From the NCBI GenBank assembly GCA_022573895.1, contig JACZTB010000016.1:1-34703 (forward strand): a stretch of DNA of 34,703 nucleotides, written 5' to 3'. Position numbers and translations under genes: made by a program. The first letter of the stretch is position 1. Each line of letters starts with the position of its first letter. The notes below the pieces were generated by a model that did not search any database, was not told the origin of the DNA, and saw nothing but the letters and a program-made list of their open reading frames with translations. The stretch is from Nitrososphaerota archaeon (GTDB lineage: Archaea > Thermoproteota > Nitrososphaeria > Nitrososphaerales > Nitrosopumilaceae). Of this stretch, positions 1 to 34,703 are shown in pieces.

Positions 1-2
1 AG

Positions 3-215
3 ACAGTAAAATGCAAAATCAAAATCAAGGCAATCGATTCCATGAATACAGACAACTTTGATTTTTCAAACGAGTATGAGGCAATAGACTATTCCAGGGC
101 TCTAAGAGAATTACAAGGAACACACACCCACGACAAGCTAGAAGGAAAAATCATGTGGAAAAGCATATCCTTCGCATTTGAAGATACAACAACAATTTAT
201 GGTGGATGGAAATGA
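3..215 (+). CDS. C-terminal part of an unknown island protein (5' truncated)
   Basis: The frame is open from the window edge to a TGA at 213-215 (70 codons visible), so the true start lies outside. An internal ATG at 42 could also serve. The visible part is polar with several aromatic residues (a DFSNEYEAIDYSRAL stretch and a C-terminal TIYGGWK) and has no membrane segment or motif I recognise. Its stop overlaps the ATG of the next gene (ATGA at 212-215), so it is the first visible member of a chain of overlapping plus-strand microgenes. Function unknown. Confidence 0.55.
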   Translation, partial: TVKCKIKIKAIDSMNTDNFDFSNEYEAIDYSRALRELQGTHTHDKLEGKIMWKSISFAFEDTTTIYGGWK

Positions 216-355
216 TAAACCTAAACCCATTTCACAAGAAACCAAAGATGACATACACACTACCCACCGTATGTAGAGTATGCTTCAAAGAAATTCATCC
301 ATACGCAAGTCTATGCAACAAGTGTGCAAGAGAAGGAGCTGATAACAATGAATGA
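212..355 (+). CDS. 47-aa zinc-ribbon microprotein
   Basis: A short ORF starts at an ATG overlapping the previous stop. It encodes two CxxC knuckles (C21/C24 and C35/C38) separated by ten residues, typical of a single zinc ribbon that binds nucleic acid or protein. The basic N-terminus (FHKKPK) fits nucleic-acid contact. It overlaps the next ORF, whose ATG is at 348, in another frame. The Cys spacing and overlap chain support a real gene; the partner and role cannot be read from sequence. Confidence 0.6.
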   Translation: MINLNPFHKKPKMTYTLPTVCRVCFKEIHPYASLCNKCAREGADNNE

Positions 356-449
356 CATGGACAAACAAATCATAACACTGAGGAAAGAACTGATAAAACT
401 TCACACACAGAACAACATTAGACAGGGGAATCACGTGTGTTACAGATGA
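348..449 (+). CDS. 33-aa helical microprotein, unknown
   Basis: This ORF overlaps the end of the upstream zinc-ribbon gene by 8 bases and its TGA overlaps the next ATG (ATGAG at 446-450). A GGAG-type Shine-Dalgarno lies just before it (AAGGAG around 333-338). The product is a short amphipathic helix rich in Lys, Leu and Gln. I do not recognise it. Position in the overlap chain is the main support. Confidence 0.4.
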   Translation: MNDMDKQIITLRKELIKLHTQNNIRQGNHVCYR

Positions 450-547
450 GTCCAGCAACAAAGAACAAACGACTTGAAGCCATAGAACGGGTTTTACGCA
501 TGACTCACACCCCCACCTATGCTTTCATTCGTAAGGAGTGTGACTAG
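446..547 (+). CDS. 33-aa basic microprotein, unknown
   Basis: The start overlaps the previous stop by four bases (ATGA). The N-terminal half is basic (ATKNKRLEAIERVLR) and looks helical; the C-terminus ends KECD. No family recognised. It is followed after 6 bases by the next gene at 554, and a GGAG motif at 535-538 could serve that gene. Support comes from the compact tandem arrangement only. Confidence 0.4.
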   Translation: MSPATKNKRLEAIERVLRMTHTPTYAFIRKECD

Positions 548-553
548 ATAACC

Positions 554-769
554 ATGACTCTAGCGTGGCATGACCGTAGCCAATACGGAGTAACATTGCG
601 AACAAAGATCAAGGAACTAGAGAAGGAATACAAGAAGGCTAGGGACATTCAGTTAAAACTCAAAATCGCTCACTCTATTACCTATATCATTCAGACTCTG
701 GCCTGCTTGATACGTGACGAAAAAAATGTTGAGAATAGACTGCAAAAACTGGAGGAGATGTTAAAATGA
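554..769 (+). CDS. 71-aa coiled-coil protein, unknown
   Basis: ATG at 554. The sequence is strongly helical, with Lys/Glu-rich heptad-like stretches (residues 17-40 and 58-70) around a more hydrophobic middle (IAHSITYIIQTLACLI). This suggests a small oligomeric coiled coil. It sits in the island's plus-strand gene chain and its stop overlaps the next ATG (ATGA at 766-769). No family recognised; similar short helical proteins are common in archaeal virus and plasmid modules (general knowledge, not a match). Confidence 0.55.
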   Translation: MTLAWHDRSQYGVTLRTKIKELEKEYKKARDIQLKLKIAHSITYIIQTLACLIRDEKNVENRLQKLEEMLK

Positions 770-879
770 GTACAGAACTATCCCACATTGAAGAGGCCAT
801 ATCACTGCACAGGAAATATCTCAATCAAGGCCGAGCATTTATGAATTACAGACAGACGGCCTTTCCAAATCTGAGTTGA
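766..879 (+). CDS. 37-aa microprotein, unknown
   Basis: The ATG overlaps the upstream stop and is preceded by a good Shine-Dalgarno (GGAGGAG at 751-757, within the end of the upstream gene). The product is helical with charged and aromatic residues (HRKYLNQGRAFMNYRQ). Its TGA overlaps a TTG of the next frame (TTGA at 876-879). Function unknown. Confidence 0.45.
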   Translation: MSTELSHIEEAISLHRKYLNQGRAFMNYRQTAFPNLS

Positions 880-1043
880 CCGATATTATCTCGTTCATAG
901 ATTCTTCATCGACTAGAGAAGAGATAACTGATCTGTTTATGATAGACAGTGGAAAATTCTACACATTAGAGATTGTGTCTTTCAGTGATGGTTCAATGCC
1001 AGTTAATCTGGAATCGATAACCTCAATCAAAGAAGTAACATAA
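876..1043 (+). CDS. 55-aa acidic protein, possible TTG start, unknown
   Basis: An open frame with a TTG start overlapping the upstream TGA. The product is acidic and ends in a predicted beta-rich part (KFYTLEIVSFSDGSMPVNLES). The same frame stays open further upstream inside the 766-879 gene, so the fused pair could be one gene split by a frameshift; I cannot decide between the two. The TAA at 1041-1043 ends the first plus-strand block, 37 bases before the first copy of the 88-bp repeat. Confidence 0.4.
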   Translation: MTDIISFIDSSSTREEITDLFMIDSGKFYTLEIVSFSDGSMPVNLESITSIKEVT

Positions 1044-1080
1044 GGAGACAACAGGTTCAACGCCGGTAATTTAGAATGCC

Positions 1081-1168
1081 TGCCACCAAAGGTGACAAGC
1101 CCCGTGACTAATGGTTGCACAACATCGGGCGTTATGCAATTAGTGTTACGTGATACTATGTTTTAACA
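1081..1168. repeat. 88-bp direct repeat, copy 1
   Basis: This 88-base stretch recurs at 1787-1873 in the same orientation, with one 1-base deletion and six substitutions by hand alignment (about 92% identity). It begins with a small perfect hairpin (CACC-AAA-GGTG) and contains the core GGGCGTTATGC. One frame reads through the whole repeat and ends at a TAA near its last bases. It marks the junction between the overlapping microgene block and the AT-richer inserted stretch. Confidence 0.9.
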
Positions 1169-1208
1169 ATTTCCTGATTTATTTATTTTTTCTAGATGCC
1201 TTAATGTA

Positions 1209-1505
1209 TTAACCACACTTGAAGATGGCTTCTTTTATTTCTCTTACTCTTTTTGAAATAATATCCACACCTTCATTAATGTCTTCTTGAGGAGGATTAA
1301 CTTGACGTGTGTAAGAAATGTTATGTGAAAAATCACTAATAATAGAACCCAACGACCATCCTAGTACAAAATCACTATCATTTTGAACCCCCCATTCCTT
1401 ATTTTTCATTGCAACTCTAGCAAAATCTACAGTACGCTTCAATCTAGAGATCTCTATATCGATAGATTTTTCTAATTGTCCTCTTTCTTCATTGGTTAAG
1501 GGCAT
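1209..1505 (-). CDS. 98-aa helical protein, unknown, inside the repeat-bounded unit
   Basis: ATG start at 1505 on the minus strand, stop at 1209. The product is mostly helical and charged, with a central tryptophan-containing hydrophobic stretch (FVLGWSLGSIISDF, about residues 46-59) and a Lys/Glu-rich C-terminal helix ending KCG. No family recognised. It is head-to-head with the gene at 1567, 61 bases apart. An AT-rich box (GTTTAAAAAC near 1529-1538) lies at TATA distance from both starts. The unit lies between the two 88-bp repeats, so it may be a two-gene mobile cargo. Confidence 0.6.
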   Translation of the reverse strand: MPLTNEERGQLEKSIDIEISRLKRTVDFARVAMKNKEWGVQNDSDFVLGWSLGSIISDFSHNISYTRQVNPPQEDINEGVDIISKRVREIKEAIFKCG

Positions 1506-1566
1506 ATGATAACAATCATGAATACTTGTTTAAAAACGGCTTTTATCCTACTTTCATCATCATATC

Positions 1567-1812
1567 ATGATGAATGATAGAACTCACTATAATGAACTTC
1601 TAACATACATAGAGGAGATGTCAAAGAAATATGCAGAATACAAAGAACTTCCAGAGGTTTTTGTTGAATTTGGAGCTATAGAAAAAGAAGGACTCGATGC
1701 TGAAAAAGAACGCACTGCATATACTCAATTAATCAATGATATCGATATTTTATGCCATAGAGCTGCGAACAAAAAAATAAATTACTTGCCACCAAAGGTG
1801 ACAAGCCCATGA
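1567..1812 (+). CDS. 81-aa acidic helical protein whose C-terminus runs into repeat copy 2
   Basis: ATG at 1567, with a second ATG at 1570. The protein is acidic and helical, with a Cys-His near the C-terminus (DILCHRAANKK). Its last nine residues (LPPKVTSP preceded by Y) are encoded by the second copy of the 88-bp repeat. A one-base deletion relative to copy 1 creates the stop, so the tail has been shaped by the repeat. The start codon lies in a small inverted repeat (TCATCAT/ATGATGA, 1557-1573). Function unknown; it is paired head-to-head with the 1209-1505 gene. Confidence 0.55.
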   Translation: MMNDRTHYNELLTYIEEMSKKYAEYKELPEVFVEFGAIEKEGLDAEKERTAYTQLINDIDILCHRAANKKINYLPPKVTSP

Positions 1813-1873
1813 CTAATGGTTGCACAACGTTGGGCGTTATACAATTAGTGTTACGTGATACTGTGTTATAACA
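1787..1873. repeat. 88-bp direct repeat, copy 2 (87 bp)
   Basis: Second copy of the repeat at 1081-1168, offset by 706 bases. Relative to copy 1 it lacks one C in the CCCC run and differs at six bases; the core reads GGGCGTTATAC. Similarity stops abruptly at both ends: upstream of the TGCCACC start the flanks are unrelated. Confidence 0.9.
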
Positions 1874-1907
1874 TCTTTGATCTGTATACCGACAGTATAC
1901 CAATATT

Positions 1908-2267
1908 CTATAACAAATTAATTTCACATGGTTTTTCTGACGGGGTTTTATCATTACACTCACATTCATTTCGTCTCTTAAAGTGATGATACATGAAACT
2001 CTCAGCATACAGTCTGTCCTTTTTATCTACAAGTAATGCGAATCTAAAACGAACTTGATACTTCAATTTTTCTTTAATACATTTATTTTCTTCCTTACCT
2101 GGGAGATGTTCAAATAATCTTCGTTGTAAATTGTCACTTTCGCCAACATAAAAGACTCCTTCTGTATTTGATAAACGGTAAATTCCTTCTTTTTCAGGTA
2201 CAACTTCTTTAACTTGATCTTCATTGAAGCGATATCCTGAAAGATTCCAATCAACACTTAACATCAT
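1908..2267 (-). CDS. GIY-YIG nuclease domain protein
   Basis: A compact 119-aa single-domain GIY-YIG protein. From the first Met, the GIY is at residues 28-30, the YVG equivalent of YIG at 40-42, the conserved Arg at about 50 (LQRRLFEH) and the conserved Glu at about 89 (LYAESF). These are the catalytic positions of the superfamily, which cuts DNA by a one-metal mechanism. No DNA-binding domain is attached, so it resembles the small stand-alone GIY-YIG proteins seen on mobile elements and in repair. It lies just beyond repeat copy 2 and convergent to the 1567 gene. Whether it is a homing-type nuclease, a defence effector or a repair enzyme cannot be told. Two adjacent ATGs (2267, 2264) are possible starts. 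Confidence 0.85.
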   Translation of the reverse strand: MMLSVDWNLSGYRFNEDQVKEVVPEKEGIYRLSNTEGVFYVGESDNLQRRLFEHLPGKEENKCIKEKLKYQVRFRFALLVDKKDRLYAESFMYHHFKRRNECECNDKTPSEKPCEINLL

Positions 2268-2302
2268 AAATTTTTAGGCAGCACAACAATTTATGATTTC
2301 TT

Positions 2303-2434
2303 TCATTTCAGATAAACTCCACAATTAGAACATCTTGGAATCTTCATTGATGTTGCAAACTGATGACCACAATCACACTTTACAACCCTAAGCTTTGATT
2401 TTTCCTTGTATCTTTTAGCTAATCCAGGATTCAC
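2303..2434 (-). CDS. 43-aa zinc-ribbon microprotein (GTG start)
   Basis: A minus-strand ORF with two Cys pairs, C20-x-C22 and C35-x2-C38, separated by 12 residues in a typical ribbon arrangement (VKCDCGHQFA then PRCSNCGVYL). The N-terminal half is basic (AKRYKEKSKLR). The only in-frame start after an upstream stop is a GTG at 2434. It lies upstream of and in the same direction as the GIY-YIG gene, with 35 bases between them, so co-transcription is plausible. Probably nucleic-acid binding; inferred from Cys spacing only. Confidence 0.6.
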   Translation of the reverse strand: MNPGLAKRYKEKSKLRVVKCDCGHQFATSMKIPRCSNCGVYLK

Positions 2435-2462
2435 ACATACTGATTGATTGGCTCGTTATTAA

Positions 2463-2514
2463 TGGTATAGTATCACATACGATACACTTAATTATGGATA
2501 GTATGGTATACTAT
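2463..2514. promoter_or_regulatory. GTAT-rich inverted-repeat array before the C2H2 zinc-finger genes
   Basis: The region has a perfect inverted repeat ATAGTAT-GGT-ATACTAT (2498-2514) ending two bases before the ATG at 2517. A second one, GTATC-ACATAC-GATAC, is at 2470-2485, and a further GGTATAGTAT lies at its left edge. An AT-rich box (CTTAATTA, about 2487-2494) lies between them, near TATA distance from the ATG. A dimeric repressor binding here would block a leaderless start. Binding is inference. Confidence 0.5.
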
Positions 2515-2516
2515 AC

Positions 2517-2615
2517 ATGAATAAAAACTTCGAGTGCTCAAAGTGTGGCCTCGTATCCCATTTTACAAAACAGGATATGATAGACCACCTGAAATCTCAC
2601 CAGGAGGGTATCTGA
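2517..2615 (+). CDS. 32-aa classical C2H2 zinc-finger microprotein
   Basis: The whole protein is one C2H2 finger: C7-x2-C10-x13-H24-x3-H28, with the hydrophobic residues of the fold between. It starts at the ATG just behind the inverted-repeat array and its TGA overlaps the next ATG (TGATG, 2613-2617). Single C2H2 fingers of this type are well known in archaeal viruses and plasmids as small DNA-binding regulators (family knowledge). It is the first gene of a three-gene zinc-protein operon. The exact role is unknown. Confidence 0.75.
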   Translation: MNKNFECSKCGLVSHFTKQDMIDHLKSHQEGI

Positions 2616-2713
2616 TGGCCAAAATTTATTGTGAAGAATGCAGGAGAACCTATCCCTCAGAGCAGGCATACCTTCTGCACACAGAATCACAGCATCCTGA
2701 GGTGTGTTGGTAA
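2615..2713 (+). CDS. 32-aa second C2H2 zinc-finger microprotein
   Basis: The protein is a single canonical C2H2 finger: C6-x2-C9-x12-H22-x4-H27, with Tyr at the usual aromatic position (Y13) and Leu-Leu before the first His. A Shine-Dalgarno GGAGGG (2603-2608) sits 6 bases before the ATG, which overlaps the upstream stop. Its own TAA overlaps the next ATG (TAATG). The two fingers have equal length but are only distantly similar, suggesting an old duplication or two fingers split onto separate chains. Confidence 0.75.
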   Translation: MAKIYCEECRRTYPSEQAYLLHTESQHPEVCW

Positions 2714-2979
2714 TGTCTTCAAAGTGCAATCAGTGTGGAGGAGACATTACATGGAAGAAACCTTTTGTTCAGGGCGACAGGCCACTAAACCTGGATAACT
2801 CTGTTCACTCTTGTGCAAAACCAGACACACCATCAACAGGAATCACACAGAATGCAATCACTTCATCAACAATACTAGCAGAGTGTGAGGCCTTCAGACA
2901 AAAGTTTGGACCAATTGAAAGCGATGCAAGATTTGACGCACTAGCTAGGATCTACATCTCAAGGATGATGAGGAAATGA
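2713..2979 (+). CDS. 88-aa zinc-ribbon protein with helical C-terminus
   Basis: The start at ATG 2713 (TAATG overlap, with GAGGTG at 2699-2704 as ribosome site) is preferred over a GTG three codons upstream. The N-terminus holds C5-x2-C8 and H32-x-C34, a plausible zinc site around a Trp-containing loop. A Ser/Thr-rich linker (about residues 36-52) leads to a C-terminal helical part (about 53-88) with two Arg-rich turns. The stop overlaps ATGs of the following broken ORF. It belongs to the zinc-finger operon. I do not recognise the family. Confidence 0.65.
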   Translation: MSSKCNQCGGDITWKKPFVQGDRPLNLDNSVHSCAKPDTPSTGITQNAITSSTILAECEAFRQKFGPIESDARFDALARIYISRMMRK

Positions 2980-3167
2980 TGTATCGAGATCCCAAGTTAA
3001 TTGTCAAGCTAGAGGCAAGATGACACAGCTACGAGGACGCATTGAAACTCCAGGCCATGCTGTCTGATTTTGTATCCAATAATGAGCTTGCAGGCGAACA
3101 CATTGATGAATGTGAAATATTCTACGTCATGCCAGAGTCATCACATACTGAGCTGATAGCCAATTGA
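2979..3167 (+). pseudogene. 62-codon ORF interrupted by an in-frame TGA
   Basis: From ATG 2979 the frame encodes 14 residues (MYRDPKLIVKLEAR), hits TGA at 3021-3023, then continues in the same frame for 47 codons to a TGA at 3165-3167. The second part could be translated from ATG 3057 (MLSDFVSNNELAGEH...), giving a 36-aa acidic product. A single CGA-to-TGA change would explain the break. Neighbours on both sides are intact and overlap its ends. It is either a recent pseudogene or two coupled small genes. Confidence 0.5.
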
Positions 3168-3262
3168 ATGCAAAGACGAAGCGAATAACTCCGCAAAAGT
3201 GCAAGACCTACGAGGATATAGCAAAACGGCTGTACGAGGAGATTGAAAACCTTGAAACATAA
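3164..3262 (+). CDS. 32-aa basic helical microprotein upstream of the PIN-like gene
   Basis: A TTG start at 3164 overlaps the preceding TGA (TTGA), and the frame runs to TAA at 3260-3262. The product has a basic N-terminus (NAKTKRITPQKCK) and an acidic helix (YEDIAKRLYEEIENLE). Its end overlaps the start region of the DUF5615 gene by 11 to 20 bases, depending on which TTG that gene uses. The position matches that of an antitoxin in toxin-antitoxin pairs, but the length is very short. No family recognised. Confidence 0.4.
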   Translation: MNAKTKRITPQKCKTYEDIAKRLYEEIENLET

Positions 3263-3575
3263 ATATTTGCTAGACGAGTGCGCGCATGTCAAATCAGGGG
3301 CATTGATAAACTCTCGCTTTGTGAAATCACAAGAAGTGGTTGGTGAGGGTGCAACAGATGAAGAGGTATTCAAGTACGCAAAGAAGCAAGGCCTGATTGT
3401 AATTACCCGTGATTGGAGATTCGCTCATAACATGGCCTTAGAGAACCATCCCGTGATCTTCATGGACGAAGACAAGATATATCAGCTCAAGGCCAGACCT
3501 GTGAACAATATCCCACCATTTGGGGACTCGAGGGCGTTCTACATGATAGAACATGATGAAATAATACGTCCGTGA
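3243..3575 (+). CDS. DUF5615-type PIN-like protein
   Basis: The 110-aa product has the DUF5615 layout: an N-terminal LLDE (Asp11, Glu12), a central GEGATDEEVFKYAKK segment (Asp39) and ITRDWRFA (Asp57). These are the acidic residues of a PIN-like nuclease fold. Members of this family are usually toxin-like and paired with DUF433 antitoxins (family knowledge). Here no DUF433 gene is present; a 32-aa overlapping ORF occupies its place. TTG 3243 or TTG 3252 are possible starts, with no ATG nearby. The C-terminal 40 residues (PVNNIPPFGDSRAF...) extend beyond the core. Activity is inferred. Confidence 0.7.
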   Translation: MKTLKHKYLLDECAHVKSGALINSRFVKSQEVVGEGATDEEVFKYAKKQGLIVITRDWRFAHNMALENHPVIFMDEDKIYQLKARPVNNIPPFGDSRAFYMIEHDEIIRP

Positions 3576-3579
3576 TGTA

Positions 3580-3753
3580 ATGAATATGAAATCACCTTTT
3601 TGTTGTTCATGTGATGCACCAAAGACTGATAGAGTCATTCATGGTGTCTCAATCCTTTGTCGTGAAATGTTAATTTTTTACTTACAAATACGATCTGACT
3701 TAACTAAAAGATATGATCGCACTAACCTAGATTCACTTATTAATCTCACTTAA
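3580..3753 (+). CDS. 57-aa Cys-rich protein, unknown
   Basis: An ATG at 3580, five bases after the PIN-like gene's stop, opens 57 codons. The N-terminus has C8, C9, C11 and C27 (FCCSCDAP...), a possible zinc site, followed by a basic helical part (YLQIRSDLTKRYDR). The sequence becomes AT-rich in the second half, so this may be the decaying edge of the island. Moderate to low certainty that it is expressed. Confidence 0.4.
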   Translation: MNMKSPFCCSCDAPKTDRVIHGVSILCREMLIFYLQIRSDLTKRYDRTNLDSLINLT

Positions 3754-3760
3754 AAACAAA

Positions 3761-3931
3761 CTAGAGAAAGTCGGGAACATAATCAGAATAATATCGCTCC
3801 AGTGCCCTCTCAGGTATTGATTGTCTTGTTGTGATTCCTTCTTTCTTTTCGTTAACAATTTTAAAAAAGATTTGTTCGTAATTTGGAAATTTGATTAAAT
3901 AGTAAAGTTGGTAATTTGTTTCAGAAATCAA
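3761..3931 (-). CDS. 56-aa ORF, possible gene remnant
   Basis: A minus-strand frame from TTG 3929-3931 to TAG 3761-3763. The sequence looks protein-like (YYLIKFPNYEQIF, PERALERYYSDYVPDF), but there is no good start: an in-frame TGA lies just upstream, and an ATG in another frame further up suggests a frameshifted longer gene. I read it as a truncated or decayed gene at the island border. Function unknown. Confidence 0.3.
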   Translation of the reverse strand: MISETNYQLYYLIKFPNYEQIFFKIVNEKKEGITTRQSIPERALERYYSDYVPDFL

Positions 3932-3995
3932 GTCTGATCAAAAATTGTTCCATAAACGGTCTAGGTCTATAGTTTCATTAACAGTTTGCAAATAT

Positions 3996-4148
3996 TCATT
4001 CAATTCCAGCCCCACCTGTAGTATTTTTCTTAAACTCTTTCATCTTACGAGAGCATGTAAGTAATTCTTCAGGAGAATGTTTACTCTTCGGCATTCTACA
4101 CATGGGACAGATTTCATCCCCTTCTTTTGGTTTAGGTGGTTCTGTCAT
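3996..4148 (-). CDS. 50-aa small zinc-binding protein
   Basis: ATG at 4148, stop at 3996-3998. The product has C14-x2-C17 and a third Cys at 32 with a His at 24, embedded in a Lys/Pro-rich sequence (EICPMCRMPKSKHSPEELL). It looks like a small zinc-knuckle protein. It fills what would otherwise be an empty gap of more than 500 bases between the island and the ornithine cyclodeaminase gene. Similar short Cys proteins recur through the window. Confidence 0.5.
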   Translation of the reverse strand: MTEPPKPKEGDEICPMCRMPKSKHSPEELLTCSRKMKEFKKNTTGGAGIE

Positions 4149-4300
4149 TATATTATCAATACGTGAAAATCACTTTTAATAATTTAGAAGATCTTCTCTT
4201 GTACCATGTAGATCATATCAGAACTATCGAGTTTATGTTATATTTTTAGATCAAAACTATTTGACTTTATTTGGCGTAAAAGTTAAATCAAAAATTAAGA

Positions 4301-5539
4301 TTATTTGTGTCGTAATAATCTCTTTTTTCTAATTTGTTGTACGACCAATGGTAGAAATGCACCCACATCGGACACAATACCTAGTGCTTGCCATGTTCCT
4401 CTGTCCATAAGTTTTGTAACTGTTGATTGATTGATATCAATAACAATTACTTTGACATCTGCTGGAAGCATGTTTCCTGTTGCAATTGAATGAAGCATAG
4501 TTGAAATCATGATCACCAAATTTGCATCTTTTAACATTTTTTTGTATTCTCGTTGTGCTTCAATAATATTTGTAATGACATCTGGTAATGGTCCGTCATC
4601 TCTAATTGAGCCTGCCAATACAAATGGCACTTTATGTCTTATACATTCATACATAATTCCTTTTGTCAATTTCTTGGTCTTTACCATATTTGCAATAGAG
4701 CCTGCTTTGAAGACAGCGTTAATTGCATCCATGTGATTTCTATGTCCGTGATATGCTAATGTTGCATCATCCACATTCATTCCCAGTGATGTTCCTAGTG
4801 TGGCATATTCAATATCATGAACTGCAAGGGCATTTCCTGCTAACAATCCATCAACATACCCTGATTTGATTAGTTCAGATAATGCATTATCTGCACCAGT
4901 ATGCACTATAGCGGGACCTCCGACAATGATTATTTTTCCACCCCTCTTTTTGGTATTGTAGATGTCTTCTGCAACTTTTTTTGCAATGTGTTGAGTTGGT
5001 CTTTCGCTAGAGCTTGAACTTCCCATAAACTCAAAAACATTCATTCCTTCTCTTGGACGCTCAGGAGGCGTAATCTTGATTCCTTCTTCCCCAAAAACTA
5101 TTTGGTCTCCTTTTTTGACATTTCTTACTGGTACACAGAACGCTCTGTTTCCTTTTACAACAATGCATTTGTCCATCATCATGTTTTCAACTTGAATCCA
5201 TTTTCCTTTATGGAAAATTTGTGTGTGGTTGTTTGTTGTACTGTAAAAATTATCTGGCATTACATAGTTTTTTGGAGATTTTTTTAATATGATTTCTTTT
5301 TGATCCTTGGATACTGCTCCTTCCCGATAAATTGTTTCTAAAATTTTGTCCAAATGTTTCTGATTTTTACCCGTTACAAGTAATCGCACATACGATTGAT
5401 CTTTTTTCCTCTTACCAATGTCAATTTCCTGTACTTGGAATTCTCCTTTAAGATCCATTATTTTATCAAAGATCTTGGTTAAAATCAAAGAGTCAATTAG
5501 ATGACCACTAACTTCAATCTCTTGAGAATACTTACTCAT
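4301..5539 (-). CDS. Archaeal ornithine cyclodeaminase-like protein, TIGR00300/LOR-SDH family
   Basis: A 412-aa soluble protein that matches the archaeal TIGR00300 family (LOR/SDH conserved region) in length and layout. The N-terminal about 100 residues form the LOR/SDH domain (HLIDSLILTKIFDKIMDL... with RLLVTG). The rest is a nucleotide-binding enzyme part with GGPAIVHTGADNALSELI, DGLLAGNALAVHDIEYA and VIVIDINQSTVTKL segments. Characterised relatives convert ornithine to proline with release of ammonia using NAD (family knowledge), which would give this archaeon a proline route without the bacterial ProABC enzymes. It is a monocistronic minus-strand gene bordering the island. The start ATG at 5539 has no better alternative. 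Substrate is inferred from family. Confidence 0.8.
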   Translation of the reverse strand: MSKYSQEIEVSGHLIDSLILTKIFDKIMDLKGEFQVQEIDIGKRKKDQSYVRLLVTGKNQKHLDKILETIYREGAVSKDQKEIILKKSPKNYVMPDNFYSTTNNHTQIFHKGKWIQVENMMMDKCIVVKGNRAFCVPVRNVKKGDQIVFGEEGIKITPPERPREGMNVFEFMGSSSSSERPTQHIAKKVAEDIYNTKKRGGKIIIVGGPAIVHTGADNALSELIKSGYVDGLLAGNALAVHDIEYATLGTSLGMNVDDATLAYHGHRNHMDAINAVFKAGSIANMVKTKKLTKGIMYECIRHKVPFVLAGSIRDDGPLPDVITNIIEAQREYKKMLKDANLVIMISTMLHSIATGNMLPADVKVIVIDINQSTVTKLMDRGTWQALGIVSDVGAFLPLVVQQIRKKRLLRHK

Positions 5540-5597
5540 TTTATTATTCTCTATATCCTGATAACTAAAGGTTTACGTTTTGTTTTAAGGCTAAACA

Positions 5598-5945
5598 CTA
5601 GACTGGGAGAATAACTTTACCTTCAAATTTTGGGATGTTATCAACCTCAAATGCTTTTTCCAAGTTTTCTTTTTGTTGTTTTGTCACACCTTGAACTATT
5701 GTCTTTGAAGAACCAGTTTTGTCAACTAGTGCAAGAATGTAACCACTATTATCAGTCAAAACAAAACCTACTGATTCATCTACAAATGCATAAAGATTTT
5801 CTTCACCTACAGGCTCCCATACATTAGATTTAGTGTCAATCAAGGCAAGTGCAGGCATTGCTCGTCCATCAGTCAATTTATTGAGATAATCCCTTGCTTC
5901 TGCAACTCTTTTTTGACCTAGTTTTAAGGCTTGAAAATATTGCAT
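5598..5945 (-). CDS. 115-aa conserved-looking protein, unknown
   Basis: The ATG at 5945 is preferred to a TTG three codons upstream (5954). The product has a helical N-terminus (FQALKLGQKRVAEARDYLNKL), a beta-rich middle with repeated hydrophobic stretches (PALALIDT, YAFVDESVGFVLTDNSGYILALVD) and a charged C-terminal third. There is no signal peptide and no metal motif. The beta-rich middle is reminiscent of small ligand-binding or roadblock-like folds, but I do not assign a family. It is separated from the divergent 6024 gene by 78 bases, which must hold both promoters. Confidence 0.55.
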   Translation of the reverse strand: MQYFQALKLGQKRVAEARDYLNKLTDGRAMPALALIDTKSNVWEPVGEENLYAFVDESVGFVLTDNSGYILALVDKTGSSKTIVQGVTKQQKENLEKAFEVDNIPKFEGKVILPV

Positions 5946-6023
5946 GTATCCCAAATAATGGAGTTGTTATAAAAACAATTTCTCTTCAAAAGATTGTTAT
6001 AGAATATCAAATATTCTGAATTT

Positions 6024-6323
6024 ATGCCTCTTACAAACAATGTGATAATTAAACTAAATGAAATAACTACAATAGTTGAGGACAAGTCCAAACTCTCTGA
6101 ATCAGAAATTGATGAGATAAAATCTATCTTCAAAACAATTGTTGAAAGTGGTGAGAGATATAATGTTGATGAAATTGAGTTCTGGTTTGAAAATGAAGGA
6201 AGTTGGACAACTAAAGAACCCCGAATCCGAATAACAAACCTTTCTAATTACATTCAAGACAAATATCAACAAACAGCTCATTTGCGAATCATTTCTGATG
6301 ATGATTGTAATTGTGACAACTAA
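6024..6323 (+). CDS. 99-aa acidic protein, unknown
   Basis: ATG 6024. The product is acidic with a helical N-terminal half (VIIKLNEITTIVEDKSKLSE) and a Trp-containing middle (IEFWFENEGSWTTKEPRIRI); it ends in a short Asp/Cys cluster (DDDCNCDN) that could bind a metal. Its TAA shares bases with the stop of the convergent 6320-6544 gene (CTAA). Not recognised. Confidence 0.55.
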   Translation: MPLTNNVIIKLNEITTIVEDKSKLSESEIDEIKSIFKTIVESGERYNVDEIEFWFENEGSWTTKEPRIRITNLSNYIQDKYQQTAHLRIISDDDCNCDN

Positions 6324-6544
6324 GTTTCTAGTTTTTCAAGCAACCGCCCAACAATTTTTGCATTTTCTGTTCTTTCATTAAGAATTTCTTTGATACGAGT
6401 TTCATTTTTACCATCATCAGCAATTATCTTAAAATATTCTTCATCCAAATTATTGTTTTCCTGAAGCCTTTTAACAACCTCAAACAATATTCCTATTACT
6501 TGCTTTTGCGCATCAATTAATTCATCTTTACTTCTCTCAGACAT
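6320..6544 (-). CDS. 74-aa helical protein, unknown
   Basis: A fully charged, helical protein (SERSKDELIDAQKQVIGILFEVVKRLQENNNLDEEYF...) without Cys or membrane segments. It starts 3 bases after the stop of the HD-domain gene, so the two are almost certainly one transcription unit. It may be a small partner of the hydrolase. It overlaps the convergent 6024 gene by four bases. Confidence 0.55.
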   Translation of the reverse strand: MSERSKDELIDAQKQVIGILFEVVKRLQENNNLDEEYFKIIADDGKNETRIKEILNERTENAKIVGRLLEKLET

Positions 6545-6547
6545 TTT

Positions 6548-7084
6548 TCACTGTATATCTTTGATAATCTTTGTAAATAATTCTTTTAATTTAGGATCAG
6601 TAATATCTATCTTCGCTGATTCAAAGAAGGATTCAAGTTTTTTCTGAGAATGTCCATCGTTTTTATAGATTTTAGCTTGAAGAGCCATCTCTAATTTATC
6701 GATTTGATGTACCAGTTTTGATTCAAGTGAAGTATTTTCTTGATATTCTTGCCAAATTTGTAAATACTGTGATTTAATTAAATTTGGTAAATTTTTAATA
6801 ATTTTATTAAATACATTATTTTCTAATTCATTCTTTTTTTCCTTGTTGAGTTGTTCAGGTGTAAAGTCTCCAATTTTTGATTCAGCCAAATCATGCAGTA
6901 AAATCATTTTGATAATCTTTTCTGAATTATAATTTTCTAAATCAGAGATTACCATACCTATAACTGCCATTGAATAAGTATGGTCTGCAACTGATTCAGG
7001 ATTATCTAGTGATAATTTTTCTATCCATCCCTGTCTAGAGATTTTTTTGAGGTTTGCAGCAGTTTTGAAAAAATCTAAGATCAT
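6548..7084 (-). CDS. HD-domain phosphohydrolase, YfbR/HDDC2-like (5'-deoxynucleotidase family)
   Basis: The 178-aa product has the full HD metal set: His35 (ESVADHTYS), His64-Asp65 (LLHDLAES) and Asp129 (HQIDKLEMAL). It also has the Arg17 and Trp20 near the N-terminus (SRQGWIEKL) seen in the YfbR/HDDC2 group. Those enzymes remove phosphate from deoxynucleoside 5'-monophosphates and help balance nucleotide pools (family knowledge). Length fits the family. It is followed directly by a 74-aa helical gene and is divergent from the cobalamin adenosyltransferase. Exact substrate is not certain. Confidence 0.75.
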   Translation of the reverse strand: MILDFFKTAANLKKISRQGWIEKLSLDNPESVADHTYSMAVIGMVISDLENYNSEKIIKMILLHDLAESKIGDFTPEQLNKEKKNELENNVFNKIIKNLPNLIKSQYLQIWQEYQENTSLESKLVHQIDKLEMALQAKIYKNDGHSQKKLESFFESAKIDITDPKLKELFTKIIKDIQ

Positions 7085-7176
7085 TTTATCATATCCTGTA
7101 TGATGCTTTCTCCTAATGAATTTTCATATTGTAAGATTTCGAATAACATAATAGTTAATTTTGATATGAAGAGTTG

Positions 7177-7713
7177 ATGAAGATTTATACGAAAACAGGA
7201 GACGATGGAACTACAGGTTTACAAGGAAATTTTAGAATAACTAAATCTCATCCAAGAATTATCTCATATGGCACCATAGATGAAGCAAATGCAGCACTAG
7301 GTGTGGTTCTAGTAAATTCATTGGATGAAGATATCACAAAAATTTTAACAGAGATTCAAAATGATCTATTTTTAGTTGGAGCAGATCTTTCAAATCCAAA
7401 TCTAAATGATGTAAAAAACAGAGTTACATTAAACATGGTTGAGAGATTAGAACAGTATATTGATAAATTTGAATCAGAACTTCCTCCTTTGACAAATTTT
7501 ATTTTGCCAGGAGGTGATAATGCTGCAGCACAATTACACTATGTTAGAACTGTTGTGAGAAGAGCAGAAACCCAAGTGGTTCAATTAAGTGAAAAAGATG
7601 AAATCAATTCAAACTGCATCAAATATCTCAATAGGTTATCTGATTTGTTTTTTGTAATGGGCCGCCTAATCAATAAACGAAAAGAAAGAGACGATATTCT
7701 CTGGAAGAACTGA
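7177..7713 (+). CDS. Cob(I)yrinic acid a,c-diamide adenosyltransferase, PduO type
   Basis: The protein carries the PduO signatures: an N-terminal ATP-binding loop (YTKTGDDGTTGL), then GTIDEANAALG, FILPGGDNAAAQLHYVRTVVRRAE and a C-terminal LNRLSDLFFVMGR. It transfers the adenosyl group from ATP to cob(I)alamin to form coenzyme B12. In ammonia-oxidising archaea that cofactor is used, among others, by methylmalonyl-CoA mutase of the 3-hydroxypropionate/4-hydroxybutyrate cycle (pathway knowledge). I chose ATG 7177 rather than the TTG one codon before, because MKIYTKTG is the usual start of the family. It is divergent from the HD gene, with tRNA-Phe 43 bases downstream. Confidence 0.9.
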   Translation: MKIYTKTGDDGTTGLQGNFRITKSHPRIISYGTIDEANAALGVVLVNSLDEDITKILTEIQNDLFLVGADLSNPNLNDVKNRVTLNMVERLEQYIDKFESELPPLTNFILPGGDNAAAQLHYVRTVVRRAETQVVQLSEKDEINSNCIKYLNRLSDLFFVMGRLINKRKERDDILWKN

Positions 7714-7756
7714 AAAGACAAACTTTAATTCCTCAATTAAATGCATTTTTCTGAGT

Positions 7757-7830
7757 GCCGGGGTAGCTCAGCCTGGGAGAGCACTCGGCTGAAGACCGGG
7801 CTGTCGCGCGTTCAAATCTCGCCTCCGGCA
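7757..7830 (+). tRNA. tRNA-Phe (GAA)
   Basis: A complete 74-nt cloverleaf: a 7-bp acceptor stem with one G-U pair, an A discriminator and no encoded CCA; D-arm GCTC/GAGC; anticodon stem CTCGG/CCGGG around loop CTGAAGA, with GAA at positions 34-36; five-base variable loop; T-loop TTCAAAT. No intron is present. The T-stem GCGCG/CTCGC has a C-U mismatch at pair 52-62. An AT-rich box (CAATTAAAT, about 7733-7741) is a possible promoter. High GC against the AT-rich surroundings is normal for archaeal tRNA. Confidence 0.95.
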
Positions 7831-8110
7831 CCTAAAATATTGTACTAATAATTTCCAGAAAAATCATACAAACAAAAACTAAACACATCTATCAATATCA
7901 AAAACATCTATCCTGTAAACCATAATTTTGTTAGTTTAAAGTGAATTTATCAGGAAGTATTTTATTAGCATACAAATTGAATTGATTGCTTGATTTTATC
8001 AAATAATGAAAATAATATTTTAATTGATCGATATTAGTTCACATAATTTTTATGAAAAATTATCTTACACAATCTTTAAAAACCCTAACAACTCTTGATT
8101 TTCGATATTC

Positions 8111-8362
8111 ATGGTTGAAAGAAAGACAACAAAAAACTCTAAAAACAAAATTACAACAGCAAAAGCGATAAAGGTTAAGAATAGAAAGACTAAATCAAAA
8201 ACCAAATCGATAAAATCAAAGAACAAAAAAGTAAAGGAAGAATCATTTGTTGATGCTGGTATTGTAATAGTAGAAGATGATATCAAAATTGATCAAGAAA
8301 AAATTAATGAGGAAAGAAGGGCATATCTTGAAGAAGCAAGATCTCAAGAAGCATCTGATTAG
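8111..8362 (+). CDS. 83-aa protein with Lys-rich basic N-terminus and acidic C-terminus
   Basis: ATG 8111, with a TATA-like box (TCTTTAAAAA, about 8078-8087) at leaderless distance. Residues 2-47 are extremely rich in Lys, Thr, Ser and Asn, resembling a disordered nucleic-acid-binding tail. Residues 48-83 are acidic and probably helical (KIDQEKINEERRAYLEEARSQE). The split of charge suggests a small chromatin- or RNA-associated protein or a histone-tail-like linker, but no fold is recognised. It precedes the RAM-domain pair by 25 bases in the same direction. The 280 bases between it and the tRNA show no gene. Confidence 0.55.
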   Translation: MVERKTTKNSKNKITTAKAIKVKNRKTKSKTKSIKSKNKKVKEESFVDAGIVIVEDDIKIDQEKINEERRAYLEEARSQEASD

Positions 8363-8387
8363 GAATCTTTATCCGATCTGCTGATAT

Positions 8388-8636
8388 ATGTTAGATATGC
8401 GTGCATTATGTTTGATTACCGTAAAACCTGGTAAGGTAGATATGGCTGTTCAAATATTAAAGAAAAAACGTAAAATTCTAAAACAGATTATGATTGTTGC
8501 TGGAAGAGCAGACATTAGTGTGCTTTTACAAGGGAATATAGATGAAATTAACAAGATGGTAATTGATTTTAAAAAAATCAAAGATATTGTAACTACTGAA
8601 ACGTTAATTGAAGTGGAGGTAAATTTAGGATGGTAA
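8388..8636 (+). CDS. Stand-alone RAM (AsnC/Lrp effector) domain protein 1
   Basis: The 82-aa product has the beta-alpha-beta-beta-alpha-beta pattern of the Lrp/AsnC C-terminal domain (RALCLITVKPGKVDMAVQIL..., VAGRADISVLLQG, IVTTETLIEVEV). It has no helix-turn-helix, so it is a stand-alone RAM domain. Such proteins bind amino acids and assemble into rings or pair with full Lrp proteins (family knowledge). ATG 8388 or 8397 can start it. It overlaps the second RAM gene by 7 bases, so the two are translated together and probably form a hetero-oligomer. Confidence 0.75.
   Translation: MLDMRALCLITVKPGKVDMAVQILKKKRKILKQIMIVAGRADISVLLQGNIDEINKMVIDFKKIKDIVTTETLIEVEVNLGW
8615..8620 (+). promoter_or_regulatory. 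Shine-Dalgarno GGAGGT for the second RAM-domain gene
   Basis: A strong GGAGGT lies 9 bases before ATG 8630, inside the end of the upstream RAM gene. It fixes the start of the downstream gene and shows that internal operon genes here use ribosome sites while first genes look leaderless. Confidence 0.7.
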
Positions 8637-8848
8637 GAGCAATAATTCTGGTAAAATCTCCAAAGAAACTCATTGCTGCAAGACTACGAAAAATTTCCTT
8701 CATAACAGATTCTTTTCCTACAAGTGGACAATTTGATGCTGTTGCAATAATTGATGTCGAACAACTAATTCAGATTAAAGAAGCAGCTAATCAGATTCAA
8801 AAAATCAGTGGTGTGGAAAGAACTGAAACTATGGTCGAAGTTCAATAA
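8630..8848 (+). CDS. Stand-alone RAM (AsnC/Lrp effector) domain protein 2
   Basis: A 72-aa RAM-like domain with RAIILVKSPKKLIAARL, FDAVAIIDVEQLIQIKEAANQI and a C-terminal VERTETMVEV strand, which parallels the end of its upstream neighbour. It has no DNA-binding domain. It is shorter than its partner and divergent from it in sequence. The overlap with the first RAM gene plus a strong ribosome site suggests fixed stoichiometry of a two-subunit ligand sensor. The ligand is unknown, probably an amino acid. Confidence 0.7.
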   Translation: MVRAIILVKSPKKLIAARLRKISFITDSFPTSGQFDAVAIIDVEQLIQIKEAANQIQKISGVERTETMVEVQ

Positions 8849-8882
8849 CAATGGATTTAAAGAACTTCTAGGTAGGTGAAAT

Positions 8883-9296
8883 GTGAATATCAAAAAAGTA
8901 GGAAATGTAATTTTAGCTGTTAAAGATATAGACAAATCCATACAATTTTACCATGAAATAATTGGTCTCCCAATTAAACATCAAAGAAGATCTTGGGTTG
9001 ATTTGGGTACATCTGGTGCATTACTTAGTTTACATCCAGCATCATTGACTGCACAGCATATTGGCAGTTCTATTGAAAATGGTATTACCATTGGATTTCT
9101 AGTAGGTGATGTAAAATCTGCAGTTGACGAATTACGAGCGAAAGGTATCAAAATTCATCGTGATATTGTAGAAAAAGACGCAGGGAAAAATGCAGTAATT
9201 TTGGATCCGGACGATTATCTAATTTCCTTATTTGAGCCAATCTTTGAAGACAAAGTTCAACAAACAGGTGGATATCAAGGATTTACACCAGCTTAG
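8883..9296 (+). CDS. VOC superfamily (glyoxalase/bleomycin-resistance-like) protein
   Basis: The 137-aa product has the two beta-alpha-beta-beta-beta repeats of the VOC fold: KVGNVILAVKDIDKSIQFYHEIIGLPI at the N-terminus and ITIGFLVGDVKSAVDELRAKGI to DPDDYLISLFEP at the C-terminus. The usual metal ligand His in the first strand is Asn here (VGNVIL), and the His of the second repeat is replaced by Ile/Gly. Only the late Glu (LFEP) remains, so it may not be a standard metalloenzyme. It starts with GTG 8883 after an AGGTGA ribosome site. It follows the RAM pair by 34 bases and probably belongs to the same operon. Substrate unknown; it is not clearly methylmalonyl-CoA epimerase. Confidence 0.75.
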   Translation: MNIKKVGNVILAVKDIDKSIQFYHEIIGLPIKHQRRSWVDLGTSGALLSLHPASLTAQHIGSSIENGITIGFLVGDVKSAVDELRAKGIKIHRDIVEKDAGKNAVILDPDDYLISLFEPIFEDKVQQTGGYQGFTPA

Positions 9297-9679
9297 ATTA
9301 TCTTTTTTATTAAAGAGATGATCTTTTCTAAGCCTTTTTCTTTTCTATTTATTGAAACATAATAAGTAATATCATTTTTTTGCAATACCAAAATTGTTAT
9401 TTTTTGATGTTGTAAAATTATATGCTCTAATTTTCCAACTGTACTAGCAGTATTTTTTCTTAATGATATTAAAGTAGAAATTATGAAAAACTCATTTTTT
9501 ACTTGTTCTGATTTTAATAGAGGTTTTAGATTTGGGTTAACTATTCCGGTTAATGTTCTACCATATACATTTATGACTCCAGCATATCTAACACTAGTAG
9601 ATATTTTTAAAATTTTTTGACATTGTTTTCTATAATTTATTATCATCTCTTTCCATTTATCAGCAGGAGTTTTCACCAT
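9293..9679 (-). CDS. 128-aa Nitrososphaerota-type protein, possibly DUF6659
   Basis: The order is an N-terminal helix (PADKWKEMIINYRKQCQKIL), then VRYAGVINVYGRTLTGIVNPNLKPLL, a helix with EFFIISTLISLRK, and two strands (HQKITILVLQKN, ITYYVSI). This is the roadblock/profilin-like layout that I associate with the thaumarchaeal DUF6659 family, from memory and not verified. Many copies occur in these genomes. Its TAA shares bases with the stop of the convergent VOC gene (TTAG, 9293-9296). Role unknown, possibly sensory or regulatory. Confidence 0.55.
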   Translation of the reverse strand: MVKTPADKWKEMIINYRKQCQKILKISTSVRYAGVINVYGRTLTGIVNPNLKPLLKSEQVKNEFFIISTLISLRKNTASTVGKLEHIILQHQKITILVLQKNDITYYVSINRKEKGLEKIISLIKKII

Positions 9680-9756
9680 AATTCAAATTAATTTTAGAAA
9701 TTAATAAGGATTATTATTAATTGTAAATTTTAGAATTAGAGTTTGAAAAGATATTT

Positions 9757-10134
9757 CTAATGTAATTTGGGCGCTGTTTCTTTTTCTAATTTTTTCTTTA
9801 AATTCAAGTTTTCTTTTACTAGTTTATCATTGTTAGATTGAAGAGTTTCAACTGAATTTTGTTTATTATATAATGGATGTCCGGGTGGAATAATTACAGA
9901 ATTCATTGATAGTAATCCCGATGCATATTGCTGATACATATGTTGGAATCCTTTAAGTTTTTGATTAATATTAGCAGCGTCCTGTGAAAACTGTTCTTTT
10001 ATAGGGTTTTCATAAATTTTGAACATTGGATGAGTTAATCCTGGAGGCAATCTAGGAAATTGTAATGCAAGATGAGGTATGTTAGGACTTAATCCATAGA
10101 GGTCTTGTAGGTGTTTCATTGTTAAATTATCCAT
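9757..10134 (-). CDS. 125-aa Pro-rich/coiled-coil protein, unknown
   Basis: The N-terminal half is Pro-, His- and Leu-rich (YGLSPNIPHLALQFPRLPPG). The middle has Gln/Tyr/Met-rich helices, and the last 35 residues form a clear coiled coil (ETLQSNNDKLVKENLNLKKKL). No signal peptide is seen. I do not recognise the family; it could be a small scaffold. It is divergent from the zinc-knuckle ORF at 10271. Confidence 0.5.
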   Translation of the reverse strand: MDNLTMKHLQDLYGLSPNIPHLALQFPRLPPGLTHPMFKIYENPIKEQFSQDAANINQKLKGFQHMYQQYASGLLSMNSVIIPPGHPLYNKQNSVETLQSNNDKLVKENLNLKKKLEKETAPKLH

Positions 10135-10211
10135 AAAATTAGACCATATTTGCCATATTTCTGCCTTGCTTTAGGTATTGAACTACTGTTTAGTATAAAC
10201 TCAGTCGTTTT

Positions 10212-10226
10212 AGCTCAATTTGAGCT
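10212..10226. promoter_or_regulatory. Perfect inverted repeat AGCTCAA-T-TTGAGCT, possible operator
   Basis: A perfect 7-bp inverted repeat with a one-base centre. It lies in the divergent region between the genes ending at 10134 and starting at 10271, about 10 bases upstream of a TATA-like box (CCTTATAGA, about 10235-10243). That is where an archaeal activator or a BRE-blocking repressor would bind. Binding is inferred. Confidence 0.5.
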
Positions 10227-10270
10227 GATCTCTGATCCTTATAGATTCCCAGTTTAGATCGCTGGTACAT

Positions 10271-10417
10271 ATGACCGGAACAAAAAAGACATGTTTAAAA
10301 TGTAAAAAAAGCATCAAAGAAAAAGATCTTTATAAAATTGTTATCTATGTTGTTCAAGAAAAATTTACTGAACATCACTATGAACATGTTGAATGTCCGG
10401 ACAGGTTTACCGTTTAA
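10271..10417 (+). CDS. 48-aa zinc-knuckle microprotein
   Basis: ATG 10271 is about 28 bases after a TATA-like box, as for a leaderless gene. The product has C8-x2-C11 at the N-terminus, a His cluster (EHHYEH, residues 34-39) and C42, a plausible C2/H-C zinc site, in a Lys-rich small protein. It is convergent to the nucleotidyl cyclase gene, 20 bases apart. Function unknown. Confidence 0.55.
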   Translation: MTGTKKTCLKCKKSIKEKDLYKIVIYVVQEKFTEHHYEHVECPDRFTV

Positions 10418-10437
10418 TAATTTAATTACTGAGAAAA

Positions 10438-11178
10438 TTACTCTTTGTGTTCATATACCTTGTAAATTTCTCCAGTTAGTCTAGAACGATACTTCCATTC
10501 ATTATTCTTCCAAGTGATTTGAGCGAATTCTTTCTGCAAATTTGGATGTAGTTTTTGAAATACATCACTACCAATCAAGATTTGGTTGGGTTTAGCCAAG
10601 TATTGAATTTTTGATGCAATATTCATTGCAGGTCCCATCAAATCTACATGAGAGTGTTCTGCATCTGAGCCATATCTGACTACAATATTTTGCCCAAAGT
10701 CAACCCCAATCTTTACCATCAAATCTGGATAGTCATACTGATTTAGAATTGGGTTGATTCCTTTTTGAATTACTGAGAGCATTGATTTTGAACAATTTAC
10801 TGCATTATCTGCCGTAAGTAGTCCACTTTTTCCTGCAACAAAAAATCCAATTACAGCATCACCAATAAATTTAAGCACGTATCCCTGATGTTGTCGGATT
10901 ACTGCTGCCATCTCTTGTGAAAATGAACTTATAATTATTGCAATTTTTTCTGCAGGCATTTCTAATGTCATTGTAGTTGAACCAACTAAATCCACATAGA
11001 GTACTATCATATCCAATTTTGAAAATACATTTTTTCTTAGAAATTGTTCTGATTCATCAACTACTCCCGAATACTCATAACCTTTTTTGAGAGCACCCCA
11101 AACTCTTTTTTGAGTTTCCAAGATCATATTTTCAGAATAAAGCGCCTGTTCTTTATTTTCATTTCTGTCTTCATTCAT
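10438..11178 (-). CDS. Class III adenylate/guanylate cyclase catalytic-domain protein
   Basis: The 246-aa soluble protein has a class III cyclase domain: first metal Asp at residue 63 (VLYVDLVGST), second metal Asp at 107 (LKFIGDAVIGFF), IGVDFGQ near 158, and the GPAMNIASK segment with the transition-state Asn at 186. The usual catalytic Arg four residues after that Asn is Lys190 here. An N-terminal helical stretch of about 50 residues could dimerise. There is no membrane or sensor domain. It probably makes a cyclic nucleotide, but the Arg-to-Lys change means activity and substrate are unsure. It is preceded by a zinc-ribbon gene 11 bases upstream in the same direction. Confidence 0.8.
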   Translation of the reverse strand: MNEDRNENKEQALYSENMILETQKRVWGALKKGYEYSGVVDESEQFLRKNVFSKLDMIVLYVDLVGSTTMTLEMPAEKIAIIISSFSQEMAAVIRQHQGYVLKFIGDAVIGFFVAGKSGLLTADNAVNCSKSMLSVIQKGINPILNQYDYPDLMVKIGVDFGQNIVVRYGSDAEHSHVDLMGPAMNIASKIQYLAKPNQILIGSDVFQKLHPNLQKEFAQITWKNNEWKYRSRLTGEIYKVYEHKE

Positions 11179-11189
11179 GGATAATCATC

Positions 11190-11312
11190 TCATTCTAAAG
11201 GAAAATCTAACTTACAATGAGTGCATTTTCCTCTTTTTCCATTATAACCTTTATGAAAATACTCTGTAATCTCTTTACCGCACTGATTACAAGTAATTTT
11301 AGAATCTACCAT
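11190..11312 (-). CDS. 40-aa zinc-ribbon microprotein upstream of the cyclase
   Basis: ATG 11312 (an in-frame ATG four codons upstream is also possible). It has C8-x2-C11 and C30-x2-C33 in a compact ribbon (TCNQCGKEI ... GKCTHCKLDF), separated by 18 residues with Lys and Gly. The gene ends 11 bases before the cyclase start, so the two form an operon. A small zinc ribbon may bind the cyclase or nucleic acid; unknown. Confidence 0.6.
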   Translation of the reverse strand: MVDSKITCNQCGKEITEYFHKGYNGKRGKCTHCKLDFPLE

Positions 11313-11371
11313 GCCTAAAATCATGATTTTGTATATTTAGATGTAGATGAAGGTTTAAGGAGAACAATAAT

Positions 11372-12223
11372 TTGCTATTTCTTGTGCGCTTAGGTACAAA
11401 ATCTCATAACGATTTCATTCAACAACTAGATCAAAAAAACGAGAGAATTCAAAAGTTGTTTATCTCGAAGATAATTGATCTGACAAAGGTGATTGATGTA
11501 AAAGTAATGATGGGTGATTCTACTGTAACAGACCAGAAAACATTTGATCCAAAACAAATAATGGATTATTTTCAAAAAATTAACAATAATCTTGAAGATT
11601 GGTCTCTGCAAGATGTATCAATTACTAACAATGAAGATATCAGGAGAATTTTTACAAAGTTTGAGATAATGGAAGGAAATTATTTAATATCTGGACATCT
11701 ATCTATACAATTTCATGTGTTGCTGTATTACAAACCAGATCAGCGTGTACTTGATTGTCAAAAAGAATTATCTGAGATTGTTGATTTGACAAAAAATAAC
11801 GAACAGATAATTTCTGATAATAGTGATCAATTTGTTTTAAATAAACTAAAGGAGATGGGACACAAAGACTTTGATCATCAAAAATTATTTGAAATATTTT
11901 ATGAAAATGATGAATTTACAGAAAAAATTTACACTGAAATTAAAAAAGATGCCGGAGTAGACTTTCAAGAATTATCTGAAAAAAAGAAGAAGTTGTTTAA
12001 TGAACTTGATTCTCTTTTAATTGAAACTTATCAAATAACTTCTGGACTGATTGATGATGCTAAATTAATTTCTGGGGAAGAAGGTTGTTTATGTACATTA
12101 GATTTAGAATTTGTTAAAAACAAAAACAGAGAAGGATTGTTTGATCCAAGAAAGATACCTGATACTGTCAAAGAACATATTTTAAAACGCTTGGACCAAC
12201 TTGAACAAATCATTAAATTATAA
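11372..12223 (+). CDS. 283-aa helical protein, unknown
   Basis: The TTG start at 11372 is supported by an AAGGAG ribosome site at 11357-11362, nine bases upstream. The N-terminal 110 residues look alpha/beta (TKVIDVKVMMGDSTVTD, GHLSIQFHVLLYYKPDQ). The C-terminal part is helical with long charged segments (KKDAGVDFQELSEKKKKLFNEL) and a Cys pair (EEGCLCTLDLEF, about residues 239-245). No signal peptide or known catalytic motif. It is not recognised as any family. It is followed by a strongly folded intergenic element at 12230-12284. Confidence 0.55.
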   Translation: MLFLVRLGTKSHNDFIQQLDQKNERIQKLFISKIIDLTKVIDVKVMMGDSTVTDQKTFDPKQIMDYFQKINNNLEDWSLQDVSITNNEDIRRIFTKFEIMEGNYLISGHLSIQFHVLLYYKPDQRVLDCQKELSEIVDLTKNNEQIISDNSDQFVLNKLKEMGHKDFDHQKLFEIFYENDEFTEKIYTEIKKDAGVDFQELSEKKKKLFNELDSLLIETYQITSGLIDDAKLISGEEGCLCTLDLEFVKNKNREGLFDPRKIPDTVKEHILKRLDQLEQIIKL

Positions 12224-12229
12224 ATTAAA

Positions 12230-12284
12230 ATCAAGGAACCCAAAAATGAGAAATTTTCTCAAAGGGGAGTTCAGATCCCTTGAT
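12230..12284 (+). terminator. Nested stem-loop element after the 283-aa gene
   Basis: An outer stem ATCAAGG/CCTTGAT (12230-12236 with 12278-12284), an inner GAAC/GTTC with CC/GG, and a central hairpin TGAGAA-ATT-TTCTCA (12247-12261) form a nested fold. It lies 7 bases after the TAA of the upstream gene and about 120 bases before ilvA. A 3' end structure is the simplest reading, since archaeal terminators are usually just oligo-T and this lacks one. It may be a small RNA. Confidence 0.45.
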
Positions 12285-12403
12285 ATTATTTGAACGATTT
12301 AATTGAACTATTTAGGCATTTCTGAAAATTTACGCATTAAATTTGACTAAATTAAATTTTTGTATAGAAGAAGTCAAATACACCATTACAAGCAACATTT
12401 CCA

Positions 12404-13612
12404 ATGAACCCGTCATATAATGAAATACTAAAAGCAAATTCAATGCGAGGAAACGAGATAAAAAAGACTCCGTTAATTCATTCGCCTATCTTCAGTGAGA
12501 TTACAGGCTCTGAGATTTATCTAAAAGCAGAGTTTCTACAAAGAACGGGTTCATTTAAAATTCGTGGAGCATACTACAAAATCAAATCATTATCAGATGA
12601 AGAGAAAAAACACGGTGTAGTTGCCGCATCTGCAGGTAATCATGCTCAAGGGATAGCATTTGCGTCGTCATTAGAAAAAATTCCATGTACTATTGTAATG
12701 CCAAAAAATGCATCTCCTGCAAAAGTAGCAGCAACTATAGGTTATGGTGCTAATGTAATCTTAGAAGGAGTAAATTATGAAGAGTCATTTTCCAAAGCAA
12801 ATGAAATTTCCAAAGAAACAGGGGCTATTATGATACATGCATTTGATGACCCTCAAATCATAGCAGCTCAAGGAGTTATAGGACTAGAAATATTAGATGA
12901 CTTACCAGATGTAGATGAGATTTTTCTTCCAATAGGTGGAGGTGGGTTGGCTGCTGGAACTTTGATTGCAATTAAAGAAAAAAACCCAAACATCAAAATT
13001 GTAGGTGTTCAGTCAAGATCATTTCCGTCAATGTATGAATCGCTTAAACAAGGTTCTTTGACTGCAAGCGGTGGCGGAAGAACAATTGCAGATGGTATCT
13101 CTGTAAAAATTCCTGGGCAACTAACATTTAAGATAATTCGTGAATTAATAGATGAAATTGTTCTTGTTGATGATGCAGAAATCACAAAAGCAATGTTTTT
13201 GCTAATGGAAAGAATGAAGTTTGTTGTAGAACCTGCAGGTGCTGCAAGTTTAGCATATTTGATTTCAAAGAAGCCTGCTCCTGGAAAAAAAGTTGTTGCA
13301 GTTCTAGCAGGAGGAAATGTAGATATGTACCTTTTAGGTCAGATTGTAGACAAAGGTCTTGCTGCAATGGGTCGTTTACTAAAACTATCCATATTATTGC
13401 CTGATAGACCTGGTGCATTCAAAGAAATTGTTGATGAAATAACTTTGGCTAATGCAAATATTGTAGAAGTAGTTCATGATAGACTAAGCTCCAATATTGA
13501 CGCAGGTTCAGCTGGAGTAACTTTGAGTCTTGAAACTCAGGGAAAAGAGCAAGCAGATCTATTAATTGATGCGCTAAAAAAGAAAAACATACAATTCACT
13601 TTACTAACTTAG
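12404..13612 (+). CDS. ilvA: Threonine ammonia-lyase with ACT domain
   Basis: A 402-aa fold-type II PLP enzyme. The PLP lysine is Lys52 in GSFKIRGAY, followed by AASAGNHAQG and the glycine loop GGGGLAAG. The C-terminal 75 residues form an ACT domain (LSILLPDRPGAFKEIVDEI), as in the short catabolic/biosynthetic threonine deaminases of archaea. It converts threonine to 2-oxobutyrate and ammonia, the entry to isoleucine. The window also encodes threonine synthase at 26310, which supplies its substrate. The stop is one base from that of convergent purE, and a run of nine T at 13623-13631 inside the purE 3' end could terminate the transcript. Confidence 0.9.
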   Translation: MNPSYNEILKANSMRGNEIKKTPLIHSPIFSEITGSEIYLKAEFLQRTGSFKIRGAYYKIKSLSDEEKKHGVVAASAGNHAQGIAFASSLEKIPCTIVMPKNASPAKVAATIGYGANVILEGVNYEESFSKANEISKETGAIMIHAFDDPQIIAAQGVIGLEILDDLPDVDEIFLPIGGGGLAAGTLIAIKEKNPNIKIVGVQSRSFPSMYESLKQGSLTASGGGRTIADGISVKIPGQLTFKIIRELIDEIVLVDDAEITKAMFLLMERMKFVVEPAGAASLAYLISKKPAPGKKVVAVLAGGNVDMYLLGQIVDKGLAAMGRLLKLSILLPDRPGAFKEIVDEITLANANIVEVVHDRLSSNIDAGSAGVTLSLETQGKEQADLLIDALKKKNIQFTLLT

Positions 13613-13613
13613 A

Positions 13614-14189
13614 TCATCTGAATTTTTTTTTAGCAAATTTCGATAGACCTTCTTTCTTTAGTTGAGCTGATTCTTTCATGACTGAGTTATGTTGATCAGA
13701 TTTGTATTGTTTTAACTTCTTTTTTAAATCTTGGAATTCATTTGCAAGAATTTTCATTGCATAAATTCCAGCATTGCCAGCTTTGTTAATCCCCACAGAT
13801 ACAACTGGAGACCCTGCGGGCATCTCTGTGATTGATAATAATGAATCTAATCCCCCAAACGCCGAAAATTTTGAAGCATTATTTTTTTTTTGATGTTTGT
13901 CATTATAGACAAGTATCGGTACCCCAATCACCGGAATTATTGTATGTGAAGCAATCATTCCAGGCAAGTGTGCTGCACCACCAGCTCCTGCAATAATTAC
14001 TTTGAATCCCATTTTTTCTGCATGTTGTGCATATTCGTTTAATCTAGATGGAGTTCGGTGTGCAGAAACAATTTGATCTTCATGTTTAATTTTAAATTCA
14101 TCTAAAATTTCAGCAGCACCTTGCATTATTCTACTATCTGAACTAGATCCCATTATGATTCCAACTAAGGGTTTTTTTGAATATGCCAT
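13614..14189 (-). CDS. purE: N5-carboxyaminoimidazole ribonucleotide mutase
   Basis: The class I PurE motifs are clear: GSSSDSRIM at the N-terminus, SAHRTPSRL, GAGGAAHLPGMIASH, PVIGVP and an SVGINKAGNAG loop. The enzyme rearranges N5-CAIR to CAIR in purine synthesis, using the product of PurK, which is encoded divergently 93 bases away. At 191 aa it is longer than usual because of a Lys-rich C-terminal tail of about 35 residues (DLKKKLKQYKS ... KKEGLSKFAKKKFR), which may be disordered. Confidence 0.95.
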   Translation of the reverse strand: MAYSKKPLVGIIMGSSSDSRIMQGAAEILDEFKIKHEDQIVSAHRTPSRLNEYAQHAEKMGFKVIIAGAGGAAHLPGMIASHTIIPVIGVPILVYNDKHQKKNNASKFSAFGGLDSLLSITEMPAGSPVVSVGINKAGNAGIYAMKILANEFQDLKKKLKQYKSDQHNSVMKESAQLKKEGLSKFAKKKFR

Positions 14190-14282
14190 ATATTAGAAAA
14201 AACTAGAGAGTAATTATCTATAACTATTACAAAAAATCTCACGAAATTGTTAAAATCAACATTATCTATTTTTAGCCCATGA

Positions 14283-15443
14283 ATGCTAATTGGTGTAGTG
14301 GCAAAGATCCTTGGAATAATTGGTGGAGGACAACTTGGAATGATGATTACAGAGGCAGCAAAGAAAATGCCAGAACACATATCAAAAATCATAGTATTAG
14401 ATCCAACTAAAAATTGTCCTGCAGCACAAGTTGGTGCCGAACAAATTGTAGCTGATTTCAAAGACAAAGACGCCATTACTGATTTGGCAAATAAATCAGA
14501 TATCATTACTTATGAAATTGAATCTGGAGACAGTGATGTTCTAAAATCTGTTGAAAAATATGTAGAGATTAACCCTTCCCCAGAAACACTAAAAATCATT
14601 CAAGACAAATTTTTACAAAAATCTCTTCTGCTAGAAAATGACATTCCAATTTCAGAATTTATCAAAATAGAAAGAATAGATGATATAAGAGAAGGTTTAA
14701 AGAATTTTGGATTTCCTGCATTACTAAAAGCAAGAAGAGATGCTTATGATGGAAGAGGTAATTTCAAAATTAATTCGGAAGATGAAATTCAGAAAGCATT
14801 TGATTATTTTAATGGACAGAATTTATTGTTAGAAAAATTTGTTCAATTTAAAATGGAAGTATCTGTAATTGCATCACGAAACACTAATGGTCAAATCAAA
14901 ACATATCCTCTAGTTGAGAACATTCATGAAGAAAATATTTTACGTGAGACGATAGCTCCAGCTAGAGTTACAGAAAAAGTTACAAAAAAGGCTGAACAAA
15001 TTGCAGAAAAAATAATGACAGTTCTTAAAGGAGCTGGAACTTTTGGGATAGAGATGTTTCTAACACAGGATGATGCCATAGTAATTAATGAAATTGCACC
15101 TAGAGTTCATAATTCTGGTCATCATACCTTACAATCAAGTGAAACATCTCAGTTTGAACAACATCTAAGGGCCATTTTAGGTCTTGATCTTGGCAGTACA
15201 AAACTTGTACATCCTACAATAATGTATAACATCTTAGGATCAAAATCATTTGAAGGAGAGTACAAACCAATAATTCTTTCAGAGCTAAATGTATATCTAA
15301 AAATGTATGGGAAAAAAATATCAAAACCTTTACGAAAACTTGGACATTTTAATTTGGTTGCAGAAAATGACGAAACAGTAGAACAATTGTTGAATAAACT
15401 AGAATTTCTCAAGGAAAAAGTTCTTACTCAACCTCTACATTAA
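14283..15443 (+). CDS. purK: N5-carboxyaminoimidazole ribonucleotide synthase
   Basis: A 386-aa ATP-grasp enzyme: N-terminal GIIGGGQLGMM, a central ATP-grasp domain (LLKARRDAYDGRGNF, LLEKFVQFKMEVSVIASR), INEIAPRVHNSGHHTLQS near the active site, and a C-terminal domain ending in helices. It carboxylates AIR with bicarbonate and ATP to give N5-CAIR, the substrate of PurE. ATG 14283 is given, but GTG 14298 (MAKILGIIGGGQLG) is a strong alternative because it matches the usual start of the family and lies about 30 bases from an AT-rich box (ATTATCTATT, 14261-14270). Confidence 0.93.
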   Translation: MLIGVVAKILGIIGGGQLGMMITEAAKKMPEHISKIIVLDPTKNCPAAQVGAEQIVADFKDKDAITDLANKSDIITYEIESGDSDVLKSVEKYVEINPSPETLKIIQDKFLQKSLLLENDIPISEFIKIERIDDIREGLKNFGFPALLKARRDAYDGRGNFKINSEDEIQKAFDYFNGQNLLLEKFVQFKMEVSVIASRNTNGQIKTYPLVENIHEENILRETIAPARVTEKVTKKAEQIAEKIMTVLKGAGTFGIEMFLTQDDAIVINEIAPRVHNSGHHTLQSSETSQFEQHLRAILGLDLGSTKLVHPTIMYNILGSKSFEGEYKPIILSELNVYLKMYGKKISKPLRKLGHFNLVAENDETVEQLLNKLEFLKEKVLTQPLH

Positions 15444-15509
15444 ATTAACAAAATTCTAGTTCCAAGACTCGCTAATACGTTTATTAATTAATTAAAAATT
15501 AATTCAAAT

Positions 15510-15896
15510 ATGGTATCTGTGCCACTTGTATTATCTGGAATTTCGATAATTCTTTTGATGATATATGGTATTGATGTCATGGTTGGCGGTGGTGAAGCTG
15601 GAGATGGATTATTACCATTTGATGCAATGACACGTGGGATAGGACTCGGAATGCCCCCAATAATTTTGTCATTTATTGCATTTTTCATATCAAAAAAACC
15701 TCCTTTCAAAGGGTTGGGTATTTTGCTTATTGTCACTGGAGCATTGATCATTATTGGCGGCGCAATGTTTTTCATAAGTGCAGAAGAATCTGAAAATATG
15801 GCCAGAATAGTTGGTGAAGGTGGCGGATTAATTGTAGTAGGTATTATTATTACTGCATTAGGCGGAATAAAAATAAAAAAATCCCGTACCGAATAA
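15510..15896 (+). CDS. 128-aa four-helix membrane protein, unknown
   Basis: Four hydrophobic segments are seen: about residues 5-24 (LVLSGISIILLMIYGIDVMV), 46-60, 69-91 and 102-120. They are Gly-rich (GGGEAGDG, GEGGGLIVVG) with a short basic C-terminus (KIKKSRTE). A TATA-like box (TTTATTAAT, about 15479-15487) lies 23-31 bases before the ATG. No known transporter motif. It is followed after 6 bases by a zinc microprotein gene in the same direction. Confidence 0.65.
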   Translation: MVSVPLVLSGISIILLMIYGIDVMVGGGEAGDGLLPFDAMTRGIGLGMPPIILSFIAFFISKKPPFKGLGILLIVTGALIIIGGAMFFISAEESENMARIVGEGGGLIVVGIIITALGGIKIKKSRTE

Positions 15897-15902
15897 TAAT
15901 AC

Positions 15903-16028
15903 ATGCCTACTTGTGTTAAATGCAATAATGATGTAAAGAAAGTTTATGATTGTGATCATACTAATTTTGAAGAATATTGTGTTGAGTGCTATACTGAACT
16001 ACATTACTATTTGACAGAGAAAAATTGA
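15903..16028 (+). CDS. 41-aa B-box-like zinc microprotein
   Basis: The product has C4-x2-C7, C17-x-H19 and C26-x2-C29, a cross-brace-like pattern compatible with one or two zinc ions, and is otherwise acidic (NFEEYCVECYTELHYY). It begins 6 bases after the membrane protein gene and is likely co-transcribed with it. Function unknown. Confidence 0.6.
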   Translation: MPTCVKCNNDVKKVYDCDHTNFEEYCVECYTELHYYLTEKN

Positions 16029-16210
16029 GAATATATTCGCTAATACAGATTAATCTGCTAGTGGAAATTTGCCTGTTAATTTGATAATTATCACTGGTTA
16101 TTCTAAAATCATACTTAGAATTTGATCCATTTTATTAAATACTTGTACCAAAACCTTATGTTGTGAAATTCATAATTTTACTACTTTTAGTTAGTTTTAC
16201 AAGTATAATT

Positions 16211-16321
16211 TCATTCAAATGACTTACTAATCCTTGTAATTCGATAGCCACAATTTGCACAAAGATTAATTTTTTTATCAAATCTAAGTTCTCCACATTT
16301 GTCACATCTAGTATAAACCAT
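16211..16321 (-). CDS. 36-aa zinc-ribbon microprotein
   Basis: The product is a single zinc ribbon, C6-x2-C9 and C21-x2-C24 (TRCDKCGELRF ... LCANCGYRITRI), with a basic tail. A longer reading frame on the same strand covers this place but is a shadow lacking the Cys pattern. It is divergent from the nucleotidyltransferase at 16440. Such rubredoxin-like ribbons often bind RNA polymerase, ribosome or DNA; no evidence decides here. Confidence 0.6.
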   Translation of the reverse strand: MVYTRCDKCGELRFDKKINLCANCGYRITRISKSFE

Positions 16322-16439
16322 AATGCATTCAAAACCAACTAAGAATTAAGAATTTAAAATTAAAACTTTCAAGTTAACAATATAATTTTAACTTAAAACA
16401 ATTTGACTATTATATGCTCTAAAAATAAGACTCTGATAG

Positions 16440-17108
16440 TTGAAAGCAATAATTTTAGCTGGTGGACGTGGCAAGAGATTAAAACCTATTACAGATTATG
16501 TTCCAAAACCACTTGTACCTATAAAGAATATTCCAATCATCGAATGGCAAATAAAATACCTCAAAAAATATGGGGTAAATGAAGTAATTATCTGTACAGG
16601 TTACAAATCAAAAATGATTGAAAATTATTTAAGTGTGAAAAATACAGGTGTTAAAATAAAATTTTCGATTGAAAAATCACCATTAGGTACTGGTGGTGCA
16701 ATAAAAAAAGCAGGAAAAATGATTAATGATAAATCATTTTTTGTTATCAATGGAGATGTGATAACAAATATTGATTTAAGAAAACTTAGCAAAAAACAAA
16801 ATTCTATAGCATCTATTGAATTACAAACTAAGTTTGGTATTTTAGAAACAAATGGTAATAAAATATCTAAATTTAGTGAGAAAAAAGTGATTTCAGATTT
16901 GTGGATGAATGCAGGAATTTATCATCTTCAAAAAGAAATACTCAAAGATTTACCAGACAAAGGTGATATAGAAAAAACACTTTTTCCAGATTATGCAAAA
17001 AAAGGTAGACTTAATACAATACAATTTAAAAAGATAAAATGGTATTCTATAGACACTTTCAAAGATATTGAAGATTGCACACTAGAAGTGCAGAAAATAA
17101 TAAAATAA
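16440..17108 (+). CDS. Sugar-phosphate nucleotidyltransferase (mannose/glucose-1-phosphate type)
   Basis: The 222-aa product begins AIILAGGRGKRLKPITDYVPKPLVPI, the NTP-binding signature of the sugar-1-phosphate nucleotidyltransferases. It also has LGTGGAIKKAG, the metal-binding region FVINGDVITNI and a WMNAGIYHL loop. It has only the catalytic domain and no left-handed beta-helix. It should make an NDP-sugar for glycans or lipids; whether the base is GTP, UTP or dTTP cannot be read. The TTG start at 16440 is about 28 bases from an ATTATATGC box. Confidence 0.85.
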   Translation: MKAIILAGGRGKRLKPITDYVPKPLVPIKNIPIIEWQIKYLKKYGVNEVIICTGYKSKMIENYLSVKNTGVKIKFSIEKSPLGTGGAIKKAGKMINDKSFFVINGDVITNIDLRKLSKKQNSIASIELQTKFGILETNGNKISKFSEKKVISDLWMNAGIYHLQKEILKDLPDKGDIEKTLFPDYAKKGRLNTIQFKKIKWYSIDTFKDIEDCTLEVQKIIK

Positions 17109-17119
17109 AATTTTGAATC

Positions 17120-17266
17120 TTATGCACCAGTTCTATGCAATGTAACCATCATGTATGCTACTTCTTCTACAAAGGATTCATCTTTGCTAGCTAAAGTGTA
17201 TTTTGTAGCATTATTCCAAAATGTTTCCTCTTGGAATGGTTTTTCAATGAAAGTTTGTTCACTCAT
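17120..17266 (-). CDS. 48-aa acidic microprotein, unknown
   Basis: ATG 17266 to TAA 17120-17122. The product is acidic and aromatic at the N-terminus (FIEKPFQEETFWNNATKY), followed by a helix (DESFVEEVAYMMVTLHR). It is convergent to the nucleotidyltransferase, 11 bases apart. Without Cys or any motif, support is the clean start, length and protein-like composition in a gap of over 400 bases. Confidence 0.45.
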   Translation of the reverse strand: MSEQTFIEKPFQEETFWNNATKYTLASKDESFVEEVAYMMVTLHRTGA

Positions 17267-17388
17267 TACTTATGATAATAATCTGATCTGATAATACTCC
17301 ACCTCAATCAAAATTAACTCATTACTAAAACAGTAGACAGAATTAAACAAGACTGGGTATATTTAATAAAATAATTATCTAATCTAGG

Positions 17389-17487
17389 ATGAAAACAGGT
17401 ACAAGGGCATCAAACTTAATTAACAGAACTTGTAACCTGTACTTTCAAGCAATACCGAAATCTTGTCATCAAGTATTTCCATTTTAA
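17389..17487 (+). ncRNA. Hairpin-bearing short transcript candidate with TATA box
   Basis: A box TATATTTAATA (about 17358-17368) lies 25-30 bases before 17389. The following sequence folds into a long hairpin: 17390-17405 pairs with 17429-17447 over 16 bp, with one 1-base and one 2-base bulge (TGAAA-ACAGGT-ACAAG arm). A 32-codon ORF also begins at the ATG 17389 and ends at TAA 17485-17487, but its product has no protein character beyond length. Read as either a small RNA or a leaderless microgene. It is convergent with the phosphotransferase gene. Confidence 0.4.
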
Positions 17488-17515
17488 TTGATCTAAAGTA
17501 ATTGCATGAAAGTTG

Positions 17516-18868
17516 TTAATTGACAAATTCTCTATTCATGGTTTGCACATCATCATCAAGTTTGTTCCTAAACGTTATCAGTCTTCGTATAGCTTCAAAG
17601 TTTGCTATTACTGCTAGGATTATTAACATTATTAGAATTTGATTAGTTAAAGCACCAATAACTATAAGCAGTAATCTTACATCCCTACCCATTCTAAACT
17701 TTGATTTTTTTGCCATATCTCCATTTTTAAAAATTGAATCATATTTGCTACTAGTGTAACTATTGAGGAAGGTTCCAATTAGTGCAGAAAATCCAATTAT
17801 CCATATTGTCATATCTCCCGTCATACTCCAGTAACCATAGGCTAGTCCAAAAATAATGGCAGCATCTACATATCTGTCTAAAACTGAATCAAGCCAACCT
17901 CCATACTTTGTCTGTCTTAGCTTAAGACGTGCTACTTCCCCATCACATCCATCCACTATGGAATGGATATGAATTAGTATTCCTCCTAAAATTAGATAAA
18001 AATATTCTCCGCTAAAGAAAAAAGATGCACCAACTAAACCAATAACTGTACTCAGAACTGAGATCTGGTTCGGCGTAATTCCTGTCTTTAGCAATAACTT
18101 TGAGATTCTCAACGATATTGGCCTGTTAAGTATTCTTGATACTGGCCCATCTGTATCTTTTTTGAGTTTGTTGCAAATGAGCAGTTCAGCATTTCTTCTG
18201 TCTGTTTTATCGTCAACATCAATCCAGAAATTATCTCCAAGTGGCATGTATCTCATCTTGTGTCGTTGTGCTAGAATTTTTATTCCGCCAGAAAGACCCT
18301 CATCTCCTTCGGAGATACTTTCTTCCAATACATCAAAAATTACAGGATTACATATGAATATCCCAGTATCTATACAGTTGTAATCACTCAGATCCTTTCC
18401 AATTAAATCTATTCTATGATCTACAGTTCGAACCTTTGTAGCATCATCTATATTTAGATGATCTCCTGGATTTCTATCAACACATAGGATGCATTCATCT
18501 TTTCCAATCTTTGTTTTTGATAGTTCATTCAATATCCTGTGGTCATAGTTGTGATCAGCCATTAATAGTACAAATGATTCCTTAAAATAATCTCTAGCCT
18601 TTAGAATTGAAATTGCATTGCCTCGAGTCCACGAGTCATTTTGAACATACTGTATCTTTACACCATATTTTTTTCCATCAGAGAGTTGTTCTCTAATCTT
18701 CTCACCATTGTATCCTGTTATAATACAAAATTCTTTGATTCCTGATTTTTTTGCAGTAAGTATCACTCGCTCTATAAGACCCAGACCAAGAAGTGTTACC
18801 AATGGTTTAGTATCTCCGATAGGTCTAAGTCTTTTTCCTTGACCTGCTGCAATAATTAACGCTTTCAT
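17516..18868 (-). CDS. Fused inositol-1-phosphate cytidylyltransferase / CDP-alcohol phosphotransferase
   Basis: A 450-aa fusion. The N-terminal 235 residues are a nucleotidyltransferase (LIIAAGQGKRLRPIGDTKPLV). The C-terminal half is a membrane CDP-alcohol phosphotransferase whose full motif D-x2-DG-x2-AR-x8-G-x3-D-x3-D is intact at D306, D309, G310, A313, R314, G323, D327 and D331, with several membrane helices. The layout is that of the IPCT/DIPPS enzymes, which make CDP-inositol and join it to inositol phosphate (family knowledge). ATG 18868 matches the family start; a GTG at 18877 overlaps the stop of the inositol monophosphatase gene. Operon context supports an inositol role. The acceptor could instead be a lipid such as archaeol phosphate. 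Confidence 0.8.
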   Translation of the reverse strand: MKALIIAAGQGKRLRPIGDTKPLVTLLGLGLIERVILTAKKSGIKEFCIITGYNGEKIREQLSDGKKYGVKIQYVQNDSWTRGNAISILKARDYFKESFVLLMADHNYDHRILNELSKTKIGKDECILCVDRNPGDHLNIDDATKVRTVDHRIDLIGKDLSDYNCIDTGIFICNPVIFDVLEESISEGDEGLSGGIKILAQRHKMRYMPLGDNFWIDVDDKTDRRNAELLICNKLKKDTDGPVSRILNRPISLRISKLLLKTGITPNQISVLSTVIGLVGASFFFSGEYFYLILGGILIHIHSIVDGCDGEVARLKLRQTKYGGWLDSVLDRYVDAAIIFGLAYGYWSMTGDMTIWIIGFSALIGTFLNSYTSSKYDSIFKNGDMAKKSKFRMGRDVRLLLIVIGALTNQILIMLIILAVIANFEAIRRLITFRNKLDDDVQTMNREFVN

Positions 18869-18876
18869 TTTTATCA

Positions 18877-19677
18877 CTATTTGTTTATTTCAGACATTAT
18901 TTGATCTAGAGTTGCTTGATTAGATGCGCCAACAAACGACAATCTAGTCATTGTTCCAAATTCTGTATCTAATGGTTGTAAATTTGCATCCACAATTAAA
19001 CCGCCCGCTTCTTTTATGAGTAAATATCCTGCTGCTATATCTTGAACTCTGATTTTATCTCGTAAATCAATGAAAACATCAATCGAACCTTTGGAAAGAT
19101 ATGCCATCTCAAGTGCATTTGCTCCAAAATGTCTTGTAGGGCCGTGGTGTTCAAATATTGTTTGTAATTTTTTCAAAAGTTCAGGGGACGCACCTGATGT
19201 GTTTACCCCCACAATTTTGTATGCTGTCTCTTTATTTTGTACATGAATTTTAGTCTCATTCAAAAATGCACCTTTTCCTTTTGATGCCCAATATTGTTCT
19301 CCATTTGATAGATTAGTAACTACTGCATCTGTAATAGAACTTAGTTTCTCACCTGTGGCAAATGCTAAGGAACAGCAAAAGAATGGAATGCCACTAACTG
19401 CATTAGCTGTTCCATCTATTGCATCCATGATGACATATCCTTTTGGATTATCATTAATTTCTACACGTCCACATTCTTCACCTAAAACAACACAATTGAA
19501 ATTAATTTGTTTTAGATAATCTAGAACTGTTTTTTCAGCTACGATGTCAATGTTTCGTGAAATATCCCCACCAGCACCTCTTCCAAAATCACCTGCAGCA
19601 CCGTCTGTTCCAGCTAGGTTTTTTACATTATCATAAACTTGTTTTGAGACTTGACGTAAGATCTCAATTACTTCCAT
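18877..19677 (-). CDS. Inositol monophosphatase family phosphatase
   Basis: The 266-aa protein has the family's metal residues: Glu67-Glu68 (VLGEECG), Asp85-Ala-Ile-Asp88-Gly-Thr (IMDAIDGTAN), and a late VQDIAAGYLLIKEAGG with the third Asp. Archaeal members act on inositol-1-phosphate and often also on fructose-1,6-bisphosphate (family knowledge). It directly precedes the cytidylyltransferase/phosphotransferase fusion (stop overlapping its GTG alternative start), so a phosphatase step on an inositol phosphodiester or free inositol supply is likely. Length is normal. Confidence 0.88.
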   Translation of the reverse strand: MEVIEILRQVSKQVYDNVKNLAGTDGAAGDFGRGAGGDISRNIDIVAEKTVLDYLKQINFNCVVLGEECGRVEINDNPKGYVIMDAIDGTANAVSGIPFFCCSLAFATGEKLSSITDAVVTNLSNGEQYWASKGKGAFLNETKIHVQNKETAYKIVGVNTSGASPELLKKLQTIFEHHGPTRHFGANALEMAYLSKGSIDVFIDLRDKIRVQDIAAGYLLIKEAGGLIVDANLQPLDTEFGTMTRLSFVGASNQATLDQIMSEINK

Positions 19678-19850
19678 GACAGAAATGACCTTTTTGGTAA
19701 TTTAAATGAAAAAATTTCTGAAAAGCTATTTTTTTTGAAGCATCTGTTATCAAAGTCAACATTTCAACATATTCACACACTGATCATAATATTATTGATA
19801 CATTTATCAGATCTAATCACAAATCACATCTATGAATTCATATTAAATTT

Positions 19851-19858
19851 CTTTAAAT
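19851..19858 (+). promoter_or_regulatory. TATA box of the TBP gene
   Basis: CTTTAAAT lies about 29-36 bases before the ATG 19887, with purine- and A-rich bases upstream that fit a BRE. The spacing implies a leaderless or near-leaderless mRNA. The gene for TBP would thus be driven by a TBP-bound promoter. Confidence 0.6.
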
Positions 19859-19886
19859 GGGGTTTCTTTCTTTGATTTGATTAATA

Positions 19887-20447
19887 ATGCCATTTACTAA
19901 ACCTATAATCGATATTGTAAATGTTGTAGCATCAGCTACAATAGACCAAACATTAAATCTTAATGATATTATAAAAAAATTTCCAGATACTGAATATCAT
20001 CCTGAACAATTTCCAGGATTAGTATTTAGACTGAAAAACCCAAAGACTGCAACTCTAATTTTTAGAACAGGTAAAATGGTTTGTACTGGTTCCAAATCTT
20101 CAGATTTGGCAAGAAAGGCAGTAAAATTAGTTGTACAAAAACTTCGAAAAGGTGGAATTAAAATCAAAAAAGATGCAGTGGTCACTATTCAAAATATTGT
20201 TTCGTCAATAAACCTCGGAGGAAGGATTCACCTTGAAAAAGCTGCAAGAACATTACCTCGAAGCATGTATGAACCTGAACAGTTCCCAGGAGTCATTCAT
20301 AGAATGATTGATCCTAAAACAGTAATTCTGATTTTTGCATCAGGAAAACTAGTCTGTACTGGAGCCAAAACTGAGAAAGATGTCTTTCGCTCAGTAAATA
20401 ATCTTCATAGTATGCTTGAAGAAAAAGACTTGATGATTTATGATTAG
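19887..20447 (+). CDS. tbp: TATA-box-binding protein
   Basis: A 186-aa protein of two direct repeats, each with the saddle strands. PEQFPGLVFRL and LIFRTGKMVCTGSKS of repeat one correspond to PEQFPGVIHRM and LIFASGKLVCTGAKT of repeat two. That is the archaeal TBP signature. It binds the TATA box and recruits TFB and RNA polymerase. The short C-terminal acidic tail of many archaeal TBPs is reduced to EEKDLMIYD. Monocistronic, with a six-T stretch right after the stop. Confidence 0.96.
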   Translation: MPFTKPIIDIVNVVASATIDQTLNLNDIIKKFPDTEYHPEQFPGLVFRLKNPKTATLIFRTGKMVCTGSKSSDLARKAVKLVVQKLRKGGIKIKKDAVVTIQNIVSSINLGGRIHLEKAARTLPRSMYEPEQFPGVIHRMIDPKTVILIFASGKLVCTGAKTEKDVFRSVNNLHSMLEEKDLMIYD

Positions 20448-20452
20448 ACTTG

Positions 20453-20458
20453 TTTTTT
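20453..20458 (+). terminator. Oligo-T terminator after the TBP gene
   Basis: TTTTTT begins five bases after the TBP stop codon, with another T-rich stretch 16 bases further on. Archaeal RNA polymerase stops at such runs without a hairpin (general knowledge). Confidence 0.45.
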
Positions 20459-20561
20459 CTAATATCCTGTGATTTTTAATAATTAATCATCTTCTAAAAT
20501 CCTAGATGTATTGATATTCGTTAAACAAATACGCTAAATATACAATGAACATATAATTTTC

Positions 20562-21536
20562 ATGCGTATTGCATTTAGTCTAGGCTCATTGCTCTCAGTA
20601 AATCAGGTTCTTGAATGCTCAGAAATTCTGTCTAAAACTAATGTAGACACAATTTGGATACCTGAAACTTGGGGCATGGAGAACTTTTCAATGTTAAGTG
20701 CTGTTTGTAACAAAACAACAACCCAAAAAATAGGCTCATCAATTATTAATATCTACTCAAGAAGTCCAGCTGTTATTGCAATGGGTGCAGCTACAGTAGA
20801 TACTTTATCTAACGGAAGATTGATTCTAGGTCTTGGAACAAGTAGTTTACCTGTTGTAGAAACTTTTCATGGTTACAAATTTGAAAAACCTGTACAACGA
20901 ATGAAAGAATATGTAGAAATAATTCGTTTGGCATTATCTGGAAAACAAGTTAATTTTACTGGAAAAATTTTTGAATTAAAGAATTTTACATTACTAATAA
21001 AAACAAAAAGAACATCAATTCCAATTTACTTGGCAGCTGTCAATCATAAGTTGGTTGATTTAACTTGGAGTATTGGAGATGGTGTGATTTTTTATCTTAG
21101 ACCGTTAAATGAAATGAAAGAAACGATTACAAAAATGCAATCAAAGAAAAAAATTGATGTTACTTGTCAGATAATTACTTCTATAGCAGAAGATTCAGAT
21201 ATTGCAATTGAACGTGCTAAAAAAACATTGGCATTTTATGTGTCTGTAGGTAAAATATATCGAGAGTTCTTGGCAAAAAATGGATTCAAAAATGAAACAT
21301 TCAACATATTTAATGAATTCAAAAAATCAGGATTCAAATCAAATCATGAACTTGTTACCGATTCAATGTTACAATCACTTTGTATAGCAGGTAATTCAGA
21401 CGAATGCAAAAAACAACTTCAAAATTTTCGTGAAACAGGAATTGATTTACCAATAATTCAATTTAACCCCGTTGGAGATACATCAGAGTCTTTCAAGTTA
21501 TTGAAGAAAACATTTCTGGATGAACAATATGATTAA
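20562..21536 (+). CDS. LLM-class F420-dependent oxidoreductase (Mer-like)
   Basis: A 324-aa TIM-barrel protein of the luciferase-like family: an N-terminal strand MRIAFSLGSLL, TIWIPETWGMENFSMLSAV, IGSSIINIYSRSPAVIAMGAATVD and LSNGRLILGLGTSS are the F420-group signatures, as in methylenetetrahydromethanopterin reductase. It should transfer hydride from reduced F420. A box CTAAATATA lies 22-30 bases before the ATG. It leads an operon with a thiolase and a DUF35 protein, overlapping the thiolase start by 8 bases, so its substrate may be an acyl-CoA or a thioester-linked product rather than a C1 carrier. Substrate unknown. Confidence 0.85.
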   Translation: MRIAFSLGSLLSVNQVLECSEILSKTNVDTIWIPETWGMENFSMLSAVCNKTTTQKIGSSIINIYSRSPAVIAMGAATVDTLSNGRLILGLGTSSLPVVETFHGYKFEKPVQRMKEYVEIIRLALSGKQVNFTGKIFELKNFTLLIKTKRTSIPIYLAAVNHKLVDLTWSIGDGVIFYLRPLNEMKETITKMQSKKKIDVTCQIITSIAEDSDIAIERAKKTLAFYVSVGKIYREFLAKNGFKNETFNIFNEFKKSGFKSNHELVTDSMLQSLCIAGNSDECKKQLQNFRETGIDLPIIQFNPVGDTSESFKLLKKTFLDEQYD

Positions 21537-22638
21537 AGTAGGAATAGTTGCATATGGAATTACTCCATTTACAAAAGATGATCAAAAAATAGAATCACTT
21601 TTACTTAAATCTACAAAAAATCTCTTTGATAACAACCCTGAAATTATTAGAAATGATATAGATGCTGTTTTAGTTTCTACAAATAATAATTCAAAATACC
21701 TCTCCCCAATTTTATCAGAAATGGTTGGAATTCAGCCAAAAATTGCTCATTCCATAGAAAGTCTATGTAATTCAGGCACAAATTCCATAGTTTCAGCATA
21801 CTCTTACATTGTTTCAGGTCTTGCAGATATGGTTCTCATTAGTGGAGCTGAAAGAAATGATAGTCCAGGACAAATCTTAGAATGGGATAATTCAAGAGGA
21901 GAGTTCAAGCATCCGATATTTTGGGCATCTATTTTTGCTAAATCATATAAACGGAAATTTTCAATTTCAGACGAACAAATAGCGTTAGTTTCAGTAAAGA
22001 ATCACAAACAAGCTAAAGAAAATCCTAATGCATTATCAAACAAAACTTTTACGATACAGGATGTAATAAATTCTAAAAAATTAACCGATGATCTTAGATT
22101 ATTAGATTGTTCAAGACCATGTACTGGTAGCGCATCAATTCTTCTTGCATCTGAAGAAACAGCTAGAAAAATTACAGACATGCCAATTTGGATTACAGGT
22201 ATTGGTCAAAAAACAACTTCTGCAGGATTTACAAAAAATACATCATTTAGCTCAATGGAATCAACTAAACTCGCAGGACAGGCTGCATTAAAAATGGCAA
22301 ATCATAATGCAAACGATATCGATGTTGCAGAAGTGCATGATGCATTTTCTGTTTGTGAACCCATGGCATTAGAATCCTTAGGTTTTTCTAAACCCGGTAA
22401 TGGAACTAATATGATTAAGGAACTTTATGAAACAAATAATTTTAAAATAAACCCTCGAGGTGGATTGATTGGGTCTGGGCATCCTCTTGGTGCAACTGGC
22501 ATAGCTCAAACTATTGAAATTATACAGCAACTTGAATCAAGTGCAACTAATCGACAAGTTGACAATGCGAAGATAGGATTGGTTCATAATATGTCTGCAG
22601 CTGCTACGTCTTCAACAGTATTGGTTTTAGAAAAATGA
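21529..22638 (+). CDS. Thiolase (acetyl-CoA acetyltransferase family, SCP-x-like)
   Basis: The protein has the thiolase nucleophile in SIESLCNSGTNSIV, a HDAFSVCEPMALE motif and the C-terminal GSGHPLGATG histidine motif, with MSAAATSS at the end. It joins or splits acetyl-CoA units. ATG 21529 (MIKVGIVAYG) is the family-like start; ATG 21520 three codons upstream is possible. Its stop overlaps the DUF35 gene (ATGA). In archaea thiolases of this kind form a complex with DUF35, with or without HMG-CoA synthase (family knowledge). It may serve isoprenoid synthesis, lipid metabolism or the last step of the 3HP/4HB cycle; sequence alone does not decide. Confidence 0.88.
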   Translation: MIKVGIVAYGITPFTKDDQKIESLLLKSTKNLFDNNPEIIRNDIDAVLVSTNNNSKYLSPILSEMVGIQPKIAHSIESLCNSGTNSIVSAYSYIVSGLADMVLISGAERNDSPGQILEWDNSRGEFKHPIFWASIFAKSYKRKFSISDEQIALVSVKNHKQAKENPNALSNKTFTIQDVINSKKLTDDLRLLDCSRPCTGSASILLASEETARKITDMPIWITGIGQKTTSAGFTKNTSFSSMESTKLAGQAALKMANHNANDIDVAEVHDAFSVCEPMALESLGFSKPGNGTNMIKELYETNNFKINPRGGLIGSGHPLGATGIAQTIEIIQQLESSATNRQVDNAKIGLVHNMSAAATSSTVLVLEK

Positions 22639-22943
22639 GTTTTGAGTCTGAATTATTTCAAGGAAAATTCTGCATTCCTGAATGTACTATTTGCAAGAAA
22701 ATTGTTTGGCCTCCATCAGAATTTTGTAATCATTGTTTAGGGAAAGTATCTTTAAAACAAGGAGATTTTGAAGGTAAAATTATCGAATTTTCAAGACAAA
22801 ATGAAGAATATTTTTGTATAGTGGAATTTGAAAACACCATTAGAGTAATAGCAAAAATTTTACACATTCCTGAAATAGGTCAAACAGTTAAAATTTCAAA
22901 ATGCGGAATTTTTAATCAAAATTATTTTTTCTATGTTAATTAA
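22635..22943 (+). CDS. DUF35 OB-fold/zinc-ribbon acyl-CoA partner protein
   Basis: The 102-aa product has the zinc ribbon C-x2-C (PECTICKKIVWPP) and C-x2-C (EFCNHCLGK) followed by an OB-like part (GKIIEFSRQ, CIVEFENTIRVIAKI, GQTVKISKCG). This is the DUF35 layout, slightly shorter than usual. These proteins bridge thiolase active sites and channel acyl-CoA intermediates (family knowledge). It overlaps the thiolase stop by four bases and the convergent methyltransferase-like gene by eight. Confidence 0.85.
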   Translation: MSFESELFQGKFCIPECTICKKIVWPPSEFCNHCLGKVSLKQGDFEGKIIEFSRQNEEYFCIVEFENTIRVIAKILHIPEIGQTVKISKCGIFNQNYFFYVN

Positions 22944-23763
22944 ATTTTGTATAGATATATGGCGCTTCAATTGTTTGATCAAATGTCCAAACTGTAGGCA
23001 ATGAAACTGTATCAATTATATCTAGATTGTATTTTTCAATTAAAAAACCCCATCCGCCATTAGTTAAATCACTTGATAATTGTTTTTTAGAATAAGTTCC
23101 AACTAATACTAGTCCAACATTGTGTGAGAGATTAGAAATAGCATTTATTTTATCAATAATACTGGTTGCTAAAATATCTCCTCCCATTTGAGCAGGACCT
23201 CCAATAAAAAATACAGGGTGTATTAATTGAAGTTTGGAATAATCAAACTTTAATGCATCTTCACATTTTGGTTCAAAGTTTTGATTTGTAGACTTGATAA
23301 TCGTTTTTTGTAATTCTACCAATACATCATCAATCTCAATACTGTGTGAAACTAACCCTAAAATTTTTCCACAGAATGCAATTCGTCCATCTCCAGAACC
23401 TATATCTACTAATTCTTTATATCCTAATTTTTTTGCAATTAATGCCATTACATAAGCAGACATTATCCATGTTGGGTAAAACGGTTGACAGCTAGAACCA
23501 TGTTTTATGCTATTTAACCAATATTCGTTGATATCTCCTTCGTATACAATACATGAAATTCCTGCAATTTTTTGTTCAAATGAATTAAAGTAAATAGGAT
23601 TTTTTTGAGCAAAATCATGAAGCATTTCTAAATGATGTGTATCTAGAGGGAATTGCTTAGATATTGAAACAGGAATCACTTCTTGAATATGGGCACTTCC
23701 AGTGTAATTTTTTGCAAAATCTTGTTTTACAAGAACCAGATTTTTGACAAGCTCATCATACAT
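22936..23763 (-). CDS. SAM-dependent methyltransferase-like protein
   Basis: The 275-aa protein has a class I SAM motif I in the middle (ELVDIGSGDGRIAFCGKILG, about residues 136-155), an acidic end of the second strand (HSIEIDDVLVELQ), then CEDALKFDYS and a hydrophobic strand VFFIGG where motif IV would be; the usual Asn/Asp-Pro-Pro is absent. The N-terminal 120 residues are a separate helical part. The fold resembles Dot1/PrmA-like enzymes, but the substrate is unknown and the missing motif IV makes activity uncertain. Confidence 0.65.
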   Translation of the reverse strand: MYDELVKNLVLVKQDFAKNYTGSAHIQEVIPVSISKQFPLDTHHLEMLHDFAQKNPIYFNSFEQKIAGISCIVYEGDINEYWLNSIKHGSSCQPFYPTWIMSAYVMALIAKKLGYKELVDIGSGDGRIAFCGKILGLVSHSIEIDDVLVELQKTIIKSTNQNFEPKCEDALKFDYSKLQLIHPVFFIGGPAQMGGDILATSIIDKINAISNLSHNVGLVLVGTYSKKQLSSDLTNGGWGFLIEKYNLDIIDTVSLPTVWTFDQTIEAPYIYTKFN

Positions 23764-23775
23764 GATTTCTGTAAA

Positions 23776-23883
23776 ATGAGTGGGTTTGATAAACTCACTG
23801 AAACTTTGTGTAATTTTTTAGATGAATGCGATACAAGTTATTGTTCCTCTTTTTTAACCGATCAATTGTTTTGTTTATTTTAA
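23776..23883 (+). CDS. 35-aa Cys-containing microORF (uncertain)
   Basis: ATG 23776 to TAA 23881-23883. The product is acidic with four Cys (ETLCNFLDECDTSYCSSF ... LFC). Just after the stop is a hairpin AATTCTT/AAGAATT (23892-23911). It starts only 12 bases from the divergent methyltransferase-like gene, so its promoter would lie inside that gene. The rest of the 23764-24079 gap shows only AT-rich promoter-like sequence. Confidence 0.3.
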   Translation: MSGFDKLTETLCNFLDECDTSYCSSFLTDQLFCLF

Positions 23884-23891
23884 TATCTTAA

Positions 23892-23911
23892 AATTCTTTT
23901 TTAGAAGAATT
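23892..23911. repeat. Short perfect hairpin AATTCTT/AAGAATT
   Basis: A perfect 7-bp stem with a 6-base loop (TTTTAG) lying 8 bases after the microORF at 23776-23883. It could be a 3' end signal for that ORF or an operator for the resolvase gene. Confidence 0.4.
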
Positions 23912-24079
23912 CACCATTAATTGAAAATTTAGATGTTTTCATGTATTTAGATAACCATCTTACTATTCTAATAATTTCTCAAAAAAGCGTTGATGTAAAA
24001 ATGACTCGCATATGACATTTTATTGAGTTATTGTATAATTACCATCTTTACTATATCTAACACAGGGAATAATTTGTCG

Positions 24080-24655
24080 TTGAAAACAAAAGAAATAACT
24101 TTAACAATTTTAAAACAAAAAATTAATAAAAAAAGCAAAAAAAATCATCAAAAAGCTGCTAGAATACGTCGACAAAGAGGATATCAATGGGAAGACACCC
24201 TAGTAAAACGATTCAATGGCGCAGAAAAATGGAAGGCCTTTAGGCTTGGATCTCCAAGTATTGCACTACCAGATGTTTTGGCAGTAAATACATACGAAAA
24301 TACAATATACACCATAGAGGCAAAATCTGGAACCAGCACATCACTACCAGTTCCTGCAGATCAAATTGAGAGATGTTTAGAATGGATTAAGACATTTAGT
24401 ATTTACAAAAAAAGAAATGTACTTTTAGCATTCAAATTTCTCTCAAAGAAAAGGATAGGTTTGGGAAAATATGAAAGTCGAGAATTAAGAGAATTCTACA
24501 AGATTTGGGATGAATCCCTTGAAATCACTGACTGTGTCTGTACATATGAGGGTAAATTTTTTGCAAAAATAGACGGTACAAGAAAAGAACTTTTTCTTGA
24601 GGAATGTTTGATGCCATTTCAGACAAAACAAAGGAATAATGCCTTAACGCAATAG
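24080..24655 (+). CDS. hjc: Holliday junction resolvase Hjc
   Basis: The catalytic set is present: Glu in GYQWEDTLVKRF, Asp in IALPDVLAV and Glu-x-Lys in YTIEAKSG, with a preceding basic stretch KKNHQKAARIRRQRG. The enzyme is a dimeric endonuclease that resolves four-way DNA junctions in recombination repair. I chose TTG 24080 because a TATA-like box (TACTATATC, about 24048-24056) lies 24-32 bases upstream. The frame is open back to 24023, and the conserved core begins only near residue 20 of this choice. The C-terminal 60 residues after the core are longer than in most Hjc proteins. Confidence 0.85.
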   Translation: MKTKEITLTILKQKINKKSKKNHQKAARIRRQRGYQWEDTLVKRFNGAEKWKAFRLGSPSIALPDVLAVNTYENTIYTIEAKSGTSTSLPVPADQIERCLEWIKTFSIYKKRNVLLAFKFLSKKRIGLGKYESRELREFYKIWDESLEITDCVCTYEGKFFAKIDGTRKELFLEECLMPFQTKQRNNALTQ

Positions 24656-24689
24656 AATTTTCAAATCATTTTTTAAGGGCAGTATACAA

Positions 24690-25145
24690 ATGAAAATATT
24701 GTCTGATGAGAAGATTGATGAACCAACTGAGATAAACTCAGCATCATTATTAGAGACAATTTCTGATGCAGAAGTCAATTCAAGAATTAGTTTTGAAGAA
24801 TTTACTGACGAGAGAACCCTGATCAGCCATGATGCTTTTGGAAGAAAACAGATGAAGATAAAAGTACTTGAAGTATCTGATGAAGAAGCTCCAGCAAAAT
24901 GGAAGCTTGGAGATCGTGTGAAAGTAATAAAAATTCTTGTGACCATTAGACACCTCACAACACAGCAAGTAGAAGAAGCTGAATTTGACATTGAAAAAAT
25001 TGAAAGAGAGTTAGCTGAAAAGAGACATTACACTTCAACGAATAGATGGATTCCAGTAGACTATATTAAAAACGGGTATGTTCTAAATTCATATCATACC
25101 AGATTAATCAGCGATGCAGCTGCACTAGATTATATTGTATTTTGA
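24690..25145 (+). CDS. 151-aa acidic protein, unknown
   Basis: ATG 24690, 34 bases after the resolvase gene. The first 60 residues are acidic and helical (SLLETISDAEVNSRISFEEF). The middle has a basic beta part (KWKLGDRVKVIKILVTIRH) and the C-terminus ends in a Tyr-rich segment (YVLNSYHTRLISDAAALDYIVF). There is no metal motif. It is not recognised, and its position suggests co-expression with Hjc. Confidence 0.55.
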   Translation: MKILSDEKIDEPTEINSASLLETISDAEVNSRISFEEFTDERTLISHDAFGRKQMKIKVLEVSDEEAPAKWKLGDRVKVIKILVTIRHLTTQQVEEAEFDIEKIERELAEKRHYTSTNRWIPVDYIKNGYVLNSYHTRLISDAAALDYIVF

Positions 25146-25216
25146 TTAGATAACTCATCTAACATTCATGATTTACATCTAAAAAACATTATAAACAAAA
25201 GAACTTGAAAAAGGTT

Positions 25217-25534
25217 ATGAGTTCAAAAGAATTTGAAGTAAATGGAACTGATTACCGAGTTGTGTTAACAGACCAAGTAATAGGTCAAGTAAATAACCTC
25301 AAAGAACTCTATAATACAGCATATGAAGATCCTGAAAGTTTTGAGGATGTTAGTGCAGAAATTTCAAATACAATTAATGAAATTGCTAGTAATATAGAAC
25401 CTCCTGCCGAAGATAGTGATCTTGATGGACTTATTCAAGAAATTATCAAAGCAGTAAATACCAAGAAAGAACAAATGGAAAAAGAATTAGACGTAAAAGA
25501 AAAACCTAAAAAAAAATCAAAATCTAAAAAATAA
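25217..25534 (+). CDS. 105-aa protein with Lys-rich C-terminal tail, unknown
   Basis: ATG 25217 is preferred over TTG 25205, because a box CATTATAAA (25187-25195) then lies at leaderless distance. The N-terminus has beta strands (KEFEVNGTDYRVVLTDQ), followed by an acidic helical region and a disordered basic tail (DVKEKPKKKSKSKK). The tail suggests binding to nucleic acid or membrane. No family recognised. Confidence 0.55.
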   Translation: MSSKEFEVNGTDYRVVLTDQVIGQVNNLKELYNTAYEDPESFEDVSAEISNTINEIASNIEPPAEDSDLDGLIQEIIKAVNTKKEQMEKELDVKEKPKKKSKSKK

Positions 25535-25602
25535 TCTCATTTGACCTTAAACTCATAAAAAATCGAGGCATACATTATATTCTAAATAACACAAATAGTA
25601 TC

Positions 25603-25719
25603 ATGTCTAGAAGCTGTGAATGTGGAATTTGTGGTCATCCTAGTGAATCAGAATGTATTGAAAAAGAATGTAAATGTTGTTTAAATTTCCACGAAAGATC
25701 AGGTCCTAAACAAAAATAA
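25603..25719 (+). CDS. 38-aa Cys-rich microprotein
   Basis: It has seven Cys (5, 7, 10, 18, 23, 25, 26) plus His12 and His30 in 38 residues, arranged as C-x-C-x2-CG then KECKCC. A TATA-like box (ATTATATTC, about 25574-25582) sits at leaderless distance. It is convergent with another Cys-rich microgene at 25733-25840 whose pattern resembles it. It could bind zinc, iron-sulphur or copper. Confidence 0.6.
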   Translation: MSRSCECGICGHPSESECIEKECKCCLNFHERSGPKQK

Positions 25720-25732
25720 TTATTTTTTAAAA

Positions 25733-25840
25733 TTAATTAAATTTTTTGTAGCAACTACATTTTTTTAAAATATGTCTTGTACATCCAAATAATTTATGAT
25801 CTCTGCATCCACATAATACACATTTTTTTTTATTAATCAT
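25733..25840 (-). CDS. 35-aa Cys-rich microprotein, likely paralogue of its neighbour
   Basis: It has Cys at 7, 10, 12, 20, 28 and 30 and His at 15 and 23 (KKKCVLCGCRDH ... KKCSCYKK). The C-x2-CG start and C-x-C end follow the same order as in the 38-aa protein at 25603. The ATG overlaps the stop of the upstream minus-strand gene by four bases (ATGA), so it is translated with it. Metal binding is likely. Confidence 0.6.
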   Translation of the reverse strand: MINKKKCVLCGCRDHKLFGCTRHILKKCSCYKKFN

Positions 25841-26211
25841 ATTCTTTCTATTAATTCCTCAACACTAACCATCATCTTTCTATCTTCTAATGCTTCCAAT
25901 ATCTTTAATCTAATATTTTTTACTCTACTAAGGTCATTTGAATATAAGGTTGCCATAGTTTCAATTTCTTTTTCAAAATAATAACTATCTAAATAATTCT
26001 GAAATTTAGTTTTTACTTTCTCAAAATCAGGCGAAGTAATTTTATCAGTGTCAATTTTTTTTGATACCACTTTTAAGAATCCATTAATTTTCAACATCTC
26101 TTTTTTAATATTATTAAGATCTTCTTGTTTATCTTCAATTTCTTTAAGTGTGTTGTAAGAATATAATATCTGCTTTAGTATATTTTTTAGATATTCATTA
26201 TAAGTAACCAC
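25837..26211 (-). CDS. 124-aa helical protein, unknown
   Basis: GTG start at 26211. The product is almost all helix with many Lys, Glu and Ile (YNTLKEIEDKQEDLNNIKKEML; a long central helix; KILEALEDRKMMVSVEELIERI). It probably forms a helical bundle. It is co-transcribed with the Cys-rich microgene downstream. A palindrome AGATTAATCT (26224-26233) lies 13 bases before the start. No family recognised. Confidence 0.5.
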   Translation of the reverse strand: MVTYNEYLKNILKQILYSYNTLKEIEDKQEDLNNIKKEMLKINGFLKVVSKKIDTDKITSPDFEKVKTKFQNYLDSYYFEKEIETMATLYSNDLSRVKNIRLKILEALEDRKMMVSVEELIERI

Positions 26212-26309
26212 AATTATTTTTCAGATTAATCTAATCTAAAGTTTAGGAAAAATAGCTTGAGTTCTCTAAAATTTACACATTTGCTTTAAATTATCATCAA
26301 TTGTCTGTA

Positions 26310-27653
26310 ATGACGATGCAGGACAACGCTTATCTCAAGTGTATTGATCCGCAATGTGGTTTAGAATATCCAATAAAGAGTACAAATGTACAATGTGAAA
26401 AGGGCCATTTGTTAGATGTTATATATAAAAATAATCCCTCTGTCAAATTACAAGAAGTATTTTACAAAAGGAGGAATTCTCAAGGAAATATTTTTGATGA
26501 GAGTGGAGTTTGGAGATTCAGAGAATTACTAAATTTTTGTCAGATTGATACTGAAAATATCGAAGAGTGTTCAAAATATCTTGTATCTCTTGATGGAGCA
26601 GAAGGAAGACAATCAAAGCCATATCATATGTCAAAAGCTGCAAAATTCATAGGAATCTTAAATGATAATTTATGGTTACAGCCTGAAGGATACAATCCAA
26701 GTGGTTCTTTTAAAGATAATGGGATGGCAACAGCTGTTACTCATGCAAAATTGATTGGTGCAAAAAAAATTGTTTGTGCATCAACTGGTAATACATCAGC
26801 TTCTGCTGGAATGTTTGCAGCAAATGAAGGAATAGAATGCAATGTCTATATTCCTGCTGGACAAATTGCACCAGGAAAACTTAGTCAAGCATATCAATTT
26901 GGAGCTCAAATTGTAGAAGTTGACGGAAATTTTGATGATGCGTTAAAACAATCATTAGATGATGTGCAAAAAAATGATGGATATACAGTAAACTCTATTA
27001 ATCCATTTAGAATCGAAGGACAAAAAACAATTCCAATTAGAGCATTAGAATATCTAAATTGGGAATCTCCAGATTGGATTGTTTATCCAGGTGGAGCTTT
27101 AGGAAATACCACTAGTTGTGGAAAGGCATTAATGGAATTATATGATTGGGGATGGATTAAAAAAATTCCAAGAATTGCTGTAGTAAATTCTGTAGGTGCA
27201 AGTACATTAGCTGATTTGTATAATGGAAAATTTGAAGAGGAAGAACTTAGATGGAATAAAGGTAGGCCCAATACTGAACTAATAACAAGATACTATGATC
27301 ATTTAGATAAAGAAGGAATACTCCCCAAAACCAAAGCTACCGCAATCCAAATTGGTAGACCTACAAATATTTTGAAAGGTCTACGTGCATTAGAATTTAC
27401 AAACGGTGTGGTAACAACAGTTTCAGATTCAGAAATGCTTGATGGAATGTCAGTTGTAGGTCTTAATGGTTTTGATTGTGAGATGGCTTCAGGAGCTACA
27501 GTTGTAGGAATTAAGAAATTAATCAACGAAGATATAATTAAAAAAGATGATGTAGTAGTTGGAATTCTTACAGGCAGACAAAAAGATGCAATGCTTCCTG
27601 TAGACTATCATATGAATCCTGAAAATAAATTTGCAAAGCCACCAAAAAATTAG
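26310..27653 (+). CDS. thrC: Threonine synthase
   Basis: A fold-type II PLP enzyme of about 447 aa, with an N-terminal zinc-ribbon-like segment (LKCIDPQCGLEYP and QCEKGH), the PLP lysine in NPSGSFKDNG, CASTGNTSASAG, and a glycine-rich phosphate site (VYPGGALGNTTSCGKAL). It makes threonine from O-phosphohomoserine. The start is unsure: TTG 26301, ATG 26310 and ATG 26316 are in frame. A box TTTAAATTA (26285-26293) best fits a start at 26316 or 26310. It supplies the threonine used by IlvA. Confidence 0.92.
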   Translation: MTMQDNAYLKCIDPQCGLEYPIKSTNVQCEKGHLLDVIYKNNPSVKLQEVFYKRRNSQGNIFDESGVWRFRELLNFCQIDTENIEECSKYLVSLDGAEGRQSKPYHMSKAAKFIGILNDNLWLQPEGYNPSGSFKDNGMATAVTHAKLIGAKKIVCASTGNTSASAGMFAANEGIECNVYIPAGQIAPGKLSQAYQFGAQIVEVDGNFDDALKQSLDDVQKNDGYTVNSINPFRIEGQKTIPIRALEYLNWESPDWIVYPGGALGNTTSCGKALMELYDWGWIKKIPRIAVVNSVGASTLADLYNGKFEEEELRWNKGRPNTELITRYYDHLDKEGILPKTKATAIQIGRPTNILKGLRALEFTNGVVTTVSDSEMLDGMSVVGLNGFDCEMASGATVVGIKKLINEDIIKKDDVVVGILTGRQKDAMLPVDYHMNPENKFAKPPKN

Positions 27654-27795
27654 GCTCATCCTTTAGATTCAATTAATTTAGAATAGTTTTAACATCTTAA
27701 GAGTTAAATTCAAGTTTTGTTAAAGTATTGTAACCAAAAGATGGTGTTTAAAAACTAAATGAGTGATCTGTGTTGTTGTTCTAAGAAATTTTTTC

Positions 27796-27802
27796 GGGGG
27801 AG
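27796..27802 (+). promoter_or_regulatory. Ribosome binding site GGGGGAG of the CNNM/CorC gene
   Basis: A purine block GGGGGAG lies 3 bases before ATG 27806, stronger than at most first genes here. A TATA-like GTTTAAAAAC is about 27747-27756, so this mRNA has a leader of about 25-30 bases, unlike the leaderless genes around it. Confidence 0.55.
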
Positions 27803-27805
27803 AAC

Positions 27806-29059
27806 ATGGTAGATATATGGGTTGAACTTGTAATCTTAGCTGTTCTAATCGGATTATCTGGATTTTTTAGCGGATTAGAAGTTGCACTAGTAAATATCAG
27901 AAAGTCAAAAGTTGTTCAACTTTTCAATGAAAAAAAGAAAGGCTCAAAAGCATTATACAAATTAAAAATGAATCCAAGTTGGATGATGTCAAGTGTCAAT
28001 CTTGGCAATAATCTTGTAAATGTAGGAGCATCTGCACTTGCAACAAGTTTAGCAATCAGACTATATGGAAATGATGGATTGGGAATTGCTGTAGGAGTAA
28101 TGACCTTTTTGATTCTAGTTTTTGGAGAGATTACTCCAAAGACATATTGCAATGCAAATTCCACTAAAATTGCACTTAGATATGCACCTGTTTTACTAGC
28201 ATTCAGTTATGTATTTTTTCCAGTTGTAAAATTCTTTGAGATTGTCGCAAAAGGAGTTGTAAAGTTGACTGGAAGTAGTAATATCCCTCCACCAATTACT
28301 GAAGAGGAGATTAAAGGCGTTATTGATCAAGGATTAGAAGAAAAAGCTCTTGAAAAAGATGAGATGGAGTTAGTTCATAGTGCTCTGAAATTTGACGACA
28401 CTGTAATTCGTTCTGTAATGACTCCAAAAACAAAGATGTTTACACTTAATTCTAAAATGTTGCTTTTTGAGGCATTACCTCAAATTAATCAGAGTGGACA
28501 TTCAAGAATTCCAATTTATGGAAAAACAAGTGATGACATTGTTGGGTTTATTCATGTTAGAGATATTCTTAAAGAATTTGAGAAAGACAGCAAGATGACA
28601 AGTCTGGAACAGATTGCAAGAAAACCTGTTTTTGTGTCTCAAGAAAAAATGGTCAGTTCTTTGTTAAAGGAGATGCAAGGAAGAAGAACTCATTTGGCAA
28701 TTGTTGTTGATGAACATGATGGCATCCTAGGCCTTGTTACCCTAGAAGATTTGGTTGAAGAGATAGTAGGCGAAATCGAAGATGAGACAGACCTACCTAG
28801 ACAAACAGAATATGAAAAAATTGATCAAGATACAATAATTACTAGTGGAGATATTGAGATTGATACAATTAATAAAATTTTTAAAACTAATATTCCAGAA
28901 GGGGATAATTATGCATCACTAAATGGGCTACTTCACGAAAGGCTCCAAGATATTCCACAAGAAGGAGATAAAGTGGAACTAAATGAACTCAGAATAATCG
29001 TTGAAAAAGTTACAAAAAACATTCCTCAGAAAATTAGAATCGAGAGAATCAGACATTAG
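27806..29059 (+). CDS. CNNM/CorC-HlyC family membrane protein (DUF21 + CBS pair + CorC_HlyC)
   Basis: The 417-aa protein has an N-terminal DUF21 membrane domain (residues about 5-170, with GFFSGLEVALVNIRKSKV and FGEITPKTYCNANSTKIALRYAP), a CBS pair (about 200-335: MTPKTKMFTLN, SRIPIYGK, GFIHVRDIL, IVVDEHDGILGLVTLEDLVEEIVGEI) and a C-terminal CorC_HlyC transporter-associated domain. Members export Mg or Na, or control Mg homeostasis; the CBS part senses ATP-Mg (family knowledge). It overlaps convergent GAPDH by four bases. Confidence 0.9.
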   Translation: MVDIWVELVILAVLIGLSGFFSGLEVALVNIRKSKVVQLFNEKKKGSKALYKLKMNPSWMMSSVNLGNNLVNVGASALATSLAIRLYGNDGLGIAVGVMTFLILVFGEITPKTYCNANSTKIALRYAPVLLAFSYVFFPVVKFFEIVAKGVVKLTGSSNIPPPITEEEIKGVIDQGLEEKALEKDEMELVHSALKFDDTVIRSVMTPKTKMFTLNSKMLLFEALPQINQSGHSRIPIYGKTSDDIVGFIHVRDILKEFEKDSKMTSLEQIARKPVFVSQEKMVSSLLKEMQGRRTHLAIVVDEHDGILGLVTLEDLVEEIVGEIEDETDLPRQTEYEKIDQDTIITSGDIEIDTINKIFKTNIPEGDNYASLNGLLHERLQDIPQEGDKVELNELRIIVEKVTKNIPQKIRIERIRH

Positions 29060-30108
29060 TCTTGTTTAGCAAAATACTCTTGTAATTTTTGCTTTTTTTC
29101 ATTCATATGAAAAATTGATTCTGTATGCTTTACTGCTTTCTCATATGGTTTTTCAAATAACATTGCTTGCATTAGCATGTGATTTTCAGGAATTACAATT
29201 CCTGTTTGATCATCAGAATACATCATTTGAACTGTATCGCCTATTGAAGTTGTCATGTTAGCATGAATATGAACCATATTTGTGTCTGTAAAATTAAAAC
29301 CCATGTTTTTAGCATAATCTCTAACATCTTTGGTACCCTTCGCAGTCCATAAAGTAGCAACACCAGATTCATTTGTAAAAATTTCATGAATTTCAGAAGA
29401 TTTTGGTGCCACATCTTTAAATCTAATATCCATTATGTGTAAATGCATTTGTCGTGTTGGAACTTTTATTGCTCTAACAAAGAGAGGTGCATCCTTTCCA
29501 AAGTACATCTTAACATCATCACCGTGATGAGGTTTCTCTGTCATCTCTATAGTGTCTGAAAGTTTCTTGTCAGTTTGTTCAATATCTGCCCATCTTCTAA
29601 TAAGAGTTACATCGAAGCGAATCAATCTATCCCCAAATTTGTTACGTAATGGTTCTAGAATTCGTCCCATTCCAGTTACATTACAACTGCCTTGCATTAC
29701 ATGTCGCTTACCTAATACAAGATCATAGTTTACTCTAGAGTTAAACAGTAAATCAGAAACAGCTTCAGGACCTTTGGTTGATTCTCCACCTTGATAAATT
29801 GCTTGAATATTTTTTGACTCATATAGATTCTTTTTGTTTTTGTAGCCATACCCTTCTGGAGCTGCATCAATTACTAAATCACAATCATCAAGTGCGGACT
29901 CTACACTTCCAGCAATTTTGTAATCTGCAAAGTCATTCAGTTTTTTTTCTGGTACGTAGACATTCAGACCTCTAGAATTAGCAAGTTCCACTCTATCATC
30001 AGGAGAGTATTTGCCAACTCCAATAACTGTTATCTCTGGATCATCTTTTAGAAAAGAAGTAATTCTACTACCAATAGACCCATATCCATTGACAAAAATC
30101 TTCTTCAT
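29056..30108 (-). CDS. gap: Archaeal type II glyceraldehyde-3-phosphate dehydrogenase
   Basis: The 350-aa protein has the N-terminal Rossmann motif GYGSIGSRI, the catalytic Cys in MQGSCNVTGMGR and the archaeal-type sequences around HVMQGSCNVT, MHLHIMDIRF and VHIHANMTTSIGD. It converts glyceraldehyde-3-phosphate and 1,3-bisphosphoglycerate with NAD(P). In these autotrophic archaea it mainly serves gluconeogenesis (pathway knowledge). Confidence 0.95.
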   Translation of the reverse strand: MKKIFVNGYGSIGSRITSFLKDDPEITVIGVGKYSPDDRVELANSRGLNVYVPEKKLNDFADYKIAGSVESALDDCDLVIDAAPEGYGYKNKKNLYESKNIQAIYQGGESTKGPEAVSDLLFNSRVNYDLVLGKRHVMQGSCNVTGMGRILEPLRNKFGDRLIRFDVTLIRRWADIEQTDKKLSDTIEMTEKPHHGDDVKMYFGKDAPLFVRAIKVPTRQMHLHIMDIRFKDVAPKSSEIHEIFTNESGVATLWTAKGTKDVRDYAKNMGFNFTDTNMVHIHANMTTSIGDTVQMMYSDDQTGIVIPENHMLMQAMLFEKPYEKAVKHTESIFHMNEKKQKLQEYFAKQD

Positions 30109-30160
30109 AGTTCATGTATGGTTGACCTATTTATTTAGATATAGAAATCACCAATTATCA

Positions 30161-30349
30161 TTGAATGCCACAAAAGACAAAATCAATATTGGAATAAGTG
30201 TTCAGATAATACAAAAACAAGATCAACGTACAGGAAAATTAACTGAAGGAAAAGTTAAGAGAATTCTTACTTTAAGTAATTTTCATCCTCATGGAATTAA
30301 AGTCGAATTAGAGAATGGGAAAATTGGACGTGTTCAAAACATTATATGA
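30161..30349 (+). CDS. YwbE-family (DUF2196) protein
   Basis: The 62-aa product INIGISVQIIQKQDQRTGKL ... GKVKRILTLSNFHPHGIKVELENGKIGRVQNI has the YwbE family layout: a small beta-barrel with a QDQRTGKLTEG turn and an HPHGIKV motif. TTG 30161 is the true start: a box TATTTATTTA (about 30128-30137) lies at leaderless distance, and the frame upstream runs antisense to the GAPDH gene. Role in bacteria and archaea is unknown; nucleic-acid binding is suspected. Confidence 0.8.
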   Translation: MNATKDKINIGISVQIIQKQDQRTGKLTEGKVKRILTLSNFHPHGIKVELENGKIGRVQNII

Positions 30350-30467
30350 AAAACCCTTCAATTTTAAACTCTTTTTGTGTTTGGGTTATCATTGTCAAGT
30401 AGGATTTTTGTGAGCTATTTTCTTACCAAAATAAGATCTTTTTTAAAAAACGTTTCATAGTAATATT

Positions 30468-30767
30468 ATGGGGTTTTTATCAAATTTCAGAAAAGACATA
30501 CAAACTGCAAAAAGAGATAAAGCTGCTCAGATTAACGGCAAGAACCTTAAAGAATTACTGAAAAAATTCAAAGAAGAAAGAGACAGAATAGAAAAAGAGA
30601 CAGGGGGTAGGCCTGAAATTGATGATACTACGCAAATGTTTATGCAGAAAATTCTCAACCTATGGATTGAAGAAGGAAAAGAAATTGACGAAGAAAAATT
30701 CTGGCAAGAAGTGGATTATAACAGACAATTTACACATTCAGTTGCATATTATGAGGTAAAACATTAG
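30468..30767 (+). CDS. 99-aa charged helical protein, unknown
   Basis: ATG 30468 lies about 21-30 bases after a box TTTTTTAAAAAA. The product is charged and helical (NFRKDIQTAKRDKAAQI, LLKKFKEERDRIEKE), with a Trp-containing C-terminal half (KILNLWIEEGKEIDEEKFW). No family recognised. It is convergent with the zinc-ribbon membrane protein. Confidence 0.5.
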   Translation: MGFLSNFRKDIQTAKRDKAAQINGKNLKELLKKFKEERDRIEKETGGRPEIDDTTQMFMQKILNLWIEEGKEIDEEKFWQEVDYNRQFTHSVAYYEVKH

Positions 30768-30787
30768 ATTCTACATTCCTTTTATTC

Positions 30788-31003
30788 TTAAAAATTTGCA
30801 ACGAATTGATAAATTACTACAGATCCTACTACTACCCCAATTACACCAACAATAATTATCGCATATTTTTTGAGTGTTTCTCTTTTTTCAAATTCAATAC
30901 TAGCTTTCCTTTTTGCTTCTGAATGATGTTTTTCACAACGAAGTTTACCTTCATATTCCTGAAATCCTTTTTCATCACACTCATAACATTTTCTTTCATT
31001 CAT
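30788..31003 (-). CDS. 71-aa zinc-ribbon protein with C-terminal membrane anchor
   Basis: C6-x2-C9 and C23-x2-H26 form an N-terminal zinc site (RKCYECDEKGF ... LRCEKHH), followed by a Lys/Glu-rich helix and one membrane helix at about residues 47-68 (YAIIIVGVIGVVVGSVVIYQ). The zinc domain should face the cytoplasm. It is divergent from the glycosyltransferase operon, sharing an intergenic region of about 200 bases. Function unknown. Confidence 0.65.
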   Translation of the reverse strand: MNERKCYECDEKGFQEYEGKLRCEKHHSEAKRKASIEFEKRETLKKYAIIIVGVIGVVVGSVVIYQFVANF

Positions 31004-31052
31004 AATGGTCTTTTTGAATTTTAGTAACGTTTAAAATTTCTGATTGAATAAA

Positions 31053-31088
31053 GATCAAATTTGAATTATGATCAAAAATAGATCAAAA
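31053..31088. promoter_or_regulatory. Three direct GATCAAA repeats upstream of the exopolysaccharide operon
   Basis: GATCAAA occurs at 31053, 31070 and 31081, the last two followed by a further A, between the divergent zinc-ribbon gene and the GT2 gene. They lie 75-150 bases upstream of the GT2 start and 50-85 bases upstream of the minus-strand gene. The tandem same-orientation layout suggests a regulator site serving one or both directions. Binding is inferred. Confidence 0.4.
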
Positions 31089-31162
31089 TCAGGTCATTTT
31101 ATAGAAGTTTGAAATAATTTTGCTCAAAAAAATAGACTGGAAAGAAAATTTTGATGACTGAT

Positions 31163-31172
31163 TTACTATAAT
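31163..31172 (+). promoter_or_regulatory. TATA-like box of the GT2 gene
   Basis: TTACTATAAT lies 30-39 bases before TTG 31202. The distance fits an archaeal promoter with a leader of a few bases, and supports a start near 31202. Confidence 0.4.
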
Positions 31173-31201
31173 AACAAAATATGCATCAATTATAACAAAA
31201 A

Positions 31202-33133
31202 TTGGACAAAAATTTTCTGATAACTATACTAGCAGAAGCTATAGAACAATCAAAAGGTGATTGGGGACGAAATCAATATCTTCTAAAAAGAATCGAAGAA
31301 AATAAGGAGATCATTAATTCAGACAAATTATATCTTGAAAGAATTTCAGGATTAAAAATTACAGAAAAAACAGATTACCAGCATCAACAAATTCCAAAAA
31401 AAGACAAATCAGTTTCTCTAATTTCTGATTTAGTAAAATGTACTACATGTAACAAAGAAATAAAGATGAATGAAAAATCAACTAGACATAGAAATTTTTG
31501 GTATCATGAAACTTGTTACGAAATAATTCCTGAAAAAAAGCCTAAAAAAGAAAAAAGAAAAATACAAGAAGCTCAAGAAAGTATTATTTTAGAAAACGTA
31601 GATTCAAAAACTATACTAGAAAAAGAGAAATCTACAAATAAAAAAACAATTTTAGAATCTCATAGACAATCTTTAAAGATAAAACATGATCCGGTCCTAA
31701 TTTTACTTGCTGTAGTATTGTTCGTTTTTCTATTCTCTGCGGCATACCTGTTAATTGGAGAATTTAGTTTAGTTGCAATGATTCTTGGTGGAGGGCTAGT
31801 ACTTTATCAATTATTAGATGCAAAAAAATGGGGTACGAAAAAATTTAGAACAGGTAGAAAAATTCCTGCAGTATTTCCAATGTTTTTGCTTTTCTTGCCA
31901 TTTGCTTTGTCCGGAATTCTTGCATATGAAGGTTATACTGCATGGGAGTCTGGATATAGAGCAATCATAGTATGGGGATTAACATTAGTTTTTTGGAGTA
32001 CTCTACTTATGATTCCATTAGCAGTGTATAGTAAAAATAAAGAAGACAATCTTCCCACTACACCACATACACCGTTAGTTACAATAGTTATTCCAGCATA
32101 CAATGAAGAAAAAGTAATTGCCAACACAATAGAAAGTACTCTTGAAATTAATTATCCAAATAAAGATATCATTGTAGTTGATGATGGTAGCAAAGATAAC
32201 ACATTACAGATTGCAAAAAGATATCAAGACAAAGGAGTAAAAGTATTACATAAAACAAATGGAGGAAAAGCTTCTGCACTTAATTTGGCTCTAACATTTG
32301 CCAAAGGTGAACTAATTGCAGTATTAGATGCCGATACATTACCAGGAAGAAATTCATTAAAAGAAATTGTTAGAGTTTTTGAAAATGAGAAAGATATTGC
32401 AGCAGTAGCTGGAAACATAAAGGTTAGAAATAAAAAAAATTGGATTACATGGTGTCAAGCATTAGAATATGTAGCTGGAATTCAAATTGCTAGAAGAGCA
32501 TTTGATTTGTTTGGAGCAATTACAATTGTTCCAGGAGCATTAGGCTGTTTCAGAAAATCAGTACTAGTTGACACTGGCGGATACGATAAAGAAACAATTG
32601 TTGAAGACTTTGATACCACAGTTAAAATTCTAAAATCAGGAATGATTGTGCGAGGAACAACAAAATCAGTTGCATACACTGAAGCACCTAATACAATACG
32701 AGATTTTTATAATCAAAGAATAAGGTGGTATAGGGGAAATTTACAAGTAGTGGCAAAACATCGTGATGCCTTGAAAAATCCACGTTTTGGATACTTACAG
32801 AAATTAGCATTTCCATACATGTTAATTGCAATGATTGTTTTGCCCATAACTGGTTTTGTGGTTTTAGCTTCAGCTATTTTAGCGTTAATTGAAGGTGATA
32901 CATTATTTGTAATAACCTCATTTGGATTCTTTATTGTACTTCAATACCTAATTAACGCTATGGCTGTAAGGCTTGATGGTGATGATCCAAAATTGATTCT
33001 TTATTCAGTGTTTTTCAACTTTGGATACAAACAATTACTTGATTTCATTTTACTATGGGCAGCTATATCTCAGCTCTTTAAAAGAAAAGCAAAGTGGACA
33101 AGTGCAAAAAGGATTGGATTCAATGAAAAATAA
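31202..33133 (+). CDS. GT2 processive glycosyltransferase with N-terminal zinc knuckle
   Basis: A 643-aa membrane synthase. Residues 80-105 hold C80-x2-C83 and H102-x2-C105, an unusual zinc knuckle. Several membrane helices follow (about 163-277), then a GT2 domain (TIVIPAYNEEKVIANTIES, DDGSKDN, LDADT near residue 376, VEDFD, QRIRWYRG near 504), and C-terminal membrane helices. The D, DxD, ED and QxxRW set is that of processive beta-glycan synthases such as hyaluronan, chitin or PNAG synthases. It overlaps the following polysaccharide deacetylase gene, so an N-acetylated polymer that is then deacetylated is likely. TTG 31202 is the start. Confidence 0.85.
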   Translation: MDKNFLITILAEAIEQSKGDWGRNQYLLKRIEENKEIINSDKLYLERISGLKITEKTDYQHQQIPKKDKSVSLISDLVKCTTCNKEIKMNEKSTRHRNFWYHETCYEIIPEKKPKKEKRKIQEAQESIILENVDSKTILEKEKSTNKKTILESHRQSLKIKHDPVLILLAVVLFVFLFSAAYLLIGEFSLVAMILGGGLVLYQLLDAKKWGTKKFRTGRKIPAVFPMFLLFLPFALSGILAYEGYTAWESGYRAIIVWGLTLVFWSTLLMIPLAVYSKNKEDNLPTTPHTPLVTIVIPAYNEEKVIANTIESTLEINYPNKDIIVVDDGSKDNTLQIAKRYQDKGVKVLHKTNGGKASALNLALTFAKGELIAVLDADTLPGRNSLKEIVRVFENEKDIAAVAGNIKVRNKKNWITWCQALEYVAGIQIARRAFDLFGAITIVPGALGCFRKSVLVDTGGYDKETIVEDFDTTVKILKSGMIVRGTTKSVAYTEAPNTIRDFYNQRIRWYRGNLQVVAKHRDALKNPRFGYLQKLAFPYMLIAMIVLPITGFVVLASAILALIEGDTLFVITSFGFFIVLQYLINAMAVRLDGDDPKLILYSVFFNFGYKQLLDFILLWAAISQLFKRKAKWTSAKRIGFNEK

Positions 33134-34703
33134 ATTAAAATTTTTGTTACCTAGTTTACTAGTTTTTTTTATTATCATATCAAGTGCAAGCTTATCATTT
33201 GCTCAAGAGGATACAGGATCAATTGATGTTATAATTAGATACAATACATTCGATAAGATAGATACCTATGCAGCAGTTCTCAAAGTTTACCAAGATAATA
33301 ACAAGGATCCTTTTGTAGTGATTAGATTTCCTGAATCAAACCCCATCATGATTGACTCGTTGCCACTTGAACATAAGTATAAAGTGGAGGTTTATGTTAA
33401 TGGAATGCTTGCTGGTTCTGAGAAAATAGATGTAAATGGAAATGAAGAGATGGAAATAATTATTCCAACATCAGGTGGAATGATATTTCGTGCAGTGTAT
33501 AATGATGGTTCAACAGCTATAGTTGGTGCTACAATATCTATTTTTTCAGATGACACACAACTATGGGTTCAAGATACTACAGATACTACTGGAAAAACAA
33601 TGAGATTTTGGTTGCAGTCTAACAATGCTATAGATGGTTATTATGTTGCTGAAGTTATAATAGATGGGAGTGTTGTTTTTACATCTCCAAAACACATAAA
33701 ATATTTTCCAAACTTACAAGGGGTTATTCAAATAAACACATCTTGGCCCAAAATAGTTGATAAGCTTATAACTGTATCAGTTTACAAAGATGCATCTCAG
33801 AAAGTAACCAAATCTGATGGAAGTTTTGTGGTAGAACTGTATGATGTTAAAAACAACAAAGTTGATCAATCTTCTGTCAGTTACAGAGGCGAGGCCCATT
33901 TTACAAACCTTAAGGTTGGTCAGTACTCATTTAAAGCAATTAAGCAACCAAGTGATACCAATTCTGAAGCAATAGTCATTGGAGTGACAAATTCAACTAT
34001 TACTGGCAAAGAATCAACTATTGTAATAATTGGCCAGGAATCTACAACTCAAGGTCCTCAGAAAACCTGTAATTGTGTAGCATTTAGGCTTGATGATGTA
34101 CAAGATTACTATCTCAATATACCGCAAATTGAAACCATGAAAGTGTTCCAGAAAAAAGGAGCTCCTCTAACTTTGGGGATAATTGGTGGGTTTTGGGGGG
34201 AAGATCCAGCAATGCTTGATTTTATAAAGGATGACATGAATCGTCCTGTTCAAACATTTGAGATTGGAAGCCATAGTTGGAATAATTCTCCTCTTATCAA
34301 CTTTGACAAAAATATTCAGTTGGAACTTCTCCAAAAGACGAATGACATAATACAAGATACTTTGGGGGTAACACCTACTTCCTTTACAGCAGTAGAGAAT
34401 CTGTTTAACAACGATACTATAACAGTTTTACGAGAACTAGGTTTCACGCATTATACTGCGCATATAGATCTAACACATTCTCCTCCCTATGCACTCGAAA
34501 ATTCTGATCTTTATTATTTACCTGCAAGTACTCAAACGGCAATACTGGATGTAGAAACAAACGTTTGGACAAATGTAGATAACGAGATTACATTTGCTGA
34601 AGCTCGTGATTTCTTAAGAGAGTATGGATTTGCTGTGGTGATGATGCATCCTTACGAGTTTTCAGAAACGGATCTTGGTGTTTACACCGGCGAAGCTAAC
34701 TTT
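33123..34703 (+). CDS. Secreted polysaccharide deacetylase (NodB-like), 3' truncated
   Basis: The ATG at 33123 overlaps the glycosyltransferase end by 11 bases. The frame is open for 527 codons to the window edge. Residues 1-27 are a signal peptide (LKFLLPSLLVFFIIISSASL, cleavage likely after SFA). Residues 30-300 are beta-rich repeats of Ig or carboxypeptidase-regulatory type. From about 310 a NodB-like deacetylase domain has VAFRLDDVQD for the catalytic Asp pair, EIGSHSWNN for the metal His and MMHPYEF near 506. The second His of the HxxxH metal motif is not where expected (Asn/Ser). It probably de-N-acetylates an exported polymer made by the upstream synthase. Confidence 0.8.
   Translation, partial: MKNKLKFLLPSLLVFFIIISSASLSFAQEDTGSIDVIIRYNTFDKIDTYAAVLKVYQDNNKDPFVVIRFPESNPIMIDSLPLEHKYKVEVYVNGMLAGSEKIDVNGNEEMEIIIPTSGGMIFRAVYNDGSTAIVGATISIFSDDTQLWVQDTTDTTGKTMRFWLQSNNAIDGYYVAEVIIDGSVVFTSPKHIKYFPNLQGVIQINTSWPKIVDKLITVSVYKDASQKVTKSDGSFVVELYDVKNNKVDQSSVSYRGEAHFTNLKVGQYSFKAIKQPSDTNSEAIVIGVTNSTITGKESTIVIIGQESTTQGPQKTCNCVAFRLDDVQDYYLNIPQIETMKVFQKKGAPLTLGIIGGFWGEDPAMLDFIKDDMNRPVQTFEIGSHSWNNSPLINFDKNIQLELLQKTNDIIQDTLGVTPTSFTAVENLFNNDTITVLRELGFTHYTAHIDLTHSPPYALENSDLYYLPASTQTAILDVETNVWTNVDNEITFAEARDFLREYGFAVVMMHPYEFSETDLGVYTGEANF

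Follow-up and report, generated by a model that had tools for sequence, protein, structure and literature searches.

The window analyzed here, a stretch of 34,703 nucleotides, is the whole contig C24 of a draft assembly (1.80 Mb in 92 contigs, 2.5% contamination) of a member of the Nitrosopumilaceae. BLASTN comparison of the window with itself yields a single strong pair of direct copies (1081-1168 and 1787-1873), 92.0% identical over 88 bp (E 6e-29), in agreement with the ~92% estimated in the original prediction. Two divergent genes, coding for proteins of 98 and 81 aa (p98 and p81), lie between the copies; overlapping micro-ORFs are found before copy 1 and a GIY-YIG nuclease gene beyond copy 2. 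This arrangement had also been described correctly; the further proposal was that the 706-bp unit so delimited is a mobile cassette with its own recombination site. The features of this region are as follows.

1075-1181, minus strand: copy 1 of the repeat (core 1081-1168; BLASTN, 92% over 88 bp to copy 2)
1078-1100, minus strand: 10-bp 3' hairpin of copy 1, with no T-run behind it
1209-1505, minus strand: open reading frame of p98 (98 aa)
1567-1812, plus strand: open reading frame of p81 (81 aa), its last residues extending into copy 2
1781-1884, minus strand: copy 2 of the repeat (core 1787-1873; BLASTN pair with copy 1)
1784-1806, minus strand: 10-bp 3' hairpin of copy 2, followed by the terminator-like AATTTATTTTTTT
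1852-1884, minus strand: conserved 5' box of copy 2 (CAAAGATGTTATAACACAGTATCACGTA) with a promoter-like TTATAA (pattern match with 0 mismatches)
1781-2303, minus strand: block of GIY-YIG gene and repeat, ~520 bp, common to contig C9 (from the identity profile along the block)
1908-2267, minus strand: GIY-YIG nuclease gene, 119 aa (Pfam PF01541, E 3.9e-6)
2263-2297, minus strand: 10-bp inverted repeat (ATCATAAATT/AATTTATGAT) on the upstream border of that block, in a 61-nt run identical to C9
2303-2434, minus strand: zinc-ribbon micro-gene (from sequence comparison with genomes G098 and G131)

The direct repeat of 88 bp belongs to a dispersed intergenic element of ~100 bp, so far represented in two genomes of one genus. 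Of its five full copies, four lie in the genome studied here, together with one half copy, and the fifth lies in the same-genus genome G130. Those beyond the window pair were located with BLASTN, with the covariance model R1, built from copies 1 and 2 and the C9 copy, and with a box-only pattern.

C9:4295-4398: third copy (BLASTN match of the core at C9:4306-4392, 83%)
C41:4025-4132: fourth full copy (R1 match at C41:4036-4132, E 6.5e-7)
G130:C3:6710-6807: fifth full copy (R1 match at G130:C3:6721-6807, E 8e-8)
C41:3672-3704: half copy consisting of the box, preceding a 94-aa open reading frame (box-only pattern, match at C41:3677-3704)

With R2, a covariance model built from all five full copies, copies 1 and 2 scored 102.7 and 119.2 bits, respectively, both being in its training set, and no additional acceptable full copy was found; extra matches in G165, G167, G144, and G037, where a Cys-rich stretch reads as coding, were regarded as chance and discarded. 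The core had no credible BLASTN match in the comparison set of 250 genomes of the family, and BLASTN together with the two covariance models placed no repeat in the ~248 genomes other than the two that bear copies. Scans of 84,980 GTDB genomes and of viral contigs, phages, and plasmids required an exact or near match, so that diverged copies would escape, and were less sensitive than BLASTN and the covariance models were on the family genomes; at that sensitivity, a strict pattern had no match in the GTDB genomes, a looser box pattern recovered the known G130 record alone, and no match in viral contigs, phages, or plasmids held up. Two viral matches to a gapped pattern were dropped because they had no score with the family model, and a viral or plasmid origin was rejected on the basis of these scans. 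The family appears to be previously unlisted: a limited literature search found no description of it, an absence that is no proof of novelty.

Read on the minus strand of the window, the element consists of a box of ~33 nt, a variable middle of 38 to 48 nt, and a 10-bp hairpin at the 3' end. The box is near-invariant (consensus CAAATCAAAGATGTTATAACAyAGTwTCACGTA), the middle is alike among copies 1 to 3 alone, and the hairpin has the form CUUGUCAYC(n3-8)GGUGRCARG plus one further closing pair. The abrupt ends originally ascribed to the repeat did not hold, as the box begins ~11 nt further upstream in four of the five members (CAAATCAAAGA) and the hairpins close 3 bp beyond the edge that had been set at 1081. 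At the box of copy 2, a 40-nt run is identical to C9 within a block of 81% (~78 to 81%) identity, which is comparable to the 61-nt identical run ahead of the GIY-YIG gene.

Pairing is retained in all 50 cells of the hairpin across the five copies; 12 of these cells are G-U, and one pair is changed on both sides. With five sequences alone, covariation is no better than in shuffles, and the score of one slid control falls little short. The many G-U pairs argue for an RNA of the window minus strand, since the opposite strand would show A-C mismatches. Against shuffled sequences, the window copies fold with z of -2.6 and -3.2 on the minus strand and of -0.4 and -0.9 on the plus strand, and the C9, C41, and G130 copies reach -4.2, -3.2, and -1.6, respectively. 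Membership in a conserved structural RNA had been named as evidence against a cassette border. The G-U hairpin indeed favors an RNA or terminator role over a pure border. The repeat has no counterpart in Rfam, in which the window gave weak chance matches, none of them on the repeat, and the three other copies gave none. A Twister-like ribozyme, which the plus strand at first resembled, was rejected for want of Rfam support. A protein-coding box (...QIKDVIT...) was rejected because a TAG breaks its frame in three members, namely copy 1, the half copy, and the G130 copy.

This anatomy tentatively suggests, at somewhat under even confidence, a promoter-like box joined to a short hairpin RNA or terminator and carried as a passenger of accessory-gene blocks. 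The box would start transcription, and the product would be a short hairpin RNA of about 65 to 75 nt; in addition or instead, the hairpin would terminate or stabilize the transcript made from the small gene immediately ahead of the repeat. The hairpin and the T-rich sequence behind it would form the transcript end, although copy 2 alone scores as a terminator. All five full copies keep the box and the hairpin while the middle differs, which was counted in favor of this reading. The assignment of the box as a promoter draws on C41, where the box alone precedes the 94-aa open reading frame, with the ATG 36 bp downstream of the box and after GAGG; the true promoter in C41 could instead be a TTTTTAAA stretch that lies farther upstream. 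In copies 1 to 3, a point ~27 nt beyond TTATAA coincides with the position of a hairpin in the middle. Counted against the same reading were a box unusually long and strict for a promoter, a TATA element assigned by eye, the variable middle, covariation within the range of shuffles, a good T-run (and, within 1.5 kb, a terminator-like site) in copy 2 alone, and the position of the G130 copy.

Another dispersed motif of this genome, TTAGATTCTAAACTCTTTTTG, is present in 7 exact and ~14 near copies, for example at C41:2797-2814 (L086) and C32:73208, and at five sites in G130:C3 (L087). It often lies directly 3' of stop codons with a T-run downstream and is likely a gene-end or terminator motif.

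Each of the four full copies in this genome is situated 1 to 28 bp 3' of a small gene on the same strand: copy 1 is 28 bp behind the 98-aa gene and copy 2 is 24 bp behind the GIY-YIG gene. Three unrelated gene types bear the repeat at their 3' ends in one orientation; no gene on the same strand immediately precedes the G130 copy. The repeat was rejected as an intrinsic part of the p81, p98, or GIY-YIG genes because homologues occur elsewhere without it.

The two genes between the window copies do not form a defined cassette, given that homologues of both occur elsewhere without the repeat and that the p81 tail arose from a lost stop. Four other genomes hold clear relatives of p98, and numerous weak matches bring the count to as many as 144 of the 250 family genomes at the permissive cutoff of E<=0.01. 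The p98 family has a conserved EIKEAIFKCG tail, and the predicted structure is a confident helical bundle (pLDDT 88); searches gave no Pfam or NCBIfam match for the sequence and no meaningful match for the fold in PDB or among viral structures. The three p81 homologues (in C41, G131, and G009) all end near residue 71, ahead of any repeat, and the window frame runs 8 to 10 codons into copy 2, its stop having been lost in an A-rich stretch. Copy 2 does supply the C terminus of this open reading frame, as had been noticed, but that tail looks like an accident of the lost stop. In G009 (L055), the p98 and p81 homologues occur together, convergent rather than divergent, with no repeats. In C41, the 81-aa homologue is divergent to the 94-aa membrane open reading frame, which is followed by the repeat, so that the order of 81-aa gene, divergent partner, and repeat recurs with a different partner. 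Empty sites with a single repeat copy were not found for the 706-bp unit. The parallel expectation of additional copies around other cargo was borne out: they stand behind other small genes, in a neighborhood that is a mosaic of gene-sized blocks. The original interpretation is thus supported in part, and a cassette built around a recombination site is among the readings weighed below. Next to the 81-aa homologue, G131 (L048:679-1026) carries a 115-aa open reading frame similar, on inspection by eye, to the N-terminal domain of tyrosine recombinases, a possible remnant of an integrated element.

The better-bounded unit, and the sharpest mobile-looking block, is that of the GIY-YIG gene with its repeat, which adjoins the two-gene unit. 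Window positions 1774-2606 are 81% identical to C9:3585-4405 by BLASTN. At the zinc-ribbon stop codon (2303), identity is 1.00 on the block side and about 0.55 to 0.65 beyond; it is 45 to 75% in the zinc-ribbon gene and mostly 70 to 100% in the GIY-YIG gene, box, and hairpin. The window zinc-ribbon gene is closest to that of G098 (L045; 75% including the promoter) and the C9 gene to that of G131 (L048; 85%), and neither of those loci has the GIY-YIG gene or the repeat. Near-identical GIY-YIG gene and repeat thus stand behind two different zinc-ribbon variants, both of which also exist without them, and the pair therefore behaves as a block in its own right, whichever gene lies upstream. The C2H2 micro-gene upstream of the zinc-ribbon gene is again ~95% identical between the window and C9, so that, instead of an insertion, recombination in a longer block may have replaced the zinc-ribbon gene. 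The GIY-YIG protein scores 27.5 bits with PF01541 (gathering cutoff, 22.6) and is 79% identical to its C9 paralogue; the GIY/YVG, RR, and AE motifs are present in both copies, and a dN/dS of about 0.6 suggests that they are weakly constrained. The inverted repeat at 2263-2297 folds with z of -2.0 and -1.5 in the two copies alone.

Palindromes TATAGTAT...ATACTATA between the zinc-ribbon and C2H2 micro-genes (window 2465-2516, C9 at L003:860-925, and G098) are probably a shared operator. Adjoining the micro-genes, positions 3243-3575 encode a DUF5615/PIN-like protein (E 1.4e-8), possibly a toxin-like nuclease. Positions 3698-3862, which overlap a 56-aa minus-strand open reading frame (3761-3931), have 76 to 80% DNA identity to several genus members with differing neighbors.

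The edges of the GIY-YIG block, an inverted repeat at one and a hairpin at the other, invite comparison with a nonautonomous mobile element, either MITE- or REP-like or resembling IS200/IS605 with hairpins at both ends, that would be moved by a transposase in trans. The repeat is short and dispersed, with conserved ends and a variable middle, as expected for such an element; still, its ends are not joined by terminal inverted repeats, no obvious target duplication was seen by eye in the flanks, the copy number is low, copies 2 and 3 moved together with their gene, and no transposase was recognized among the block proteins, all of which makes this origin improbable. Small dispersed intergenic repeats of bacteria include RU elements of 103 to 168 bp (PMC2759123) and MITEs (PMC10969869). 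The repeat resembles them in its size of about 100 bp, its dispersed intergenic location, low coding content, foldability, and capacity to donate ends of open reading frames, and differs in having no terminal inverted repeats, a very low copy number, a one-sided hairpin, and, in this genome, a fixed place behind same-strand small genes. A canonical MITE was rejected, with neither terminal inverted repeats nor target-site duplication seen.

IS200/IS605 elements with a noncoding RNA at the 3' end offer a further comparison. Like them, the GIY-YIG block combines a nuclease gene with structured sequence just downstream, and the inverted repeats at its two edges may correspond to their subterminal hairpins; unlike them, it has a small GIY-YIG protein in place of Y1 transposase or TnpB/IscB (a Pfam scan of the block proteins found GIY-YIG alone and no Y1 [HUH] transposase), and the same sequence also stands behind unrelated genes. 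With free-standing GIY-YIG homing endonucleases, the block shares a small GIY-YIG domain protein that weakly matches a group I intron endonuclease model; it differs in lying in an intergenic mosaic, with no intron or interrupted conserved target gene. A paper on integrated elements in Thaumarchaeota lists the IS200/IS605 family and mentions neither GIY-YIG nor MITEs (PMC6563490).

The best support for a possible gain or loss of a gene at the box comes from comparison of C41 with G130:C3. The 94-aa gene of C41 lies between direct copies of the box (3672-3704 and 4025-4057). In G130:C3, the sequence ahead of the first box is shared with C41, a single box is followed immediately by the hairpin, and the 94-aa gene is absent. 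The two loci are likely but unproven orthologues, as the left flank is shared (C41:1-2072, 87% identity) and the right one is not. Such a pattern would fit a cassette in which the box or the whole repeat serves as the recombination site and a gene is gained or lost together with its site, and the location of that site at the 3' ends of three unrelated gene types in the same orientation, and of the GIY-YIG gene and repeat behind two zinc-ribbon variants, points the same way. This possibility nevertheless seems rather unlikely, given that synteny of G130 and C41 is limited to one side, the GIY-YIG gene has no upstream box in the window or C9, the 706-bp unit has no empty site and p98 and p81 have homologues with no site, attC signatures are absent, and no recombinase was recognized by Pfam among the seven neighboring proteins scanned. 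More specifically, small accessory genes might be captured and lost at the ~33-nt box and the 3' RNA or single-stranded DNA hairpin, possibly mobilized by GIY-YIG, in a minimal gene-cassette system of ammonia-oxidizing archaea unlike integrons; the chance of this is slim.

Integron attC sites and CALINs have been reported in archaea, including Thermoproteota, in a paper that names no Nitrosopumilus-type genomes (PMC9668308). The repeat is similar to attC in the order of gene and ~100-bp site, the strand-specific fold, and the variable middle; unlike attC, it has no paired GTTRRRY/RYYYAAC core sites, its ends are noncomplementary, and no integrase was recognized nearby. An end pair of R'' (RYYYAAC) and R' (GTTRRRY) was found in none of the five copies (copy 2 has one internal chance match), and an end-to-end duplex was no better than in shuffles in all five. 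An attC site was rejected in the absence of these core sites, and a tRNA-derived att site because no tRNA is nearby.

The repeat could also be functionless debris that ordinary segmental duplication and recombination left behind in a hot spot. A 900-bp metallopeptidase block that is 94% identical on C9 and C32 and an inverted zinc-ribbon block in C41 and G130 accord with such a history; a near-invariant box next to a diverging middle and a hairpin paired in all copies do not, and debris is an improbable explanation. The comparisons in general involve draft assemblies and few copies, and strain mixing in the assembly is possible, in view of the 94% similar blocks on C9 and C32. The 900-bp block, with exactly one metallopeptidase gene (L012:4408-5307 and L107:7355-8256), has different neighbors at its two sites and a partial counterpart in G130; it represents either a gene-sized duplication or strain mixing. 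C9 also contains a MITE-like palindromic element of ~170 bp with TTCCAACAAA...TTTGTTGGAA ends (L003:430-600), one half of which is found in C41 just behind the repeat (L077:1665-1735), with a further match at G130:C18:1048-1214 (L109).

The repeat is not a proven cassette border and looks more like a gene-end or promoter module that gene shuffling carries along. Such a module would be spread by gene-sized blocks, above all that of the GIY-YIG gene and repeat, as these are shuffled within hot spots of accessory genes. Most integrated elements in the genomes of ammonia-oxidizing archaea have been classed as cryptic (PMC6563490), and the entry and reshuffling of small accessory genes in these compact genomes are not well explained. 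A repeat tied to gene 3' ends, where at one locus of partial synteny the gene between the boxes is either present or absent, offers a concrete, testable sequence. Even if it is a promoter or terminator module alone, it is an example of regulatory parts that travel together with genes.
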